The position numbers and the translations under genes are program-made. Under the pieces are notes generated by a model that had not been told where the DNA came from, did not search any database, and saw only the letters and a list, made by a program, of their open reading frames with translations. From Nocardioides sp. Kera G14 (lineage in GTDB: Bacteria; Actinomycetota; Actinomycetes; Propionibacteriales; Nocardioidaceae), in the NCBI RefSeq assembly GCF_020715565.1, contig NZ_CP085839.1, positions 1,364,001-1,428,000 on the forward strand: 64,000 nt of DNA, in the 5' to 3' direction. This document shows positions 1-64,000 of the stretch, piece after piece. Each line of letters begins with the position of its first letter. The first letter of the stretch is position 1.

Positions 1-2001
1 CTTCGTGCGGGTGTGGAAGTGGTAGAGCGTGCGGCCGGTGATCAGCCGGAACGGGAACTCCTCGGACGGCGGCTCGTGCGGCGGCAGGTACTCCGCGGCC
101 TTGATGACGGCTTTGCCCTGCGGGTTGAGCGCCTTGTACTCGGTCGGCTCGACCGGCGCGCCGGTGACGAGGTCGCGACCGTAGCTCTCGCACTGGTCAG
201 GGTGCGACCAGAAGGCGCCGTCGACATAGATGTGCTCGGTGCCGTCGGGATGCTCGTCGTTGCACGGCCACTGGATGCCGCTGCCACCGCGCAGCTTGTC
301 GTAGCTCAGGCCGCTGTAGTCGCACGGTCTGCCGCGACTGCACTCCTTCCAGCCCTCGAAGGCGCCCTCGGCGTCGCTCCACTTCACCAGCGGGGCGCCG
401 TCCTTGTCGCGGAGGTCGAGTCGGTGGGCGTAGTCGATCAGGATGTCGAGGTCGGCCCGCGCCTGCCCGGGCGGCTCGACCGCCTTCTCCGACAGGTGCA
501 CGGTCCGGTCGGCGTTGGTGAAGGTGCCGGTCTTCTCGCCCCACGTGGCCGCCGGCAGGACGACGTCGGCGAGCTGTGCGGTCTCGGTGAGGAAGAGGTC
601 CTGCACGACCAGGAAGAGTCGCTCCTGCCCGAGGATCGAGCGGATCCGTCGCAGCTCCGGGAGGGACACCGCCGGATTGGTCCCCGTCACGTAGAGGAAG
701 CGGATCGAGCCGTCCTCGACGTACCGCAGGATCTGCATGAGGTGGGTTGGCGAGCTGTAGTGGGGGATCTGCATCGGGTCGATGTTCCAGACCTTCGCGA
801 GCTCCTTGACGTGCTCCTCGTTGGCCCAGTTGCGGAAGGCCGGCAGGTCGCCGTCGGCGCCGCACTCGCGGGTGTTCTGCGCCGTGGGCTGGCCGTTCAT
901 CTGCAGGATGCCGCACCCGGGACGGCCGAGCATGCCGCGCAGGATGTGGATGTTGTTGACCTGGACGGCGGCCGCGGTGGCCTGGTGGGACTGGTAGAAG
1001 CCCTGCAGCACGGTCGACATGAGTCGCTCGGCGGAGCCGATGACCTCGGCAGCGCGCCGGATGTCGTCGGCCGGGACGTCGCAGACGTCGGCGGCCCGCT
1101 CGACCGTGTGGCCGTCGAGCATCTTCTGCAGCTCGGCGAAGCCCACCGCGTGCGCCTCGACGTAGTCGTGATCAACCCGGCCGTGGTCGAGGAGCTCCCG
1201 CAGGAGCGCATTCATCAGCATGACGTTGGTGCCCGGTCGGGGTGCGAGGTGGACGTCGGCGTGCCGGGCGACCATCGTCTCGCGTGGGTCCACGCACACG
1301 ATGCGCGGAGGGTTGGGACCGGCGAGCCGGTCGAGGATGCGGGTCCACAGGACCGTCTGGGTCTCGGCCACGTTGTGGCCGTAGAGGCAGATCGTGTCGG
1401 CATGGTCGATGTCGGTGTAGCTGCCCGGCTGGCCGTCGCTGGCGAAGGACTCCTTGAGCGCGGCGGCGGCCGTCGCGGTGCAGAGCCGGGTGTTGCCGTC
1501 GACGTGGTTGGTGCCGATGCCGCCGTGGGCGATCAGGCCGAGCGTGTAGTACTCCTCGAGGAAGAGCTGGCCAGTCGTGTAGAAGCCGACCGAGCTCGGA
1601 CCGCGCTCGGCGAGCAGCTCCTTGGTCCGGCCTGCGACGGCCGCCATCGCGGTCTCCCAGTCGGTCTCGACCAGCTGGCCGTCGCGGCGGATCAGTGGCG
1701 TGGTGAGCCGGTCGGGGGAGTTGTTGGCCTGCCAGCCGTAGAGGTCCTTGGGGCCCAGTCGCCCGTGGTTGACCCGGTCGACCCCACGGCCGCGTACGCC
1801 GACGATGCGCTCGTCCTTCACCGCGATGTCGAGCGCGTCGCCGTTGGAGTGCAGCAGCGAGGCGGACTGCACCCACCGGTCGACGTCGTCCGGGTCGACC
1901 CCGTCGGCGAGATGGGAGTCCACCCGGATCGGCCACGCCTCGCCGGCGGCGTACGGAGTGCGGGTTCCCCAGGGCGCGGCGATGCGGTCGGTCGTGGCCA
2001 T
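1..2001 (-). CDS. Molybdopterin oxidoreductase catalytic subunit (5' part, runs off the window)
   Basis: The reading frame is open from ATG at 2001 to the window edge (667 codons, no stop), so the C-terminus is missing. The protein resembles bis-MGD enzymes of the formate dehydrogenase / assimilatory nitrate reductase type, with the usual N-terminal motif region followed by the cofactor-binding stretches (for example VTGTNPAVS and PRPGTN). The N-terminal cluster motif, normally CxxCxxxC plus a later GRLCPKG, reads S48-LL-H51-SNG-D55 and GRLGPKD here, so all four cysteine ligands are absent. It probably acts as a cytoplasmic Mo/W oxidoreductase without the proximal FeS cluster. The substrate cannot be told. 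The next gene upstream on this strand is an unrelated methyltransferase. Confidence 0.85.
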   Translation of the reverse strand, partial: MATTDRIAAPWGTRTPYAAGEAWPIRVDSHLADGVDPDDVDRWVQSASLLHSNGDALDIAVKDERIVGVRGRGVDRVNHGRLGPKDLYGWQANNSPDRLTTPLIRRDGQLVETDWETAMAAVAGRTKELLAERGPSSVGFYTTGQLFLEEYYTLGLIAHGGIGTNHVDGNTRLCTATAAAALKESFASDGQPGSYTDIDHADTICLYGHNVAETQTVLWTRILDRLAGPNPPRIVCVDPRETMVARHADVHLAPRPGTNVMLMNALLRELLDHGRVDHDYVEAHAVGFAELQKMLDGHTVERAADVCDVPADDIRRAAEVIGSAERLMSTVLQGFYQSHQATAAAVQVNNIHILRGMLGRPGCGILQMNGQPTAQNTRECGADGDLPAFRNWANEEHVKELAKVWNIDPMQIPHYSSPTHLMQILRYVEDGSIRFLYVTGTNPAVSLPELRRIRSILGQERLFLVVQDLFLTETAQLADVVLPAATWGEKTGTFTNADRTVHLSEKAVEPPGQARADLDILIDYAHRLDLRDKDGAPLVKWSDAEGAFEGWKECSRGRPCDYSGLSYDKLRGGSGIQWPCNDEHPDGTEHIYVDGAFWSHPDQCESYGRDLVTGAPVEPTEYKALNPQGKAVIKAAEYLPPHEPPSEEFPFRLITGRTLYHFHTRTK

Positions 2002-2029
2002 GGAGGTGGGGTACCTCACACGGGAGGAT

Positions 2030-2626
2030 TCATTCTCGCTGAATGTGGACCAGCTCGCCCCGGTCCCCGAACCAGCGGGTCTCGAGGACGACCAGGCCCG
2101 GATGGGCGAGGTCATCGGACTGGCCGGGACCCACCTGCAGGACCGCGTGCCCCTCGGGCGAGAGATGCGCGGCGATCAGGTCGAGACACGTGCGCACGAG
2201 GGCGAGCCCGTCGGGCCCGCCGTCGATCGCGTGCTCGGGGTCTTCCGCGAACCCGGCGACGGAGTCGCTGGGCACCCACGGCGGATCGGCGAGGATCACG
2301 TCGAAGCGCTCGTCCGGCGCAAGGGACGTCTCCAGGTCCCCGCACCTGACCTCGACGCGCTCCGAGAGCCCGGCGTCCGCTGCGTTCTTCCGCGCGTAGT
2401 CGCACGCGTCGGCCGAGGAGTCGACCATCACGAGCTCCGCCGAGGTCCGCAGGGCCAGCGCCAGGCCGATGTGCCCGACGCCGCTGCACAGCTCGAGCAC
2501 CGGTCCGCGCGGAGTGCGGTCCCAGAGCGAGGCGCCCCACTCCGACTGCTCGATCGTCCACGCGCGCGGCGCGAGGACGGATCCGTCGTACGCGATGGTC
2601 AACGGGCCGTACGACGTCGTGGGCAT
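2030..2626 (-). CDS. Class I SAM-dependent methyltransferase (PrmC/RsmC-like fold)
   Basis: A 198-residue protein with a Rossmann methyltransferase core. The SAM-binding glycine motif ELCSGVGHIG lies near residue 45, an acidic VMVDSS follows strand 2, and the substrate-loop motif ADPPW resembles the NPPY/F of N-methyltransferases acting on glutamine or nucleobases. The ATG at 2626 gives a compact product that starts just before the first strand; an open frame continues upstream but has no family similarity. The target is not evident: HemK/PrmC, RsmC and small-molecule enzymes share this architecture. It lies 28 bp upstream of the molybdopterin gene on the same strand. Confidence 0.75.
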   Translation of the reverse strand: MPTTSYGPLTIAYDGSVLAPRAWTIEQSEWGASLWDRTPRGPVLELCSGVGHIGLALALRTSAELVMVDSSADACDYARKNAADAGLSERVEVRCGDLETSLAPDERFDVILADPPWVPSDSVAGFAEDPEHAIDGGPDGLALVRTCLDLIAAHLSPEGHAVLQVGPGQSDDLAHPGLVVLETRWFGDRGELVHIQRE

Positions 2627-2642
2627 GGCCGAGTGATACCCG

Positions 2643-2972
2643 TCAGCACGCCACACATGTCCGCGCCGTCGGACGAACCTCCAGCCTCGCCGGGTCGATC
2701 GGCCGGCCGCACCGCTCGCAGACCCCATAGGTCCCGGCATCGACCCGTGAGAGGGCCGCGTCGAGCTCCTCGATCTGGGTGCGCGCCTGGGCCACCAGCG
2801 TCGCCACGTGCGAGCGCTCGAAGGCGATCGTCGCGCCCTCCGGATCATGCTCGTCGTCGGCGTTGGTGTCGCGCGAGGCGTCGACGATCTCGCGGAAGTC
2901 GCCGGTCAGCTCCGCGAGCCGACGTACGGTCCGAGCGCGCTCGGCGAGGAGACGGTCGCGGGTCGGGTCCAT
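2643..2972 (-). CDS. DksA/TraR-family C4 zinc-finger protein
   Basis: A 109-residue protein: an N-terminal helical hairpin of about 70 residues rich in Arg, Glu and Ala, then the zinc finger CERCGRPI...CVAC (CxxC-x17-CxxC type) at the C-terminus. This matches actinobacterial TraR/DksA-type proteins, which bind the RNA polymerase secondary channel or act as small regulators. The ATG at 2972 (MDPTRDRL) is chosen because it starts the helical hairpin; the open frame upstream encodes nothing recognisable. It sits 10 bp after the membrane protein gene on the same strand and may share its transcript. Confidence 0.8.
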   Translation of the reverse strand: MDPTRDRLLAERARTVRRLAELTGDFREIVDASRDTNADDEHDPEGATIAFERSHVATLVAQARTQIEELDAALSRVDAGTYGVCERCGRPIDPARLEVRPTARTCVAC

Positions 2973-2982
2973 CCGACCAGTC

Positions 2983-3618
2983 TTACGCGGCGGTGTAGCG
3001 CCCCGGCCGGTGGTTGAAGGCGAGCACCAGGTTGAGCACGACGGCGCCGCCCGCCGAGATGAGTACGTCGACCGGCGAGGCCGTCGCCAGCGAGCAGAGC
3101 ACCACGGCGACATCGAGACCCATCTGCACATAACCGGCCCGCAGCCCGAGGCGCTCCTGCAGCAGCAGGCAGACGATGTTGAAGCCACCGAGGCTCGAGC
3201 GGTGCCGGAAGAGGATCAGGATGGCGATGCCGCAGAGCAGGTTGCCGACGAGCGCGGAGTACCAGGTGGCGAGGTGCATGTCGGGCAGCAGCGCGGTGTG
3301 CACGAGCGAGAAGACCGACACGAGCGCGACGCATCCGACGGTCCGCAGCGCGAAGTTCCAGCCCAAGGTGTGGATCGCGAGCGCGATGAAGGGCAGGTTG
3401 ACGGCACTGAAGATGACCGCGAACGGCACCGGCAGCAGGTAGCTCAGCAACAGTGAGAGGCCGGCGGTCCCGCCGGTGACGATGCCGCTGCCATGGAGCA
3501 GCGCGAGGCCCAGCGCGCTGACGAACGGGCCGGTCAGCAGGCCGAGGGCGTCCTCGGCGGGCGTGTGCCGCAGCGGCGCCGGCGTCACCGGGCGCAGCGG
3601 AGTCACGACGGTGGTCAT
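2983..3618 (-). CDS. YitT/YczE-family integral membrane protein
   Basis: A 211-residue protein with five to six hydrophobic segments and the glycine-rich motif HGSGIVTGGTAG in the first membrane segments, typical of the YitT (DUF161) family. A second SLGGFNIVCLLLQ motif suggests the internal duplication common to that family. The function of these proteins is not established; a transport role is usually assumed. Its ATG overlaps the stop of the upstream aminotransferase by 4 nt (ATGA), so the two are translationally coupled. Confidence 0.75.
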   Translation of the reverse strand: MTTVVTPLRPVTPAPLRHTPAEDALGLLTGPFVSALGLALLHGSGIVTGGTAGLSLLLSYLLPVPFAVIFSAVNLPFIALAIHTLGWNFALRTVGCVALVSVFSLVHTALLPDMHLATWYSALVGNLLCGIAILILFRHRSSLGGFNIVCLLLQERLGLRAGYVQMGLDVAVVLCSLATASPVDVLISAGGAVVLNLVLAFNHRPGRYTAA

Positions 3619-4688
3619 GCCAGCGCCCCGACCGGTGCGAGGACGGCGAGCGCGCGATCGTTGGCGACCCGGTCGGCGATGGTGATCCGGATCCCATCGC
3701 CGGCATAGCCGCGTACCAGGACGTCGGCGTGGTCGAACGACTCCATCAGGTGCTCCCGTCGCTCGTCGGAGCAGCGGAGCCAGACGAAGTTGGCCTGCGA
3801 GTCGGGCGTCTCCCATCCCAACTCCCGGAGGCGCGCGATCATGCGCTCGCGCTCCGCCCTCACCTCGCGCACGCGCCGCTCCATCTCGTCGACCGCGGCG
3901 AGTGAGGCGAGCGCCGCGCTCTGGGCGAGGTCCGTCACGGCGAAGGTCAGCATCGTGCGTCGGACCGCCTCGGCGATCTCAGGGCGTGCCACCGCATAGC
4001 CCACCCGGAGTCCGGCGAGACCGTGTGCCTTGGAGAAGGTGCGGACGAGGCAGACGTTGGGATGCCGGCGGAGGAGTTCGAGCCCGTCGAAGCCGGAGTC
4101 GTCGTATTCGACATACGCCTCGTCGATCGCGACGAGCACGTGCTGTGGGACCCGGGCGAGGAGGTCGTCGACCTCAGCCGTCGTCAGTGCCACGCCGGTC
4201 GGGTTGTTCGGGGTGCAGAGCAGGATGAGTCGGGTGCGGTCCGTGACCGCCGCGGCCATCGCAGCCAGGTCGTGCCGCTCACCCGCCAGCGGTACGCCGA
4301 CGGCGACTGCTCCGGCGAGGCGCACCAGGATCGGGTAGGCCTCGAAGGAGCGCCACGCGTGGATCACCTCGTCGCCCGGCTCGCACAGTGCGGTGAGGAG
4401 CTGTTGCAGCACGCCGCTGCTGCCCGGCCCGATCGCGACCTCGTCCGTGCCCGCTCCGACGTGCTTCGCGATCGCGGCACGCAGCTCGAGGCCCTGCGGG
4501 TCGGGGTAGCGGTTGACCCGCGCCGCGCCCTGGGAGATCGCGTCGACCACGGCGGGGAGCGGCGCGAAGTGGCTCTCGTTGGAGGCCAGCGCGGCCACCT
4601 CGGCGCCCGCGGCACGGCGCCCGGCGACGTACGCGGGAAGCTGGCTGAGGAGGGAGCGGGGGACCGGGCCGGGGAGAGTCGGGGTCAT
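3615..4688 (-). CDS. Histidinol-phosphate / aromatic amino acid aminotransferase
   Basis: A 357-residue fold-type I PLP enzyme with the HisC subfamily pattern: ASNESHFAP near the N-terminus, TPNNPTG for substrate and PLP contacts, DEAYVEY with the PLP-ring aspartate, and RTFSKAHGLAGLRVGY with the Schiff-base lysine. HisC-like enzymes transaminate imidazole-acetol phosphate or aromatic 2-oxo acids. With no his genes around and a divergent Lrp/AsnC regulator next door, an aromatic amino acid transaminase role is more likely than histidine biosynthesis; this is inference from context. The ATG at 4688 precedes the conserved start. Confidence 0.85.
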   Translation of the reverse strand: MTPTLPGPVPRSLLSQLPAYVAGRRAAGAEVAALASNESHFAPLPAVVDAISQGAARVNRYPDPQGLELRAAIAKHVGAGTDEVAIGPGSSGVLQQLLTALCEPGDEVIHAWRSFEAYPILVRLAGAVAVGVPLAGERHDLAAMAAAVTDRTRLILLCTPNNPTGVALTTAEVDDLLARVPQHVLVAIDEAYVEYDDSGFDGLELLRRHPNVCLVRTFSKAHGLAGLRVGYAVARPEIAEAVRRTMLTFAVTDLAQSAALASLAAVDEMERRVREVRAERERMIARLRELGWETPDSQANFVWLRCSDERREHLMESFDHADVLVRGYAGDGIRITIADRVANDRALAVLAPVGALA

Positions 4689-4724
4689 GCCTCCATGCTG
4701 AGGACCCGGGACCGGTCTGCACAA

Positions 4725-4787
4725 CCAAGACACCTTTCGCTTGGCAGATCGTCGCCACATGCGCGGGGACAGGGGCAGAATGCCAAG
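4725..4787. promoter_or_regulatory. Repeated CTTGG half-sites between the aminotransferase and lrp genes
   Basis: Three copies of a CTTGG-type half-site lie in the 100-bp divergent intergenic region: CCAAG at 4725-4729, CTTGGCA at 4740-4746 and TGCCAAG at 4781-4787. The last two form a 7-bp inverted repeat. Lrp/AsnC octamers typically bind several spaced half-sites in front of their own gene and a divergent target, so this is a candidate operator controlling both genes. Binding is inferred. Confidence 0.4.
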
Positions 4788-4788
4788 C

Positions 4789-5259
4789 ATGATCCGCCTT
4801 GACCCGCTCGACGCCCAGATCCTGCTGGCGCTCGATGACGAGCCGGACGCCGCACTCCTCGCCGTCGCCAAACGCCTCGGGGTCTCGCGCAACACCGTCC
4901 ATGCGCGCCTGCGCCGCATGGAGGCCGAGGGTCTCTTCCTCGGCTTCAGTCAGCGGGTGTCGCTGACGACGCTGGGCCATCCGCTGATCGCGTTCATCTC
5001 CCTGCAGATCGACCAGGCGCTCAGCGAGAGCGCGGAGGCGGCGCTGGTGGAGATCCCCGAGGTCGTCGAGATCCACGCGACGACCGGCGATGCCGACCTG
5101 CTCGTGACCGTGGCGGCACAGGACGCCGACGACCTCTACCGGATCACCAACGCGATCGTCCGCACGCCGGGCGTCGCCCGCTCGAGCACCGCCGTCTCAC
5201 TGTCACAGCCGCTGCCACGGCGGACGAGGTCGCTCATCGCGCGCCTGGCCACCCCTTAG
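4789..5259 (+). CDS. Lrp/AsnC-family transcriptional regulator
   Basis: A 156-residue protein: an N-terminal winged helix-turn-helix (LDAQILLALDD...LGVSRNTVHARLRRME, residues about 5-48) followed by an AsnC/RAM ligand-binding domain (VEIHATTGDADLLVTVAA). The ATG at 4789 lies about 10 nt after an AGGGGCAG Shine-Dalgarno-like stretch and is preferred over the in-frame ATG at 4780. It is divergent from the aminotransferase gene and probably senses an amino acid and regulates it. Its last codons overlap the convergent ThDP enzyme gene by 4 nt. Confidence 0.88.
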   Translation: MIRLDPLDAQILLALDDEPDAALLAVAKRLGVSRNTVHARLRRMEAEGLFLGFSQRVSLTTLGHPLIAFISLQIDQALSESAEAALVEIPEVVEIHATTGDADLLVTVAAQDADDLYRITNAIVRTPGVARSSTAVSLSQPLPRRTRSLIARLATP

Positions 5260-7028
5260 CTCTCCTGTCCAGCCTGGTCCTCGAGCAACGAGCGCGCGTG
5301 CTCGTTGCCCTCCTGATCCAGCGCGCGGTGGAAGCTGTCGAGCTTCTGCTCGCCCGCCGGAAACGGCGGCAACAGGGGCACGTCGGGATCGACGACGGCC
5401 TCGAGGACGACCGGACGAACAGCGCTGAGCGCCCGGTCCCACGCCGCCTCGACATCGTCGCCGGCCTCCACACGGATGCCGGTCATGCCCAGGAGCTCGG
5501 CGTACCCCGCATAGGGGAAGTCGGGGAGCGACTGGCTGACGTCGTACCGCGGGTCGCCCTCGGTCTCCCGCTGCTCCCACGTCACCTCGGCGAGGTCACG
5601 GTTGTTGAGCACGAGCACGACGAACCGCGGGTCGGCCCAGTCCTTCCAGCGCGAGGAGACGGTGATCAGCTCGGCGACGCCGTTCATCTGCATGCCGCCG
5701 TCGCCGACGAGGGCGACGACCGGGCGGTCCGGCGACGCCAGCTTGGCGGCCAAGCCGTAGGGGAGCCCGGAGCCCATCGAGGCGAGCGTGGAGGAGAGAT
5801 GCGCCTGCACTCCTTGCGGGAGGGTCAGGTGCCGGGCGTACCAGTAGACGACCGAGCCGACATCGATGCTCAGCTGCGCGTCGGCCGGCAGACGTGGAGT
5901 CAGCGTCCGGACGACGTGCTCCGGACTGAGCGGCGTGGCTGCGACCGCCCGCTCCGAGGCGATGCGGTGCCACCGTTCGACCTGGTCGACGACGTTCGCC
6001 CGCCACGTCGGGTCGGTCTTCTCCTCGAGTAGGGGGAGGAGCGCAGTCAGGGTCTCGGAGGCGTCACCCACGAGGCCGACCTCGACCGGATAGCGGTTGC
6101 CGAGGTGTCGGCCGTCGAGGTCGATCTGGACGGCCCGGGCCTGCCCCGGCTCGGGGTAGAACTCGGTCCACGGGTCGTTGGTGCCGATCATGAGGAGGGT
6201 GTCGCAGTGCTCCATCAACCACCCGGAGGCGGTGGTGCCGAGGTGGCCCATGACACCGCAACTGTAGGGCAGCGTCTCGTCCCACCACGGCTTGCCGAGC
6301 AGGCTCGTCACCACCCCCGCTCCGAGCCGATCGGCCACCTCCTGCACGAGCGGCCCGACGTCTCGCGCACCTTGGCCGAGCATGATCGCGACCCGGTCGC
6401 CGGCGTTCAGGACTGCGGCAGCCTCGGCGAGGTCGTCGTCGGCAGGGAGGACGCGCGGTGCGCGCCACTGGGGTGCGGTCGGGACGACGCCGTGCTCGTG
6501 CGGCGGCACCTCCGGTGCCGGCTCGACCTGTACGTCGTGGGGGAGCACGACGACGCAGGGCGACCGCGTCGCGAGGGCGGTCCGGAACGCTCTGTCGACG
6601 ACCATCCCGGCCTGCTCGGGAGCCAGCACGGTCTGGCAGTACTGGGCCGCGACGTCCTTGAACAGCGCGGGCAGGTCGATCTCCTGCTGGTACTCCGAGC
6701 CCAACGCGGTGGTCGCCTGCTGGCCGACGATCGCGACGACCGGCTGGTGGTCGAGCTTGGCGTCGTAGAGGCCGTTGAGCAGGTGGACTGCGCCGGGGCC
6801 CTGCGTGCTGGTGACCACGCCGACGCCGCCGGTGTACTTCGCATGGCCGACCGCCATCAGCGCGGCGTTCTCCTCGTGCCGCGCCTGGACGAACGCCGGG
6901 TCGCCCTCCGCGCGTCGCAGCGCGCCCATCAGGCCGTTGATGCCGTCGCCCGAATAGCCGAAGACGCGGTGCACGCCCCACGCCCGCAGTCGTTCGACGA
7001 CCAGGTCCGCCACGAGTCGCTCAGTCAT
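5256..7028 (-). CDS. Thiamine-diphosphate enzyme, pyruvate oxidase/acetolactate synthase-like
   Basis: A 590-residue ThDP enzyme with the three-domain POX/ALS layout: an N-terminal PYR domain (GYSGDGINGLMGAL, catalytic Glu in ARHEENAALMAVGHAKYTG), a central DHS-like domain and a C-terminal PP domain with the ThDP/Mg motif VALVGDGGMQMN...LNN. Such proteins (PoxB-like, 'thiamine pyrophosphate-requiring') decarboxylate pyruvate to acetate or transfer the acetaldehyde unit. No small ALS subunit gene is adjacent, which favours pyruvate oxidase or dehydrogenase. It is monocistronic and convergent with lrp (4-nt overlap). Confidence 0.85.
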   Translation of the reverse strand: MTERLVADLVVERLRAWGVHRVFGYSGDGINGLMGALRRAEGDPAFVQARHEENAALMAVGHAKYTGGVGVVTSTQGPGAVHLLNGLYDAKLDHQPVVAIVGQQATTALGSEYQQEIDLPALFKDVAAQYCQTVLAPEQAGMVVDRAFRTALATRSPCVVVLPHDVQVEPAPEVPPHEHGVVPTAPQWRAPRVLPADDDLAEAAAVLNAGDRVAIMLGQGARDVGPLVQEVADRLGAGVVTSLLGKPWWDETLPYSCGVMGHLGTTASGWLMEHCDTLLMIGTNDPWTEFYPEPGQARAVQIDLDGRHLGNRYPVEVGLVGDASETLTALLPLLEEKTDPTWRANVVDQVERWHRIASERAVAATPLSPEHVVRTLTPRLPADAQLSIDVGSVVYWYARHLTLPQGVQAHLSSTLASMGSGLPYGLAAKLASPDRPVVALVGDGGMQMNGVAELITVSSRWKDWADPRFVVLVLNNRDLAEVTWEQRETEGDPRYDVSQSLPDFPYAGYAELLGMTGIRVEAGDDVEAAWDRALSAVRPVVLEAVVDPDVPLLPPFPAGEQKLDSFHRALDQEGNEHARSLLEDQAGQES

Positions 7029-7072
7029 ACACGGCCTGTACCCCGCCGTGGTGATCGCAACCGATTCGGCCT

Positions 7073-7996
7073 TCAGGCGCCCAGGTCCGCGGCGTTCATG
7101 CCGGCGAGCGCGTCCTTGACGGCCGGATTCGAGGCGATCATCTCCGAGGCGAACTGGTCACCGGTGATCCGGAACTGCTCGAGGTCGTCGGAGTCGGACG
7201 TCAGGGCGGCGGCGTGCTCGGTCCAACTCTCGGCCGATGCGTCGTCGCTGAACACCCTCGGCAGTCCGGCGAGGACGAGGCGCCCGGCGTGGTTGCCGCC
7301 GATCTCGAAGAAGTCTCCGTGCACCGTGGTCTCCTGATGGGCCAGCCAGGTGATGAAGCCCGAGACGTACTCAGGACCCATGGTGTCGCGCAGTGTCGAG
7401 AGGATGGTCGGATCGGTGTAGGCGTTCTCGGTCATCGGGGTCCAGGCCGTCGGCATGATGGTCGTCACCTGGACGCCGACCCGGTCGCCCTCCATCGCCA
7501 GGGTGTTGCCCAAGCCGAAGAGTGCCGCCTTGGCGGCGCCGTAGGCGCTGGCGCCGGGGTTGGCCAAGAGGCCGGAGGACGAGACGAGGATGACCCGACC
7601 GCTCCCGGAGTCCACCAGATGCGGCCAGGCCGCGTGCAGCATCTCGACGGTTCCCTTGAAGGAGACGTCGAACACCTTCCAGAACTCCTCGAGCGGCTGC
7701 TCGCCGAAGAGGCCGACGCGCAGGATGCCTGCGTTCGCGACGACGATGTCGAGTCGCCCGAAGTTGTCCAGTGCGGTACCGACGATCTCGGAACCACCGG
7801 TGGAGACGTCGTGGGTGTCAACCACTGCCGTACCCCCGGCGTCGGTGATGGCCTTGACCACCGCTTCGGCGTTCGCCTGCACGACATCGTTGACGATCAC
7901 GCGCGCGCCGCGGGCGGCGAGCGTCTTCGCGTGGGCCTCGCCCATGCCTTGGCCCGCACCAGTGACGATCGCTACGCGGCCTTCGAAGTCCAACAT
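7073..7996 (-). CDS. SDR-family NAD(P)-dependent oxidoreductase
   Basis: A 307-residue short-chain dehydrogenase with TGAGQGMGEAHA for the dinucleotide, VANAGI, catalytic Ser in VSSSG and YGAAK for the catalytic Tyr/Lys. It carries roughly 60 extra C-terminal residues beyond a classical 250-residue SDR. The substrate is unknown. It is divergent from a TetR regulator 97 bp away, which is the obvious candidate for its control. Confidence 0.85.
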   Translation of the reverse strand: MLDFEGRVAIVTGAGQGMGEAHAKTLAARGARVIVNDVVQANAEAVVKAITDAGGTAVVDTHDVSTGGSEIVGTALDNFGRLDIVVANAGILRVGLFGEQPLEEFWKVFDVSFKGTVEMLHAAWPHLVDSGSGRVILVSSSGLLANPGASAYGAAKAALFGLGNTLAMEGDRVGVQVTTIMPTAWTPMTENAYTDPTILSTLRDTMGPEYVSGFITWLAHQETTVHGDFFEIGGNHAGRLVLAGLPRVFSDDASAESWTEHAAALTSDSDDLEQFRITGDQFASEMIASNPAVKDALAGMNAADLGA

Positions 7997-8093
7997 TTGC
8001 CCCAGCTCCTCTGCTGTCCTTGGACGGGCACTGGCGCCCGCTCCCTGCTATTATGATACTCCGTCTCACAACCTCGTTCTCCAGGAGGACGCC

Positions 8094-8702
8094 ATGACGG
8101 CACCACGCTCCAGAGGTAATGCCGGTCGCCCTCCGGTCTCGACCCCGGACGCCGTTGAGGAGGTGGCGATGCGGCTGTGGCTCCGCGACGGCTACGAGGC
8201 GGTCTCTGTGGACCAGATCGCCGCCGAGATGGGGATCAGCCGCTCGACCGTGTTCCGCTACTTCCGCACCAAGGCTGCGATCGTGTGGGCCGGATTCGAC
8301 CGTGCCCTGGAGCAGCTGAGCTCGTCGCTGGCGGCGACCGCGGCCGAGGACACGATGGCTGCCATTCGGGCCGCGGTGGGGCAGGCGGTGTACGCCGGGA
8401 CGGATGACCGCGGCGTGTGGTGGGAGCGGTTCGTCCTCTTCGACAGCGTTCCGGCGCTCCGTGCCGAGGCAGCGGACCGGTGGGAACGATGGGTCACGAT
8501 CGTGGCCGCGTTCGTCGCGGGACGAATGGGCGTCGACTCCCTGCACCCTTATCCGATGGCGATCGCCTCAGCGCATCAGGGGGTGTACATCGCGACCTTG
8601 CGCACTTGGGAGGGACGACCCGGCGATCCCGAGCAGCTGCTTGACCGGATGACCGCTTCGATGGAGGCGGTCGGTGAGGCACTGGCCGGGTTACTGGGCT
8701 GA
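8094..8702 (+). CDS. TetR/AcrR-family transcriptional regulator
   Basis: A 202-residue protein with an N-terminal HTH (VSVDQIAAEMGISRSTVFRYFRTKAAI, residues about 35-60) and a helical ligand domain containing WWERFVLFDSVPALR. The ATG at 8094 is preceded by an excellent AGGAGG at 8083-8088. A TATGAT box at 8052-8057 lies inside an imperfect palindrome (TATTATGATA) and could be the promoter and operator. It probably represses itself and the divergent SDR gene. Confidence 0.85.
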   Translation: MTAPRSRGNAGRPPVSTPDAVEEVAMRLWLRDGYEAVSVDQIAAEMGISRSTVFRYFRTKAAIVWAGFDRALEQLSSSLAATAAEDTMAAIRAAVGQAVYAGTDDRGVWWERFVLFDSVPALRAEAADRWERWVTIVAAFVAGRMGVDSLHPYPMAIASAHQGVYIATLRTWEGRPGDPEQLLDRMTASMEAVGEALAGLLG

Positions 8703-8705
8703 GGA

Positions 8706-9788
8706 TCAGTCGGCGAAGCGTCCCGGGTTCGCTGCCACCGCACGCTTCAGGACGGGACGGTTGTCTCGGTAGGCCTCGACGACCGGGGCGATCTCGTCCG
8801 GCGTCGCGCCGTGCATGATCACCGAGTGCACGCCGAGGTCGAACTGGTGGGAGACGAAGTCGGCGCACTCGGCGGCAGTGCCGGTGGCGGCTGAGGCGAG
8901 CCAGTCCTCGGGGAACATCGCGTCGAGCTCCTCCAACGTCTCGATCGTCGCGTTGGCATCGATGGCGCCCTCCGTGCGGTTGTAGGCCTCACTCGTACGG
9001 ATGCGCTCCCAGACGCCGGGATCCCAGCCGTTGGTCTTCACCAGGATGTCGCCGTACCCCTGGAGGTAGGAGGAGAGCCGGCCGACGCGGCGGCGGAGCC
9101 GGTCCTCGTCGGGCAGGTCATCGGGGATGGTCGCGACCACGGCCCAGATCCGGACGCTGTCAGGATCCCTGCCCGCCTTCGCGGCGCCGCGGCGCACGGC
9201 CTCCACGGACGCGGTGGTCGCCTCGTCGGAGAAGAACGTGTGAAGGACGACGAAGTCGCCGATCTCCCCGGCCATCTGGAGGGTCTTCGGCCCGACGCCG
9301 ACGAACCCGATCGGCGGCGCGTCCTCGAGGTTGTTGTCGTGGTACAGCAACGGCCACTTCCCGGCAGGACCGTCGTGGTTCCAGATCCGCTCGCCGGCCC
9401 AGAGCCGTCGCAGCAGGTCGGTGAAGTCACGCATCCGTGCCTCCGTGAGGGTGGGCAGGCCGATGATCTCCCAGTGCGCCGCGACGCCGCGTGCAAAGCC
9501 GAGCGCGAACCGTCCCTCGGTGAGGGCATGCATGGTCGAGCCGATCGCCGCGGTGATCATCGGGTGCCGCGTGTTCTGGTTCGTGGCCGCAGTGGCGATG
9601 CCGAGGTTCGTGGTGTGGCCGGCCAGCGCCCCGGAGAGGACCGCCGCCTCCTTCACCGTGAACCGCTCACCGATGTGCACGGCGCCGAGGCCGAGCTCCT
9701 CGGCCTTCCTCGCCTCGGGAAAGAGCACTCTCGCATCGGCGGGGTGACGGGTCACGCAGTAGTAGCCGAGCTCATTGAGTTGCTCCAC
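8706..9788 (-). CDS. LLM-class (luciferase-like, probably F420-dependent) oxidoreductase
   Basis: A 360-residue TIM-barrel protein of the bacterial luciferase/F420 superfamily: LGLGAVHIGER near the start, NQNTRHPM, GRFALGFARGVAAHWEIIG and PIGFVGVGPKTLQMAGEIGD. The GTG at 9788 (V-EQLNELGYY) fits the family start; the ATG two bases upstream is out of frame. These enzymes transfer hydride using F420 (sometimes FMN). The substrate is unknown. Only 30 bp separate it from a divergent phosphotransferase gene. Confidence 0.82.
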   Translation of the reverse strand: MEQLNELGYYCVTRHPADARVLFPEARKAEELGLGAVHIGERFTVKEAAVLSGALAGHTTNLGIATAATNQNTRHPMITAAIGSTMHALTEGRFALGFARGVAAHWEIIGLPTLTEARMRDFTDLLRRLWAGERIWNHDGPAGKWPLLYHDNNLEDAPPIGFVGVGPKTLQMAGEIGDFVVLHTFFSDEATTASVEAVRRGAAKAGRDPDSVRIWAVVATIPDDLPDEDRLRRRVGRLSSYLQGYGDILVKTNGWDPGVWERIRTSEAYNRTEGAIDANATIETLEELDAMFPEDWLASAATGTAAECADFVSHQFDLGVHSVIMHGATPDEIAPVVEAYRDNRPVLKRAVAANPGRFAD

Positions 9789-9818
9789 ATCCGGACCGTA
9801 ACGGACTAGGTTGCCAGA

Positions 9819-10850
9819 ATGGAACAGGTTCCAGTTTGGATCGACGACCTCACCGCGCCCTGGCTGACCGGGGTGTTGGGTGCCCCCGTCGCCTCCTTCG
9901 TCGCCGAGCCGATCGGCACCGGCCAGATCGGCGCGGTCTACCGGCTCAAGCTCGAGGGCTCGGCCGAGCTCCCGGCGCAGATGGTGGCCAAGCTGCCCAC
10001 GCTGGATGAGGCTTCGCGCGCGATGCTCGCCGGCCCGTACGCCGCCGAGGTGCGGTTCTACCGAGAGCTGGTCGACACCGTCGCGGTCCGGACGCCGCGC
10101 TGCTACCACGCCGCTCTGGGCGAGGGCGGTGCGTTCGTCCTCCTGCTCGAGGACCTGTCCTCGGCCGAGCCGGGGGATCAGCTCGCCGGCTGCTCCGTCG
10201 ACCGTGCCCGGGCGGCGGTGGTCAATCTCGCCGGGCTGCACGGCCCGCGCTGGTGCGACCGGGCCCTCCTGGAGGTCGAGGGCCTGGCACTCTTCGGTCC
10301 CGACGACGCGACGATGATGGGCGAGTTCTACCCGCCCACGCACGAGCTCTTCCTCGCGGGGATCGGCGACCTGCTGTCACCGGATGACCACGCCGTGTTG
10401 GACCGCATCCCGTCGGTGCTGGCCGACTGGACGCTCGCGCGTGGTGATCGGTTCAGCCTCGTCCACGGTGACTACCGCGTCGACAACCTGCTCTTCGACC
10501 TGGACACACCGGAGTCGGTCGCCATCGACTGGCAGACACTCTCCCTCGGCCATCCGGCGCGGGACTTGGCGTACTTCCTCTCGAGCAGCCTGTCCGTCGA
10601 CGACCGGCGCGCGCACGAGCGCGAGCTTGTCGGTGCCTGGCACGAGGCCCTGACCGACTGGGTGTCCGACTACCCGCTCGAGCGGGCCTGGGACGACTAC
10701 GTCTACGGAGCGCTCCAAGGTGCGATCATCGCCCAGTTCGCCTTCGCCTACAGCACGCGCACCGACCGCGGGGACCAGGTGATGGCGCGGATCATCTCCG
10801 GCTCCTGCGCCGCCGTACGCGACCTCGGCACCCTCGAGCGTCCGTTCTGA
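9819..10850 (+). CDS. Phosphotransferase-family protein (APH/choline-kinase fold)
   Basis: A 343-residue kinase-like protein. The catalytic loop is HGDYRVDNLLFD near residue 213 and the metal-binding DWQTLSLGHPARDLAYFL follows, as in the aminoglycoside/ecdysteroid-kinase clan; GTGQIGAVYRL resembles a nucleotide loop and VAKLP holds the conserved lysine. Actinobacterial members are often next to acyl-CoA or F420 genes and their substrates are mostly unknown. A TAGGTT box at 9807-9812, six bases before the ATG, suggests a leaderless transcript. It is flanked by two LLM oxidoreductases. Confidence 0.82.
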   Translation: MEQVPVWIDDLTAPWLTGVLGAPVASFVAEPIGTGQIGAVYRLKLEGSAELPAQMVAKLPTLDEASRAMLAGPYAAEVRFYRELVDTVAVRTPRCYHAALGEGGAFVLLLEDLSSAEPGDQLAGCSVDRARAAVVNLAGLHGPRWCDRALLEVEGLALFGPDDATMMGEFYPPTHELFLAGIGDLLSPDDHAVLDRIPSVLADWTLARGDRFSLVHGDYRVDNLLFDLDTPESVAIDWQTLSLGHPARDLAYFLSSSLSVDDRRAHERELVGAWHEALTDWVSDYPLERAWDDYVYGALQGAIIAQFAFAYSTRTDRGDQVMARIISGSCAAVRDLGTLERPF

Positions 10851-10851
10851 G

Positions 10852-11715
10852 CTACAGCTTGGCGATGACGTCCTCGCCGAAGCGGCCGATGCCGTCGAGC
10901 TTCTGCTCCAGGCTCGCGTCGGCGGGGTGGTAGTACATCCACGGCACCGTCATGGTCATGGTGACGCCGCCCGCGGCCGCACGCTCGAAGTCACCCGGGG
11001 TGATCGCGTCGATCAGGGCAGGCACCACCTCGAACGGCTTGTCACCGCGACCAGCCTCCTCCCGCAGCGAGCGCAGTTGTCCGGCGAGAGCGATCCCCTC
11101 GTCGACCGTCGCCATGTCCCCGACCCAACCGTCGTGCCGCGCGGCGCGACGCAGGGCGACGTCCGAGAGTCCGCCGACCCAGATCGGCACGGGGCCCGGC
11201 GGCTGGGGCTTCATCACGAGGGATTCGCAGGAGTAGAACTCGCCCTCGAACGTCGTCCACCCCGGGGACCAGAGCTCGGCCATCAGCGCGAGCGCCTCGT
11301 CCGTCCGTCGACCGCGTGTGCGGAAGTCGGCCTCGAGCAGGTCGAACTCCTCGGCGTTCCACCCGACTCCGACACCGAGTCGGACGCGCCCGCCGGTCAG
11401 GGCTGCGGCCGTCCCGACCGCCTTGGCGACGACGAACGGACTCCGCAGGGCGGCGACGTAGACCGACGTGAAGAACTCCAGTCGTGTCGTCGCCTGCCCG
11501 AGAGCACCGATGAGGACCCACGGGTCAGGCCAGTCCGTTCCCGGCTGCCAGCGACGCCGCTGATCCTCCGTGTAGGGGTACGCCGCCGAGAGGTTCTCGT
11601 GGTCCACGACATGGTCCGCGAGCGACAGTGCGCGGAACCCTGCCTCCTCGCAGGCCTGCGCAAGCGGCACGATCTGTTCCCACGGCTGGAAGGCGGCGAC
11701 GAAGGCGAACTCCAC
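10852..11715 (-). CDS. LLM-class F420-dependent oxidoreductase (TIGR03619-like)
   Basis: A 287-residue luciferase-like protein starting with GTG at 11715. It shows the family elements SLADHVV, GWNAEEFDLLEADFRTRGRRTDEALALM and PIWVGGLSDVALRRAAR. Length and motifs fit the short F420-dependent LLM oxidoreductases common in Mycobacterium and Nocardioides. It is convergent with the phosphotransferase gene, with stop codons 1 bp apart. The reaction is not deducible. Confidence 0.82.
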   Translation of the reverse strand: MEFAFVAAFQPWEQIVPLAQACEEAGFRALSLADHVVDHENLSAAYPYTEDQRRRWQPGTDWPDPWVLIGALGQATTRLEFFTSVYVAALRSPFVVAKAVGTAAALTGGRVRLGVGVGWNAEEFDLLEADFRTRGRRTDEALALMAELWSPGWTTFEGEFYSCESLVMKPQPPGPVPIWVGGLSDVALRRAARHDGWVGDMATVDEGIALAGQLRSLREEAGRGDKPFEVVPALIDAITPGDFERAAAGGVTMTMTVPWMYYHPADASLEQKLDGIGRFGEDVIAKL

Positions 11716-11775
11716 GGTCGGAGACTATGGCGCCACGACCCCTATGTGCGCGAGGAACGCGGGTACGCGACTCAC

Positions 11776-12180
11776 ATGACTCACACCAAGATGCTCGAGG
11801 CCTACCCCAAGGACCTCGGCGGAATCGATCGCGAGAAGCTGGCCGAGTGCATCGAGGCCTGCTTCGAGTGTTCGCAGACCTGTACGGCCTGCGCGGACGC
11901 CTGTCTTTCGGAGGACATGGTCGCCCAGTTGACGAAGTGCATTCGCACGAACCTCGATTGCGCGGACATCTGTGCGACGACGGGCAATGCGCTGTCCCGG
12001 CACACCGGTTACGACGCCAACCTCACCCGGGCGTTCCTCGAAGCGTGCGCCGCCGCCTGCAAGGCCTGCGGTGACGAGTGCGAGAGCCATGCCGACATGC
12101 ACGAGCACTGCAGGATCTGCGCCGAGGCATGCCGTCGCTGTGAGAAGGCGTGTCGCGACCTGCTCAGCAGCTTGGATTGA
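11776..12180 (+). CDS. Four-helix-bundle copper-binding protein (Csp/DUF326)
   Basis: A 134-residue protein with about 20 cysteines, mostly spaced CxxxC or CxxC along predicted helices (CIEACFECSQTCTACADAC, CAAACKACGDECESH, CRICAEACRRCEKAC). This is the pattern of cytosolic copper-storage proteins, in which cysteines lining a four-helix bundle bind many Cu(I) ions. There is no signal peptide, so it fits the cytosolic Csp3-like type. The 3' end overlaps the convergent glucoamylase gene by 17 nt. Confidence 0.88.
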   Translation: MTHTKMLEAYPKDLGGIDREKLAECIEACFECSQTCTACADACLSEDMVAQLTKCIRTNLDCADICATTGNALSRHTGYDANLTRAFLEACAAACKACGDECESHADMHEHCRICAEACRRCEKACRDLLSSLD

Positions 12181-13965
12181 TCGGCTCGTGGCTGCGGCGC
12201 GGCCCACCGGAGTGGAGCTGGAGCCCGCACGTGACCAAGGGGAAGTGACTGAACGCCTGGGGCGTGTTGCCCAACTGGCGACGCGCGACGGGGTCCCACT
12301 CCTCGCTGAGCAGGCCGACGTCGTTGCGCAGGCCGAGTAGCCGCTCATAGACCTCCACAGCCTCGCGCTCCCGCCCCGCGAGATGGAGGGCGTCGACGAG
12401 CCAGAACGAGCACGCGATGAAGAGCCCCTCGCTGCCAGGCAGACCGTCGTCGGAGGAGCTGGTCTGGTAGCGCTTGAGCATCCCGTCCTCGCTGAGGTCA
12501 GCGCGGATGGCGTCGATGGTGCCGAGGACCCGCGGGTCGTCGCCGGGCAGGAAGCCGACGCGGGGGATGAGCAGCAGGCTCGCATCCAGCCCCGTGGCGC
12601 CATAGGACTGGACGAAGGTGTTGCGCTCGGCATCGAAACCGTGCGCGAGTACGTCGGCATGGATCGTGTCGCGCAGCTGCTCCCACCGATCGGCCGGCCC
12701 ATGCAGCTCATCATGGTTCCGTACTGCGGTGGCCATCCGATCGGCGGCGACCCAGGCCATCACCTTGGAATGGGTGAAGTGGCGGCGGTCCCCGCGCATC
12801 TCCCACAGGCCGTTGTCCGGCTTGTCCCACGCGCCCTCGAGGTGCTCCATCAGGGCGACCTGCAGATCCCAGGCATCGGCGTCGCTGCCGATGCCGGCCT
12901 CACGGGCGAGGGCGAGGCCGTCGAGCGTCTCGCCCCAGACGTCGAGCTGCAGCTGGTCGGAGGCGGCGTTGCCGATCCGTACAGGTGCCGACCCCTCGTA
13001 GCCGCGCAGCCACGGCAGCTCGAACTCAGGGAGCCGCCGGCTGCCGTCGAGGGAGTACATGATCTGCAGCTCCGACGGGTCGCCCGCGACGGCACGCAGC
13101 AGCCAGTCGCGCCACGCCTTCGCCTCATCGGTGTAACCGGCCGCCTGCAGGGCCTGGAGCGCATAGGTCGAATCACGCAGCCAGCAGTAGCGGTAGTCCC
13201 AGTTGCGGGGGCCGCCGATCTGCTCAGGCAGCGAGGTGGTCGCCGCAGCCACGATGCCGCCCGTGGGTGCATAGGTGAGTGCCTTGAGGGTGATCAGCGA
13301 GCGCCTGATCGCGTCGCGGTACGGGCCCTCGATCGCGTGGCCCTGGCCGGCCCATGTCCGCCAGTAGTCGAGGGTGTCCGCCAGTGCCTGCTCGGGATCG
13401 ACCGGTGTCGGTGCGGCCTCGAAGCTCGGTGACCACGTGAGGACGAACGGGACCCGGTCACCGCGCCGGACGGTGAAGTCGGAGACGGTGGTCCATTCGT
13501 GACCGCGTGTGGGGGCCGGTGTGCGCAGGCGCAGGGAGTCGGGACCGGCGACGGCGACCATCTGCTCACCGTCGTGGTGCACCCACGGACGGATCCGGCC
13601 GTAGTCCAGACGGAGGGCGAGCTCCCCGTGCATCTCCACGCTGCCGCTGAGGCCCTCCACGATCCGCACGATGTCGGGGGCTTCGCCGCGCGGTGGCATG
13701 AAGTCGGAGACGCGTACGGAGCCGTCTCGGTCTCCCATTCGGTCTCGAGGACGAGCGTGTCGTCGACGTACTGCCGGCGGGTGCAGCTGCCGGCACCTGC
13801 CGGGGCGAGCGTCCAGTGACCTGCCTCCGGGCCGCCGAGGAGAGCCGCGAAGCAGGCCGGGGAGTCGAAGCGCGGGAGGCACAGCCAGTCGACCGAGCCC
13901 TCGGTGCTGACCAGTGCTGCCGTGTGGAGGTCGCCGAGCAGTGCGTAGTCCTCGATCCGCGCCAT
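12164..13965 (-). pseudogene. GH15 glucoamylase-like glycoside hydrolase, frameshifted
   Basis: Two frames together encode one glycoside hydrolase family 15 protein of about 600 residues. The N-terminal part, from ATG at 13965 (IEDYALLGDLHTAALVS..GSVDWLCLPRFDSPACFAALLG), runs to about 13727. The rest (DGSVRVSDFMPPRG..NWDYRYCWLRDSTYAL..EGLFIACSFWLVDAL..EEWDP) is in the next frame to the stop at 12164. The switch falls in GCCGTCTCGGTC at 13721-13732, where one extra C after 13726 would restore a continuous protein. GH15 enzymes release glucose from alpha-glucans or trehalose; the catalytic-domain motifs are intact. Either a true 1-bp deletion or a sequence error explains the break. Confidence 0.85.
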
Positions 13966-14017
13966 GTCCTCGATCGTGCCACCGGGGGCCTACCGGGGGC
14001 GTCGTAGCGTGGGCTGC

Positions 14018-14785
14018 ATGTTGTTGAAGGAGAAGACGATCGTGGTCACCGGGGGCAACAGCGGCATCGGCGAGGCGATCGTGCTCGCCGCAGCCGCCGA
14101 GGGCGCGAACGTGGTGATCGACTACGTCGCGCATCCGGAGGAGACCGCCTCGCTCATCGAGCGGATCGAGAGTGCCGGTGGCCACGCCGTCGGCATCCAG
14201 GCCGACGTGTCGAAGTCGGATGACCTGCACGCGATGGTGCAGAAGGCGGTCGACACCTTCGGCCGGCTCGACGTGCTCGTCAACAACGCCGGCATCGAGA
14301 CCAGGCACAGCCTGCTCGAGACCGGGGAGGAGGAGTTCGAGAAGGTCATGGCGGTGAACATGAAGAGCGCCTTCTTCGGCAGCCAGGCGGCGGCCAAGCA
14401 GTTCATCGCCCAAGGTGACGGCGGGCTGATCCTCAACATCTCCTCGGTCCACGAGGACTGGCCGATGCCGGGCAACATCGCCTACTGCGTCTCCAAGGGC
14501 GGCATGCGCATGCTCACCCGCACCGCCGGTGTCGAGCTGGGCGGGCACGGCATCCGGATGGTCAACATCGCGCCCGGCGCGGTCAGCACCCCGATCAACG
14601 CGTCGACCGAGGCCGACCCCGAGAAGATGAAGGCGCTCAACGCCTCCATCCCGCTGGGCCGGATGGCCGAGGCCGACGAGATCGCCGACGTGGTCGTCTT
14701 CCTCGCCTCGGGCAAGGCGGCGTACATGACCTCGACGACGGTCGTCGTCGACGGCGGGATCATGCAAGGGAGCGTCGGCCTCTAG
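14018..14785 (+). CDS. SDR-family oxidoreductase (glucose 1-dehydrogenase-like)
   Basis: A 255-residue classical SDR: TGGNSGIGEAI for NAD(P), VNNAGI, catalytic Ser in NISSVHED, YCVSKGG for Tyr/Lys, and the C-terminal PLGRMAEADEIADVVVFLAS..YMTSTTVVVDGG typical of the glucose/ribitol dehydrogenase group. The start ATG (MLLKEKTIVVTGG) is at 14018. It is divergent from the broken GH15 gene, which releases glucose, so a link through sugar oxidation is possible but unproven. Confidence 0.85.
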   Translation: MLLKEKTIVVTGGNSGIGEAIVLAAAAEGANVVIDYVAHPEETASLIERIESAGGHAVGIQADVSKSDDLHAMVQKAVDTFGRLDVLVNNAGIETRHSLLETGEEEFEKVMAVNMKSAFFGSQAAAKQFIAQGDGGLILNISSVHEDWPMPGNIAYCVSKGGMRMLTRTAGVELGGHGIRMVNIAPGAVSTPINASTEADPEKMKALNASIPLGRMAEADEIADVVVFLASGKAAYMTSTTVVVDGGIMQGSVGL

Positions 14786-14798
14786 GCGTGCCCTCGGG

Positions 14799-16469
14799 TT
14801 AGAGGCCCACCGGGGTCGGGCCGTCGTCGATCATCTCGCCCGAGTTCGTGCGCAAGCGCTCGAGGAGGCGAGGGTGACCGGTGAGGTACTGCGTCCCGGC
14901 GCGCACGCCCCAGAGGTAGCTGCCCAGGGAGCCGACCGCGACCACGACCGAGTCCCAGGGCTGGGGGAGCCAGCCTGTTCCACCGAAGTTGCCGACCGCG
15001 GCGACGACGTAGATGAAAGCGATGTAGACGACGAGCCAGATGCCGCCTGCCAGGTCGCCGGGGTTCCGCTCGCCGCGGACGAAGCTGATCGAGAACCAGA
15101 CCAGGCCGACCAGCAGGGGGATGATCGTCTTCCAGAGGGTGTCCCAGTCCTGCCAGAGGATCACCAGCGAGGACACGACGAAGGCTGCGGGCGCGACGAG
15201 CTCCATGCCGCGCAGCCTGCTCGCCGCATCCCCGAGCCCGACGCGGCGGAAGACCAGCAGTGAGACGGAGCCGATCGAGAAGGTGAGCGCCGTGAGTGCG
15301 CTGAGCACCTCGACGATGCTGTGCCAGCTGGGCAGCAGGACGATCGTGCCGGCGCCGAGGACGAAGTTCACGAACAGCGCGGCCACGGGCACGCCGGTGC
15401 GGTCGCTCACGCGCATCACGATCCCGGGGAAGAAGCCGTTCTTGGCCAGGCCGAAGACGTTGCGGGCATTGGCCGCGGTGTAGACGATGCCCGCGCCCGA
15501 CGGGGAGATCGACGAGTCGGCGATCAGCAACCAGGAGAGCCAGGTGAAGCCGAGCAGCTTGGCGAGGTCGGCGAAGGGCGAGTCGAGGTTGATCCCGTGC
15601 CAGCCGGTCTTGGCGAGCTCGGCGGCCGGCAGGCCCGCGAGGTAGCCGACCTGCAGGCCGAGGTAGAGCACGATGCTGAACCCGATCGTCACGATCATCG
15701 CGCGGGGGATGTCGCGGTGCGGGTTGCGGGCCTCGCCGGAGAGTTCGATCACGTTGCGGAAGCCCGTGTAGGCGAAGATCAGTCCGCCGGAGGCGATCGC
15801 CGAGAAGGCGGCGGAGATGCCGTACGGCGCGAAGCCTTGCGCACTGATGTTGTGCGAGATCCCGCCGGCCTTCTCGTTGGCCCCGAAGCCGCTGGCGAGC
15901 AGCAGCAGGACGGTGATGACGGGGATCGCGAGCTTCACCGTCGTCACGGCGTCGTTCGCCCTCGCGAACCACTTCACACCGAAGTAGTTGATCACGACGA
16001 AGGCCGCCATCAGGAGCACCGCGACCACGGTGCCGAGTGTGGTGAGGTCCCCGCTCGAGGAGTCGTAGACGCCGTCCCACCAGGTCGAGGCGTACTGCAC
16101 GACGGCGGAGGCCTCACTGGGCGGGTTGGTGACGTAGGCCAGCCACATCGCCCAGCCGATGATGCTCGCGGCCAGCCGTCCGTTGGAGTAGAGCGGGTAG
16201 CGGACGAGCCCGCCCGACTCCGGGCGCACCATGCCGAGCTCCGCGAAGACCAACGCGATCATCAGCATCAGCGCGCCGGCGATCACCCACGCGATCAGGG
16301 CCGCGGGCCCAGCGACCTGGGAGGCGTACATCGCGGAGAAGAGCCATCCCGAGCCGATCACGCTGCCGACGCCGGCTGCAGTGAGGGACCAGAATCCCAG
16401 CTCCCGCCGGAGCTTGTGGTCCTCGTGCTCGGCCGCCCCTTGGCGATCCAGCTCGGTGCGTGTGTTCAC
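14799..16469 (-). CDS. APC-family amino acid permease
   Basis: A 556-residue membrane protein with about 12-14 hydrophobic segments. The first helix carries the APC signature AAGVGSVIGSGWLFSAMYA, and SGEARNPHRDIPRA is the conserved cytoplasmic loop after helix 6. Overall it resembles YveA/aspartate-proton symporter-like transporters of the amino acid-polyamine-organocation superfamily. It starts with GTG at 16469. Transcription is single and convergent with the SDR gene. Confidence 0.85.
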   Translation of the reverse strand: MNTRTELDRQGAAEHEDHKLRRELGFWSLTAAGVGSVIGSGWLFSAMYASQVAGPAALIAWVIAGALMLMIALVFAELGMVRPESGGLVRYPLYSNGRLAASIIGWAMWLAYVTNPPSEASAVVQYASTWWDGVYDSSSGDLTTLGTVVAVLLMAAFVVINYFGVKWFARANDAVTTVKLAIPVITVLLLLASGFGANEKAGGISHNISAQGFAPYGISAAFSAIASGGLIFAYTGFRNVIELSGEARNPHRDIPRAMIVTIGFSIVLYLGLQVGYLAGLPAAELAKTGWHGINLDSPFADLAKLLGFTWLSWLLIADSSISPSGAGIVYTAANARNVFGLAKNGFFPGIVMRVSDRTGVPVAALFVNFVLGAGTIVLLPSWHSIVEVLSALTALTFSIGSVSLLVFRRVGLGDAASRLRGMELVAPAAFVVSSLVILWQDWDTLWKTIIPLLVGLVWFSISFVRGERNPGDLAGGIWLVVYIAFIYVVAAVGNFGGTGWLPQPWDSVVVAVGSLGSYLWGVRAGTQYLTGHPRLLERLRTNSGEMIDDGPTPVGL

Positions 16470-16512
16470 ATGTGCCTCCTTGGTCGAGGCTCATGTACCC
16501 ACCACGTCGGTA

Positions 16513-16779
16513 CTAGTACCTCGTGGCGACCAGGAGGTTGTACGCCGGCTTCGTCACGTCTCCGCCGCCCAGCTGCCGGCGCTCCACCGTGAACCCTGCG
16601 GCCGCGCACGCGGTGACCAGCTCGGCGACCGTCTCGTCGCCGGTGAGCCCGAGCGCCTCGACCGCCCCGCGGATCGCAAAGGCGTTGCCCTTGTTGAGCC
16701 CGCTCATCACGACACTCCCGACACGACCCGTCGGCCCGCCGAGCTGGCGGGCGAGGGCCTTGAGGAGAAGCGACCTCAC
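16513..16779 (-). pseudogene. Remnant of a class I SAM methyltransferase with the core deleted
   Basis: An 88-codon open frame from GTG at 16779. Residues 1-50 look like the N-terminus of a known type of actinobacterial methyltransferase (LARQLGGPTGRVGSVVMSGLNKGNAF..VEALGLTGDETVAEL). There the SAM motif should follow, but the frame jumps to what looks like a methyltransferase C-terminus (AAAGFTVERRQLG..PAYNLLVATR). About 100-130 residues containing the cofactor site are missing, in frame. It is most simply an internally deleted relic; a functional mini-protein cannot be excluded. Confidence 0.55.
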
Positions 16780-16804
16780 ACGAGGAGGCTAGCCCCAGGA
16801 GCGC

Positions 16805-18325
16805 TCAGGCCGCGAAGGGCGCCGCCGGCTCGTCGTCGCCGCTCGAACCGTGGCGTGGGAGGAACAGGGCGGGGAGGAAGATCAACGCCGTCAGGCCGAA
16901 CGCGACCGAGAAGGCGAAACCGAAGGCACCGGCCATGATCGGACCGACCACGGGCATGACCTTCTCCGGGATCGAGCTCAGCTGGTCGGACCCGCCTCCT
17001 CCGGACAGTTGGACGCCGTGGTCGGCGAGCTGGTTGGTGAGCCGCTGGGTCAGCGCGGTGACGAGCAGAGCGCTGCCCAGGGACGCGCCGACCTGCTGGA
17101 TCGCGGAGAGCGTGGGCGCGGCGCGGGACACCTGGTCGTGGTTCAGGTCCTGATAGGCCGACGAGATCACCGGCATCATCACGGAGCCGAGCCCGATGCC
17201 GCGGACGAACAGGATGAGGCTCAGCCACGTGTACGACGTGTCGACACCGACTTGGGTGAAGGGATACGTGCCGATGAGCGCGACCACGACCCCCACGGGC
17301 ACGACCCAGCCGGCGCCGATGCGGTCGGTGAGCCGTCCAGCGAGGACCATCGCCACGATCGCGCCGAGTCCCTGGGGAGCGAGGAGCAGGCCGGCGTCGA
17401 GGGCGCCCTGCTGGCGGACGGTCTGGTAGTAGAGCGGGAGCAGGAGCATGCCGCCGAAGAGGCCGATCGCGACGAGGAAGATCGCCACCGTGCCGCCGGC
17501 GAAGACGCGGTTGGTGAGCAGTCGGACGTCGATGATCGAGTCAGCGCCCTTGCGCAGACTGTGCCAGGTGTAGAGGCCGAGGCCGACGGCTCCGCCGATC
17601 AGCCATGCGAGGACTCCGCTGTCGCCGAACCCGCCCTTGGTGGAGGCTTCGGAGAGCCCGTAGAGCAGGCAGACAAGGCTGCCCGAGAGAAGGACGAGGC
17701 CCAGCCAGTCCAGTCGGCCAACATCATCGACGTGGTCGCCCGACGGCAGCTTCCAGACGGCGAGCGCGATGGCGAGGAGGCCGACGGGAACGTTGACCAG
17801 GAAGATCCAGTGCCAGGTCGTGTACTCGACGAGGAGGCCACCGATGACCGGGCCGAACACGGGTCCCAGCAGCATCGGAACGCCCAGGATTGCCATGGCG
17901 CGGCCCATCCGGTTGGGTCCGGCGGCGCGGGCGATCATCGCCTGCCCGGCGGGCATCAGCATGCCGCCGCCGAGACCCTGGAGGATGCGGAACGCGATCA
18001 GGGACTCGATCGACCATGCCGTCGCACACAGCGCCGAGCCGAGCACGAAGCACGTCACGGCCATGATCCACGTGGGCTTCGAGCCGAACCGGTCCATCGC
18101 CCACCCCGTGATCGGGATGACCAGCGCGACCGCGATCAGGTAGCCGGTGACGACCCACTGCGTGGTGGAGAGCCCTGCGCCGAGGTCGTCACTCAGGGAG
18201 TCGAGTGCGACGTTCACGATCGTGGTGTCGAGCACCACCATGATCAGGCCGGACACGATCACCAGGCCCGTGATGATGACGCTACGGTCGAGCTTGTCCG
18301 ACGCCGCAGGTTTGGTGGTGCTCAT
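16805..18325 (-). CDS. MFS transporter, DHA2 (14-TMS, EmrB/QacA) family
   Basis: A 506-residue protein with 14 hydrophobic segments. The DHA2 motifs are visible: LDTTIVNVALDSL in helix 1 (motif D1), GWAMDRFGSKPTW (motif A), and GPVFGPVIGGLLVEYTTWHWIFLVNVPVG (motif C and the following loop). Such proteins export drugs or other amphiphiles with proton exchange. The start overlaps the stop of the upstream small gene by 4 nt, and a divergent TetR gene follows, the usual layout for a repressor-controlled efflux operon. Confidence 0.88.
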   Translation of the reverse strand: MSTTKPAASDKLDRSVIITGLVIVSGLIMVVLDTTIVNVALDSLSDDLGAGLSTTQWVVTGYLIAVALVIPITGWAMDRFGSKPTWIMAVTCFVLGSALCATAWSIESLIAFRILQGLGGGMLMPAGQAMIARAAGPNRMGRAMAILGVPMLLGPVFGPVIGGLLVEYTTWHWIFLVNVPVGLLAIALAVWKLPSGDHVDDVGRLDWLGLVLLSGSLVCLLYGLSEASTKGGFGDSGVLAWLIGGAVGLGLYTWHSLRKGADSIIDVRLLTNRVFAGGTVAIFLVAIGLFGGMLLLPLYYQTVRQQGALDAGLLLAPQGLGAIVAMVLAGRLTDRIGAGWVVPVGVVVALIGTYPFTQVGVDTSYTWLSLILFVRGIGLGSVMMPVISSAYQDLNHDQVSRAAPTLSAIQQVGASLGSALLVTALTQRLTNQLADHGVQLSGGGGSDQLSSIPEKVMPVVGPIMAGAFGFAFSVAFGLTALIFLPALFLPRHGSSGDDEPAAPFAA

Positions 18326-18687
18326 GAGTGGCTCCTTGATCGGTCGAGGCCGTATTTGCCGAGTTGGACATCAGAGACGGCGTACGGCGAGTCGCGACGC
18401 GCGAACGCGGCGTTCGGCGCGATGACGCCGGCGGCGAAGAAGGCCGCGAGCACGCCTGCCGACTTCGCCCAGTCTGCGCGGCTGATCGGGCCGGGGAAAT
18501 AGCCGGGGTCGACGTACTCCTTGTACTGGTGGGCGGACATCGTCATCGAGTTCATGACGGCCAGGGCGCGCAGGTTCCCCGGCTTCTTCCGCGTGAAGCC
18601 CAGAACGCCGGCGCCGCCGAGGGCCATCGCCTCTACGGCGCCGACCCTCGGCCAGTTTCTGCGGTACGTGTCGAACATGGTGCTCAT
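18322..18687 (-). CDS. Conserved-looking small protein upstream of the DHA2 exporter, function unknown
   Basis: A 121-residue protein from ATG at 18687 with a good GGAGG six bases upstream. It has a basic N-terminus (FDTYRRNWPRVGAVEAMALGG), a mildly hydrophobic stretch near residue 20, the phrase SAHQYKEYVDPGYFPGPIS, and one clear hydrophobic segment (SAGVLAAFFAAGVIAPNAAF, about residues 77-96) that could span the membrane or act as a secretion signal anchor. I do not recognise the family. The 4-nt overlap with the exporter gene implies it is made with it and may work with it. Confidence 0.65.
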   Translation of the reverse strand: MSTMFDTYRRNWPRVGAVEAMALGGAGVLGFTRKKPGNLRALAVMNSMTMSAHQYKEYVDPGYFPGPISRADWAKSAGVLAAFFAAGVIAPNAAFARRDSPYAVSDVQLGKYGLDRSRSHS

Positions 18688-18713
18688 ATGTCCTCCGGTG
18701 CTCGTGATGACCA

Positions 18714-18748
18714 GAACGTTCGAACAATTTAGAACGGTGATGAATTGT
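18714..18748. promoter_or_regulatory. Overlapping palindromes between the exporter operon and tetR
   Basis: The 78-bp divergent region contains GAACGTTC (18714-18721) overlapping GTTCGAAC (18718-18725). It also has an inverted repeat ACAATT (18724-18729) / AATTGT (18743-18748). These are good candidates for the operator of the adjacent TetR protein. TAGGAT at 18754-18759, just before the GTG at 18766, could be the -10 box of a leaderless tetR transcript. Confidence 0.45.
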
Positions 18749-18765
18749 CCGTCTAGGATAGGAGC

Positions 18766-19335
18766 GTGGTGCGAGAGCTGCGCTCAGGACGAGCACGCGG
18801 CCGAAGGGCTGGCGAGTCGCACACCCGCGAGGCGATCCTCGACGCGGCGCGCGACCAGTTCGCATCGCACGGTTACACCCAGACCAGCCTGCGCTCCGTG
18901 GCCTTGGCCGCCGCGGTCGACCCCTCTCTCGTGACGCACTTCTTCGGCTCGAAGGAGGGCCTCTTCGCGGCGGCCTTCACCGTGCTCGAGACGCTGCCGG
19001 AGGAGTTGCTGAGCCGCCTGCATGGCGCTCCCGTCGGCGAGCGCGGTCGGCTCCTGGCCACCACCTACCTCGGCGCGTGGGAGCACCCCGCCACGGGCCG
19101 GGCCCTGCGTGCGCTGGCGCGTGCGGCCGGAGAGAGTGCCACCGCAGCAGCGATCGTTCGCCAGACCCTGGAGTCGATGTCGACCGTCGTCGGCCTCCAA
19201 GCGGCGATGGGCCAGCTCTTCGGGTTCGCCGTCGCCCGCTACGTCATCCAGGTCGAGCCGCTCGCCAGCCTCTCGCTCGAGGACGCCCTGGAGGTCGTGG
19301 TGCCGGCGATCGAGGCGACCTACGCCGGCGGGTAG
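18766..19335 (+). CDS. TetR-family transcriptional regulator
   Basis: A 189-residue protein with an N-terminal HTH (LRSVALAAAVDPSLVTHFFGSKEGLF, about residues 42-67) and a C-terminal domain like TetR_C of actinobacterial efflux repressors (RYVIQVEPLASLSLEDALEVVVPAIEATYAG). Start is GTG at 18766 or the in-frame GTG at 18769. It is divergent from the small protein/DHA2 exporter operon and is its probable repressor. The end overlaps the convergent flavodoxin-like gene by 16 nt. Confidence 0.85.
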   Translation: MVRELRSGRARGRRAGESHTREAILDAARDQFASHGYTQTSLRSVALAAAVDPSLVTHFFGSKEGLFAAAFTVLETLPEELLSRLHGAPVGERGRLLATTYLGAWEHPATGRALRALARAAGESATAAAIVRQTLESMSTVVGLQAAMGQLFGFAVARYVIQVEPLASLSLEDALEVVVPAIEATYAGG

Positions 19336-19925
19336 GCGTCGCTGGCCAGCAGCCGAGCCAGATGCGCGGTGTTCGCGGCCGCGGTCTTTGTCGTGGACGT
19401 CGTCTTCTCCGGCTTGGGGTCGAGGTCCTGGTAGTCGGTGGTGTGCATCGCCTCGCCGACCCAGTACGTCGACCCGTTCGCGGCGATGCTGAAGCCGACG
19501 TCGTTGAGCGCCTGCAGCACCTCGGCCGTCACGTGGTGGGCGCCGTCTTCGTTGCCGACCACGGCGACGGCGGCGACCTTGTTGTACGTCGACATCCGGC
19601 CTGCGTCATCGGTCTCGCTGAGCTCGGCGTCGAGGCGCTCGAGCACCATCTTGGCGACTGAGGCCGGCTGGCCGAGCCAGATCGGCGTCGCGATCGCGAA
19701 GATGTCGGCGTGGAGCATCTTCTCCCGGATCTCGGGCCACGCGTCGCCGTCGCCCTCATCAGTGGTGACGCCAAACTTCACGTCATGGTCGACGACCCGG
19801 ACGACCTCGCCGGTCACGTCGTGGTCGCCGAGGGCGTCGAGGAACTCGTGACCGATCAACGTCGCGCTCGACTCGGCTGGCGACTTCTTCAGGGTGCAGG
19901 ACAGGACGAGCGCGGTGAGGGGCAT
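19320..19925 (-). CDS. Flavodoxin-fold NAD(P)H-dependent oxidoreductase
   Basis: A 201-residue protein of the NADPH-dependent FMN reductase / flavodoxin_2 type: SCTLKKSPAESSA for the FMN phosphate loop, FAIATPIWLGQPASVAKMVLERLDA and VAVVGNEDGAHHVTAEVLQALNDVGF. Such enzymes reduce quinones, azo or nitro compounds, or supply reduced FMN. It has no obvious operon partner. About 230 bp upstream (19926-20155) show no recognisable gene. Confidence 0.8.
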   Translation of the reverse strand: MPLTALVLSCTLKKSPAESSATLIGHEFLDALGDHDVTGEVVRVVDHDVKFGVTTDEGDGDAWPEIREKMLHADIFAIATPIWLGQPASVAKMVLERLDAELSETDDAGRMSTYNKVAAVAVVGNEDGAHHVTAEVLQALNDVGFSIAANGSTYWVGEAMHTTDYQDLDPKPEKTTSTTKTAAANTAHLARLLASDAYPPA

Positions 19926-20155
19926 GGCGTGGCAGTACCCGAGGTGCCCGCCCGCATGATCTCACCGGTCCTTGGGCCGGTCAGCTCGGCTCGGTGACGT
20001 CCGTCGTCACCGCACCGAGGATCTCAATGAGTTCGGCGGCGTCGACCATGAGTCCGCCCCAGCAGTCATGCGTTCGCTTATAGATCGCCTGCGTGCAACT
20101 CGAGGGTCTTCAGGAAGACGTCACGCTGGGACGGCAGATTCACGTGCCCAGCCTC

Positions 20156-21223
20156 TCAGGGGCGACGCCTGTGTGCCACCGGGCCGCGCCGCATCGCGGT
20201 GCGCAGCGAGGCAGGGACACTGCGAGGGCGCAGCACAGGCGTGTCATCGGACGAGCCGTCGAGCATCCCGGAGATCGTCTCCGCGAACACCTCCCGGGCC
20301 TCCTTTGTCGGGCGCCACCCGAGTACGGCCTTCGCTCGCGATGCGTCCAGCAGTGGTATCGAGAACGCCATGTCCAACCATCCGGGGTCCACCGGCTGCA
20401 CTCCCACGCGCCACGACGCCGACGCCAGCCCCCGAAGGGCAGCAGAGGGGACACTGAGAAGTCTCGCGTCCATCACCTCCGCCATGGTGGCTGCGGTGAC
20501 AGGGTCGTCTGCGGCGAGGTTGAATGGGCCGGCCGCCTGGCGCTGCAGGGCCAGATCGATAGCGGCGGCGACGTCGTCACTGTGAACCATCGACACGCGT
20601 AACCTCGAATCGAGTGGCAGGACGGGGAGCCATCTCAGGGTTCGTGCGGGGACGATGCCGGGCACCCCGTAGCGCAGGAGTGAACTGCCGGCGGTTCGTT
20701 GGCCGATGATGCCGGGTCGCATGCGGGTCACCAGCGCCGCACCGTCCTCCTTCTCGTAGGTGTCCAGGAGGCGCTCGGCTGCGGCTTTGGTTCGGCTGTA
20801 CCACGACGTCGGGATGCCGTTGGTCGGCCACGTCTCGTCAACCGGGTCGTCGTCGCGCTTGGGTGCGTAGGCGCCGAGCGAGGACAAGTGAATGAGGTGT
20901 GGAACGCCGGTCGCTCGAACCGCCTCGACGACGCGCCTGGTGCCGCCCAGCCCGAGTTCTTCCAGGTATGCCTGCTCGTGTGAGGGTTGGAACCCCCACG
21001 CGAGGTGGACGACCGCGTCCGCGCCCCCGAAAGCTGTACGCAGCGGTGTCAGGGCGGAGTCGTCCGACAGGTCGGCGGATACCCACTGAACTCGGTCGAA
21101 CGGATGACCACTACCGAGGGGCGGTCGCCGAACCACCCCCACCGCATGATGGCCCTCACCGACAAGACGGCGCAGAAGCGCTGAGCCAACGTTCCCGCTG
21201 GCACCTGTCACTGCGATCCGCAT
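20156..21223 (-). CDS. NAD-dependent epimerase/dehydratase family protein
   Basis: A 355-residue extended SDR: N-terminal TGASGNVGSALLRRL (NAD-binding GxxGxxG), VVHLAWGFQPSHEQAY, catalytic Ser in HLSSLGAYAP, and YSRTKAAAERLL with the Tyr-xxx-Lys pair (WYSRTK). The C-terminal half, with FNLAADDPVTAATMAEVM, is substrate-specific and does not point to one sugar. The ATG is at 21223. A neighbouring pathway is not evident. Confidence 0.8.
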   Translation of the reverse strand: MRIAVTGASGNVGSALLRRLVGEGHHAVGVVRRPPLGSGHPFDRVQWVSADLSDDSALTPLRTAFGGADAVVHLAWGFQPSHEQAYLEELGLGGTRRVVEAVRATGVPHLIHLSSLGAYAPKRDDDPVDETWPTNGIPTSWYSRTKAAAERLLDTYEKEDGAALVTRMRPGIIGQRTAGSSLLRYGVPGIVPARTLRWLPVLPLDSRLRVSMVHSDDVAAAIDLALQRQAAGPFNLAADDPVTAATMAEVMDARLLSVPSAALRGLASASWRVGVQPVDPGWLDMAFSIPLLDASRAKAVLGWRPTKEAREVFAETISGMLDGSSDDTPVLRPRSVPASLRTAMRRGPVAHRRRP

Positions 21224-21326
21224 GGGGTCCTCACTTGTCAGTGTTTCGGCACAGCCTGTCGAAGGCCCATCCCGGTCACGGGTGAATCGGACCCGCGGCC
21301 GGAGTGGAGTTGTGCCGTACCCAGCC

Positions 21327-21346
21327 TCGGGTGGTTACACACCCGA
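21327..21346. terminator. Hairpin in the 21224-21376 gap
   Basis: TCGGGTG (21327-21333) and CACCCGA (21340-21346) form a perfect 7-bp stem with a 6-nt loop, without a following T run. It lies about 30 nt beyond the stop of the nitroreductase relic on the minus strand and could be its leftover terminator. The rest of 21224-21376 shows only a GGCCGCGGCC palindrome and presumably holds the epimerase promoter. Confidence 0.35.
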
Positions 21347-21376
21347 CGAAGGCCGCGGCCGCGTTCCTCTAGTCGC

Positions 21377-21541
21377 TCACGCCAGGACGACGATCGGCAG
21401 CGGCCGCGTCGTCCGCTTCCGGTACTGCGCGAACGTGCCGCGGTTGGCCTGGTTGCACAGCGCGAAGAGCCGCTCATAGTCGGGATCATCGGTCCGTACG
21501 ACGCTCCGGGCGTCCCAGACCGGGGATGCGGTACGCCTCTC
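21377..21541 (-). pseudogene. C-terminal remnant of a deazaflavin-dependent nitroreductase (Ddn-like)
   Basis: On the minus strand, ending at the TGA 21377-21379, about 50 codons read as the C-terminus of the F420H2-dependent Ddn/nitroreductase family: DPDYERLFALCNQANRG followed by FAQYRKRTTRPLPIVVLA. No start or N-terminal two thirds can be found; upstream the frame runs into the ZIP transporter gene. It is a truncated relic, presumably cut when the ZIP gene was placed here. Confidence 0.5.
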
Positions 21542-22289
21542 AGGCCCTCTCGAGCGCGAACGCGGCGAGGAAGCCGAGGGTGGCGATCAAGCCGGTGAGG
21601 ATGTGGGCCCGCTCGAACGCCTCGGGGATCATCGTGTCGGAGATCATCGCCAGGATCGCGCCGGCCGCGAGCGCGGTGATGAAGGCGATGGTCCCGCCGG
21701 AGGCGCCGTCCAGCGCAAGGACGCCGATCGCGCCGGCCAGGCCGCTGGCTACCGCGATGCCGATCCAGACACCGAACACGTAAGCAGCGCTGCGGCGGTT
21801 GGCCTTCATCCCGGCCGAGCTTGACAGCCCTTCGGGGAGGTTCGAGATGAAGATGGCGGCAAGCACCGGTACGCCGACGCCGGTTCCACCGAGGAGTGAC
21901 AGCCCGAGCACCACGGACTCGGGCACGCCGTCGAGCAGTGCGCCGATCGCGATCGCCGCGCCGCTACCGTCCTGTTCATCCTCCGAAGGCTGCTGCTCCC
22001 CGCTTCGCTTCCGGTGACGGGCACCGTGGCGGGCGAGCACCACGTTGGCGGTCACGTAGGAGCCGGCACCGATGAGGAACCCCACGGCCGTAGCCGTGAG
22101 GCCGCCGGTCTTCTCGGCCTCGTCGACTAGGTCGAAGGCGAGCGCGGATATCAGCACCCCAGCGCCGAACGCCATCACCCCGGCAACCACCGGCTTCGGC
22201 ACGCGGACGAACCATGCGACCGCCGCGCCGACCACCAACGCCCCACCAGCAAGAAGTCCCCACAGCCCCGCCTCGATCCAGGTCGGCAC
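21540..22289 (-). CDS. ZIP-family metal transporter
   Basis: A 249-residue membrane protein with about eight hydrophobic segments and a hydrophilic, Arg/Glu-rich loop (residues about 86-110). The metal-site motifs are seen in helix 4 (LLDGVPESVVLG) and helix 5 (FISNLPEGLSSS, the HNxPEG-like motif with Ser for His). GTG at 22289 is the start. ZIP proteins carry Zn2+ or other divalent metals into the cytoplasm; specificity is not clear and the altered helix-5 motif is notable. Confidence 0.8.
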   Translation of the reverse strand: MPTWIEAGLWGLLAGGALVVGAAVAWFVRVPKPVVAGVMAFGAGVLISALAFDLVDEAEKTGGLTATAVGFLIGAGSYVTANVVLARHGARHRKRSGEQQPSEDEQDGSGAAIAIGALLDGVPESVVLGLSLLGGTGVGVPVLAAIFISNLPEGLSSSAGMKANRRSAAYVFGVWIGIAVASGLAGAIGVLALDGASGGTIAFITALAAGAILAMISDTMIPEAFERAHILTGLIATLGFLAAFALERA

Positions 22290-22385
22290 ACGAACTCCTT
22301 CGGTCGCTCATCACCAGTCGACGCCATCGGCCGACCATGGTGGTTCCGCGGTACCCCGGACAAGCGACCCACATGCACGGCCAGC

Positions 22386-22892
22386 TCAGTGGACGGCGAA
22401 CCGCCGGTCTGTGTAGGAGCGCAGGTTCCGCAGGAACCAGCGGAACGTGAGGCCAAGCAGCGGACGGGTCGGCGCGAGCGTGAAGCGCGCCGGGCCGCGC
22501 ACCTCGAGCGCGAGCGTCCACGTGAGCCGGCAGCCGCGCGCGGTCGGCGTGACGACGTAGTCCTCGGCGAAGGCGACGATCGACTTCTCCGACGCCTCGT
22601 TGAATCGGAAGGCCATACGCCGGTAGGGCTCCCAGACGAGGAACTCCTCGTCGCCGACGAGCCCGCCCCACATGTGGACCGTGCGCGTCGAGCCGACCTC
22701 GCGGGGGAGCGGTGTCGTCCACGTGACCTTGGTGATGACCTTCGCCCAGCGTGGCCACGCCTCGGCGTCGGCGAGGACCTGGAAGAGCTGCTCCGGCGTG
22801 ATGGCGAGCTCGACGCTGTTGGAGTACCGGCTCGGAGCGGTCTCAAGGAAGTCCAGCTCGACGCGACTGCAGGGATGCATGGTGGAACCCAT
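22386..22892 (-). CDS. SRPBCC-family (START-like) protein
   Basis: A 168-residue protein of the polyketide-cyclase/START-like fold: YSNSVELAITPEQLFQVLADAEAWPRWAKVI (first strand and helices), then alternating strands to TWTLALEVRGPARFTLAPTRPLLGL and a final helix. Such proteins bind hydrophobic ligands. The ATG at 22892 is six bases after AAAGGAGG, a strong ribosome site, and outranks the later in-frame ATG. It lies downstream of the TetR/esterase/ADH set on the same strand, with a 42-bp gap. Confidence 0.78.
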   Translation of the reverse strand: MGSTMHPCSRVELDFLETAPSRYSNSVELAITPEQLFQVLADAEAWPRWAKVITKVTWTTPLPREVGSTRTVHMWGGLVGDEEFLVWEPYRRMAFRFNEASEKSIVAFAEDYVVTPTARGCRLTWTLALEVRGPARFTLAPTRPLLGLTFRWFLRNLRSYTDRRFAVH

Positions 22893-22934
22893 CAGGGGCC
22901 TCCTTTCACTGGTGGGCTGTGGCAAGGACGACGC

Positions 22935-23510
22935 TCATACGAGCGCCGGCATGAGGTAGGTGTCGAGGTAGCGCGTCAGGGAGGCGGCGTCGGTGACGTC
23001 CACGGCGGCTCCGGGCAGGTGGACGAGCGACACGACGATCCGCAGGACCCACTCCGTCGCCCCGGCCACGTCGAGGTCCGCTCGCAGCTCGCCTGCCTCG
23101 ATGCCGGCCTCGATCTGCCGGCGCCAGAACCACGAGAGCCCCGGCATGACGTCTTCGACGTAGTTGCCGATCACGGCCGCGAAGGCCTCCGGCTCGCGCT
23201 GTCGCAGCTCGACGGCGAGGGGGCCGAGGGGATCGGGCACCGTCATGACGAGGGCGGCGGCGATCTTGGCCGCGAAGCCGGGCGCAGCATCCACTGCCTC
23301 TTGAGCCTCGCGCCAAAACTCCTCGTCGCGACGGATCAGGGCGGCGGCCACCAGTGTCGCCTTGCCGGGGAAGTGCCGGTAGAGCCATGCCCGACTGATG
23401 CCGGCCGTCTCCGCAACGGTCGCCATCGTCGTACGCCGTATGCCGAGCTCGCGCAGGCAGGACTCTGCCGCGTCGAGGATCCGCTCCCGCGCCGGCTGCT
23501 CCTGACTCAT
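22935..23510 (-). CDS. TetR-family regulator of the ketone-oxidation cluster
   Basis: A 191-residue TetR protein: RERILDAAESCLRELGIRRTTMATVAETAGISRAWLYRHFPGKATL forms the DNA-binding region. The ATG at 23510 overlaps the stop of the upstream esterase gene (ATGA). Being the last gene of an ADH-esterase-tetR transcript that is divergent from the Baeyer-Villiger monooxygenase, it most likely controls the inverted repeat at 25521-25546 between them. This is inference from layout. Confidence 0.85.
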   Translation of the reverse strand: MSQEQPARERILDAAESCLRELGIRRTTMATVAETAGISRAWLYRHFPGKATLVAAALIRRDEEFWREAQEAVDAAPGFAAKIAAALVMTVPDPLGPLAVELRQREPEAFAAVIGNYVEDVMPGLSWFWRRQIEAGIEAGELRADLDVAGATEWVLRIVVSLVHLPGAAVDVTDAASLTRYLDTYLMPALV

Positions 23511-24418
23511 GGCGCGAGATGGGTGCGCAGGTGGTCGAACAAGCTGGTGATGAACCGCTGGGAGACGGCGGCGCCCGGCGAAATCTGGTCGAAGCCGTGG
23601 TAACCGCCGTCGGCGACCTCGAGCGTCGTCGGTACGCCGGCACCCACCAGGCTCGGCGCGAACGCGACCGCCTCGTCGTGGAGCATGTCCGAGGTCCCGA
23701 CGCCGACCCAGGCAGGCGGCAACCCAGCGAGATCGGTCCAGCGGGCGGGCGAGGCTGGATTGGTGTCGCCGCTGCCGACGTACCAACGCCAGGCGATGAC
23801 GTTGTCCTGCTCCGACCACATCAGCCACCGGCGCCCCGAGCGTACGGAGCCAGTCCGGTCGTCGAGCATGGGGTAGGCGAGGGCCATCGCGGCGAGGCGG
23901 GGGCCGCCGCGGTCGCGCGCGAGCCGGGCGACGCTCGCCGTCAGGAGCCCGCCTGCGCTGGCGCCCGCGACGGCGAGGCGCGTCGCGTCGACCCAGGATT
24001 GGCGGGCCACCCACTGGAGAGCGGCGTAGCAGTCCTCGACCGGCACCGGGTAGGGGTGCTCCGGTGCCAGTCGGTAGTCCACCGCGACGACCACCACGCC
24101 GAGCTCGGCGGCGATACGCCGGCACCACTTGTCGTCCTGGGCTGCCGAGCCGACGATCGTGCCGCCGCCGTGGAGCCACAGGACGGTCGGCGCCGGGCCG
24201 CTTGCCGTCGGTCGGTGCACACGGACCGTGACGCCGGGGATGACCTCGGCGGTCTCGACCCCGCGCACGGCGCCGATGACGGCGACCACCCGACTGGCCG
24301 CGCGAGGCAACCGGAGGCCCCGCTGCAGGCCCAGGCCCAGCGGGAGGAACCGAGCGATGCTGCGCAGCTCAGGATCCAGCGTCGCAAGGATGTCGCCGCG
24401 GCACGCCATGCGGCTCAC
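23507..24418 (-). CDS. Alpha/beta hydrolase, hormone-sensitive-lipase-type esterase
   Basis: A 303-residue alpha/beta hydrolase of the HSL/acetyl-esterase family: oxyanion motif LHGGGTIVG (HGGG), DYRLAPEHPYP, nucleophile elbow GASAGGLL, acid in VGTSDMLHDEA and catalytic His in DGGYHGFDQ. It starts with GTG at 24418 (a second candidate ATG at 24409) and overlaps the ADH stop by 4 nt. In this operon it would cleave the ester or lactone made by the divergent Baeyer-Villiger enzyme. Confidence 0.87.
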   Translation of the reverse strand: MSRMACRGDILATLDPELRSIARFLPLGLGLQRGLRLPRAASRVVAVIGAVRGVETAEVIPGVTVRVHRPTASGPAPTVLWLHGGGTIVGSAAQDDKWCRRIAAELGVVVVAVDYRLAPEHPYPVPVEDCYAALQWVARQSWVDATRLAVAGASAGGLLTASVARLARDRGGPRLAAMALAYPMLDDRTGSVRSGRRWLMWSEQDNVIAWRWYVGSGDTNPASPARWTDLAGLPPAWVGVGTSDMLHDEAVAFAPSLVGAGVPTTLEVADGGYHGFDQISPGAAVSQRFITSLFDHLRTHLAP

Positions 24419-25461
24419 GGTGTGCTGGTTCCCGAGGAGCCGGGGTGCAGCCGCACCTTGACCGTCTCCGCGCTCCGGTCCGCAACCGCGGCGTACGCCG
24501 CCGCGCCGTCCTCGAGGTCGAAGGAGTGGGTGAAGATGCCCGACGGGTCGAGGCGTCCGGCCTGGAGCAGGGGGACGAGCTGCGGCCAGGTCGCCTGGAC
24601 CGGTGCGGTGGTCATCCGCAGCGTGATGCTGCGGAAGACGCCCATCAGGAGGTCGAGCGGGTAGGGCTCCATGCCGTGTACGCCGACCACCGAGACGGTC
24701 CCGCCGGACCGCACCGAACCGAAGGCGTCATTCACGGAGCCGTCGACCGCGACCGCGTCGATGACCGCGTCGGCCCCGCGACCTCCAGTGGCCTCGAGCA
24801 CGGCCTCGACAGTCGGGCGCGTGAGTGCGGTGGCACCGAACCCGACGGCGCGGTCGACCCGACCGGCCTGCGGGTCGGCCACGAACACGCGCCCTGCGCC
24901 CAGCATGAGTGCCGACTTCACCGCGCAGAGGCCGACCGCGCCCAGCCCGAGGACGACCACGTCCGCGCCCGGGTCGAAATCGGCACGCTGTGCGGCGGCC
25001 CATCCGGTGTTCAGGTTGTCGGTCAGGAGGAGGGCCGCATCGTCGTCGAGGCCGTCCGGCACCGCGAGCACGTTGAAGTCCGCGGCGGGCACCGCCAGCA
25101 GTTCGCTCTGCGCCCCGCCGAGCATCCCGGACCCGAAGACCTGCGGTCCGGCGACGCACCGGACCGGGTCGCCCGTGGCGCAGCCGCTGCACGCGCCGCA
25201 GCCGGCCACCGAGGAGACCAGCACCCGGTCACCGACGGCCACCGAGCGCACGTCCGCACCTGCCTCGACCACCGTTCCGACGGCCTCGTGGCCTAGGGCG
25301 ACGGGGAAGTAGGGCAGGTCGCCGTCGTAGAAGTGCATGTCCGAGCCACAGACGGCGGCCGTCGACACGGCGACGATCACACCGTCGGGTCCGGTCAGGA
25401 CGGGGTCCGGGGCGGTCTCGACGGTGATCTGGCCCTGGCCGGTCACGATGAGTGAGCGCAT
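24415..25461 (-). CDS. Zinc-dependent medium-chain alcohol dehydrogenase
   Basis: A 348-residue MDR protein: catalytic zinc site VCGSDMHFYDGD and GHEAVGTVVEAG, structural zinc cysteines in GCGACSGCATGDPVRC, and the Rossmann motif VVLGLGAVGLCAVKSAL. Start is ATG at 25461. It is the first gene of the ADH-esterase-tetR operon, divergent from the Baeyer-Villiger monooxygenase. It probably converts an alcohol to the ketone substrate of the monooxygenase or oxidises the alcohol released by the esterase. Confidence 0.87.
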   Translation of the reverse strand: MRSLIVTGQGQITVETAPDPVLTGPDGVIVAVSTAAVCGSDMHFYDGDLPYFPVALGHEAVGTVVEAGADVRSVAVGDRVLVSSVAGCGACSGCATGDPVRCVAGPQVFGSGMLGGAQSELLAVPAADFNVLAVPDGLDDDAALLLTDNLNTGWAAAQRADFDPGADVVVLGLGAVGLCAVKSALMLGAGRVFVADPQAGRVDRAVGFGATALTRPTVEAVLEATGGRGADAVIDAVAVDGSVNDAFGSVRSGGTVSVVGVHGMEPYPLDLLMGVFRSITLRMTTAPVQATWPQLVPLLQAGRLDPSGIFTHSFDLEDGAAAYAAVADRSAETVKVRLHPGSSGTSTP

Positions 25462-25520
25462 CGCTGTCTCCTCGTCTCGAGGGTCCGCGCCACGTCGGAC
25501 CGACTCGGACCCTAGACCTT

Positions 25521-25546
25521 GTAGACATCAGTTGGAAAGTGTCTAC
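25521..25546. promoter_or_regulatory. Inverted repeat operator between ADH operon and BVMO
   Basis: GTAGACA (25521-25527) and TGTCTAC (25540-25546) form a perfect 7-bp inverted repeat with a 12-nt spacer. It sits in the 93-bp divergent promoter region, with its right arm only 8 nt before the BVMO start. This size and place fit a TetR operator that would switch both directions together. The partner regulator (22935-23510) is inferred. Confidence 0.55.
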
Positions 25547-25554
25547 TGGCGCTC

Positions 25555-27468
25555 GTGCGCAATCCTCACAGCGGCGCTCCGTTCGGCGAGACCGAGCGCG
25601 AGGTGGCCGCCTACCTGGCCGACCTGTCCGTCCCCGCGCTGCTGCTCTCGTGCGTGCACATGGCCGAGCCCTCGGCACGCTCCGAGCTCCTGCGCGGAAA
25701 GCTGCGGCCGGCCGGGGCGATGCTCAACGAGTTCCAGGGCTTCATGCCCGAGGAGGACCAGGAGGCGGCGCGTGCGCTCGCGCTCCAGCTGGTCCTCGAC
25801 TGGCAGCGCCGCGGCTTTCCCGAGCCGGAGCCGGTCGACGCCGCGATGCTCCAGGAGATGATGAACTTCGCGGTCGGCGGTGCGGTCGGGCCCGAGTACG
25901 TGCCGATGATGGCAGAGGAGCTCGAGCTCGACGGCCTGGATCAGCGTGCGACCGGCCTGCTGCCCGGAGCCTCCGGGCTGCCGGCGATCGTGATCGGCTG
26001 CGGCATGTCCGGCCTGCTCGCTGCTATCCGGCTGAAGGAGGCCGGCTTCCCCATCGTCGTGATCGAGAAGAACGAGGGGCCGGGCGGCACCTGGTGGGAG
26101 AACACCTATCCCGGCGCACGCGTCGACGTCGCCAACCACTTCTACTGCTACAGCTTCGAGCCGGCGGACCACTGGACGGAGTACTTCGCCCGCCAGCCCG
26201 AGCTCCGGGCGTACTTCGAGCAGGTGATGCACAAGCACGGCATCGACGAGCACGTCCGCTTCGGCCGCGAGGCGCTCGAGGCCACGTGGGACGAGGAGGC
26301 GAACCGGTGGCGCGTCCGGCTCGACGACGGCTCGGAGGTCGAGGGGGCCGTCCTCGTCAGCGCCGTGGGGCAGTTGAACCGACCGAACGTCCCCGACGTA
26401 CCCGGGCACTTCGACGGCCCTGCGTTCCACACCTCGCGGTGGCGCCACGACGTCGACCTGGCCGGGAAGGACGTCGTCATGGTCGGCGCAGGTGCGACCG
26501 GTTTCCAGGCCGCGCCCGCGATCGCCGACACCGTCGGTTCACTCACCGTCATCCAGCGCACGGCGCAGTGGATGTTCCCGAATCCGGGCTACCACGACGC
26601 GGTCGGTCCGGGCGTCGGCTGGGCCATCCGTCACCTGCCGTTTTACGGCCGCTGGTTCCGGTTCCTCATCTTCTGGGGCGGCTGCGACGCAGGGATCGCC
26701 GCGGCGGAGGTCGACCCCGCGTGGGAGGCCCAGGAACGCTCCGTCAGCGAGGTCAACGAGATCGTCCGCACCATGTTCACCGACTGGATCGTCGGTCAGC
26801 TCGAGGGCCGCGACGACCTCGTCGCCAAGGTGGTCCCCGACTACCCGCCCACCGGGAAGCGAACGCTGCAGGACAACGGCAGCTGGCTGGGTGCCCTGAA
26901 GCGCGACAACGTCGAGCTGGTCCGCGCCGGGGTGGCGCGGCTGGAGGCGGACGGCGTCGTCGACACCGACGGCGTCCACCACCGGGCCGACGTCCTCATC
27001 TGGGCGACCGGCTTCCGTCCCAACGACTTCCTGATGCCGATGCGGGTCACCGGCCGCGACGGCGTCGACCTCCACGAGTTCTGGGGGAGGAGGCCGCGCG
27101 CCCACCTGGGCGTGACCGTGCCCGGTTTCCCGAACCTCTTCCTGCTCTACGGCCCGGGCACCAACCTCGCGAGCGGGGGCAGCATCATCTTCGCCTCGGA
27201 GTGCGAGGTGCGCATGATGATGGGCTGCCTGCAGATCCTGGCCGAGGCGTCCGGGCGCAGCATCGAGGTCCGTCCGGAGGTGGTCGACGAGTACGACGCC
27301 CGCCTGCGAGAAGAGATGGGCCGGAAGGTCTGGGCCTCCCCGCACATCCGGCACAACTACTACCGCAACGACGCCGGTGAGGTCGTCTCGCTGAACCCCT
27401 TCCGCCTCGTCGACTACTGGGGTTGGACCAAGGACGTCAGCCCGGCGGAGTACGTCGTCGGGACGTAA
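25555..27468 (+). CDS. Flavin-containing monooxygenase, Baeyer-Villiger type
   Basis: A 637-residue flavoprotein monooxygenase: FAD motif VIGCGMSGLLAAIRL (about residue 144), GGTWWENTYPGARVD, the BVMO fingerprint-like region GHFDGPAFHTSRWRH, NADPH motif VMVGAGATGFQAAPAIA, and DVLIWATGF near the C-terminus. About 140 extra N-terminal residues precede the FAD domain, as in larger cyclopentadecanone/steroid-type enzymes. It starts with GTG at 25555. It would insert oxygen next to a ketone; the divergent esterase and ADH complete a degradation module. Confidence 0.88.
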   Translation: MRNPHSGAPFGETEREVAAYLADLSVPALLLSCVHMAEPSARSELLRGKLRPAGAMLNEFQGFMPEEDQEAARALALQLVLDWQRRGFPEPEPVDAAMLQEMMNFAVGGAVGPEYVPMMAEELELDGLDQRATGLLPGASGLPAIVIGCGMSGLLAAIRLKEAGFPIVVIEKNEGPGGTWWENTYPGARVDVANHFYCYSFEPADHWTEYFARQPELRAYFEQVMHKHGIDEHVRFGREALEATWDEEANRWRVRLDDGSEVEGAVLVSAVGQLNRPNVPDVPGHFDGPAFHTSRWRHDVDLAGKDVVMVGAGATGFQAAPAIADTVGSLTVIQRTAQWMFPNPGYHDAVGPGVGWAIRHLPFYGRWFRFLIFWGGCDAGIAAAEVDPAWEAQERSVSEVNEIVRTMFTDWIVGQLEGRDDLVAKVVPDYPPTGKRTLQDNGSWLGALKRDNVELVRAGVARLEADGVVDTDGVHHRADVLIWATGFRPNDFLMPMRVTGRDGVDLHEFWGRRPRAHLGVTVPGFPNLFLLYGPGTNLASGGSIIFASECEVRMMMGCLQILAEASGRSIEVRPEVVDEYDARLREEMGRKVWASPHIRHNYYRNDAGEVVSLNPFRLVDYWGWTKDVSPAEYVVGT

Positions 27469-27489
27469 CCTGCTCGGCAAACGAAACGA

Positions 27490-27513
27490 CCCGCCCTGCC
27501 GAAGCAGGACGGG
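27490..27513. terminator. Hairpin terminator between the BVMO gene and the left relic
   Basis: CCCGCCCTGC, loop CGAA and GCAGGACGGG form a 10-bp stem with one mismatch. Read leftward it is followed by TCGTTTCGTTT, a T-rich tail, so it best fits the minus-strand relic ending at 27532. It lies 22 nt after the BVMO stop and may serve both directions. Confidence 0.6.
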
Positions 27514-27531
27514 CCGTCGTACCACTGGAAC

Positions 27532-27556
27532 TCAGACGCCGTAGCAGAGCTCGAAC
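27532..27556. repeat. 25-nt direct repeat, left copy of the island boundary
   Basis: This stretch matches 38277-38301 in the same orientation at 22 of 25 positions; the three differences are all C/T. It contains the core AGAGCTCGAAC. The copies lie 10,745 bp apart and enclose the HTH/nucleotidyltransferase pair and the Wadjet operon. Confidence 0.6.
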
Positions 27557-27624
27557 GTGCCTCGGACCTGCGAAAACGCGAGGAAATCGTCCGCTTGGGC
27601 CGCATTGGGGCCGCAGGTCGGCAT
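27532..27624 (-). pseudogene. Left boundary relic: 3' end of an unidentified gene
   Basis: A 30-codon leftward tail reads FLAFSQVRGTFELCYGV-stop and is matched at the protein level by the tail at 38277 (YVTFPQVRALF..VFELYYDI-stop). Both are followed by a hairpin and a CGTTT-rich tract. The gene family is not recognised. The two tails bracket the defence genes and look like leftover ends of one repeated gene. Confidence 0.45.
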
Positions 27625-27705
27625 CTGGGCGGCTCGCGGCCCACGCCCCAGCTGATAAAGACTTACGAGTTCAACCACTTCGCCCGGCGGCCGTGGTCAG
27701 ACAAC

Positions 27706-27719
27706 TTCGCATATGCGAA
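27706..27719. promoter_or_regulatory. Perfect 14-bp palindrome TTCGCATATGCGAA
   Basis: TTCGCATATGCGAA is its own reverse complement and ends 10 nt before the GTG of the HTH gene, next to a TATTTG box (27722-27727) that would suit a leaderless transcript. It is a strong candidate for an autoregulatory operator of the HTH protein it precedes. Confidence 0.6.
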
Positions 27720-27729
27720 ACTATTTGTC

Positions 27730-28392
27730 GTGAGTCTCGTGGGTGTGTCGACAGTCGCCGAGCGGCTGGGCGTCTCGACGCGACAGGTGCAGCACCTCGT
27801 CGCCAAGGGAGACCTGCGCCAGGTCGCCCGCGGCGTGATCGACGAGTCCTCTGTCGATCGATTCCTGGCTGTGCGTGGCGACTCACGCCGGCGGGCGTGG
27901 TCAGAGCGCACGGCATGGGGAGCAGTCGCGCTGCTCGCCGGCGCTGAGGCGCAGTGGCTCGGACAGAGACAGCGGACGAGGTTGAAGGCACGGCTCCGTG
28001 AACTTTCGAGCACGGAGCTGGTCGAACGCGCCCGTGACAGAGCCGTCGTTACCCGCTATCGAGCTCATTCAAGTGCTGGCCGGTACCTGCTGACGGAGCT
28101 GGTGCAACCCGCCAATGTGGCGAGTCGGCTCGGACTCGCGGAGACGAACGACATCGACGGGTACCTCCGGAATGTCGATGTCGACGGTGTCGTGTCGCGT
28201 CACGGACTGATTCGGGACGACGAAGGTCGCGTCACGCTGCGCGCAACAACGATGGACCTGGACGTGGCGCGCGACCTAGCTGAACGTGGGGCGGTTCTGG
28301 CGGCACTGGACCTGGCGGAGTCCTTGGATGTGCGCGAGCGGCGGGCTGGACTGGTTGCGCTCGATCGGGCGTTGGAGGACTTCCGTGAGTGA
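27730..28392 (+). CDS. HTH-domain protein, putative antitoxin/regulator of a nucleotidyltransferase pair
   Basis: A 220-residue protein. Residues about 6-45 are an excisionase/MerR-type helix-turn-helix (VSTVAERLGVSTRQVQHLVAKGDLRQ..GVIDESSVDRFL). The middle is Arg/Ala-rich helical, and the C-terminal part (SRLGLAETNDIDGYLRNVD..ARDLAERGAVLAALDLAESLD) has no clear family. GTG at 27730 is chosen because it starts directly before the HTH and lies just after the palindrome. The 3' end overlaps the nucleotidyltransferase gene by 8 nt. The order regulator then nucleotidyltransferase recalls AbiEi-AbiEii type IV toxin-antitoxin systems. Confidence 0.65.
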   Translation: MSLVGVSTVAERLGVSTRQVQHLVAKGDLRQVARGVIDESSVDRFLAVRGDSRRRAWSERTAWGAVALLAGAEAQWLGQRQRTRLKARLRELSSTELVERARDRAVVTRYRAHSSAGRYLLTELVQPANVASRLGLAETNDIDGYLRNVDVDGVVSRHGLIRDDEGRVTLRATTMDLDVARDLAERGAVLAALDLAESLDVRERRAGLVALDRALEDFRE

Positions 28393-29158
28393 CCGCCCGA
28401 CCATCGAAGTCGCTAGCCCTCCTGGAGGTTGGGCCGACCCATGGCCGAACGTCGCCGAGATCGAAGCCGTGCTCCCGCATGACAAGTGGACTCTGGTCGG
28501 TGGCCTCATGACACAACTCCACGGCATCCATGGCGGAATCGACGCTCTGCGGCCGACCAACGACGTCGACATCGTGCTGCACGTGGAGACGACTCGCGGC
28601 GTCGCGTCGGAGGCCGCCCGCGCACTGGAATCGATCGGCTACGAGTTCAGTCCGTCGATCAACGAGCGGAACAACATCGCCCATCGCTTCACTCGCGCTG
28701 AGTCGCACGTCGACCTCGTCACCAGCGCCACCGACGTCGTCGACGTGCTCGTCGCAGACCACGTGGCGCCGCGGGTAGTCGAGAAGCTGCGCGGGAAGAA
28801 CATGATGGCGATCGAAGGTGGGACTCAGGCGCTGCGGCGAACCATCAACGCACGCCTGCAGATCACTCTTGATCGCACCACGACGGTGAGCGTGCCGTCA
28901 GTATTCGGCGCCCTGATCCTCAAGGCGGCTGCCCATCAAACCGACTCCCGCGACAAGGAACGTCATCTGCACGACGCAGTGCTGCTGCTGGCGGTCATCG
29001 AGGACCCCTACGCGTTGCGTACGCAGTTCGCCGGGTCAGACAGGTCACGACTGACGGCGCTCGCCGGGGCATTGCATGATGGCGCCCAGGCTTGGCGGGC
29101 GCTGCCCGCAGACAGACGGGCCGACGGGCAAGTCGCCCTCCGAATCCTCACGACCTGA
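28385..29158 (+). CDS. Nucleotidyltransferase-fold protein, possible AbiEii-like toxin
   Basis: A 257-residue protein with the minimal nucleotidyltransferase signature: VGGLMTQLHG (GG at about residues 39-40) followed by TNDVDIVL (DxD at about 60 and 62), and a third acidic candidate in SHVDLVT. The C-terminal half is helical (DKERHLHDAVLLLAVIEDP). The GTG at 28385 overlaps the HTH gene by 8 nt. AbiEii-type toxins transfer nucleotides to tRNA or other targets; whether this one is a toxin is not shown. It lies in the defence island beside the Wadjet operon. Confidence 0.65.
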   Translation: MSDRPTIEVASPPGGWADPWPNVAEIEAVLPHDKWTLVGGLMTQLHGIHGGIDALRPTNDVDIVLHVETTRGVASEAARALESIGYEFSPSINERNNIAHRFTRAESHVDLVTSATDVVDVLVADHVAPRVVEKLRGKNMMAIEGGTQALRRTINARLQITLDRTTTVSVPSVFGALILKAAAHQTDSRDKERHLHDAVLLLAVIEDPYALRTQFAGSDRSRLTALAGALHDGAQAWRALPADRRADGQVALRILTT

Positions 29159-29314
29159 CCTGCGCGCACCCAGAGCATCGTTCGCTGTACGACGCTGGGC
29201 GGCGGATCGAAGATCGCTCGCGCCCGCCGCGGGTTCTTCAAATCGCGTGCAGGGGGACCCCGCAGCGGCTTGACGAACAATAGGAGCGACCGCGCGGTCG
29301 GTCCAGAGCGACGG

Positions 29315-30651
29315 TCAGTGGAGGTCGTCGAGAAGAGTCGCCAGGATCAGCTCCTCGTGGACCGCGACACCACGGCGCTCCATCTCGACGGCCAGTCTCG
29401 TGTCCCAAGCTGTCCCAACCGGCGTGCCGGACAGCGCCAGCCTCGCGTCCGACGGCAAGCCGGAAACCGCGGCGCTGTAGTCCTCCGCCGCCATCCGCCA
29501 CGGCGCGGCGCCCGCCGCGAGCACCCGGCCCGCAATCGCAACACCTGGCCAGTCGAAGTCGCCGTGATAGCGGACCGGCATCCCGTCGGCGATCAGGCGG
29601 CGCAACAACAGCCACCCCGCGGTCGACGGGTTCCCCGACGTGCACAACAGCACGCCGGGAACGCCGGTCTTCGCGGCCGCCTGCAGCACCTGCGGGTTCT
29701 CCACCATCGACACGGCCGTGCCCTCCGAGCACAAGGAGGGCACGGTGGCGGCCGGCCCGCGGAGCTCCTGCAACGTCAGGTGAGTGACGACGCCCAGGTC
29801 GGCGCGGGACCGCATCATCACCGACCACGCGTCGTTCCCGGGTGGTCGCAGCGCCCATACGAGCACGGTGCCGGACACGTGGTCGGTCGTTACGCCGAGC
29901 CGTCCCCACAGGTCTCGGCGTCTGGCCGCGGTTTCTGGAACCGCAACCTCGAACACTGACGCGGCGGCGCGCAGCACCAGCGCCGCGGCGACACGACCGT
30001 CGTCGAGGCCGTGCGCGTCGCCGGTGCAGCGGCTCGCGAGCTCGCGAGCTCGGCAAGCTCCCATCCGGACACGGGGCCATCACCGGTTGGCGGCGCGGAG
30101 CTCAGGACGCCGGCGGCACGCATCTCCGCCAGCACCGCTCCCGCACCAATGATGGCGGCTGCTGCACCGTCGCCGGCGCGGGTCAGGAGTCCTGCCCGGC
30201 GGACGGCCTCGACGAAGCCGGGCACCCACGCGGCATCGGCCAGGCCCGCGTCAGCGAGCGTCGCATCGAGCAGCCCGATCGTGTCCCCGCGGACCCGGGC
30301 GGCATCCTCCCGTGCAGCCGTCCGGTCCACGAGCGGCCGACCAACCAGGTCGCTCACCACCGCCACGAGGCCCGCGGCTGCGGCCGAGCCGCGCAGAGCG
30401 CGGTCCAGGTCAGCGAGGCGGACTCGGACTCGTCCCGGGCGCGTGTTGCGGCCCAAGAGCCCCGACAACCGGTCAGCACCTGCATCGTCCAGGTCGACGC
30501 TCACCACGCCGGCGGCCCGGAGCCGGTTGCGTTCCAGACGCTTGCGCACCTCCTCCCACAGCGGGGCAAGGCACGGGTCGGTCAGGAACGCCCACAGGTC
30601 TGGTCCCAGACGCGGCCGCTCCTGCGGTGTGCCGGTCGCCGGTCTCGTCAC
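29315..30651 (-). pseudogene. jetD: jetD (TIGR02679/DUF2399), Wadjet nuclease subunit, frameshifted by an 8-bp duplication
   Basis: The N-terminal half reads from GTG at 30651 (LGPDLWAFLTDPCLAPLWEEV..GPVSGWELAELAS) and overlaps the jetC stop by 4 nt. The C-terminal half continues in another frame (CTGDAHGLDDGRVAAALVL..MVENPQVLQAAAK..YHGDFDWPG..TAWD) to 29315. The Toprim-like metal residues (E of ENP, DFD) are in the second half. Removing one copy of GCTCGCGA at 30032-30047 joins both halves into a 442-residue protein of normal size. As it stands the product stops at about residue 253 (29890), before the nuclease domain. JetD is the subunit that cuts plasmid DNA. Confidence 0.85.
30032..30047. 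repeat. 8-bp tandem duplication inside jetD
   Basis: GCTCGCGA occurs twice in a row (30032-30039, 30040-30047), followed by a partial third GCTCG. One copy restores the jetD frame (ELAELASRCTGDAH), so the duplication is the frameshifting event. Such short tandem repeats can be lost again by strand slippage. Confidence 0.8.
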
Positions 30652-32885
30652 CGGGCGGCTCGCAGGTGCTTGTTGTGGCCGTCCCAGTGGACGTGCGTGG
30701 TGACTGCGGCGCTGCCTTCGACACGACGGATCTCGTAGCAGTCGAGCTTCGGGACCTGCGGGTAGGTGCCCCACAGGGCGTGACCGGTCATCGCGAAGTC
30801 GAGGTCCAGACGAACCAGGAGGCCCATGAGTTCACCGATCGTACGGTCGTCGACCTTCGCGAACGCGTCATCGAGAAGTATCAGCCGCAGCGCCCGCGTC
30901 GCGTCAGGCAGGCCGGACAGGTAGGCGTCGATGGCGGCGAACAGCGTCACGTAGGAGACGAACCGGATCTCGCCCTGGGACAGCTTCGCCCGCCGCGCGA
31001 TGCGGCGTTCCAGGCCGGGTGTCGGGCCCAGGATGAAGACCTCGACGTAGTGCCATTCGCGGTAGTCCAGTGCCTTGCGCAGGTGGGCGGCGAACCCGGC
31101 GGATGCGTCGAGGGCGAACGACTCGTCAACGCGTGCCTTGAGGAGCTCGGTGAGCTCGGCGGTGCTCTCCGGTGACCTGACTCGGGCGTCGGTGGCGACG
31201 AGCTCTTTGATGCGGGCGATGTCGCCGTCGGCGGACTCGGCCAGGCGCCACCGCAGCTTCACGCCGATCCCGTGACTGGTGCGGATGGTGCCCAGCCGGC
31301 GGGTCATGTCGTCGATGAGGTGCTCGGCCTGTGCGATGCGACGGCGCAGCTCTTCGGCGACTCCACCGAGGACGAACTCGGTGAACACGCGCCGTTCACG
31401 GTCCGACAGCGCGTCCCGCCCCTGCTGGCACAACCGGTCGAGCTCGTCGGCTGCCTCGGCGACCGTCCGGGTGCCGGACGCGTCGGACACTTCGACCAGG
31501 TGCACGCCGTCCTCGACGTCGACTGTCACGTCGAAGGTGCCGGTCAGATTATGGTCCAAGACCTGCTCGGCACGGGTAACCGCGGTGTCGCTCACCGCTG
31601 CAGCGCCTGCGCCGACTGCCGCACGGACCCGGTTCGCGGCCGCCTGCACGGTGGCGACGCCCACGTCCGGGAGCTCGAGTGGCTCCGGGCTGCTGCCGGT
31701 GGCTGCTGCCACCAGGCCCGCGAGCGCGTAACGGCGGACCAGCCGTCCTGCTGCTGCGGCGAGATCGGTGCGGGCAATCTCCGCGTTGTCGGCGGTGGTG
31801 GCTGCTTGACTCTCGGCGACTCCGCAGTCGTGCTGAAGGGGCGCCAAGAACCCCTGAGCGGTGCTGAGCTCGCTGCTGCGGTCTTTCAACGCCGCTTCCG
31901 CTTCCTTGAGGTTTGCGAGCGCTTCCGCCGCGTCGCCGCCGAGCGTTTCGCGGATCGACTCGAGCTCGGTCGCCTCCCCGTGCCACAGCGTCCAGGCGTC
32001 CTCCGCCGCCTTCTCGAGCTGGTGCCGGGACTGACGTTCGCCTGCGAGCCGTTCGACCGCACCGGCGTGCAGGCTCAGCCTCCGGTCGAGCTCCTGGGTA
32101 GTCCGGACCGCCGCTGCGCAGGCCCGGTCCACTTCGGCGAGAGCGTTCAACGCCTCGGCCAGTTCGTTACTGCCGGTCGGGAGGTTGAAATGGCTGCAGA
32201 TGTCGATGTGCCGGGCGTTCGCTGCGGCCCACTGCGACCGGTGGTCCTCGGCGGTGCGGGCGGCCTTGTCGGCATCTTCTCGCGCGGACTCGGCGCGGCC
32301 TGCGGCCTCGATGGCGCTCGTTCGTGCGCTGGAGACGTCGCGGGTGACGGGTGCCTTCCGGGCCCGGTCGTCGATCCGTTCCAGTGCGGTTTGCGCCTCC
32401 TCTCGTGCGCCCTGCCGGGCCTGTGCTGCCTCGTCGAGAGCCGTCAGCTGCTCGGCGATCTCGGCCAGCCGGCGCGCGCGGGCGGCGGCGCGGGCGGCGG
32501 CACCGATGTGCTCAGCGGCGTTCGGCTGGTGGCGTCCGGCCAGCACGTCGGTTCCCCAGGACCCGTCGGCGTCGACCCACATCGTTCCGGCCTCGGCGCC
32601 GTACCCGATCCGCTCGAGGATCGCGGTGACCGTGGCGGCGGGAAGCCCGGATGCGTCGTCGGGCACCAGGACGCCTGTGACGGGAGCCGACGCAAGCTTG
32701 CCGTGGGGACGGATGAGAACCTGCCCGTCGGGGGCACGGAGGTTCGCGTCGGCGGTGACGGTAGCGAGCAGGAGCCCCGAGGCGAGCAAGGCGCCTTCGA
32801 TGCCGGCGCGGTCGACGGTGGGGACGTCGTCGTCGAAGTTGACGGCCCGCCACAGCGGCACCTCGCCTTCGGGTGTGGGCTGCAC
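30648..32885 (-). CDS. jetC: jetC C-terminal half (TIGR02680, SMC/MukB-like ATPase of Wadjet)
   Basis: 745 residues from GTG at 32885, which directly follows the TAG of the N-terminal half in the same frame. It starts with the segment PEGEVPLWRAVNFDDDVP, continues with long Ala/Glu/Arg-rich coiled-coil stretches (about residues 130-370), and ends with the ATPase head: signature KLSQGEIRF at about 634-642 and Walker B LRLILLDDAFAKVDD at about 663-677. Alone it cannot bind ATP because Walker A is in the other half. It may be made by termination-reinitiation at TAG-GTG, or the gene may simply be dead. Confidence 0.8.
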   Translation of the reverse strand: MQPTPEGEVPLWRAVNFDDDVPTVDRAGIEGALLASGLLLATVTADANLRAPDGQVLIRPHGKLASAPVTGVLVPDDASGLPAATVTAILERIGYGAEAGTMWVDADGSWGTDVLAGRHQPNAAEHIGAAARAAARARRLAEIAEQLTALDEAAQARQGAREEAQTALERIDDRARKAPVTRDVSSARTSAIEAAGRAESAREDADKAARTAEDHRSQWAAANARHIDICSHFNLPTGSNELAEALNALAEVDRACAAAVRTTQELDRRLSLHAGAVERLAGERQSRHQLEKAAEDAWTLWHGEATELESIRETLGGDAAEALANLKEAEAALKDRSSELSTAQGFLAPLQHDCGVAESQAATTADNAEIARTDLAAAAGRLVRRYALAGLVAAATGSSPEPLELPDVGVATVQAAANRVRAAVGAGAAAVSDTAVTRAEQVLDHNLTGTFDVTVDVEDGVHLVEVSDASGTRTVAEAADELDRLCQQGRDALSDRERRVFTEFVLGGVAEELRRRIAQAEHLIDDMTRRLGTIRTSHGIGVKLRWRLAESADGDIARIKELVATDARVRSPESTAELTELLKARVDESFALDASAGFAAHLRKALDYREWHYVEVFILGPTPGLERRIARRAKLSQGEIRFVSYVTLFAAIDAYLSGLPDATRALRLILLDDAFAKVDDRTIGELMGLLVRLDLDFAMTGHALWGTYPQVPKLDCYEIRRVEGSAAVTTHVHWDGHNKHLRAAR

Positions 32886-34904
32886 CTACGGTGGAGCGTC
32901 CGGCGCCGGGTCGATGGCGGACTCGAGCCGCGCCTTCTCGGCGCCGAGCTCGGCGCGGGTCTCTTGGTCGCGCTCGTCGGCGTCGTCGAGCCGGGCCAGC
33001 AGGACGTTGTGGCGGCTGCGGGCGTTGCTGGCTGCCAGTTGCGGAACACGGTCGAGGGAGTCGAGGTGCGCGGTGATCTCGGGGCTCGCCTCGACAACGG
33101 TCAGCTGTCCAGGGTCGGCGAGGAAGTCCTGAAGGGCGTCGAAGGTCGCCCAGGCGATACCGGTGCCGAACGCTTCGGTGGTGTCGGGGTCATCGAGCCA
33201 CGCGTTCCACGCCTGGTGCAACTCGTAGACCGCTGCGTCGAGAGCGGCGGCGCGGTTGCCGGCGCTGGCTGCTGCTACCTCGGCCCGCTGGGCTGCGGCC
33301 GCGGCGGCGGACTCCGCTTTCGTGACTTCGCCGTGCTGGGTGTCGAGGGCACGGGCGGTGGCCAGCCGGCTGGCGGCGTGACGCTGCCGCTCTCCTGCTG
33401 CGGTGCGGGTGCGGCCCAGGTGGGCGGCAAGGTCGGCGGGGGTAGCGGAGCCGACGCTCACCTGTGTCGCGACCGGCCGGGTCACCGGTTGCGGGTCCTG
33501 GTAGCGGGCCACGCGAACCGTGTCGGCTTCGGCAAGGGAGGTCGTGGTGTGCGCGTCGACAGGTTCGGGCAGCGCGATGGCCAGACCGGTTGCTGTCAGC
33601 GCCTCGTGCACGTGCTCGAGTTCGGCGACAACGGCGCGAGCTTGGGCGAGGACGTCTTGGGCGAGGGCCCTGGTGGCGTCAGCCGCGGCAGTTTCGGCGT
33701 GGCGGGCTCGTTCGGCGGCGCGCAGGGAGACCTCAGCGGAGGCTCCTTGCGCGTCGACTCGCTTGCCTCGTTCGTCGAGGTCACGCTGGTCGGCGTACGC
33801 CTTCGAGGCCTTGATGCCGGCGATGGTCCGTTCGAGCTCGATGACCGCGTCGGTCAACTCCCCAACGGTGGCCTTCGCTTCGGCGAGCTCGTCGACGAGG
33901 GTCTCGTGGCGGGTCTTCTTGGCAGTCGCGTCCTTTACGGCCCGTGATGCCGCGGTGGCTGCGGCGAATGCTTCTTCGGCGGTGACGGTGAGGGCGCCGG
34001 CGGCGTAGCGGCGGTACGTGTCGAGGAAGTTGCGGACGTGGTTGCGGGCGGACTCGAGCCGCTCCTGGGCGTTCCGGGTCTCGGAGAGTCCGTCTAGCTG
34101 TTCCCCGGCGGCGCTCAGTGCTGCTTCGCTCAGTGGCGGGAGCGCTTCGGACAGGATCTGGGGCAGCTTCCCTTCTTCGATGCGGTTTCCGACGTCGGGC
34201 GAGCGGAGCGTGTGGAGGAGCTGGAGGAACCCGTCGTACCGTTCCCTGCCGGTTTCGCCGGTGAGTCCGAACACTGCGGTACGGACCCGGTCTCTGTGGG
34301 CGGTCGGCGAGTCGGTGATCTGCGCCGGGCCGATGAGCACGGTGAGCTGTTCGCGGCTGAGCGCGTCGCGAGTCGGGGACAGCAGGTGCAGATCGTGCCC
34401 GACCCGGAGGTCGGTGATGAAGTACCAGGCTTTCATGTCGGTGGTGGCCGAGGAGTACCGAAGGAACGCGCCGATCGCCAGGTACGCCACGTCACGGCCG
34501 CTGGCGATCGCTTCGGCGTCCTCCTCATCGTCCGGGTCGAGGTCTCGGGCGAGTTCGAGCCACAGGTACCCGGGCCGGTTCCCCTGCCCGTCGCCTCCGG
34601 CCTTCATGAGGTCCTGAAGGCGGACCTTGTTCGCCCCGGTCGCGTCCATCTTGCGGCGGTCGCCGTCGAGGAGGAACGGGAGCAGCATCTCCAGAGCGCG
34701 GCTCTTCCCGGAGCCGTTGGTGCCGCGGAGCACGAGCCGGCCGCCGGACAGGTCGAACTCGGTGTCGTAGTAGTACCAGACGTTGACGATGCCCGCGCGC
34801 CGCATCCGCCACCGGTACGGGTGGTGCTGAGCGGGAGTCTGGTCCTCGACCGTGTCAGCCGGCGAGGGCGAGGGTGGGGGCGGGTTGAGATCGGTGATGG
34901 TCAT
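32886..34904 (-). CDS. jetC: jetC N-terminal half (TIGR02680, SMC/MukB-like ATPase of Wadjet)
   Basis: 672 residues from ATG at 34904, overlapping the jetB stop by 4 nt. It has a proline-rich N-terminus, the Walker A motif GTNGSGKSRALE at about residues 61-72, the remainder of the N-terminal head, then coiled coil from about residue 300 (AATAASRAVKDATAKKTRHETLVDEL). It ends at an in-frame TAG (32886-32888) after IDPAPDAPP. Read through, the two halves give about 1,418 residues, the usual size of the family, so this is one gene split by a nonsense codon between the two coiled-coil arms. Confidence 0.82.
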   Translation of the reverse strand: MTITDLNPPPPSPSPADTVEDQTPAQHHPYRWRMRRAGIVNVWYYYDTEFDLSGGRLVLRGTNGSGKSRALEMLLPFLLDGDRRKMDATGANKVRLQDLMKAGGDGQGNRPGYLWLELARDLDPDDEEDAEAIASGRDVAYLAIGAFLRYSSATTDMKAWYFITDLRVGHDLHLLSPTRDALSREQLTVLIGPAQITDSPTAHRDRVRTAVFGLTGETGRERYDGFLQLLHTLRSPDVGNRIEEGKLPQILSEALPPLSEAALSAAGEQLDGLSETRNAQERLESARNHVRNFLDTYRRYAAGALTVTAEEAFAAATAASRAVKDATAKKTRHETLVDELAEAKATVGELTDAVIELERTIAGIKASKAYADQRDLDERGKRVDAQGASAEVSLRAAERARHAETAAADATRALAQDVLAQARAVVAELEHVHEALTATGLAIALPEPVDAHTTTSLAEADTVRVARYQDPQPVTRPVATQVSVGSATPADLAAHLGRTRTAAGERQRHAASRLATARALDTQHGEVTKAESAAAAAAQRAEVAAASAGNRAAALDAAVYELHQAWNAWLDDPDTTEAFGTGIAWATFDALQDFLADPGQLTVVEASPEITAHLDSLDRVPQLAASNARSRHNVLLARLDDADERDQETRAELGAEKARLESAIDPAPDAPP

Positions 34905-36253
34905 GGGACCTCCGAGTCGGTGTCGAAGAGCGAAGGCTCGATGCTGCTCGAGTCGAGTGCGTCTGTGGGTTCGCCGCCGGTGGCGCGCCGCGATCGGGCG
35001 GGGGAGCGGACCGGTTGGGGCCGGTACCGGAAGCAGGCGGGGTGCAGCGCGAGACCGTCGCTGGTGGCGGTGACCAGAGAGACCGCTTCGAGAAGGTCGA
35101 CGACTTCGGTTCGCAGCCGGTCAAGGTCGCCGGAGACGTCGGCACGCCACGACCTGGCGTTGCGGCCGGTCAGGTCCTCGAGTTCTTCGGCGACCATCTC
35201 CCACGGGGCGAGGACACCGGGCACGTGCCGGGTGCGGCTGCCGTTCGCCTCGCCGTCCTCGCCGTCCTCACTGTCGTCGCTCACGGGGGCTCGGCTGGAG
35301 GGAACGTTGATGGCGGTGCCGGCAGTGGGGCGGAGGTTGTCGGTGAGCGCGTCGAGGAGCAGGAGCGCCGCTTGACGGATGGTGCCGTTCCCGGGGAAGC
35401 CGACGTCGGTGAGCTCTTCGTCGGGGTCGTAGGCCAAGGCGCCTTCGGCCCGCACCTCGAGGATGAGTCCGAAATGGTCCTCCAAGGCTCGGGCGACGTC
35501 GCGACGTTCGCGGGACAGGACGTCGGCTTCGGCTTCGGTCAGGTCCTCGCGACGGGTGAGCGGGTTCTCGGCGAGCCGGCGCCGAAGTTCGAGGCGAGGC
35601 TTCTCGCGGGCGTCCGGGTCCGCTTGCCACAGCTCGTCCGGGCTGCCCAGTGTGTACAGGGGGCGAGACAGAAGGTGCGGCAGCAATGACCGGTTGACGG
35701 TCAGGAGGGCCTCTTCGCGGCGTTCTCCCCACGCGGCGACGGACCCGTCGGTCTCGACCAGGACGCCCCAGCCGACAAGGAGGTCGACGGCGGCGACGAG
35801 GGCGCGGCGGTCGGTGATGGAGTCGTCGACGGCGATGCCTGCGGATGCTGCGTCGGCGCGCAGCTGGCCCACGAGGGTGGACAGCAGGACCTGTTCACCG
35901 ATGCCGGGTGCGAGCAGCCCGGCGCACACCAGGGCGAGGTGGGTGTAAGCGCGTGGGGTGAAGTCGACGCCGTTGCTGCGTCGGGCGCCGCGGGTAGGTG
36001 CGTCGGCGGGCAGCGGGGTTTTGGCGAGCCGCGCGAAGCTGGACTCGATGACGAGTGGGTAGCCGAGCTGGGTGGAAAACGTCTGCTTCAGGGCGGTCGC
36101 GTGTCGGCGGACCAGCGCCATCTCTTCGGGATGCTCGGCTGCGGTGAGGACCGGATGCGCCAGGAGGGCGCGGGCCGCGGCGCGGCGTTCTGCCTCGGCC
36201 TGCGTTCGGGTCGCGGTGCCGGCGTTCGTCAGCGGAACGGCGTCAGTCGTCAT
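34901..36253 (-). CDS. jetB: jetB (TIGR02678/DUF2398), MukE-like Wadjet subunit
   Basis: A 450-residue protein of the TIGR02678 family: RRAAARALLAHPVLTAAEHPEEMALVRRHATALKQTFSTQLGYPLVIESSFARLAKTPLP at the N-terminus (quoted only as a guide to the first 70 residues), then ARGARR-type linker, AYTHLALVCAGLL and winged-helix segments to about residue 340, and an Arg-rich tail. It overlaps both jetA and jetC by 4 nt (ATGA). In Wadjet the JetA/JetB pair forms the kleisin-KITE module that binds the JetC motor. The frame is intact. Confidence 0.85.
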   Translation of the reverse strand: MTTDAVPLTNAGTATRTQAEAERRAAARALLAHPVLTAAEHPEEMALVRRHATALKQTFSTQLGYPLVIESSFARLAKTPLPADAPTRGARRSNGVDFTPRAYTHLALVCAGLLAPGIGEQVLLSTLVGQLRADAASAGIAVDDSITDRRALVAAVDLLVGWGVLVETDGSVAAWGERREEALLTVNRSLLPHLLSRPLYTLGSPDELWQADPDAREKPRLELRRRLAENPLTRREDLTEAEADVLSRERRDVARALEDHFGLILEVRAEGALAYDPDEELTDVGFPGNGTIRQAALLLLDALTDNLRPTAGTAINVPSSRAPVSDDSEDGEDGEANGSRTRHVPGVLAPWEMVAEELEDLTGRNARSWRADVSGDLDRLRTEVVDLLEAVSLVTATSDGLALHPACFRYRPQPVRSPARSRRATGGEPTDALDSSSIEPSLFDTDSEVP

Positions 36254-37803
36254 GACGCGCCCTCGGTGACGTCGGCCGGCTCCTGATCGCGGCTTGCGCG
36301 CAGCCCGGTCGTGGTGGCCTGGACAGTGAGGTCGTGGATGATCAGGAGCCCGTCGTCGCAGCGGATGACGGTCGGGGTGTCAGCGGGTGCCGCGACGATC
36401 ACCAGGTCGATGTCGGTGTCGGTCGACGTCATCGTCTCCTCAAGGTCCTGGTGAATCGCGAGGAGGTCGCCGAGCCGCTCCAGAAGCAGGTCGCGGGCCA
36501 CGGGCGTGAGGCGGGCGCCGTGGAGGTTGCCGGTGGCGGCGAGCTCGGCGGCGGCGGCCTTCTTCCGTGCAGCTTCGGCGGCGGCTTCGGCGAGCAGGGC
36601 CTCGCGGTCCATGGCCGGGTCGGGGACACGGGAGGAACGGCCGCGGGCGGACCGGTCTCCTCGTTCGCGCAGCGACAGGGGCACGTCGACCGGTTCGGTG
36701 TCCCACCATGAGGTGGTCGGTCCAGCACGGCCGTCATCCTCCTCAGGTCCGAGGAGGAGGTGCCGTGACGGGTAGGCGCCGAACGCTGCGTCGAACAGCC
36801 GCTTGCAGCCAGCGGTGTCGGTGCCGTCGAACCAGCCGGCTAGGCGGAGCAGGTCGGCGCGGCGAGACACACCGGTGCCAGGTGCGGACAGCATCCGCTT
36901 CGCGTTCGCGATGAGCTGCCCGAGGGCCTGTTCGGCTGCGTTGCGCAGCTGGTCGGGGCCGGAGCGTCCGCGTCGGCCGGTGTACCAGGCGGTCAGGTCG
37001 TCCCAGTCGGAGCGACTGCGGCCGGGCGATCGTTCGGCTGGGTTCCCCTCGGGATCGATGAGCCGGGGCAGGGCGTCGAGGGTGGCGATGAGGTCGGGCA
37101 GGTGCGGTTCGACGTGCTCCAGGAGCGAAGCAATGGCGGGGGCGTGGCGGGTGACGTCGGCGGTGAGAAGGTCGACGTAGTCGAGCAGCATCTCCTTGAA
37201 CGCCCGATACTCGGGAAGGCCGAGGTCGTAACGGGAGAGGCGTCCTTGGACGTAGGCGTAGAAGTCGGCCGCGGAGTCGGAGAAGAGCCGCTGGTTGCTG
37301 AACACTGTGGTGACGTCGGCGGCGAGCGCGTCGACGTCACCGGCTCCGGTGAGGTTGTCGAGGATCCTCTGGAGGGTCTGTACGGTGCCGCCGAGGAGCT
37401 CGCGGGCTACTTCGCGGGCGCCGTCGCTGGCGCGCAGGATCGCGTCTACGTCCCGTTGGACTCGTCCGCCGAGCTTGGTGACCTGGTAGCGCGAGCGGGA
37501 GCGGAGCCATTCGGTGACGGTGGCGACGCGGGCGTCTCGCATGGAGGGGACGAGGTTGCCCCAGGCGACCAGCTGACGGCAGCGCGTCTCGACTTCGTCG
37601 ACGTCGAGGATGATGCCGTCCCGGTCGAGCAGCTCGTGGGCTTCGGCGGCGGACAGGTCGGTCAGGAGGGTCTCGGTGAACAGGCGCATCAGAGCCATGT
37701 ACTCCCGCGCGTTGTCCGCGGTCACGTACCGGTACAGGTCAAGTCGCTGCCGGTCGGTGGGCACGTCGAGGAATGCGTCTGTGCCGGTGGCGTCCGGTGC
37801 CAT
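36250..37803 (-). CDS. jetA: jetA (TIGR02677/DUF2397), MukF-like kleisin subunit of Wadjet
   Basis: A 517-residue protein of the TIGR02677 family: RQRLDLYRYVTADNAREYMALMR at the N-terminus, then LVAWGNLVPSMRDARVATVTEWLRSRSRYQVTKLG, a helical middle (FSDSAADFYAYVQGRLSRYDL) and a C-terminal domain after an Ala/Glu-rich helix. The ATG at 37803 is preceded by GGGAGG with good spacing; another in-frame ATG at 37833 is possible. It is the first gene of the jetABCD operon. Wadjet loops plasmid DNA and cuts it. The frame is intact. Confidence 0.85.
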   Translation of the reverse strand: MAPDATGTDAFLDVPTDRQRLDLYRYVTADNAREYMALMRLFTETLLTDLSAAEAHELLDRDGIILDVDEVETRCRQLVAWGNLVPSMRDARVATVTEWLRSRSRYQVTKLGGRVQRDVDAILRASDGAREVARELLGGTVQTLQRILDNLTGAGDVDALAADVTTVFSNQRLFSDSAADFYAYVQGRLSRYDLGLPEYRAFKEMLLDYVDLLTADVTRHAPAIASLLEHVEPHLPDLIATLDALPRLIDPEGNPAERSPGRSRSDWDDLTAWYTGRRGRSGPDQLRNAAEQALGQLIANAKRMLSAPGTGVSRRADLLRLAGWFDGTDTAGCKRLFDAAFGAYPSRHLLLGPEEDDGRAGPTTSWWDTEPVDVPLSLRERGDRSARGRSSRVPDPAMDREALLAEAAAEAARKKAAAAELAATGNLHGARLTPVARDLLLERLGDLLAIHQDLEETMTSTDTDIDLVIVAAPADTPTVIRCDDGLLIIHDLTVQATTTGLRASRDQEPADVTEGAS

Positions 37804-38183
37804 CTCACCGCCTCCCGTCTGGGCGGAGCTCATCCGGTCGGGGGCCCGCTGCCGGATTGGACAGTACGCCGACCATCCGACAGTTCGGGCGACTTTCGAG
37901 AGGCTTGCCAGCCCCCGCGGGAGAACGGGCCCGGGGGATGGCCGGTCCATCGGCAGCGTCAGCTAATCACCGTTCGCTGCCCTCTGACGACGGGAAATCA
38001 GTCGCCAGCATTGGGCGCCTTAGGAAGCGCCGGCAGGGAACGTCTCGCTGGCGGCAGGACTGCCCCGGCACCGTGACAGCAGATGCGATGCCTCGTCGGC
38101 CGCATTGCGGTCGCGCCCATCGCTCGTCGCTCCGCAGGATCGTCTCCGTGGGCCGCGTGGCCGCACTGGAGCAGACCAACGAA
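37804..38183. other. Intergenic stretch upstream of jetA, no gene recognised
   Basis: No frame here has recognisable protein similarity. It must contain the jetA promoter, but I see no convincing boxes. Together with 38184-38554 (hairpin, boundary relic and leader region) it forms a 750-bp non-coding junction between the defence island and the B12 genes. Confidence 0.5.
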
Positions 38184-38241
38184 AAACGACCCCTGACGCT
38201 AGAAGACGTTGGAAGGTGTCTTCACAGGTCAGAGGCCGTTT
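38184..38241 (-). terminator. Long hairpin with T5 tail downstream of the right relic
   Basis: Two 24-nt arms pair at about 18 positions (outer AAACG/CGTTT, CTGAC/GTCAG and inner GAAGAC/GTCTTC) around a 10-nt loop. On the minus strand the stem is followed by CGTTTTTCG, and it lies 35 nt after the relic stop at 38277, so it reads as that gene's terminator. Confidence 0.6.
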
Positions 38242-38276
38242 CGGGCACCTAGTCAGTGGCCATCAGCCACGCGGGA

Positions 38277-38301
38277 TCAGATGTCGTAGTAGAGCTCGAA
38301 C
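38277..38301. repeat. 25-nt direct repeat, right copy of the island boundary
   Basis: Identical to 27532-27556 at 22 of 25 positions and in the same orientation. See the left copy for the alignment; no third copy was noticed in the window. Confidence 0.6.
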
Positions 38302-38414
38302 ACAGAACGGCCGTTTCGACAGTCGTTGGCTGGCGATGGTTGGGGACGAAAGAGGGCTCTGACCTGGGGAAACGTGACGTACTCGGTGTTGGCACTCGTT
38401 GGCGGAGATCGGCA
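38277..38414 (-). pseudogene. Right boundary relic: 3' end of an unidentified gene
   Basis: A leftward tail of about 45 codons contains YVTFPQVRALF, a 17-residue in-frame insertion relative to the left copy, and VFELYYDI-stop. No start or longer similarity can be traced; further upstream the frame is antisense to the cob leader. It pairs with the left relic at 27532-27624. Confidence 0.45.
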
Positions 38415-38554
38415 AGAACCGAGAATCTTGCGGACTGTTTGCGGACTGGCTGGCGTGGTGGTGTCGGCAGCGGATGACCGTCCCGGGCCGTCGACACCAG
38501 CGGTCCGGGTGCGAGGCGGGGAGCGCGTTGAGGGCCGCGATAGGTACGCTGTGC

Positions 38555-38722
38555 GGGCCAGTTGTACTCCACTCGTGGGGTCAGGGAACCCGGTGAGAGT
38601 CCGGGACTGACGCGCAGCGGTGAGGGTGACGGGCGGGGCACGCCGCAAGGCAGCCACTGGGCCGCGAGGTCCGGGAAGGCGTTCCGTTCCGATTGATCCC
38701 GAGTCCGAAGACCTGCTGGCCC
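38555..38722 (+). promoter_or_regulatory. Cobalamin riboswitch 1 (cobG operon leader)
   Basis: The element contains GGGAACCCGGTGAGAGTCC (38584-38602), GCAGCGGTGAG, CAGCCACTGG and the 3' B12-box GAGTCCGAAGACCTGCT (38701-38717), the hallmarks of adenosylcobalamin riboswitches. GGGCCAG (38555-38561) can pair with CTGGCCC (38716-38722) as the closing P1 stem. It ends 26 nt before the cobG start and should repress the biosynthetic operon when cobalamin is plentiful. Confidence 0.88.
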
Positions 38723-38748
38723 TGGCGGCAATCGTCGCGAGGTCATAG

Positions 38749-39645
38749 ATGGATCCCGCGACAGGATCCCTGGCCAGACAGGTCCGCCCGATGCCGACAA
38801 CTCGCACTCGCAGCGATCGCTGCCCCGGTGCGCTGCGGCCGTGGCAGGCAGCCGACGGGATGCTCGTGCGCCTGCGCCTCATCGGAGGTCGAGTCGCGTC
38901 CGAGCAGATGCGTGCACTGGTCGCAGTCGCGGAGGCGTACGGCGATGGCCGCGTGCATGTCACGTCGCGGACCAACCTCCAGGTGCGTGCCTTCCCCGGC
39001 ATCGACGGTTCCCTCACGGACGAGGCCCTGATGGCGCTGGAAGGGACCGGCCTGCTGCCCGCTCGCACCCATGAGCTGGTGCGCAACGTGATGGTCTCGC
39101 CCCAGACTGGCCTCGCCGGCGGGCGTGTCGACCTTCGGTCGAGTTCTGCCGAGCTGGATCGACTCCTCTGCGCCGACGCGTCGCTCGCCACGCTGCCGGG
39201 TCGCTTCCTGTTCGTGCTCGACGATGGTCGCGGTGATCTGATCGACCGCGAATGCGACCTCGGACTGGTCGCCCTCGATGAGAGCACCGTGCAACTCCGC
39301 GTCGGCGTCGGTTGGGGAGACATCGTTCCTGTCGCCCACGCGCCTGAGCGGCTCGCGGCGCTCGCCCACGAGTTCGTCGTCCGCCGTGGCAGTGGTCCGG
39401 CGGCACCGTGGCACGTGGCTGAGCTCGATGAGCCACTGAGCGACGTGGCCCCAGCCGATCTCCGAGTCCCGTCGGCGGCAGGTCCGCTGCCGTACGGCGA
39501 CGTGCCGGGCGGACGCCACGTCGAGGTCACCGAGTCCGGGCTCGACAGAGCAGCGATCGACGAGATCGCCACGCGCGCCGGCCATCTCATCGTTACGCCG
39601 TGGCGCGGCGTACTCATCCCGAACCCTTCGAAGGAAACGCCATGA
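38749..39645 (+). CDS. cobG: CobG-like precorrin-3B synthase, short form without the C-terminal FeS domain
   Basis: A 298-residue protein related to nitrite/sulfite reductases. It has RSDRCPGALRPW near the start, VHVTSRTNLQVR and the ferredoxin-like half-domain, then THELVRNVMVSPQTGLAGG, LPGRFLFVLDDGRGDL and LIVTPWRGVLIP near the end. In related CobG proteins the cysteines that hold a [4Fe-4S] cluster (SACTGxxGC, SGCxxxC) follow this point; here the gene stops instead, with only three scattered Cys. It begins the operon after riboswitch 1; ATG 38749 is used, with ATG 38791 as an alternative. CobG makes precorrin-3B with O2. Confidence 0.75.
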   Translation: MDPATGSLARQVRPMPTTRTRSDRCPGALRPWQAADGMLVRLRLIGGRVASEQMRALVAVAEAYGDGRVHVTSRTNLQVRAFPGIDGSLTDEALMALEGTGLLPARTHELVRNVMVSPQTGLAGGRVDLRSSSAELDRLLCADASLATLPGRFLFVLDDGRGDLIDRECDLGLVALDESTVQLRVGVGWGDIVPVAHAPERLAALAHEFVVRRGSGPAAPWHVAELDEPLSDVAPADLRVPSAAGPLPYGDVPGGRHVEVTESGLDRAAIDEIATRAGHLIVTPWRGVLIPNPSKETP

Positions 39646-40301
39646 CCCAGCGACCCACGCGCCGCTATGAGTACGTCGACGCCGGCCCCGACATCTATGT
39701 CGACTCCTTCGCCACCATCCGCCGCGAGGCGGACCTGAGCGGAGTGCCGACCGATGCCGAGAAGCTGGCGGTCCGCATGATCCATGGCAGCGGTCAGGTC
39801 GATCTCGCCGCCGACCTCGTCATTCACTCTGGGCTGGTCTCGTCCGCGCGTGCGGCGCTGGAGGCGGGTGCGCCGATCCTCTGCGACGCCACGATGGTCG
39901 CGACCGGAGTCACCCGCAGTCGGCTGCCGCAGGACAACGACGTGCTCTGTCTGCTCAACGACGAGCGCGTGCCCGAGTTGGCTCGCACGTGGTCCACGAC
40001 CCGGACTGCTGCGGCGGTCTCGCTCTGGGAGCCGTGCCTTGACGGTGCCGTGGTTGCCATCGGCAACGCGCCCACTGCGCTGTTCCATCTGCTGGAGATG
40101 ATCCTCGACGGCGCGCCCCGCCCGGCCGCGATCGTCGGCTGCCCGGTGGGCTTCATCGGGGCTGCCGAGTCCAAGCAGGCGCTCATCGACTTCCACGGCG
40201 AACACGGGATCGAGATCCCCTTCGTCACGGTGCGCGGTCGCCGCGGGGGCTCCGCAATGACCTCCTCGGCGCTCAACGCTCTGGCCCAGGAGAAGGAATG
40301 A
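39642..40301 (+). CDS. cobH: Precorrin-8X methylmutase
   Basis: A 219-residue CobH/CbiC protein: RMIHGSGQVDLA with the catalytic histidine, GAPILCDATMVATGVTRSRLP, and GCPVGFIGAAESKQAL near the C-terminus. It moves the methyl group from C11 to C12 to make hydrogenobyrinic acid. The ATG overlaps the cobG stop by 4 nt and its own stop overlaps cobIJ by 4 nt. Confidence 0.93.
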   Translation: MTQRPTRRYEYVDAGPDIYVDSFATIRREADLSGVPTDAEKLAVRMIHGSGQVDLAADLVIHSGLVSSARAALEAGAPILCDATMVATGVTRSRLPQDNDVLCLLNDERVPELARTWSTTRTAAAVSLWEPCLDGAVVAIGNAPTALFHLLEMILDGAPRPAAIVGCPVGFIGAAESKQALIDFHGEHGIEIPFVTVRGRRGGSAMTSSALNALAQEKE

Positions 40302-41869
40302 GCACGCCGCAGACAGGACGCTTTACTGTCGTCGGGGTGGGTCCCGGCGACCCGGAGCTGCTGACCCTGAAGGCCGCCCGCATCATCGGAGACGCCGCAG
40401 TCGTCGCCTACCACGCTGGCGTGAAGAAGCAGTCCCATGCCCGCAGGATCGCCGACGCCGTCGTCGCCGAGGGGACGATCGAGGAGGAGCTGCGCTATCC
40501 GGTCACGACCGGATCGACCGATCACCCCGGCGGCTACGTCGGCGCGATGGCGGACTTCTACGAAGACTGCGCGCAGCGACTCTCGGTGCATCTCGACGAG
40601 GGCCGGGACGTCGTCCTGCTGGCCGAGGGTGACCCGCTCTTCTACGGATCCTCGATGTATCTGCACGATCGCTTCAAGGAGACCTACGAGACGTCGGTCG
40701 TGCCCGGCGTCCCGGCATTCGCCGCCGCGACCGCGACCATCGGGGAGGCGCTGGTCCGCCAGACCGATGTGCTCACGGTCCTGCCGGGCACGCTGCCCGA
40801 GCCCGAGCTGGCCCGGCGGCTGGCCGACACCGACGGGGCGATCATCATGAAGCTCGGCCGCACCTTCCCGGCCGTCCGGTCCGCCTTGGAACAGGCCGGA
40901 CGGCTCGACGGTGCGTGGTACGTCGAGCGCGCCTCCCAGAGCGAGGAGCGATGGCTGCCCGCGACCGAGGTCGACGCCGACTCCGTGCCCTACTTCTCTC
41001 TCATCGTGGTCCCCGGCGACACGGCCCCGGGCCGCACCTCGGACCGCATGCGGGACACAGGGGTTTCGAGGCTCACTTCGATCGCACCCCCACGGGCGTC
41101 GCGCGAAGGCCAGGCGGCGGAGCTGATCGTGGTCGGCCTCGGGCCAGGCCCAGACGCCTGGCTCACCCCGGAGGCGACGGCCGCGCTCGCTGAGGTCGAC
41201 CACGTGGTCGGCTATGCGCCCTACGTCGCGCGCGTGCCCCAGCGCGCGGGGCTCACGCGACATGCCTCGGGCAACACCGTCGAGGTCGACCGAGCCCGCG
41301 ACGCCCTCGACCTCGCACGCGCGGGCGAGCGGGTCGCGGTCGTCTCCGGCGGCGACGCGGGCGTCTTCGGGATGGCGGCAGCGGTCTTCGAGGCGGCCGA
41401 GGACCCGACGTACGACGCCGTGGCTATCCACGTACTTCCCGGAGTCAGTGCCGTCCAGGCGGTGGCGGCCAAAGCGGGCGCGCCCATCGGAGCCGACTTC
41501 GCGGTCGTCTCCCTCTCCGACCGGCTCAAACCCTGGTCGGTCGTCGAGCGACGCCTGCGAGCGATCGCCGAAGCGGACCTGGTGCTGGCGATCTACAACC
41601 CCGCGTCTCGCTCGCGGACCAAACAGATCGCGACCGCCCGCGACGTACTGATGGAACACCGCAAGCCCGACGCCGTGGTGATCGTCGGACGCGACATCGG
41701 CCGGACCGAGGAGTCGCTGACCGTCACCACACTTGGAGAACTCGATCCGAGCAGCATCGACATGAAGTGCCTGCTCATCGTCGGCGCCTTGTCGACCCGC
41801 GTGAGTCGCGCGGGTGTCTGGACGCCACGCTTCGTGAACGAGCACAGCGTTGACGGAGCCGGCGAGTGA
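40298..41869 (+). CDS. cobIJ: Fused precorrin-2 C20- and precorrin-3B C17-methyltransferase
   Basis: A 523-residue fusion of two tetrapyrrole methylases. The CobI part (about 1-240) starts with VVGVGPGDPELLTLKAA and contains VLLAEGDPLFYGSS. The CobJ part (about 265-523) starts with VVGLGPGPDAWLTPEA and has SGGDAGVFGMAA and YNPASRSRTKQI. Each carries its own glycine-rich SAM loop. CobI makes precorrin-3A and CobJ contracts the ring to precorrin-4. Such CobI-CobJ fusions are known in Actinobacteria. It overlaps both neighbours by 4 nt. Confidence 0.93.
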   Translation: MSTPQTGRFTVVGVGPGDPELLTLKAARIIGDAAVVAYHAGVKKQSHARRIADAVVAEGTIEEELRYPVTTGSTDHPGGYVGAMADFYEDCAQRLSVHLDEGRDVVLLAEGDPLFYGSSMYLHDRFKETYETSVVPGVPAFAAATATIGEALVRQTDVLTVLPGTLPEPELARRLADTDGAIIMKLGRTFPAVRSALEQAGRLDGAWYVERASQSEERWLPATEVDADSVPYFSLIVVPGDTAPGRTSDRMRDTGVSRLTSIAPPRASREGQAAELIVVGLGPGPDAWLTPEATAALAEVDHVVGYAPYVARVPQRAGLTRHASGNTVEVDRARDALDLARAGERVAVVSGGDAGVFGMAAAVFEAAEDPTYDAVAIHVLPGVSAVQAVAAKAGAPIGADFAVVSLSDRLKPWSVVERRLRAIAEADLVLAIYNPASRSRTKQIATARDVLMEHRKPDAVVIVGRDIGRTEESLTVTTLGELDPSSIDMKCLLIVGALSTRVSRAGVWTPRFVNEHSVDGAGE

Positions 41870-42618
41870 CCGTCCACTTCGTCGGTGCCGGTCCGGGTGC
41901 GGCCGACCTCCTCACCGTGCGCGCCACCCGGCTGCTCGCCGCGGCCGACGTGGTGCTCTATCCGGGCACCTATCTCGACCCCGACGTGCTCACCCACGTC
42001 AGCCCGAGCGCGGAGCTGGTCGACACCCAAGACCTCGACCTCGACCAGATCACCGAGCGCCTCGCGACCGCCCACCACGAGGGCAAGGACGTCGTCCGAC
42101 TCGCCTCCGGCGACCTCTCCATCTACTCCGCCCTCGCCGAGCAGACCCGTCGCTTGGACGGAGCAGGAGTCCCATGGGACGTCACACCCGGCGTCCCGGC
42201 GTACGCCGCAGCCGCCGCGGTCGTCGGCCGCGAGCTGACCGTCCCGCTGATCAGTCAGTCGGTCGTGCTGACCCGCACCCAGGCACGCTCCACCGCGATG
42301 CCCGTCACCGAGTCGCTCGCCGCGTTCGCCTCGACCAAGGCGACGCTGGTGCTGCACCTGGCGATCACCAGGGTGCGGAACCTGATGGCCGAGATCGAGC
42401 CCGAGTACGGCGGCGACTGTCCCGCCGTCGTCGTCTACCGAGCCAGCCAGCCTGACCAGCAGGTCCTGCGAGGCACGGTCGCGTCCATCGCCGACGCGGT
42501 CGAGTCCGCGGAGCTGAAGCAGGCAGCCGTCATCCTCGTCGGCCGCGCACTCGACCCGCGCCCCGGCGGCGAGTCCTATCTCTACGACGCCGCCCGAGAC
42601 CGGAGCACCAAGCGATGA
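41866..42618 (+). CDS. cobM: Precorrin-4 C11-methyltransferase
   Basis: A 250-residue tetrapyrrole methylase starting with GTG at 41866: VHFVGAGPGAADLLTVRATRLL, VLYPGTYLDPDVL, RLASGDLSIYSALAEQ and VPAYAAAAAVVGRELTVP are typical of CobM. It methylates C11 to give precorrin-5. GTGA overlap with cobIJ and ATGA overlap with bluB. Confidence 0.93.
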   Translation: MTVHFVGAGPGAADLLTVRATRLLAAADVVLYPGTYLDPDVLTHVSPSAELVDTQDLDLDQITERLATAHHEGKDVVRLASGDLSIYSALAEQTRRLDGAGVPWDVTPGVPAYAAAAAVVGRELTVPLISQSVVLTRTQARSTAMPVTESLAAFASTKATLVLHLAITRVRNLMAEIEPEYGGDCPAVVVYRASQPDQQVLRGTVASIADAVESAELKQAAVILVGRALDPRPGGESYLYDAARDRSTKR

Positions 42619-43265
42619 CCGAGGCGACCGCACTCGGCTGGGACGCCGGCTTGTACGACGTCATCAACCGTCGCCGCGACACCCGTCGCGAGTTCACCGG
42701 CGAGCCGGTCAAACCCGACGTGCTGGACCGGCTGCTCTCCGCGGCGCACGCGGCCCCGAGCGTCGGGATGAGCCAGCCGTGGGACTTCGTCCTCGTGCGG
42801 GACCCCGAGACGCTCGACGCGTTCGGACAGCATGTCGCCGACGAACGGGACGCCTTCGCGGCGTCGTTGGCCGGTGAGCGCGCCGAGACCTTCGCCCGCA
42901 TCAAGATCGAGGGGATTCGCGAGTCAGGGCTCGGGATCGCGGTCGGCTACGACCCCAGCCGCGGCGGACCGAACGTCCTCGGTCGCCACGCCATCGCGGA
43001 CGCCGGGCTGTACTCGGTCGTCTGCGCGATCCAGAACCTGTGGCTCGCGGCCACCGCCGAGGGCTTGGGTGTGGGCTGGGTGAGCTTCTACCGCGAGGAG
43101 TTCCTCCGTGACCTCGTCGGCTTCCCCGAGCACATTCGGCCGGTGGCCTGGCTGTGCATCGGGCCGATCTCCGAGTTGCCCGACGAGCCGGACCTGGAGC
43201 GGTACGGCTGGCGCCACCGCTCACCACTGGACGGCGTCGTGCACGAGGAGCGCTACCGCCAATAG
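42615..43265 (+). CDS. bluB: 5,6-dimethylbenzimidazole synthase
   Basis: A 216-residue nitroreductase-fold protein of the BluB family: VINRRRDTRREFTGEPV at the N-terminus, AAHAAPSVGMSQPWDFVLV, and ATAEGLGVGWVSFY. BluB cleaves FMNH2 with O2 to form the lower ligand of cobalamin, so the organism can probably make true B12. It is the last gene of the riboswitch-1 operon and overlaps convergent cobL by 13 nt. Confidence 0.92.
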   Translation: MTEATALGWDAGLYDVINRRRDTRREFTGEPVKPDVLDRLLSAAHAAPSVGMSQPWDFVLVRDPETLDAFGQHVADERDAFAASLAGERAETFARIKIEGIRESGLGIAVGYDPSRGGPNVLGRHAIADAGLYSVVCAIQNLWLAATAEGLGVGWVSFYREEFLRDLVGFPEHIRPVAWLCIGPISELPDEPDLERYGWRHRSPLDGVVHEERYRQ

Positions 43266-44452
43266 GCCCACTGGGTCACGGTGCGCGCCGGTGTCCAGCC
43301 GGTGAAGGACCCGATCGGCGCGGCCGTCTCGACGCTGAGCCGGGTCAGTTCGCCGCCGTGCTGCCGGTAGACATCGGCCAGCAGATGCTCGGTCTCCAAG
43401 GTGACACCGTGGACGACGATCCGACCGCCGCGAGGGAGTACGTCGAGGCAGTACTCGATGACGCCCGGGACGGTGGCACCGCCCCCGACGAAGATCGCAT
43501 CGGGCGTCGGCAGGTCCTTCAGTGCTTCGGGCGCAGGTGCGTGGACGATCTCAAGGCCGGGGACGCCGAGGGATCGGGCGTTGCGCGCGATGCGCTCGGC
43601 CCGCTCGGTGTTCGCCTCGATCGCGATCGCCAGGCAGGTCGGGTGGGCGCGCATCCATTCGATCCCGACCGACCCGGCACCGGCGCCGACGTCCCAGAGG
43701 CGCTCGCCCGGCACCGGCGCGAGGCGCGCGAGCGCCGAGGCCCGCAGGTCGCGCTTGGTGAGCTGTCCGTCGTTCTCGAAGAGGTCATCGGGCAAGCCGG
43801 CCACCCAACCACCGAGGGGCGGTCCGGCGCAGGTGATCGCGACGATGTTGAGCCGGGCGAAGTCGAAGTCCTTCGCGCTCACGATCGCTGCCTTGTCGAA
43901 GTAGTGGCTGCTGCCCTTCGTGGGGTTCCCAAGGTCGCCGAGAACGACGAACTCGCTGTCGTCGTAGCCGGCCTCGCCGAGCAGGTCAGCGAGAGCGCGG
44001 GGCGTGTGTTCGTCCGAGGACAGGACCAGGATCCGGCGACCGGGCGCCAGCTCACGGCGTACGAGGGAGACATCCCGGCCGACAACGCTCACCACAGCGT
44101 GCGACTCCGCAGCCCAGCCCACGGCAGCCCGCGCCAGCGCCACAGACGAGACCGCCGGAACGACCACCACCCGGTCGCGGCCGAGCAGCTCGATGAGGGT
44201 GGACCCAATCCCCGATACGAGCGGGTCGCCTGAGGCGAGGACGATCAGCGTGCGGTCGGCGTACTCGGTGACCAGATCGACCAGGCCCTCGCGCAGCGGC
44301 GACGGAAGGGGCAGCCGTCGTTGTCCGGGCACGTCCGGCAGCAGCTCAAGATGTCGAGGGGCGCCGACGACGACGGACTCCGGACCCTCCAGGATGCGCG
44401 GGTCTGCGAGCGCATCGTCGGCGCTGATGCCGACCACGACAACCGGGGCCAT
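43253..44452 (-). CDS. cobL: Precorrin-6Y C5,15-methyltransferase (decarboxylating), CbiE-CbiT fusion
   Basis: A 399-residue two-domain protein. The CbiE part has VLASGDPLVSGIGSTL and PAVSSVALARAAVGW. The CbiT part has LTKRDLRASALARLAPVPGERLWDVGAGAGSVGIEWMR (family-specific start plus SAM motif) and DAIFVGGGAT. It methylates C5 and C15 and removes the acetate carboxyl at C12. The ATG at 44452 starts directly before VVVVGI. It is convergent with bluB and is divergent from the riboswitch-2 transcript; no riboswitch of its own is visible. Confidence 0.92.
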   Translation of the reverse strand: MAPVVVVGISADDALADPRILEGPESVVVGAPRHLELLPDVPGQRRLPLPSPLREGLVDLVTEYADRTLIVLASGDPLVSGIGSTLIELLGRDRVVVVPAVSSVALARAAVGWAAESHAVVSVVGRDVSLVRRELAPGRRILVLSSDEHTPRALADLLGEAGYDDSEFVVLGDLGNPTKGSSHYFDKAAIVSAKDFDFARLNIVAITCAGPPLGGWVAGLPDDLFENDGQLTKRDLRASALARLAPVPGERLWDVGAGAGSVGIEWMRAHPTCLAIAIEANTERAERIARNARSLGVPGLEIVHAPAPEALKDLPTPDAIFVGGGATVPGVIEYCLDVLPRGGRIVVHGVTLETEHLLADVYRQHGGELTRLSVETAAPIGSFTGWTPARTVTQWAYWR

Positions 44453-44484
44453 GGCAGCAGACGCTATCGTGAGCGCCAACAGGT

Positions 44485-44634
44485 GCGAGGTGCCCCAACG
44501 CCCCAACGATCGGAAACGGTCGGGACGGTCGGCGGGGAGAATCTGGGAAGCCGGTGAGACTCCGGCACAGGCCCGCTGCGGTGAGCCAGGCCCTTCATGC
44601 GAGGGGACCTGGTAAGTCCGAAGACCGGCCTCGC
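44485..44634 (+). promoter_or_regulatory. Cobalamin riboswitch 2 (chelatase-cobO-cobBC operon leader)
   Basis: It contains GGGAAGCCGGTGAGACTCCGGC, GCTGCGGTGAGCC and the B12 box AAGTCCGAAGACCGGCC (44614-44630). GCGAGG (44485-44490) pairs with CCTCGC (44629-44634) as P1. A TATCGT box at 44465-44470 could be the promoter. It lies 52 nt upstream of the first gene it controls. Confidence 0.88.
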
Positions 44635-44686
44635 GCCCGAACAGTCCGGCAGGCCCGTCGGACCGTCGAATCGAGCGGGAGCCTCA

Positions 44687-46744
44687 ATGCCGGTGAACTA
44701 TCCCTTTTCAGCCGTCCTCGGATGCGCGACCGACGCCCCCGACGGCTCGGGTCTCGACGACATGGGCCTGGCGCTGGTCCTGACCACGATCGCGCCCGAG
44801 ATCGGCGGCGTGCTCGTCCGGGGCGAGAAGGGCACGGCGAAGTCCACTACCGTCCGCGCCCTCGCCGCAGTGTTGCCCCCGATCGAGGTCTACGCCCAGG
44901 ATCGCTTCGCCATCGACCCCGCCGACGCCTCGGCGACCTCGCCGGACGGCCCGTTCGGCGAAGGCGCGGAGACCACGACCCGTTCCGTGCGCCTGGTCGA
45001 ACTCCCTGTCGGCGCGACGGAGGACCGCGTCCTGGGATCTCTTCACCTGGAGCGCGCGCTCTCGCACGGCAAGGTCGAGTACGAGCCCGGGCTGCTGGCC
45101 CGCGCCCACCGCGGCATCCTCTACGTCGACGAGGTCAATCTTCTGCACGACCACCTGGTCGACCTGCTTCTCGACGCCGCGGCGATGGGCCGCGCGAGCG
45201 TCGAGCGCGATGGGGTCTCGGTCGAGCACGCCGCACGCTTCGTACTGATCGGCACGATGAATCCCGAGGAGGGCGAGCTCCGCCCGCAGCTCCTCGACCG
45301 CTTCGGTCTCACGGTGGAGGTCGCGGCGCCGCGCGAACCCGCCTTGCGCGCCGAGGTCGTACGCCGACGGATGGCCTACGACGCCGACCCGGCGGCCTTC
45401 GTCGCGCGCTACGCCGGGGCGGACCGCGCCCTCACCGAGCGGATCGAGTCAGCGCGGGAGCGGATCGGCAAGGTCCAACTCACCGAGCCGGCGCTGCTCA
45501 AGATCGCCGAGGTCTGCGCTGCCTTCGAGGTCGACGGACTGCGGGCCGACATCGTCACCGCCCGCACCGCCGTCGCACACGCCGCGTGGGCCGGACACGA
45601 CGAGGTGACCAAGGCCGACATCCGTCAGGCAGCACTGCTGGCGCTCCCGCACCGCCGACGCCGCAACCCGTTCGACGCCCCCGGCCTGGACGAGGAGCTG
45701 CTCGACCAGATCCTCGGCGATGAGGACCTGCCGCCCGAGCCGCCCGAGGGACCCGCTCCCGACGAGCTTCCGACTCCGCCAAGCGGAGCCGATGACACGG
45801 GTGCGGGCGAGCCAGACGACGGGCCGTCGCAATCCGAGCCGGCCCCCGACAGCCCCAGCCAGGATGCTCCCGCACAGGCCCCGAGTCCCAGTGCCGGCTC
45901 CAGCGAACCCAGTGGACCCGGCGGGAGTGAGTCTGTGGTCGCAGCGGCGACGCCGTACCGTCCCAAGCTGCTCGCGGTGAAGGGCATCGGCGCGGGCGTC
46001 GCCGGCCGGCGCAGCCGCGCGCTGTCGACGACCGGCCGCCGCGTCGGTGCTACGCCCGGCGACTCCGGCTCGCTCGACCTCGTGGAGACGCTCAAGGCCG
46101 CCGCAGGCAAGCAGCCCACCCGCGGGCGTCGCGGCGACGGCGGGCGGGTGGATGTTCGTGGGGAGGACCTGCGCGTCGCCGTGCGCGAGGGCCGCGAAGC
46201 GAACCTCGTGCTCTTCTGCGTCGACGCGTCCGGGTCGATGGCCGCACGCAAGCGGATGACCCAGGTCAAGACCGCCGTGCTCTCGCTGCTGCTCGACGCC
46301 TACCGTCGGCGCGACAAGGTCGGGCTGATCACCTTCCGAGGCCACGACGCCATTCTCGCGCTGCCACCGACCCACAGCGTCGAGGTCGCGGCGACGAGAC
46401 TCGAGGAACTTCCCGCCGGCGGCCGGACACCCCTGGCGGAAGGCCTGCTGGAGGCTGCCCGCGTGCTCCAGCGGGAGCGCCTCCGCGACTCCCGGCTCCG
46501 GCCCTTGCTCGTCGTCGTCACCGACGGCCGGGCCACCGGCGGGAAGGACGCGGTCACGCGCTCACTTCAGGCGGCCGACCACCTCGCCGGGCTCGGCGTC
46601 ACGACGATCGTGGTCGACGGCGAGCGTGGGCCGCTGCGTCTCGGCCTCGCCCGCAGGCTCGCTGTGCATCTGCGAGCCGAGCACCTGCCCGTCTCCGAGG
46701 TCAGCGCACAGGCGCTCACCGTCGCCGTGAAGGGAGCCGCCTGA
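44687..46744 (+). CDS. ChlI-ChlD-type AAA+/VWA chelatase subunit, putative partner of CobN
   Basis: A 685-residue fusion. The AAA+ domain (about 1-330) has Walker A VRGEKGTAKSTTVRA and Walker B GILYVDEVNLL. A Pro/Glu/Ser-rich linker (about 345-420) follows, then a von Willebrand A domain with MIDAS CVDASGSMAARKRM. This is the magnesium-chelatase ChlI/ChlD architecture. No separate cobS/cobT chelatase genes occur, while cobN is in the same regulon, so it most likely drives cobalt insertion with CobN. ATG at 44687 is the start. Confidence 0.87.
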   Translation: MPVNYPFSAVLGCATDAPDGSGLDDMGLALVLTTIAPEIGGVLVRGEKGTAKSTTVRALAAVLPPIEVYAQDRFAIDPADASATSPDGPFGEGAETTTRSVRLVELPVGATEDRVLGSLHLERALSHGKVEYEPGLLARAHRGILYVDEVNLLHDHLVDLLLDAAAMGRASVERDGVSVEHAARFVLIGTMNPEEGELRPQLLDRFGLTVEVAAPREPALRAEVVRRRMAYDADPAAFVARYAGADRALTERIESARERIGKVQLTEPALLKIAEVCAAFEVDGLRADIVTARTAVAHAAWAGHDEVTKADIRQAALLALPHRRRRNPFDAPGLDEELLDQILGDEDLPPEPPEGPAPDELPTPPSGADDTGAGEPDDGPSQSEPAPDSPSQDAPAQAPSPSAGSSEPSGPGGSESVVAAATPYRPKLLAVKGIGAGVAGRRSRALSTTGRRVGATPGDSGSLDLVETLKAAAGKQPTRGRRGDGGRVDVRGEDLRVAVREGREANLVLFCVDASGSMAARKRMTQVKTAVLSLLLDAYRRRDKVGLITFRGHDAILALPPTHSVEVAATRLEELPAGGRTPLAEGLLEAARVLQRERLRDSRLRPLLVVVTDGRATGGKDAVTRSLQAADHLAGLGVTTIVVDGERGPLRLGLARRLAVHLRAEHLPVSEVSAQALTVAVKGAA

Positions 46745-47358
46745 TGCCGCAGGGACAGCCCATCGTCGTACCCGAGGACGGACTCACCACCGCGCAGCGC
46801 CGCAGACTCCCACTACTGATGGTCAACACCGGTGATGGCAAGGGAAAGTCGAGTGCCGCCTTCGGGATGGCGATCCGTGCCTGGAACCAGGGATGGGACA
46901 TCGGGGTCTTCCAGTTCGTGAAGTCGGCCAAGTGGCGGATCGGTGAGCAGGCGGTTCTGGAGCGGCTGGGTCAGCTCCACGAGGAGACCGGCGAGGGCGG
47001 CCCGGTCGAGTGGCACAAGATGGGCTCGGGCTGGTCGTGGTCGCGCAAGGCCGGGGATGCCGAGGACCACGCTCGCGATGCTGCGGAGGGCTGGGCGGAG
47101 GTGAAGCGCCGGATCGCTGAGGAGCGACACGACCTCTACGTCCTGGACGAGTTCACCTATCCGATGGAGTGGGGCTGGGTCGACGTCGACGACGTGGTCT
47201 CGACGCTTCGCGACCGCCCCGGCCGCCAGTTCGTCGTCGTGACCGGGCGCCGCGCCAACCCGGCGCTGGTCGAGGCGGCTGATCTGGTCACCGAGATGGC
47301 GAAGGTCAAGCACCAGATGGACCGTGGGCAGAAGGGCCAGGCGGGCATCGAATGGTGA
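46744..47358 (+). CDS. cobO: Corrinoid adenosyltransferase (cob(I)yrinic acid a,c-diamide)
   Basis: A 204-residue CobA/CobO-type ATP:corrinoid adenosyltransferase: P-loop NTGDGKGKSSAAFGMAIRA, VFQFVKSAKWRIGEQ, LDEFTYPMEWGWVD and VVTGRRANPALVEAADLVTEM. It attaches the upper adenosyl ligand. The ATG shares one base with the previous stop (TGATG) and the 3' end overlaps the cobB-cobC fusion by 7 nt. Confidence 0.93.
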   Translation: MPQGQPIVVPEDGLTTAQRRRLPLLMVNTGDGKGKSSAAFGMAIRAWNQGWDIGVFQFVKSAKWRIGEQAVLERLGQLHEETGEGGPVEWHKMGSGWSWSRKAGDAEDHARDAAEGWAEVKRRIAEERHDLYVLDEFTYPMEWGWVDVDDVVSTLRDRPGRQFVVVTGRRANPALVEAADLVTEMAKVKHQMDRGQKGQAGIEW

Positions 47359-49805
47359 GCCTGCCCCGCCTCGTCGTCGCTGCCCCCTCGACGGGACAGG
47401 GCAAGACCACCGTCGCCACCGGCCTGATGGCCGCACTGCGCATCGCCGGTCACAAGGTCAGCGGACACAAGGTCGGACCCGACTACATCGACCCCGGCTA
47501 TCACGCGCTCGCGACCGGTCGTCCGGGCCGCAACGTCGACCCCCATCTGGTCGGTGAAGAACGCATCGTGCCGCTTCTGTTGCACGGTGCGCGAGGTGCC
47601 GACGTGGCGGTCATCGAGGGCGTGATGGGCCTGTACGACGGTCGGTTGGGCACCGACGGCTACTCCTCGACAGCACACCTCGCCAAGCTGACCGGCTCTC
47701 CGGTGATCCTCGTCGTCGACGTCGCCCGGATGTCACGGACCGCCGCCGCGATCGCCGCGGGCATGGCGGCGTACGACGACACAGTGAACATCGCCGGCGT
47801 CGTCCTCAACCGGACCGGCTCGCCTCGCAACGACGCCGAGATCGTCGCGGCGATGGAACGGACCGGGCTGCCTGTCCTCGGCCTGCTGCCGCGCGACGAG
47901 GAACTCGCCACCCCCTCGCGCCATCTCGGGCTCGTACCCGCGGCCGAGCGTGACGGCTCCGTGGCGCTCCTGCACCGGCTCGGCGAGCAGGTGGCCGCGC
48001 ATCTCGACCTCGACGCGATCCTCGCCGTCGCCCGAAGCGCGCCCGACCTCGACGCAGCGCCGTGGACTCCTGCCGACGAGGTGCAGCCGGTCGCCGGGGG
48101 CGAGCGCCCGGTGATCGCCGTGGCGGGTGGCCGCGCGTTCACTTTCCGCTACGCCGAGACCGAAGAGCTGCTCCGCGCGGCCGGCTGCGAGGTCGTCACC
48201 TTCGACCCCATCGCCGCCACCGCACTTCCCGAGGGCACGCAGGGGATCTACCTCGGCGGCGGCTTTCCTGAGGTGTACGCCGCAGAGCTCGCGGCCAACC
48301 GTGCGCTGCTCCACGACCTGCGTGACGCCGTTGCGTCCGGCGTCCCGACCGTCGCCGAGTGCGCTGGGCTGCTCTATCTCGCCGAGACGCTCGACGGCTC
48401 GCCGATGGCCGGCGTACTCCCGGCCACCGCGGCGATGAATGAACGGCTCACGCTGCGCTATCCCGTGGCGACCGCGGTGACCGACTCACTGCTCACCCGC
48501 GCCGGGGAGCAGGTCACCGGCCACGAGTTCCACAAGACGCGGACCACCCCTGTCACGGGTGACGCGCCGGCCTGGGAGATCGACGGCGACGCGACCGGAT
48601 TCGCCACCCCGACCCTCCACGCCTCCTACCTCCACGTTCACTGGGCAGGTCATCCTCACCTCGCCCAGCGATTCGCTGACGCCGCGCGTAACGCACCACG
48701 GCACCGAAGCCACCTTGATCCGTCGCTCGCCGAGGAGAGCGCGTCCCTCACTGAGCCCACGACGGCGCCCCCGACACCGACACCCCGGCGTCCGCTGCGT
48801 CACCACGGGGACGCCGAGACCGGCCGCGGCCTGCTCGACTTCGCCGTCAACGTCTACGAAGGCCCTCGCCCCGAGTGGCTCGAACGCGCCCTACGCGCTT
48901 CCTTGGCTGAAGCCGTGTCCTACCCCGACGCCTCGGCCGCCCGGTCGGCGGTCGCGCAGCGACACAGCCGCAGAGGCGACGAGGTGCTCCCCACCGCGGG
49001 GGCCGCGGAAGCCTTCACTCTGATCGCGCGGCTGCGCCCGTGGCGCAACCCCGTCGTCGTCCATCCCCAGTTCACCGAGCCCCACGCGGCCCTGGAGCAG
49101 GCTGGCCACAAGGTCACCAGCGTCCTGTGCCGCCCCGAGCGCGGCTTCGCGCTCGACCCGGACGACGTGCCGGAGGACGCCGATCTGGTCATCGTGGGAA
49201 ACCCGACGAACCCCACCGGCGTCCTGCACCCGGCAGCCGTCATCAAGAAGCTGCGGCGCAAGGGCCGACTCGTCGTCGTCGACGAGGCATTCATGGATGC
49301 CGTCCCGGGAGAGAGCGAGTCGCTGGTCCGCGAGCGCCTCCGAGGACTCGTCGTGCTGCGCAGCCTCACCAAGCACTGGTCCATCCCCGGCATCCGAGCC
49401 GGGTACGTCGTCGGCGACAACCTCGTCGTGCGCCAGCTCGCCGACCTCCAGACTCCGTGGTCGGTCTCGACTCCGGCTCTCGCCGCGCTCATCGAGTGCA
49501 GCAAGAGAAACGCCACCGCGGAGACCCGTCGGCGCGCCCACGAGCTTCAGCACTGGGGCGACTTCCTCCAAGGTGGCCTCCGCGGACGCGGCATCGACTT
49601 CGTCCCGTCCTCGGCGCCGTACGTCCTGGCACGTCTCGGGGACAGCGCACACGCCGCCCTGCGCGAGGACGGCATCGCCGTACGCCGGGCCGACACCTTC
49701 CCCGGTCTCGACTCCAGTTGGGTCCGCATCGCCGTCCGGCCGCAATCGACGACCGTCCAGCTCTTCGCCGGCATCGACCGCCTGCCCGCCCGCCAGCCCG
49801 CCTAA
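47352..49805 (+). CDS. cobB: Fused cobyrinate a,c-diamide synthase and CobC/CobD-type aminotransferase-fold decarboxylase
   Basis: An 817-residue fusion. The N-terminal CobB/CbiA part (about 1-450) has P-loop APSTGQGKTTVATGLMAAL, KVGPDYIDPGYH, EGVMGLYDG and the amidotransferase elements GGGFPEVYA and AECAGLLYLAETL. The C-terminal part (about 480-817) is a PLP fold-type I protein (LLDFAVNVYEGP, NPTNPTGVLHP, VDEAFMD, RSLTKHWSIPGIRAGYVVG) like CobC/CobD, which supplies aminopropanol or its phosphate. The two activities are usually separate genes. Confidence 0.88.
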   Translation: MVSLPRLVVAAPSTGQGKTTVATGLMAALRIAGHKVSGHKVGPDYIDPGYHALATGRPGRNVDPHLVGEERIVPLLLHGARGADVAVIEGVMGLYDGRLGTDGYSSTAHLAKLTGSPVILVVDVARMSRTAAAIAAGMAAYDDTVNIAGVVLNRTGSPRNDAEIVAAMERTGLPVLGLLPRDEELATPSRHLGLVPAAERDGSVALLHRLGEQVAAHLDLDAILAVARSAPDLDAAPWTPADEVQPVAGGERPVIAVAGGRAFTFRYAETEELLRAAGCEVVTFDPIAATALPEGTQGIYLGGGFPEVYAAELAANRALLHDLRDAVASGVPTVAECAGLLYLAETLDGSPMAGVLPATAAMNERLTLRYPVATAVTDSLLTRAGEQVTGHEFHKTRTTPVTGDAPAWEIDGDATGFATPTLHASYLHVHWAGHPHLAQRFADAARNAPRHRSHLDPSLAEESASLTEPTTAPPTPTPRRPLRHHGDAETGRGLLDFAVNVYEGPRPEWLERALRASLAEAVSYPDASAARSAVAQRHSRRGDEVLPTAGAAEAFTLIARLRPWRNPVVVHPQFTEPHAALEQAGHKVTSVLCRPERGFALDPDDVPEDADLVIVGNPTNPTGVLHPAAVIKKLRRKGRLVVVDEAFMDAVPGESESLVRERLRGLVVLRSLTKHWSIPGIRAGYVVGDNLVVRQLADLQTPWSVSTPALAALIECSKRNATAETRRRAHELQHWGDFLQGGLRGRGIDFVPSSAPYVLARLGDSAHAALREDGIAVRRADTFPGLDSSWVRIAVRPQSTTVQLFAGIDRLPARQPA

Positions 49806-49825
49806 CCATCAGTCAGGACCACCTC

Positions 49826-50866
49826 ATGCCCCGAGTCTCCGCACCCTCCGACATCGCACGCGACCACGCAGCCAAGCGTCTTGGCGCGCTCGCGACACCG
49901 CCTGGGGCTCTCGGGCGGCTCGGCGACCTCGCTGTCTGGGTCTCCGCCTGCCAGGGCCAAGTGCCTCCCGCCGCGGTCGACAACGTCCGTCTCGTGATCT
50001 TCGCCGGGGACCACGGTGTCGCGGCGCACGGCGTCTCCGCCTTCCCGCCCGCGATCACCGGTGCGATGGTCCGCACGTTCCTGCTCGGGAAGGCGGGCGT
50101 CAGCGCTCTCGCGAACGCTCACGGTGTCGCCGTACGCGTGCTCGACCTGGGCGTGGATGAGGACTTCGACGACCTCGACCCCGACACCAGGGCCGCGCTC
50201 ACGGCCCACAAGGTGCGACGGGCCAGTGGCGCCATCCACATCGAAGACGCGCTCACGGGCGAGCAGACCCAGGCGGCACTCGCCGCCGGAGCCGCGGTGG
50301 CGCGCGAGGAGATCAAGGCCGGCGGCCAGCTCCTCATCAGCGGCGACATGGGCATCGGCAACACCACACCCGCCGCCGCGATGATCGCCGCGGCCCTCGG
50401 GCTGCCCGGCGCGGAGGTCGTGGGCCGCGGCACCGGGATCGACGGCGCCGCCCTGCTCCACAAGGTCTCCGTGGTGGACGCCGCACTGGCGCGAGCCGGC
50501 GCGCGTGCCGACGACCCGATCGAGACCCTGGCGGCCCTTGGCTCGGCCGACCTCGCCGCGAGCACCGGCTTCCTGCTCGCGGCCGCCCAGGAAGGCGTGC
50601 CGGTGCTGCTCGACGGGCTGATGAGCGTTGCCTGCGCCCTGACCGCGGACCGGATCGAGCCCGGCGCCGCCGCGTGGTACGCAGCCGGTCACCGCTCCAC
50701 CGAGCCCGCGCAGGCGCTCGCCCTGGCCAAGATGGGTCTTGAGCCGCTGCTCGACCTCGGTATGCGCCTCGGCGAGGGGTCGGGTGCTGTCGCAGCGGTT
50801 CCCGTGGTGCGATCGGCCGCCGCACTGTTGCGGGATGTCGCCCTGCTGAGCGAGCTCGGAGCCTGA
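49826..50866 (+). CDS. cobT: Nicotinate-nucleotide:dimethylbenzimidazole phosphoribosyltransferase
   Basis: A 346-residue CobT (CobU of Pseudomonas nomenclature): TPPGALGRLGDLAVWV, IFAGDHGVAAHGVSAFPPAITGAMV, ISGDMGIGNTTPAAAM and the C-terminal LDLGMRLGEGSGAVAAVP with the catalytic glutamate. It activates DMB, made by BluB, to alpha-ribazole phosphate. It starts 20 nt after the fusion gene and shares one base with cobS. Confidence 0.93.
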   Translation: MPRVSAPSDIARDHAAKRLGALATPPGALGRLGDLAVWVSACQGQVPPAAVDNVRLVIFAGDHGVAAHGVSAFPPAITGAMVRTFLLGKAGVSALANAHGVAVRVLDLGVDEDFDDLDPDTRAALTAHKVRRASGAIHIEDALTGEQTQAALAAGAAVAREEIKAGGQLLISGDMGIGNTTPAAAMIAAALGLPGAEVVGRGTGIDGAALLHKVSVVDAALARAGARADDPIETLAALGSADLAASTGFLLAAAQEGVPVLLDGLMSVACALTADRIEPGAAAWYAAGHRSTEPAQALALAKMGLEPLLDLGMRLGEGSGAVAAVPVVRSAAALLRDVALLSELGA

Positions 50867-51633
50867 TGCTCGTCGACGCCTGGCGTCTCGCCCTCGGGAC
50901 GCTCACCGCGGTGCCGGTGAAGCCGCCCGCGGTCGTCGATCGACGCCGGGCGGCGCTCGCGATGGTGATCGCTCCACTCGCGGCACTTCCTCTCGGGATC
51001 GCCGCCGGACTGGTCGTCCTCCTCGGCGGATGGTGGAACCTGCCCCCACTCGTCACCGCCCTCCTGGCGATCGGGGTGGCCGTGCTGGGGAACCGTGGCT
51101 TCCACTTGGATGGCCTTTCCGACATCACGGACGGGATGTCGGCCTCCTACGACCGCGAGCGGTCTCTTGCCGTGATGAAGACGGGTACGTCGGGTCCAGC
51201 CGGCGTCGTGGCAATCGTCCTCGTCCTGGGCCTCCAAGTTGCGGCCCTTGCCGCGCTGGTCGAGATGTCCGACGCCGGCCGCGTGGCAGCTCTGCTCGTG
51301 GTCGCGCTCTGCGCCTCGCGCCTCGCGCTGGTTGCTTGCTGTGCGCGGGGGATCAGGCCGGCTCGTGCTGACGGCCTCGGCAAGCTCTACACCGAGACCG
51401 TGCCGCGCGTCGTCGCAGCCGTCGGCTGGATTGTTGGCGCCGCCGCTCTTGCAGGTGCCGCTGCATGGGTGGGGCTCGACTGGTGGCGCGGCGTCGTGGC
51501 CGTCGCCTTGGCGCTCCTCGTGGTCGTGATCGTCATCGCCCGTGCCGTCCGCCGCTTCGGCGGCGTGACCGGAGACGTCTTCGGAGCGGCCATCGAGCTC
51601 GCCTTCGCCACGATCTTGGTGACCCTCGCATGA
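50866..51633 (+). CDS. cobS: Adenosylcobinamide-GDP ribazoletransferase (cobalamin synthase)
   Basis: A 255-residue membrane enzyme with about six hydrophobic helices: LGTLTAVPV at the N-terminus, then GFHLDGLSDITDGMSASYDRERSLAVMKTGTSGPAGVVA, the CobS active-site region with the metal-binding Asp residues. It joins the lower-ligand nucleotide to adenosylcobinamide-GDP. ATGA overlap with the next gene. Confidence 0.92.
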   Translation: MLVDAWRLALGTLTAVPVKPPAVVDRRRAALAMVIAPLAALPLGIAAGLVVLLGGWWNLPPLVTALLAIGVAVLGNRGFHLDGLSDITDGMSASYDRERSLAVMKTGTSGPAGVVAIVLVLGLQVAALAALVEMSDAGRVAALLVVALCASRLALVACCARGIRPARADGLGKLYTETVPRVVAAVGWIVGAAALAGAAAWVGLDWWRGVVAVALALLVVVIVIARAVRRFGGVTGDVFGAAIELAFATILVTLA

Positions 51634-52571
51634 GGGCGCGCACCATGGGGCTCCTGCTCGGGTACGCCGCTGATCGTGTGCTCGGCGACCCGCAGCGATA
51701 CCACCCGGTGGCCGGCTTCGGCCGCCTCGCCAACCTGCTGGAGTCGCGGATCTACGCCGACTCGCGCGCTCGCGGAGCCGTCCACAATGCGGTTCTCGTC
51801 GGCGGAGCTGTGGCGGCTGGAGCCGTCTCCGAGAGCCTTACGCACGAGCGCCCGATTGCGCGCACCCTCGTCATCGCCGCTGCGACGTGGACGGTGCTCG
51901 GTGGCCGCTCCTTGGAGCGCGAGGCCGACAACGTCCACGCTGTCCTTACCGCAGGCGACCTGCCTGCCGCCCGGATGCAGGTCAAGCGTCTGATCGGACG
52001 CGACACCGACGAGCTAGATGCGTCGGAGATCTCCCGCGGCGTTATCGAGTCGGTCGCCGAGAACACCGCCGACGCGATCACCGGGCCGCTGATGTGGGGA
52101 GCCGTGCTCGGTGTGCCGGGGCTGCTCGGCTACCGGGCGGCCAACACCCTCGACGCGATGGTCGGGCACCACAACGCCCGCTATGAGAACTACGGCTGGG
52201 CCTCGGCCCGACTCGACGACCTGGCCACGTGGCCCGCCGCACGACTTGTCGGACTGCTGACGATGGCCGCCGACCCGCGTCGCGCCCGCGCGGCCTGGAC
52301 GACCTGGCGGCGCGACGCGTCCGGCCACCCAAGTCCCAACGCGGGAGTCGCTGAGTCAGCCTTCGCCGGCGCGCTGGGCATCCGCTTAGGCGGCACCAAC
52401 CACTACTACGGCGGACGTCGGATCGAGCACCGCGCGATCATGGGTGACGGCCGCCCCGCTCAACCCCATGACATCGTCGGCGCCAACCGGATAGCCCGGC
52501 GCGTGGGGGCCAGCGCCGCCTGCGTAGCCGCTCTGGCGGCCCTGGTCACGCTGAGAGACAGCAGCCGATGA
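51630..52571 (+). CDS. cobD: Adenosylcobinamide-phosphate synthase (CbiB/CobD)
   Basis: A 313-residue membrane protein: GYAADRVLGDPQRYHPVAGFGRLANLLE near the start, VKRLIGRDTDELDASEISRGVIESVAENTADAITGPLMWG in the middle, and SAFAGALGIRLGGTNHYYGGR at the C-terminus, all CbiB hallmarks. It attaches aminopropanol phosphate to adenosylcobyric acid. Overlaps both neighbours by 4 nt. Confidence 0.93.
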   Translation: MRARTMGLLLGYAADRVLGDPQRYHPVAGFGRLANLLESRIYADSRARGAVHNAVLVGGAVAAGAVSESLTHERPIARTLVIAAATWTVLGGRSLEREADNVHAVLTAGDLPAARMQVKRLIGRDTDELDASEISRGVIESVAENTADAITGPLMWGAVLGVPGLLGYRAANTLDAMVGHHNARYENYGWASARLDDLATWPAARLVGLLTMAADPRRARAAWTTWRRDASGHPSPNAGVAESAFAGALGIRLGGTNHYYGGRRIEHRAIMGDGRPAQPHDIVGANRIARRVGASAACVAALAALVTLRDSSR

Positions 52572-53245
52572 ACGCCCTTGTCCTCGTCGGCATGTCGGTC
52601 AGTGACGTCGACCGCCGCGACCTCCTGACCGCCGAGGCGGCTCGGCGCGGCGGGAGCGTGGCGTTCCTTCAGATGGGTGACCCCTCACTCTCGCGCGAAC
52701 TGACGGAGATCGCCGATGACGGCGCCACCACGATCACGCTCGTCGGTGTCAACACGGGGCCGATCGGTCCGGCCCACTCGTGGCTTCGCCGGATCGCAGC
52801 CCACTGGTGGCGCGAGAGGGCCGGACTCAAGCCGACCGTCTACGTGGCCACGCGCCTCGCCTCGCAGCTCGACCAGCTCGACGACGTACTCACGGAGACG
52901 AAGCCGATCGGCGGCGACGAGCCCGGCCTCACCTCCGCGGCTTGGGAGGACGTCACGGGGCATCGCCATCAGGTGATGATCTGCCGTGGTCCTCGCTGCA
53001 CGGCCAAGGGAGCCGAGGACAACCTGCGCGCCATGATCCTCTCGATGATGGAGCACCAGCTCGGCGACGCGGACGTGCTCCTCGTCCACACCGGATGCCA
53101 GTTCCCGTGCAACCAAGCGCCGGTCATCAGCGTCCAGCCCGACGACGTCTGGTACGGCCACGTCGACGCCGAGACCTCCAGCAGGATCGTGGAATCGCAC
53201 TTCCGCGACGGCGTTCCGGTCGACACCCATCGGCTGCCGCGATAG
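52568..53245 (+). CDS. CbiX-like N-terminal domain fused to a thioredoxin-like [2Fe-2S] ferredoxin domain
   Basis: A 225-residue protein. The first 100 residues (ALVLVGMSVSDVDRRDLLTAEAARRGGSVAFLQMGDPSL) resemble sirohydrochlorin/cobalt chelatase CbiX proteins but lack an evident catalytic His motif. The C-terminal part has CRGPRCTAKGAEDN and HTGCQFPCNQAPVISVQPDDVWYG, the four-cysteine pattern of thioredoxin-like [2Fe-2S] ferredoxins. It is the last gene of the riboswitch-2 operon. A role as electron carrier for a B12 step, or in cobalt handling, is plausible but unproven. Confidence 0.75.
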   Translation: MNALVLVGMSVSDVDRRDLLTAEAARRGGSVAFLQMGDPSLSRELTEIADDGATTITLVGVNTGPIGPAHSWLRRIAAHWWRERAGLKPTVYVATRLASQLDQLDDVLTETKPIGGDEPGLTSAAWEDVTGHRHQVMICRGPRCTAKGAEDNLRAMILSMMEHQLGDADVLLVHTGCQFPCNQAPVISVQPDDVWYGHVDAETSSRIVESHFRDGVPVDTHRLPR

Positions 53246-53249
53246 GGTT

Positions 53250-53346
53250 CCCTCACACGTCGTACGTGAGGAAGCCGGTGAGAATCCGGCACGGTCACGC
53301 CACTGTGAGTGTCTCCGCGAGGAGGCCGAAGTCAGATCTTCCGACG
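53250..53346 (+). promoter_or_regulatory. Cobalamin riboswitch 3 (cbtB-cbtA leader)
   Basis: Conserved blocks GAGGAAGCCGGTGAGAATCCGGCACGG (given as positions 53268-53294), CGCCACTGTGAGT and the short 3' box CCGAAGTCAGATC are the core of a cobalamin riboswitch. It begins just after the upstream stop codon and ends about 50 nt before the cbtB start, so cobalt import is probably shut off by cobalamin. Confidence 0.85.
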
Positions 53347-53396
53347 CCGTGTTCTCCGCCCATCCATGGAACGTTGTATTCCAGAAGGAGTATCAC

Positions 53397-53615
53397 GTGA
53401 GCAACACGTCTGCTATCTCCAGCCCCATCACCCAGCCGCTCGTCACCGCCAAGGCGGCGACGATCGCGCTCCTCGCCGGCGTCGCGCTTCTCGCGCTGCT
53501 GGTCTACTACTTCATCGGCGTCGACGAGGGCGCCATGTCTGTGTTCGGCAAGAGCATGGTCGTCCACGAGTTCTTCCACGACGGCCGACACTTCCTCGGC
53601 TTCCCCTGCCACTGA
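53397..53615 (+). CDS. cbtB: CbtB cobalt transporter subunit
   Basis: A 72-residue protein with one membrane helix (about residues 21-40) and a histidine-rich C-terminus VVHEFFHDGRHFLGFPCH, the CbtB signature of metal ligands. GTG at 53397 follows AGAAGGAG with ideal spacing. It pairs with cbtA 28 bp downstream and is controlled by riboswitch 3. Confidence 0.9.
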   Translation: MSNTSAISSPITQPLVTAKAATIALLAGVALLALLVYYFIGVDEGAMSVFGKSMVVHEFFHDGRHFLGFPCH

Positions 53616-53643
53616 GCCTCGGCGAGCAGGAGAACAACAGAAC

Positions 53644-54519
53644 ATGGTGAAGCAACTCATTGGTCGTGGCGCGCTCTCAGGAGCCGTCGCGGGCCTCGTC
53701 GCCTTCATTTTCGCGCGCATCTTCGCGGAGCCGGTGATCTCCAAGGCGATCGACTACGAGTCGGCGCGTGACGCCGCTCAGGACGCGCTCGACAAGGCAG
53801 CCGGGATCGCCGTCCCCGCCGCTGGACCCGACATCTTCAGCCGGACGATCCAGATGGACGTTGGCATCGGCGCCGGCCTGATCCTCTTCGGCGCCGCCAT
53901 GGGCGCGCTGGTCGCGGTCGGGTACGTCGTGGCCATCGGTCGTGTCGGCAGGGTGCGCCCGTTCCAGCTTGCCCTTCTCGTGCCGGTCTTCTACTTCCTC
54001 GGCGTCTTCGCGGTGCCGTTCCTGAAGTACCCGGCCAACCCGCCGGCCATCGGTCACGAGGAGACGATCCGCACGCGCGGGACGCTCTACCTCGTCACCG
54101 TCCTGGTCTCGTGCATCGCTCTGTTCCTGGCCGTCTACATCGGCCAACGACTGCACGCGCGGATGAGCCTCTACAAGACCGTGCTGATCGTGGGTGCTGG
54201 ATACGTGGTCGTCATGGCGATCCTCTTCCTGGTCCTGCCGCCGCTGGGTCACCTGCACGCCAACGTCGTTGAGTACGGGAAGCAGGACACCGAGACGCCG
54301 CTTCCGCTCAAGGATGCCGATGGAAACCTCGTGTTCCCGGGCTTCCCGGCTGACCTTCTGGCCAAGTTCCGGGTGTACTCGATCATCAACCAGGTGATCC
54401 TGTGGGGCGGCATCGCTCTGCTCTTCGCACCGCAGGCCCAGAAGCTGCTGGACCCGGCAGGTGCCAAGGCGGGCAAGGAGAGCCGCTTCGCCGAGGACCA
54501 CACGCCGGTCGCTGTCTGA
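53644..54519 (+). CDS. cbtA: CbtA cobalt transporter subunit
   Basis: A 291-residue membrane protein with about six hydrophobic segments: LIGRGALSGAVAGLVAFIFARIFAEPVI at the N-terminus, GLILFGAAMGALVAVGYV, FLKYPANPPAIGHEETIRTRGTLYL and AKFRVYSIINQVILWGGIALLF. This is the CbtA family found with B12 genes and cobalamin riboswitches, assumed to import Co2+. It ends before a strong terminator. Confidence 0.9.
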   Translation: MVKQLIGRGALSGAVAGLVAFIFARIFAEPVISKAIDYESARDAAQDALDKAAGIAVPAAGPDIFSRTIQMDVGIGAGLILFGAAMGALVAVGYVVAIGRVGRVRPFQLALLVPVFYFLGVFAVPFLKYPANPPAIGHEETIRTRGTLYLVTVLVSCIALFLAVYIGQRLHARMSLYKTVLIVGAGYVVVMAILFLVLPPLGHLHANVVEYGKQDTETPLPLKDADGNLVFPGFPADLLAKFRVYSIINQVILWGGIALLFAPQAQKLLDPAGAKAGKESRFAEDHTPVAV

Positions 54520-54537
54520 GATCACCGCCGGATCAGC

Positions 54538-54578
54538 CCGCGGCCTGCGACGGACATCGGTCCGGCCGCAGGCCGCGG
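54538..54578. terminator. Strong hairpin terminator after cbtA
   Basis: CCGCGGCCTGCG (54538-54549) and CGCAGGCCGCGG (54567-54578) form a perfect 12-bp stem with a 17-nt loop, with GATCA/TGATC adding partial pairing outside. It has no long T run. It closes the plus-strand B12 transcripts. Between it and 54786 I see no gene, only two 8-bp direct repeats CTAGGGTT (54735-54742, 54746-54753). Confidence 0.7.
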
Positions 54579-54785
54579 TTGATCAGACGAGGAGTTACGC
54601 CGGACGGCTCGCAGCCTCTTCCGCTGGCGCTCGACCGATGCGGTGTGTCCTTCACTCCTCTTCGAGTTCGAGCGCGGCCGTCGGCCGGCGCTCATGGTGC
54701 AGCGAAGCGTGACGCCGCGTGTCCGGATTCGGTCCTAGGGTTCGTCTAGGGTTGACGTCCCTTGAGGTTTCGGCAGGCCGAGCCG

Positions 54786-55316
54786 TCACAGAATCAGATC
54801 CGCGCGTTGGGCGAGAAGATAGCCTGGCAAGCGCACATCCGGGGCCAAGCCGATTCCCCTATAGAAGGCGTCGACCGCCGCCGTACGGCGCGCCGCCGGG
54901 ACATTGTCAAACTCGTTCGCCTTTGGCTCGCACAGCACTATCTCATGTGGTGGCAGATGGGCGATCGCGGCGCGAACAAGGAGCATTCCGAGCCGTTGGC
55001 CAAGGAACGCCGGCTCAAGCTCAAGGTTCAGGATCTCGGTCGCCCAAGGGATATTCCTGCCGTCTGTGAAGAGTTCGGACAGGCCATCGTGATGGTCTTG
55101 TCCCTCCTCGCACCGCTTGACCCGGATCCGTCCGATTACGTGCTCTCCGTTCGCCGATTTCGGATACCAGCCCTCTAACGGCGCGTCGCCGGAGATCCCG
55201 GTCGCCCAAAGCCGCCACTCCCTGTACAGGCAATCGTCGATTACATAGGAGTTGTAGTCGAAGACCTCTACGTGAGCTGCACTGGAGCGGGAGGCTCGTT
55301 CCGGGAGCAAGGGCAC
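54786..55316 (-). CDS. Uncharacterised protein with GNAT-like features, atypical composition
   Basis: A 176-residue frame starting with GTG at 55316. The middle (LELEPAFLGQRLGMLLVRAAIAHLPPHEIVLCEPKA) and AFYRGIGLA look like the acetyl-CoA loop and C-terminal part of a GNAT acyltransferase, but the N-terminal part (YNSYVIDDCLYREWRLWATGISG) is not recognised. It uses noticeably more A/T-ending codons than the cob genes around it, so it may be acquired. It lies between the convergent cbt and cobP-cobN operons and has no evident B12 role. Confidence 0.55.
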   Translation of the reverse strand: MPLLPERASRSSAAHVEVFDYNSYVIDDCLYREWRLWATGISGDAPLEGWYPKSANGEHVIGRIRVKRCEEGQDHHDGLSELFTDGRNIPWATEILNLELEPAFLGQRLGMLLVRAAIAHLPPHEIVLCEPKANEFDNVPAARRTAAVDAFYRGIGLAPDVRLPGYLLAQRADLIL

Positions 55317-55329
55317 GCCTCATTCAAGC

Positions 55330-55346
55330 CCATGTGCCACACATGG
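55330..55346. repeat. Inverted repeat CCATGTG-CCA-CACATGG
   Basis: A perfect 7-bp inverted repeat with a 3-nt loop lies 13 nt upstream of the GNAT-like gene and 28 nt after the cobP stop. It could be an operator for the former or a weak terminator for the latter. Confidence 0.4.
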
Positions 55347-55373
55347 CTCCGCTACGACGTCGCAGAGGGACAT

Positions 55374-55895
55374 CTAGAGGAGGACGACGCGGCCTGCGAC
55401 GACCAGATGGACCTCGTCGCAGGCTGCGGCCACCTCCTGGTTGACCATGCCGAGCAGGTCGCGGAAGAGCCGGCCGGACCGGTGGGACGGCACGACTCCG
55501 AGGCCGACCTCGTTGGTGACGAGGACCGTCCGTTCGCCCTGATCGCGTACGCGAAGGACGTCGGCGGCGTCGCGGACCTCTCGCTCGATCACGCGGGTCG
55601 CCTCGGCCGAGGACACCTCCCACAGATCGCGCTCGTCGAGTACGGCCGTGAGCCAGGTGCCGAGGCAGTCGACGATGAGGTCGCCGTCGGTCCTCGCCAG
55701 GACGCCGACGAGATCGTGCGACTCGATCGTTGTCCAGTTCGCCGAGCGCCGGGCTTGATGGACGGCGACGCGCTCTGCCCAGTCCGCATCGTCGTACGTC
55801 GGCCCGGGAGCGAGGTAGGTGGCCGGCCCCGGCAGGAGCGACTCGGCGTGCCGGGACTTGCCCGACCGCACGCCTCCGGTGACCAGGACCCTCAC
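55374..55895 (-). CDS. cobP: Adenosylcobinamide kinase / adenosylcobinamide-phosphate guanylyltransferase
   Basis: A 173-residue CobP/CobU: P-loop [17 protein letters not shown], then [39 protein letters not shown] and [30 protein letters not shown]. It phosphorylates adenosylcobinamide and adds GMP. GTG at 55895 overlaps the cobK stop by 4 nt. It is the last gene of the cobN operon. Confidence 0.92.
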
Positions 55896-56617
55896 GACAG
55901 ACCCCTCACCCAGGCGAGTGCCTCGTCGACCGAGTGCACGGTCGGGACGCCCGCGGGCGCTGCCGGGCGACGTACGACGACGACGGCGGCGCCGAGCTCG
56001 GCGGCGGCCTGCATCTTGGGCCACGTGAAGGTGCCGCCGGAGTCCTTGGTGACGACGACGTCACTCCCGTGGCGACGCATCAGCTCCAGCTCGCCGTCGA
56101 GGGTGTAGGGGCCACGGCTGGTGATCAGCTCCCAGGACGGTGGAAGGTCGAGGTCGGGGACGTCGACGACGCGCGCCGTCGCGGCGCGGGCGCCCAGAGC
56201 CGGGATGAAGCGAGCCAGCTCCTGGCGGCCGACGGTGAGGAAGGGGCGCTCGCCAAGGTCCGCCGCCAGCGCGGCGGCCTCTTCGTGGGTGGCGGTGTAG
56301 TGCCAGGTCGGATCAGGTGCCCAGCCGGGCCTCTCCAGGCGGAGGAGCGGGCGGCCCTCGGCAGAGCACGCGGCCACGGCGTTCGCGCTCATTCCCATCG
56401 CGAAGGGGTGGGTCGCGTCGACCACCGCGTCGTACTCGCTCAGTGCGGCGCGCAGACCCTCGACACCGCCGAAGCCGCCGATGCGTACCGGGCCGACGGG
56501 AAGTCGAGGTCGGGCCACGCGTCCTGCCAGCGAGCTGGTGACGTCGATGCTCTCGTCAACCAGGTAGCCGGCGAGATCGCGGGCCTCGCTGGTGCCACCG
56601 AGCAGCAGAAGCCTCAT
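55892..56617 (-). CDS. cobK: Precorrin-6A reductase
   Basis: A 241-residue CobK/Cbi[18 protein letters not shown] at the start, [16 protein letters not shown], and [29 protein letters not shown] near the end, all family hallmarks. It reduces precorrin-6A with NADPH. ATGA overlap with cobQ and GTGA overlap with cobP. Confidence 0.93.
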
Positions 56618-58092
56618 CCCGCACCTCCGGGCGGCAGGATCGGCGGGTCGTCTGAGGCACCCGTGCGGGCGAGGGCAAGCAGGGCGTCGACGTCGAGGTG
56701 CTTCTCGACCAGGTCGCCGAGCAGGTCGAGACGTCGCTCCCGCGCGTCGGGGAACGAGATAGTCGACGGCGTGAGGCCGAGGGCCTCGGCTAGAAACGCG
56801 CGGCGCAGCTCGTCGCCCTCCAGGCTGCCGTGCCACATGGTGCCGAAGACATTGCCGTTGCGTGCACCGCCAAGGAACGGCTCGCCGGAGCCGACGGTGA
56901 TGCGTCCATGGTGGATCTCGTAGCCGTGGGCAGCGACGCCGAACGCGTCACCGGACGGCAGTCGCAGGTTCTTCTCGGACTCGAAGTCGGTGCGGACGTC
57001 GAGCAGCCCGAGCCCGTCGACCGTGACGCCGCTCGCGCCTTCGACGCCTTCGGGGTCGGCAATCACGTGGCCGAGCATCTGGAAGCCTCCGCAGATCCCC
57101 AGCAGCGGGCGTTCGCGGCGGGCGTGGTCGAGGATCGCGGCATCGAGGCCGCGGGAGCGAAGCCAGGCCAGGTCGGAGATCGTCGAGCGGGTGCCGGGCA
57201 TGACGATCAGGTCGGCATCGGCGAGCTCGCGCGCGTCGGCGGCGAACACGACATCGAGGTCGGGCTCGAGTCCCAGGGCGTCGGCATCGGTGAAGTTGCT
57301 GATCCGCGGGAGTCGGATGACCGCGACCTTCCGCGCGCCGTCGGACTGCGCGCGCCGGCCGTCGAGGTCGAGCGCGTCCTCGGAGTCGAGCCACAGGCTC
57401 GGGTCCCACGGCAGTACGCCGTAGACGCGCCGTCCGGTCAGGCGCTCCAACGAGTCCAGGCCCGGCGCGAGAAGCGAGGAGTCACCGCGGAACTTGTTGA
57501 CCACGAAGCCTGCGATGAGCCGCTGGTCCTCAGGTGCGAGTAGCGCGACCGTGCCGTACATCGCCGCGAAGACTCCGCCACGGTCGATGTCTCCCACCAC
57601 CACCGTTGGCAATGAGGCATGGCGAGCCAGGCCCATGTTGACGTAGTCGCCCGCGCGGAGATTGATCTCGGTCGGGCTCCCTGCGCCCTCCGCGACGATT
57701 ACGTCGAACCGCGAGGCGAGGTCGTCGTACGCCGCGTGGGCGGCCTTGGCGAGGTGCCGTCGACCGTCCTGCCAGTCGGCGGAGGAGACCTCACCGGCAG
57801 GGTGGCCCATCAGGACGACGTGGCTGCGCCGGTCGCTGCCCGGCTTGAGCAGGACAGGGTTCATCGCCGGCTCCGGCGTGACACCGGCGGCGAGTGCTTG
57901 CACCCACTGGGCGCGGCCGATCTCGGCTGTCGTGCCGTCAGGCGCGGCGCAGACCATCGAGTTGTTTGACATGTTCTGCGCCTTGTATGGCGCCACCCGG
58001 ATGCCGCGCCGCGCGAGCGCGCGGCACAGGCCCGTCGTGACGACCGACTTGCCCGCGTCCGAGGTCGTGCCTGCCACCAACAGTCCCGCCAT
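56614..58092 (-). CDS. cobQ: Cobyric acid synthase
   Basis: A 492-residue CobQ: synthetase motif [61 protein letters not shown], and the class I amidotransferase domain with [14 protein letters not shown] and the nucleophile in [12 protein letters not shown]. It amidates four side chains of adenosylcobyrinate diamide. Its start shares one base with the cobF stop. Confidence 0.94.
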
Positions 58093-58808
58093 CAGGGCGC
58101 CCGCAACAGGTAGACGTCCATCACCCAGCCGGCCGACTCCTTGGCTCGCTGCCGAGCCTTCTCGACGTCGCCTGCAACCGCGCCGACGCGGCCTGAGACC
58201 AGCTCTTCGGAGTCGGTGCCGAGGTTGGCGCCCCACCAGATCGACCAGTCGTCGAGCCCGTCCAGATCGAGGGTGCCGGTGAGCATCACGCAAAGGTTCG
58301 TCTGACCGGTCGCGATGTCGTCTCGAAGCCGTCGCGCGGTGGTGACGTGCACCGGCTGCCCGACGGGGTGCAGCACGATCCGGTGCCGAGCGGCGAGGAT
58401 CTGCGGCGCGCTGATGCCCGGCAGGACGTCGTACTCCATCGGCAACCGTCCGGCGAGCTGCTCGACGACGCGGATCGTGGAGTCGTAGAGCGACGGGTCG
58501 CCCCACACCAGGAAGGCGGCCGTGCCCTCCCGCTCGCGCAGGACGCTCTCGTACGCAGACACCCTCGCCTCGTGCCAGTCCCTGACCGCCTTGCCGTAGT
58601 CGGTGGGATCGGCCCGGTCACGCTCGGGATCCGGCACCGAAATCACCTCGACGCCGTACGCCTCGGCGATCGCCCGTCGGGCCGCGAGCAGCCCGTCGTC
58701 GCCGGACTTCTCGGCGGCGATCACGTAGTCACACGACCGCAGCGCGTTCGCCACCTCAGGCGTCACGTGCTGCGGCCCCATTCCGACGCCTAGGATCCAG
58801 ACCTTCAC
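58092..58808 (-). CDS. cobF: Precorrin-6A synthase (deacetylating)
   Basis: A 238-residue methylase of the CobF subfamily: VWILGVGMGPQHVTPEVANAL, YVIAAEKSGDDGLLA, FLVWGDPSLYDSTIRVVEQL and TNLCVMLTGTLDLDGL. CobF is specific to the aerobic pathway; it methylates C1 and removes the acetyl group. It lies 7 bp after cobN. Confidence 0.92.
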   Translation of the reverse strand: MKVWILGVGMGPQHVTPEVANALRSCDYVIAAEKSGDDGLLAARRAIAEAYGVEVISVPDPERDRADPTDYGKAVRDWHEARVSAYESVLREREGTAAFLVWGDPSLYDSTIRVVEQLAGRLPMEYDVLPGISAPQILAARHRIVLHPVGQPVHVTTARRLRDDIATGQTNLCVMLTGTLDLDGLDDWSIWWGANLGTDSEELVSGRVGAVAGDVEKARQRAKESAGWVMDVYLLRAP

Positions 58809-58815
58809 CGACCGA

Positions 58816-61800
58816 TCACGCCTCGATGCCGTCTTCCAGGTCGCCCTCGACGTCGAGGTAGACCTGCTGCATGGCGGCGAGGGTCTCGGCGTCCGGCTCG
58901 GCCCACAGTCCGCGGTCGGCGGCCTCGTGGAGCCGCTCGACGATGCCGCGCAGCGCCCACGGGTTCGACTTCTTCAGGAACTCCTGGTTGGTCTCGTCCA
59001 GGACGTACTCACTCGCGAGCTTCTCGTACATCCAGTCGTGCACGACGCCCGCCGTGGCGTCGAAGCCGAAGAGATAGTCGACGGTCGCGGCCAGCTCGAA
59101 GGCGCCCTTGTAGCCGTGCCGCTGCATGGCCGCGATCCAACGTGGGTTCACCACGCGGGCGCGGAACACGCGGGCGGTCTCCTCGGACAGGGTCCGGGTG
59201 CGGATCGCATCGGGGCTGGTCGAGTCACCGACGTACGCCTTCGGGTCGGACCCGGTGAGTGCGCGCACCGTGGCGACCATGCCGCCGTGGTACTGGAAGT
59301 AGTCGTCGGAGTCGGCGATGTCGTGCTCGGCGGAGTCGACGTTCTTGGCCGCGACCTTGATCCGGCGGTAGTTGGAGCGCATGTCGTCCGCGGCGGGTAC
59401 GCCGTCGAGCTCGCGGCCGTAGGCGAATCCGCCCCAGGCCGTGTAGACCTCGGCGAGATCCTCGTCGGAGCGCCACGTGCCCGACTCGATGACCTGGAGG
59501 ATGCCGGCACCGTAGGAGCCGGGCTTGGAACCGAAGATCCGGGTGGACGCGCGTCGGGCGTCGCCGTGCTCGGCGAGGTCGGCCTGATAGTTCACCCTGA
59601 CGAAGTTCTGCTCGGCGGGCTCGTCCAGCCCGGCGACCATCTTCACGGCGTCGTCGAGCATCGCGACGACGTGCGGGAAGGCGTCGCGGAAGAAGCCGGA
59701 GATGCGCACGGTGACATCGATCCGCGGTCGCGCCAGCTCGTCCAGCGGCACGACGTGCAGTCGGCTCACTCGACGGGACGCCTCGTCCCACTCGGGACGG
59801 ACGCCGAGCAGTGCGAGCACCTCGGCCACGTCGTCGCCGCTCGTGCGCATGGCCGACGTGCCCCACACCGAGAGGCCCACCGAGGTCGGGTAGTCGCCGG
59901 TCTCCTCGACGTACTTCTCGACGAGCGAGTCGGCCATCGCCTGACCGGTCTCCCATGCGAGACGGGACGGCACCGCGCGCGGGTCGACGGTGTAGAAGTT
60001 GCGGCCGGTGGGCAGCACGTTGACCAGGCCGCGCAGCGGCGATCCGCTCGGTCCGGCGGGAACGAAGCCGCCGTCGAGCGCGTGCAGTACGGCGTCGAGC
60101 TCGTCGGTCGTGCGAGCGAGTCGCGGCACCACCTGCTCGGCGGCGAAGGTCAGGACCTGCTGGACGGCGGGGTCGTCGTGGAGATCCGGCGCGATGGAGG
60201 CGTCCCAGCCGGCGGCCTCCATCCGCTCGATCAGCTCACGTGCGCGGGTCTCGGCCTCGTCGACGGCGCTGAGATCGGCGCCGTCCTTGAGGCCCAGTGC
60301 GGCACGGAGGCCGGGCACGGCGTTGCCCACGCCGCCCCAGACCTGCGCGGCGCGCAGGATCGAGAGCACGAGGTTGACCCGCGCCTCGCCGCTCGGCGCT
60401 GCGCCGAGCACATGAAGGCCGTCGCGGATCTGCGCATCCTTGATCTCGCACAGCCAGCCGTCGACGTGGAGCAGGAAGTCGTCGAACTCCTCGTCCTCCG
60501 GACGCTCGTCCAGTCCGAGGTCGCGGTGCAGCTCGGCCGCGTGCATCAGCTGCCAGATCTCGCCCCGGATGGCCGGCAGCTTGGCCGGGTCCATCGCCGA
60601 GATCTTGTCGTACTCCTCCAGGAGACCTTCCAGTCGGGCGATGTCGCCGTAGGACTCCGCCCGGGCCATCGGTGGAACGAGGTGGTCGACGATCGTGGCA
60701 TGCGCGCGGCGCTTGGCCTGTGCGCCCTCGCCAGGGTCGTTCACGAGGAAGGGATAGATCAGCGGCATCGAGCCGATCGCGGCGTCCGGGCCGCACGACG
60801 CCGAGAGCGCGGCGGTCTTGCCGGGCAGCCATTCCATCGAGCCGTGCTTGCCGAGGTGGATGACTGCATGAGCCTCGAAACCACCCTTGTCCTTCGGGGC
60901 TTCCAGCCAGCGGTAGGCACCGAGGTAGTGATGGGACGGCGGCAGGTCGGGGTCGTGGTAGATCGCGACCGGGTTCTCGCCGAACCCCCGTGGCGGCTGG
61001 ATCAGGATGACCACGTTGCCGGCACGGAGCGTGGCGAGCACCAGCTCGCCGTCGTCGTTGACGAAGAGGGACCCGGGCGAGGCACCCCACTTCTCGACCA
61101 TCGTCTCGCGCAGGTCTTCGGGAAGGTCGGCCCTCCACGCGTCGTACTCCGCCTTCGAGATGCGGACGTGGGCGTCGGTGAGCTGTGCCGAGGTCAGCCA
61201 CTCCTCGTCCTGCCCGCCGGCGGCGATCAGGGCGTGGATGAGGGCATCGCCGGCCTCGGTGTCGTCGTCGAGATCGAGCAGCGGCAGCACCACGCTGGGA
61301 GTGGACGCAGTGTCGGTGCCGAGGTCGTAGCCGGCGTCGCGCAGTCGGCGCAGCAGCCGGATCGCGGAGACGGGCGTGTCGAGACCGACCGCGTTGCCGA
61401 TCCGGGCGTGCTTGGTGGGGTAGGCCGAGAGGACGAGCGCGAGTCGCTTCTCGGCGTTGGCGGTACGCCGGAGCCGGGCGTGGTTGGCCGCCAGGCGCGC
61501 GACGCGGCCCGCCCGCTCGGGGTCGGCGACGTAGTGCGGCAGACCCTGGTCGTCGATCTCCTTGAACGAGAACGGGCCTGCGCTGATCCGGCCGTCGAAC
61601 TCGGGGATCGCGATCTGGCTGGCGTAGTCCAACGGGCTGACCCCGTCGTCGGAGGCCTCCCACTCGGCGCGGCTGTTCGTCAGGCACAGCCCCTGAAGCA
61701 CGGGGATGTCGAGGGCAGCCATGCGCTCGACGTCCCACGCCTCGTCGTCCCCGCCGGCGCTCGCCGTGGCCGGCACCGAGCCGCCGGCGGCCAGCACGGT

Positions 61801-62436
61801 GACGACGAGTGCGTCGAGAGCGCCGAGTGCCTCGTAGAGGTCGTCGGGCGCCGACCGGAGAGACCCAGCGAAGATCGGTACGCCGACGGCATGACCTGTC
61901 GCGTCGATCGCATCGGCGAGGGCGTGGGCGAAGTCGGTGTTCCCGCTGGCCTGATGTGCGCGGTAATAGAGGACGCCGACTCGCGGGAGGGCCGCGTCGC
62001 TGGCGGTCGGGCGGTCGGCGTACCCCCATGTCGGGATCGTGGCCGGGGGCTCGAAGCCCTCACCGGTGAGCAGGACCGTGTCGGAAAGGAAGGCGTGGAG
62101 CTGGGTCAGGTTGGCGGGGCCGCCCTCGGCGAGGTAGCGATGCGCCTCGGCCGCCACGCCCATCGGCACGGTCGACAGCTCCATCAGCTCCGCGCTCGGC
62201 TGCTGCTCGCCGCCGAGGATCACCAGTGGTGTCCCGTCCTCACGCACCGCTGAAAGACCGGACCAGAGGTCGTGCGGCGACCCGAGGAGACGTACGACGA
62301 CCAGGTCGGCGTTCGCGGTGGCGGCGGCCAGGTCCGCGTCGCTGGCCCGGCTCGGGTTGGCCCAGACAAAGTCGGCCTCGCTCGCGCGTGCGGACAGCAG
62401 GTCGGTGTCGGACGTGGACAACAGGGCGATGCGCAC
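58816..62436 (-). CDS. cobN: Cobaltochelatase large subunit
   Basis: A 1,206-residue CobN/BchH-type protein, of the usual length. Typical segments are LSAYPTKHARIGNAVGLDTPVSA, HLGKHGSMEWLPGKTAALSASCGPDAAIGSMPLIYPFLVNDPGEGAQAKRRAHA (quoted as a locator near residue 560-610), FRDAFPHVVAMLDDAV and the C-terminal FGFDATAGVVHDWMYEKLA. It binds hydrogenobyrinic acid diamide and cobalt. GTG at 62436 follows GGAGGAGG with fair spacing; the frame extends upstream but covers the riboswitch. It starts the cobN-F-Q-K-P operon. Confidence 0.93.
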   Translation of the reverse strand: MRIALLSTSDTDLLSARASEADFVWANPSRASDADLAAATANADLVVVRLLGSPHDLWSGLSAVREDGTPLVILGGEQQPSAELMELSTVPMGVAAEAHRYLAEGGPANLTQLHAFLSDTVLLTGEGFEPPATIPTWGYADRPTASDAALPRVGVLYYRAHQASGNTDFAHALADAIDATGHAVGVPIFAGSLRSAPDDLYEALGALDALVVTVLAAGGSVPATASAGGDDEAWDVERMAALDIPVLQGLCLTNSRAEWEASDDGVSPLDYASQIAIPEFDGRISAGPFSFKEIDDQGLPHYVADPERAGRVARLAANHARLRRTANAEKRLALVLSAYPTKHARIGNAVGLDTPVSAIRLLRRLRDAGYDLGTDTASTPSVVLPLLDLDDDTEAGDALIHALIAAGGQDEEWLTSAQLTDAHVRISKAEYDAWRADLPEDLRETMVEKWGASPGSLFVNDDGELVLATLRAGNVVILIQPPRGFGENPVAIYHDPDLPPSHHYLGAYRWLEAPKDKGGFEAHAVIHLGKHGSMEWLPGKTAALSASCGPDAAIGSMPLIYPFLVNDPGEGAQAKRRAHATIVDHLVPPMARAESYGDIARLEGLLEEYDKISAMDPAKLPAIRGEIWQLMHAAELHRDLGLDERPEDEEFDDFLLHVDGWLCEIKDAQIRDGLHVLGAAPSGEARVNLVLSILRAAQVWGGVGNAVPGLRAALGLKDGADLSAVDEAETRARELIERMEAAGWDASIAPDLHDDPAVQQVLTFAAEQVVPRLARTTDELDAVLHALDGGFVPAGPSGSPLRGLVNVLPTGRNFYTVDPRAVPSRLAWETGQAMADSLVEKYVEETGDYPTSVGLSVWGTSAMRTSGDDVAEVLALLGVRPEWDEASRRVSRLHVVPLDELARPRIDVTVRISGFFRDAFPHVVAMLDDAVKMVAGLDEPAEQNFVRVNYQADLAEHGDARRASTRIFGSKPGSYGAGILQVIESGTWRSDEDLAEVYTAWGGFAYGRELDGVPAADDMRSNYRRIKVAAKNVDSAEHDIADSDDYFQYHGGMVATVRALTGSDPKAYVGDSTSPDAIRTRTLSEETARVFRARVVNPRWIAAMQRHGYKGAFELAATVDYLFGFDATAGVVHDWMYEKLASEYVLDETNQEFLKKSNPWALRGIVERLHEAADRGLWAEPDAETLAAMQQVYLDVEGDLEDGIEA

Positions 62437-62487
62437 GGCGCGCTCCTCCTCCGGGGTTCTCGCCCCGTCGATCGGTCGGATAGACCC

Positions 62488-62585
62488 ACGCGGAGTGTCT
62501 GGCTTCGTCTCCCTCGGACTGAGGGGAGACATCACAGTGGCGGAACCGCCCCGGAGTCGAACCGGGTTCCTGCCTCGCGGGAATG
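62488..62585 (-). promoter_or_regulatory. Cobalamin riboswitch 4 (cobN operon leader, minus strand)
   Basis: Read on the minus strand, this stretch contains GCAGGAACCCGG, CGACTCCGGGGCGGTTCCGCCACTGTGATG and the 3' box CGAAGCCAGACAC, in the order of a cobalamin riboswitch. Its 3' end lies about 50 nt before the cobN GTG. The promoter must lie in the short region shared with the divergent phosphatase gene. Confidence 0.83.
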
Positions 62586-62612
62586 GGGCCAGCGTACGGG
62601 AGAATGCGCGCC

Positions 62613-63191
62613 ATGACGCACCCGGTCTACCTCGTCCGCCACGGGCAGTCGGAGTGGAACGTCCTGCGCCTGACGCAGGGACAGACGCCCCACCCGAGGC
62701 TCACCGAACTCGGCAGGGAGCAGGCCGAGTCGGCGGCCCGGCTGATCGCCGACGATCTTGTAGCCGAAGGCGGGTCGGTGAAGCTCATCGTGACTAGCGA
62801 CCTGGTCCGTGCCGTGGAGACGGCCGAGATCGTCGCTGCACAGCTCGGAGGCGTTATCGCCCACGACGTACGCCTCCGCGAGCAGGGACTCGGCGATCTG
62901 GAGGGACGCGGGTACGACGAGACCTGGTCTGCGGCCGAGGCGTTCGACTGGAGCGACCCGACGCTGCCGATCGCGGGCGGGGAATCGCTGATGGATGTCT
63001 ACGACCGGATGGCCGCTGCTCTCGCTGACCTCGGCTCCCACGGCGTCACGGTTGTGGTCTCGCATGGGGACGCGATCCGCGCTGCGATCGCTCACCTGAA
63101 CGGAGTCAAGCCACACGAGGCCGACTGGGTCGAGGTGCCCAACGGTGCGGTGGCCCGAATCGACGGAGGGGTCGCCTGGCTTGGACAATGA
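62613..63191 (+). CDS. Histidine phosphatase, possibly alpha-ribazole phosphatase (CobC-like)
   Basis: A 192-residue protein of the phosphoglycerate-mutase-like superfamily: LVRHGQSEWN with the catalytic histidine, TSDLVRAVETAEIVAAQL, LREQGLGDLEGRGYDE, and VVVSHGDAIRAAIAHL with the second histidine. Its place beside the cob genes suggests removal of the phosphate from alpha-ribazole phosphate or cobalamin phosphate, but the family is broad. ATG 62613 is used; the ATG at 62604 is in frame. It is divergent from cobN. Confidence 0.8.
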   Translation: MTHPVYLVRHGQSEWNVLRLTQGQTPHPRLTELGREQAESAARLIADDLVAEGGSVKLIVTSDLVRAVETAEIVAAQLGGVIAHDVRLREQGLGDLEGRGYDETWSAAEAFDWSDPTLPIAGGESLMDVYDRMAAALADLGSHGVTVVVSHGDAIRAAIAHLNGVKPHEADWVEVPNGAVARIDGGVAWLGQ

Positions 63192-63195
63192 AGCC

Positions 63196-63954
63196 ATGCC
63201 CGGCGCCACCTTCACTCTCGAACCTGCCGACTTCGTCGGCGTGACGCTCGTCGGCGGCGGCCCCGGAGACGCCGACCTCATCACGGTTGCGGGTCTCAAA
63301 GCGCTCCTCGCCGCGGACGTCGTCATCACCGACCGGCTCGCGCCGCGAGAGCTGCTGGCGGACCTGCCGCCGACCGTCGAGCTGATCGACGTTGCGAAGG
63401 TGCCCCGTAGCCGGTTCACCGCCCAGGAGGACATCAACGGTCTCCTGATCGACCGTGCGCATCAGGGCAAACGTGTGGTGCGGCTCAAGGGCGGCGACAA
63501 CTACGTCTTCGGCCGCGGCTTCGAAGAAGTCCTCGCACTCCAGGAGGCCGGCGTTCCCGTCCGCGTGATCCCCGGCCTGTCCTCGTCGATCGCCGTGCCA
63601 GCGCTCGCCGGCATCCCCGTCACCCATCGTGGTGTCGTCCACGAGTTCACCGTCATCTCCGGCCACATCCCACCCGGCCATCCAGACAGCCTCGTCGACT
63701 GGTCCGCCGTCGCGCGGATGCGCGGCACCGTCGTCCTCCTGATGGCGGTGGAGAATGCCGTCGCGATCGCCGAGGCCCTCGTCGCCGGCGGCCGCTCGAC
63801 CGATCTGCCCGCCGCGGTCGTCGCGGACGGATCGCTTCCGACCGAGCGCGTCGTCCGCACAACCCTCGGTCACCTCGGCAAGGCGATCGAGGCGGAGGGG
63901 ATCCGCCCGCCGGCGATCATCGTGATCGGCGTGGTCGCCAGCCTCGGCCACTGA
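63196..63954 (+). CDS. cobA: Uroporphyrinogen-III C-methyltransferase
   Basis: A 252-residue SUMT: VTLVGGGPGDADLITVAGLKALLAADVVITDRLAPRELL (locator for the first 50 residues), VVRLKGGDNYVFGRGFEEVLAL, PGLSSSIAVPALAGIPVTHRG and GTVVLLMAV. It makes precorrin-2, the entry point for B12 and siroheme. It follows the phosphatase gene by 4 nt and probably shares its transcript. The last 46 bases of the window after it hold nothing recognisable. Confidence 0.92.
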   Translation: MPGATFTLEPADFVGVTLVGGGPGDADLITVAGLKALLAADVVITDRLAPRELLADLPPTVELIDVAKVPRSRFTAQEDINGLLIDRAHQGKRVVRLKGGDNYVFGRGFEEVLALQEAGVPVRVIPGLSSSIAVPALAGIPVTHRGVVHEFTVISGHIPPGHPDSLVDWSAVARMRGTVVLLMAVENAVAIAEALVAGGRSTDLPAAVVADGSLPTERVVRTTLGHLGKAIEAEGIRPPAIIVIGVVASLGH

Positions 63955-64000
63955 CGACCCACCTCGACCGCCCGCTTCCCGACTGTTCAACGGCAACCAA

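What the first reader, a model, noticed from the sequence alone, without database searches (positions are those of the whole stretch)
30648..34904. SMC-like jetC of a Wadjet system split by one in-frame TAG followed directly by GTG
Seen: the frame from ATG 34904 is open to a TAG at 32886-32888, and the very next codon is GTG in the same frame, open to 30648. The two pieces hold Walker A and the LSQGE/Walker B head respectively and together have normal TIGR02680 length. One base change explains it. It could be a dead gene, a split SMC whose halves are made by termination-reinitiation and assemble through the coiled coils, or stop-codon readthrough.
Basis: partly seen in the sequence, partly recalled or inferred. 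Interest (0 to 1): 0.72.

Follow-up and report, generated by a model that had tools for sequence, protein, structure and literature searches.

The report
Decayed Wadjet anti-plasmid operon
An anti-plasmid defence operon in an actinobacterium carries a stop codon in one gene and a frameshift in the next, so it is most likely a dead copy of a known system and not a new kind of split protein.

Summary
In detail: the jetC frame from ATG 34904 stops at TAG 32888-32886, the next codon is GTG in frame, and that frame runs to 30648. The TAG lies at the coil-to-hinge boundary, in a column that is Trp in the three closest homologues and in 41 of 43 well-aligned loci of at least 41% identity. Of 80 related loci, 76 carry both halves in one ORF; none of the other four shows a break here. 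RF1 is present, and 45 tRNA places give no CTA anticodon. GTG 32885 has no Shine-Dalgarno signal above background.

jetA and jetB look intact. Two lesions of different types in successive genes point to a recently decayed type II Wadjet operon. A split SMC made by reinitiation is not excluded but unlikely. A natural Wadjet null mutant is already in print (PMC10586767, passages), so interest is low.

The parts
36250..37950 (-). jetA (kleisin, DUF2397 / TIGR02677 / JetA2), apparently intact; the family match begins at residue 64-74, so the true start is probably downstream of 37950
   Evidence: 72% identical to the L038 copy over 482 aligned positions
34901..36253 (-). jetB (KITE, DUF2398 / TIGR02678 / JetB2), apparently intact; ATGA overlap with jetA
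32886..34904 (-). jetC 5' piece: N-terminal head lobe with Walker A plus first coiled coil, ends at TAG
   Evidence: domain names from recalled SMC anatomy
32886..32888 (-). in-frame TAG at the coil-to-hinge boundary, in a column that is Trp in close homologues
30648..32885 (-). jetC 3' piece: hinge, second coiled coil, LSQGE and Walker B head lobe
   Evidence: domain names from recalled SMC anatomy
29315..30651 (-). jetD (Toprim nuclease, TIGR02679 / JetD2) in two frames; probable GTG start at 30651 overlapping the jetC stop (GTGA)
30032..30050 (-). 8-bp tandem duplication at which the jetD frame changes; relatives L038-L040 have one continuous frame here

Best explanation
A type II Wadjet (jetABCD) operon in a Nocardioides-group chromosome has been inactivated recently. 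A nonsense substitution at the entry of the JetC hinge removes the hinge, second coil and C-terminal head lobe from the translated product. An 8-bp tandem duplication in jetD removes the Toprim nuclease part. Without a complete SMC motor and nuclease the system should not cleave small circular plasmids. Shown: the two lesions and the unbroken state of relatives. Inferred: loss of function, and that it is recent.
For: TAG on a Trp column. Both halves in one ORF in 76 of 80 related loci; of the other four, L131 and L139 show only a C-terminal fragment that does not reach the boundary, and L163 and L168 are frameshifted in the N half. The order and class searches list no in-frame stop in any match but the window's own (one search says further matches are not listed). 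Five other genomes with a broken frame (G038, G301, G780, G790, G819) break at five different places, none at the hinge column. jetD frameshift, with the frame continuous in three relatives. No CTA anticodon at 45 tRNA places; RF1 over its cut-off in an open frame. In 24 neighbouring ORFs given to family scans, no family was found divided between adjacent ORFs, which speaks against a generally poor assembly. GC by codon position in both jetC pieces equals that of jetA and jetB, which fits recent decay.
Against: jetA, jetB and both jetC pieces still look coding, so old decay is unlikely and selection on the pieces cannot be ruled out. Relative-rate counts show no excess on the window branch for five of six segments; only the jetC 3' piece is weakly faster (78 against 55 unique changes, chi-square 3.98, uncorrected for six tests). 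The stop falls at a domain boundary and is followed by GTG, about a 3% coincidence. Raw reads were not seen, so either lesion could be a sequencing error. No expression data.
Confidence: 0.86

Rival explanations
1. Split SMC: ribosomes stop at TAG and restart at GTG 32885 or 32861, and the two halves assemble through the antiparallel coiled coil with the hinge on the second half.
For: The stop falls at a domain boundary and the next codon is GTG. The operon's normal junctions use ATGA/GTGA overlaps, so coupled translation is likely here. The probable jetD start also lacks an SD (-2.2 kcal/mol), so a weak SD does not exclude restart. Both jetC pieces keep coding composition.
Against: SD energy is -3.2 at GTG 32885 and -4.8 kcal/mol at GTG 32861, against a background mean of -3.2 (SD 2.3) and -10.2 at the jetC ATG. 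No homologue resolved here is split at this point. It does not explain the jetD frameshift.
Confidence: 0.05
2. Stop-codon readthrough or suppression makes full-length JetC.
For: The frame is open and conserved on both sides.
Against: No CTA anticodon at 45 tRNA places, and a canonical RF1. jetD would still be broken.
Confidence: 0.02
3. One or both lesions are sequencing or assembly errors and the operon is intact.
For: Raw reads were not available.
Against: An in-frame nonsense substitution and an 8-bp tandem duplication are not typical homopolymer errors (general knowledge). In 24 neighbouring ORFs scanned no family is divided between ORFs. The genome is one contig, 99.49% complete.
Confidence: 0.05
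4. Reversible off-state: the jetD tandem repeat changes copy number by slippage (phase variation), and the jetC stop is tolerated or arose later.
For: Two adjacent perfect 8-bp units at the site.
Against: Only two units; perfect 8-bp tandem pairs occur at four other places in the same 64 kb. The jetC stop is not in such a repeat.
Confidence: 0.02

Closest known systems
Type II Wadjet (JetABCD; PADLOC JetA2/B2/C2/D2; TIGR02677-02680)
   Same: gene content, order, operon overlaps and family matches
   Different: jetC interrupted by TAG and jetD by a frameshift
Nocardioides kribbensis DSM 16314 jet operon (L023/L038/L098; named by the matching contig length)
   Same: closest homologue found; JetA 72%, JetB 67%, JetC pieces 51% and 56%, JetD parts 56% and 63% identical
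   Different: all four genes are unbroken frames
JetC of PDB 9qe0/9qe1 (recalled, not shown by the call, to be the Neobacillus vireti type II protein)
   Same: sequence relative over nearly the whole 3' piece (profile 5-736 of 737)
   Different: a single SMC chain of 1371 residues
Natural eptABCD (jetABCD) null mutant of a laboratory Mycobacterium smegmatis strain (PMC10586767, passages seen)
   Same: a naturally inactivated Wadjet locus, linked to greatly improved plasmid uptake
   Different: another genus; the exact lesion was not looked up here

Membership tests
Type II Wadjet | four adjacent genes jetA-jetB-jetC-jetD of the type II families | tested here: met
   TIGR02677 and TIGR02678 over cut-off; TIGR02680 over cut-off for the frame read through, each piece alone under it; TIGR02679 in two pieces, each under cut-off; PADLOC JetA2/B2/C2/D2
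Type II Wadjet | JetC as one SMC chain with head, coils and hinge | tested here: not met
   TAG at 32886-32888
Type II Wadjet | JetC ATPase motifs conserved | tested here: met
   GTNGSGKS, LSQGE, LDDAFAKVD as in closest homologues, but on separate pieces
Type II Wadjet | JetD CAP plus Toprim in one chain | tested here: not met
   frameshift near 30040
Type II Wadjet | restricts small circular plasmids | not testable with these tools
   needs a bench assay
Naturally split SMC | homologues also stop and restart at the hinge boundary | tested here: not met
   76 of 80 loci have both halves in one ORF; none of the other four shows a break at this point. Not resolved in two genomes: G608 (two contig ends meet this boundary) and G645 (a run of N covers it)

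The most novel reading that the evidence does not exclude
A functional two-piece SMC motor, made by termination-reinitiation exactly at the hinge boundary, that keeps loop extrusion while the nuclease JetD is switched off by a tandem-repeat frameshift, leaving a Wadjet core without cleavage.
Probability: 0.03. Interest if true: 0.75.

Novelty: new member of a known kind. Interest (0 to 1): 0.14.

Why it matters
It is a double-lesion example of Wadjet decay. Since each piece still matches the PADLOC models on its own, automated callers could count this locus as a complete defence system (inference). For the host it predicts unhindered uptake of small plasmids (inference).

Tried and rejected
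The other 19 tile ORFs were not scanned. A first genome-contig scan with one protein found nothing; the alignment query found 447 relatives, of which the best 80 were kept. A predicted structure of the 3' piece was asked for four times and the machine was busy each time; the hinge boundary therefore rests on alignment to homologues, to JetC 9qe0 and on recalled SMC anatomy. The two frames of G038 looked at first like a natural split here; its first frame runs past the start of the hinge before the second takes over, so it is read as a frame break elsewhere. G645 was first taken for a broken copy; a run of N covers the place, so it says nothing. Two G608 contigs end at the hinge boundary; this is an assembly break and is not counted as a split gene. 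The comparison of flanks found only the right edge of the segment, near 38,532-38,557; the left edge was not sought. Paper searches; no title or abstract start listed there mentions a split JetC, and the listed papers were not read in full. PMC12647877 and PMC10586767: passages only; PMC12287153: abstract and outline only.

Full report
Observation. The window lies in a single-contig 3.47-Mb genome at C1:1364001-1428000. On the minus strand, jetC starts at ATG 34904 and stops at TAG 32888-32886; the next codon, GTG 32885, continues the same frame to 30648. The two pieces match TIGR02680 positions 1-590 and 604-1356 of 1356 and the PADLOC JetC2 models. Walker A is in the first piece, LSQGE and Walker B in the second.

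Operon. jetA (37950-36250), jetB (36253-34901) and jetC overlap by ATGA, and jetC and jetD by GTGA. jetA and jetB match their families over nearly the full profile. jetD does not: an ORF 30774..29890 holds its N-terminal part and an ORF 30064..29315 its C-terminal Toprim part, in another frame. Where the frame changes, the window has two adjacent copies of an 8-bp unit; in the relatives L038, L039 and L040 the frame is continuous through this place and the tandem copy is not seen. So jetD is frameshifted, a lesion the finding does not mention.

What stands at the TAG. In an alignment of the window with 29 full-length relatives from the order, the column is W in 18, Y in 4, R in 3, L in 3 and T in 1; the three closest all have W. 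In 79 ORFs from the 80 genome-contig loci it is W 41, H 27, Y 7, G 1, R 1, V 1 and gap 1. The TAG is thus simplest as a nonsense substitution at a Trp codon, and the following GTG as an ordinary Val codon; the N. cavernae copy (L022) also has Val there.

Are homologues split here? 76 of 80 loci have both halves in one ORF. The four others are L131 and L139 (only a C-terminal fragment matched, not reaching the boundary) and L163 and L168 (frameshifts in the N half). Searches of 391 genomes of the order and 394 of the class list no other copy with a stop inside the match (one search says further matches are not listed). In the first, smaller search a weak match in G004 (19.8 bits, far under the cut-off) had one TGA. 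Frame breaks occur in G038, G301, G780, G790 and G819, at five different places: about 440 residues before the hinge column in G780, 40-80 before it in G301, just after it within the hinge in G038, and roughly 170 and 290 after it in G790 and G819. Broken jetC copies are therefore an ordinary background. Two genomes are unresolved at this point: G608, where two contigs end at the boundary, and G645, where a run of N covers it. The genus search found a jetC relative in 10 of 215 genomes, the window's own included, so the system is sparsely distributed in the genus. Relatives with matching contigs are named Nocardioides kribbensis and N. cavernae, hence 'Nocardioides group'.

Decoding and reinitiation. 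Rfam's tRNA model finds 45 places in the genome; ARAGORN on them gives no CTA anticodon. An unusual tRNA missed by the Rfam model cannot be excluded. RF1 is present over its cut-off. SD pairing energy is -10.2 kcal/mol at the jetC ATG, -6.4 at the jetB ATG, -3.2 at GTG 32885 and -4.8 at GTG 32861, against a background mean of -3.2 (SD 2.3). The probable jetD start scores only -2.2, so a weak SD does not exclude coupled restart. The chance that a nonsense change is followed by a start codon is 9 of 271 in this gene.

Age of decay. GC by codon position is about the same in jetA, jetB and both jetC pieces (third position 0.85, 0.84, 0.85, 0.85); the jetD N part differs (0.83, 0.60, 0.80). Relative-rate counts against the N. 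kribbensis copy, with N. cavernae as outgroup, are balanced for five of six segments; the jetC 3' piece is weakly faster on the window branch (78 against 55; chi-square 3.98, uncorrected for six tests). This fits recent loss and does not prove it.

Artefact? Twenty-four neighbouring ORFs outside the operon were given to family scans: four, ten, ten. All ten and nine of ten match some family; of the four, two match NCBIfam and all four Pfam, two of them only weakly. No family was found divided between adjacent ORFs. The four pairs of ORFs that overlap by more than 100 bases in the tile match different families. Raw reads were not available.

Mechanism and precedents. [quoted passage not shown] subtilis, and a laboratory M. 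smegmatis strain carries a natural null mutation in eptABCD (jetABCD) (PMC10586767, passages). In C. cellulovorans a mutant with dramatically improved plasmid uptake by conjugation had lost jetABCD among three spontaneous deletions, and targeted deletion raised uptake about five orders of magnitude (PMC12287153, abstract). In an E. coli type I Wadjet the elbow-to-hinge segment can be replaced by a short linker, and the authors conclude it is not needed for loop extrusion (PMC12647877, passages). That makes tolerance near the hinge conceivable, but here the whole C-terminal head lobe also lies behind the stop. The best explanation is a dead operon (0.86).

Noticed in passing
window 27595-29158 (+): Two ORFs beside jetD with weak matches to AbiEi antitoxin/HTH and AbiEii nucleotidyl transferase (below Pfam gathering scores), perhaps an AbiE-like pair.
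   Followed up: no
window about 38532-38557: Homology to the cobalamin-gene region of six other genomes of the genus begins sharply here, between that region and the jet operon, suggesting the right edge of an acquired segment.
   Followed up: partly
L194 and L195 (G608 contigs C164 and C20): Two contigs of one genome end inside jetC at the same coil-to-hinge boundary; an insertion or an assembly gap could explain it.
   Followed up: partly
L179, L180 (G171, G451): The cobG-like match in these genomes is listed with one in-frame TAG; not examined, may be a gene end inside the match.
   Followed up: no
L163 and L168: jetC copies with frame changes in the N-terminal half.
   Followed up: no
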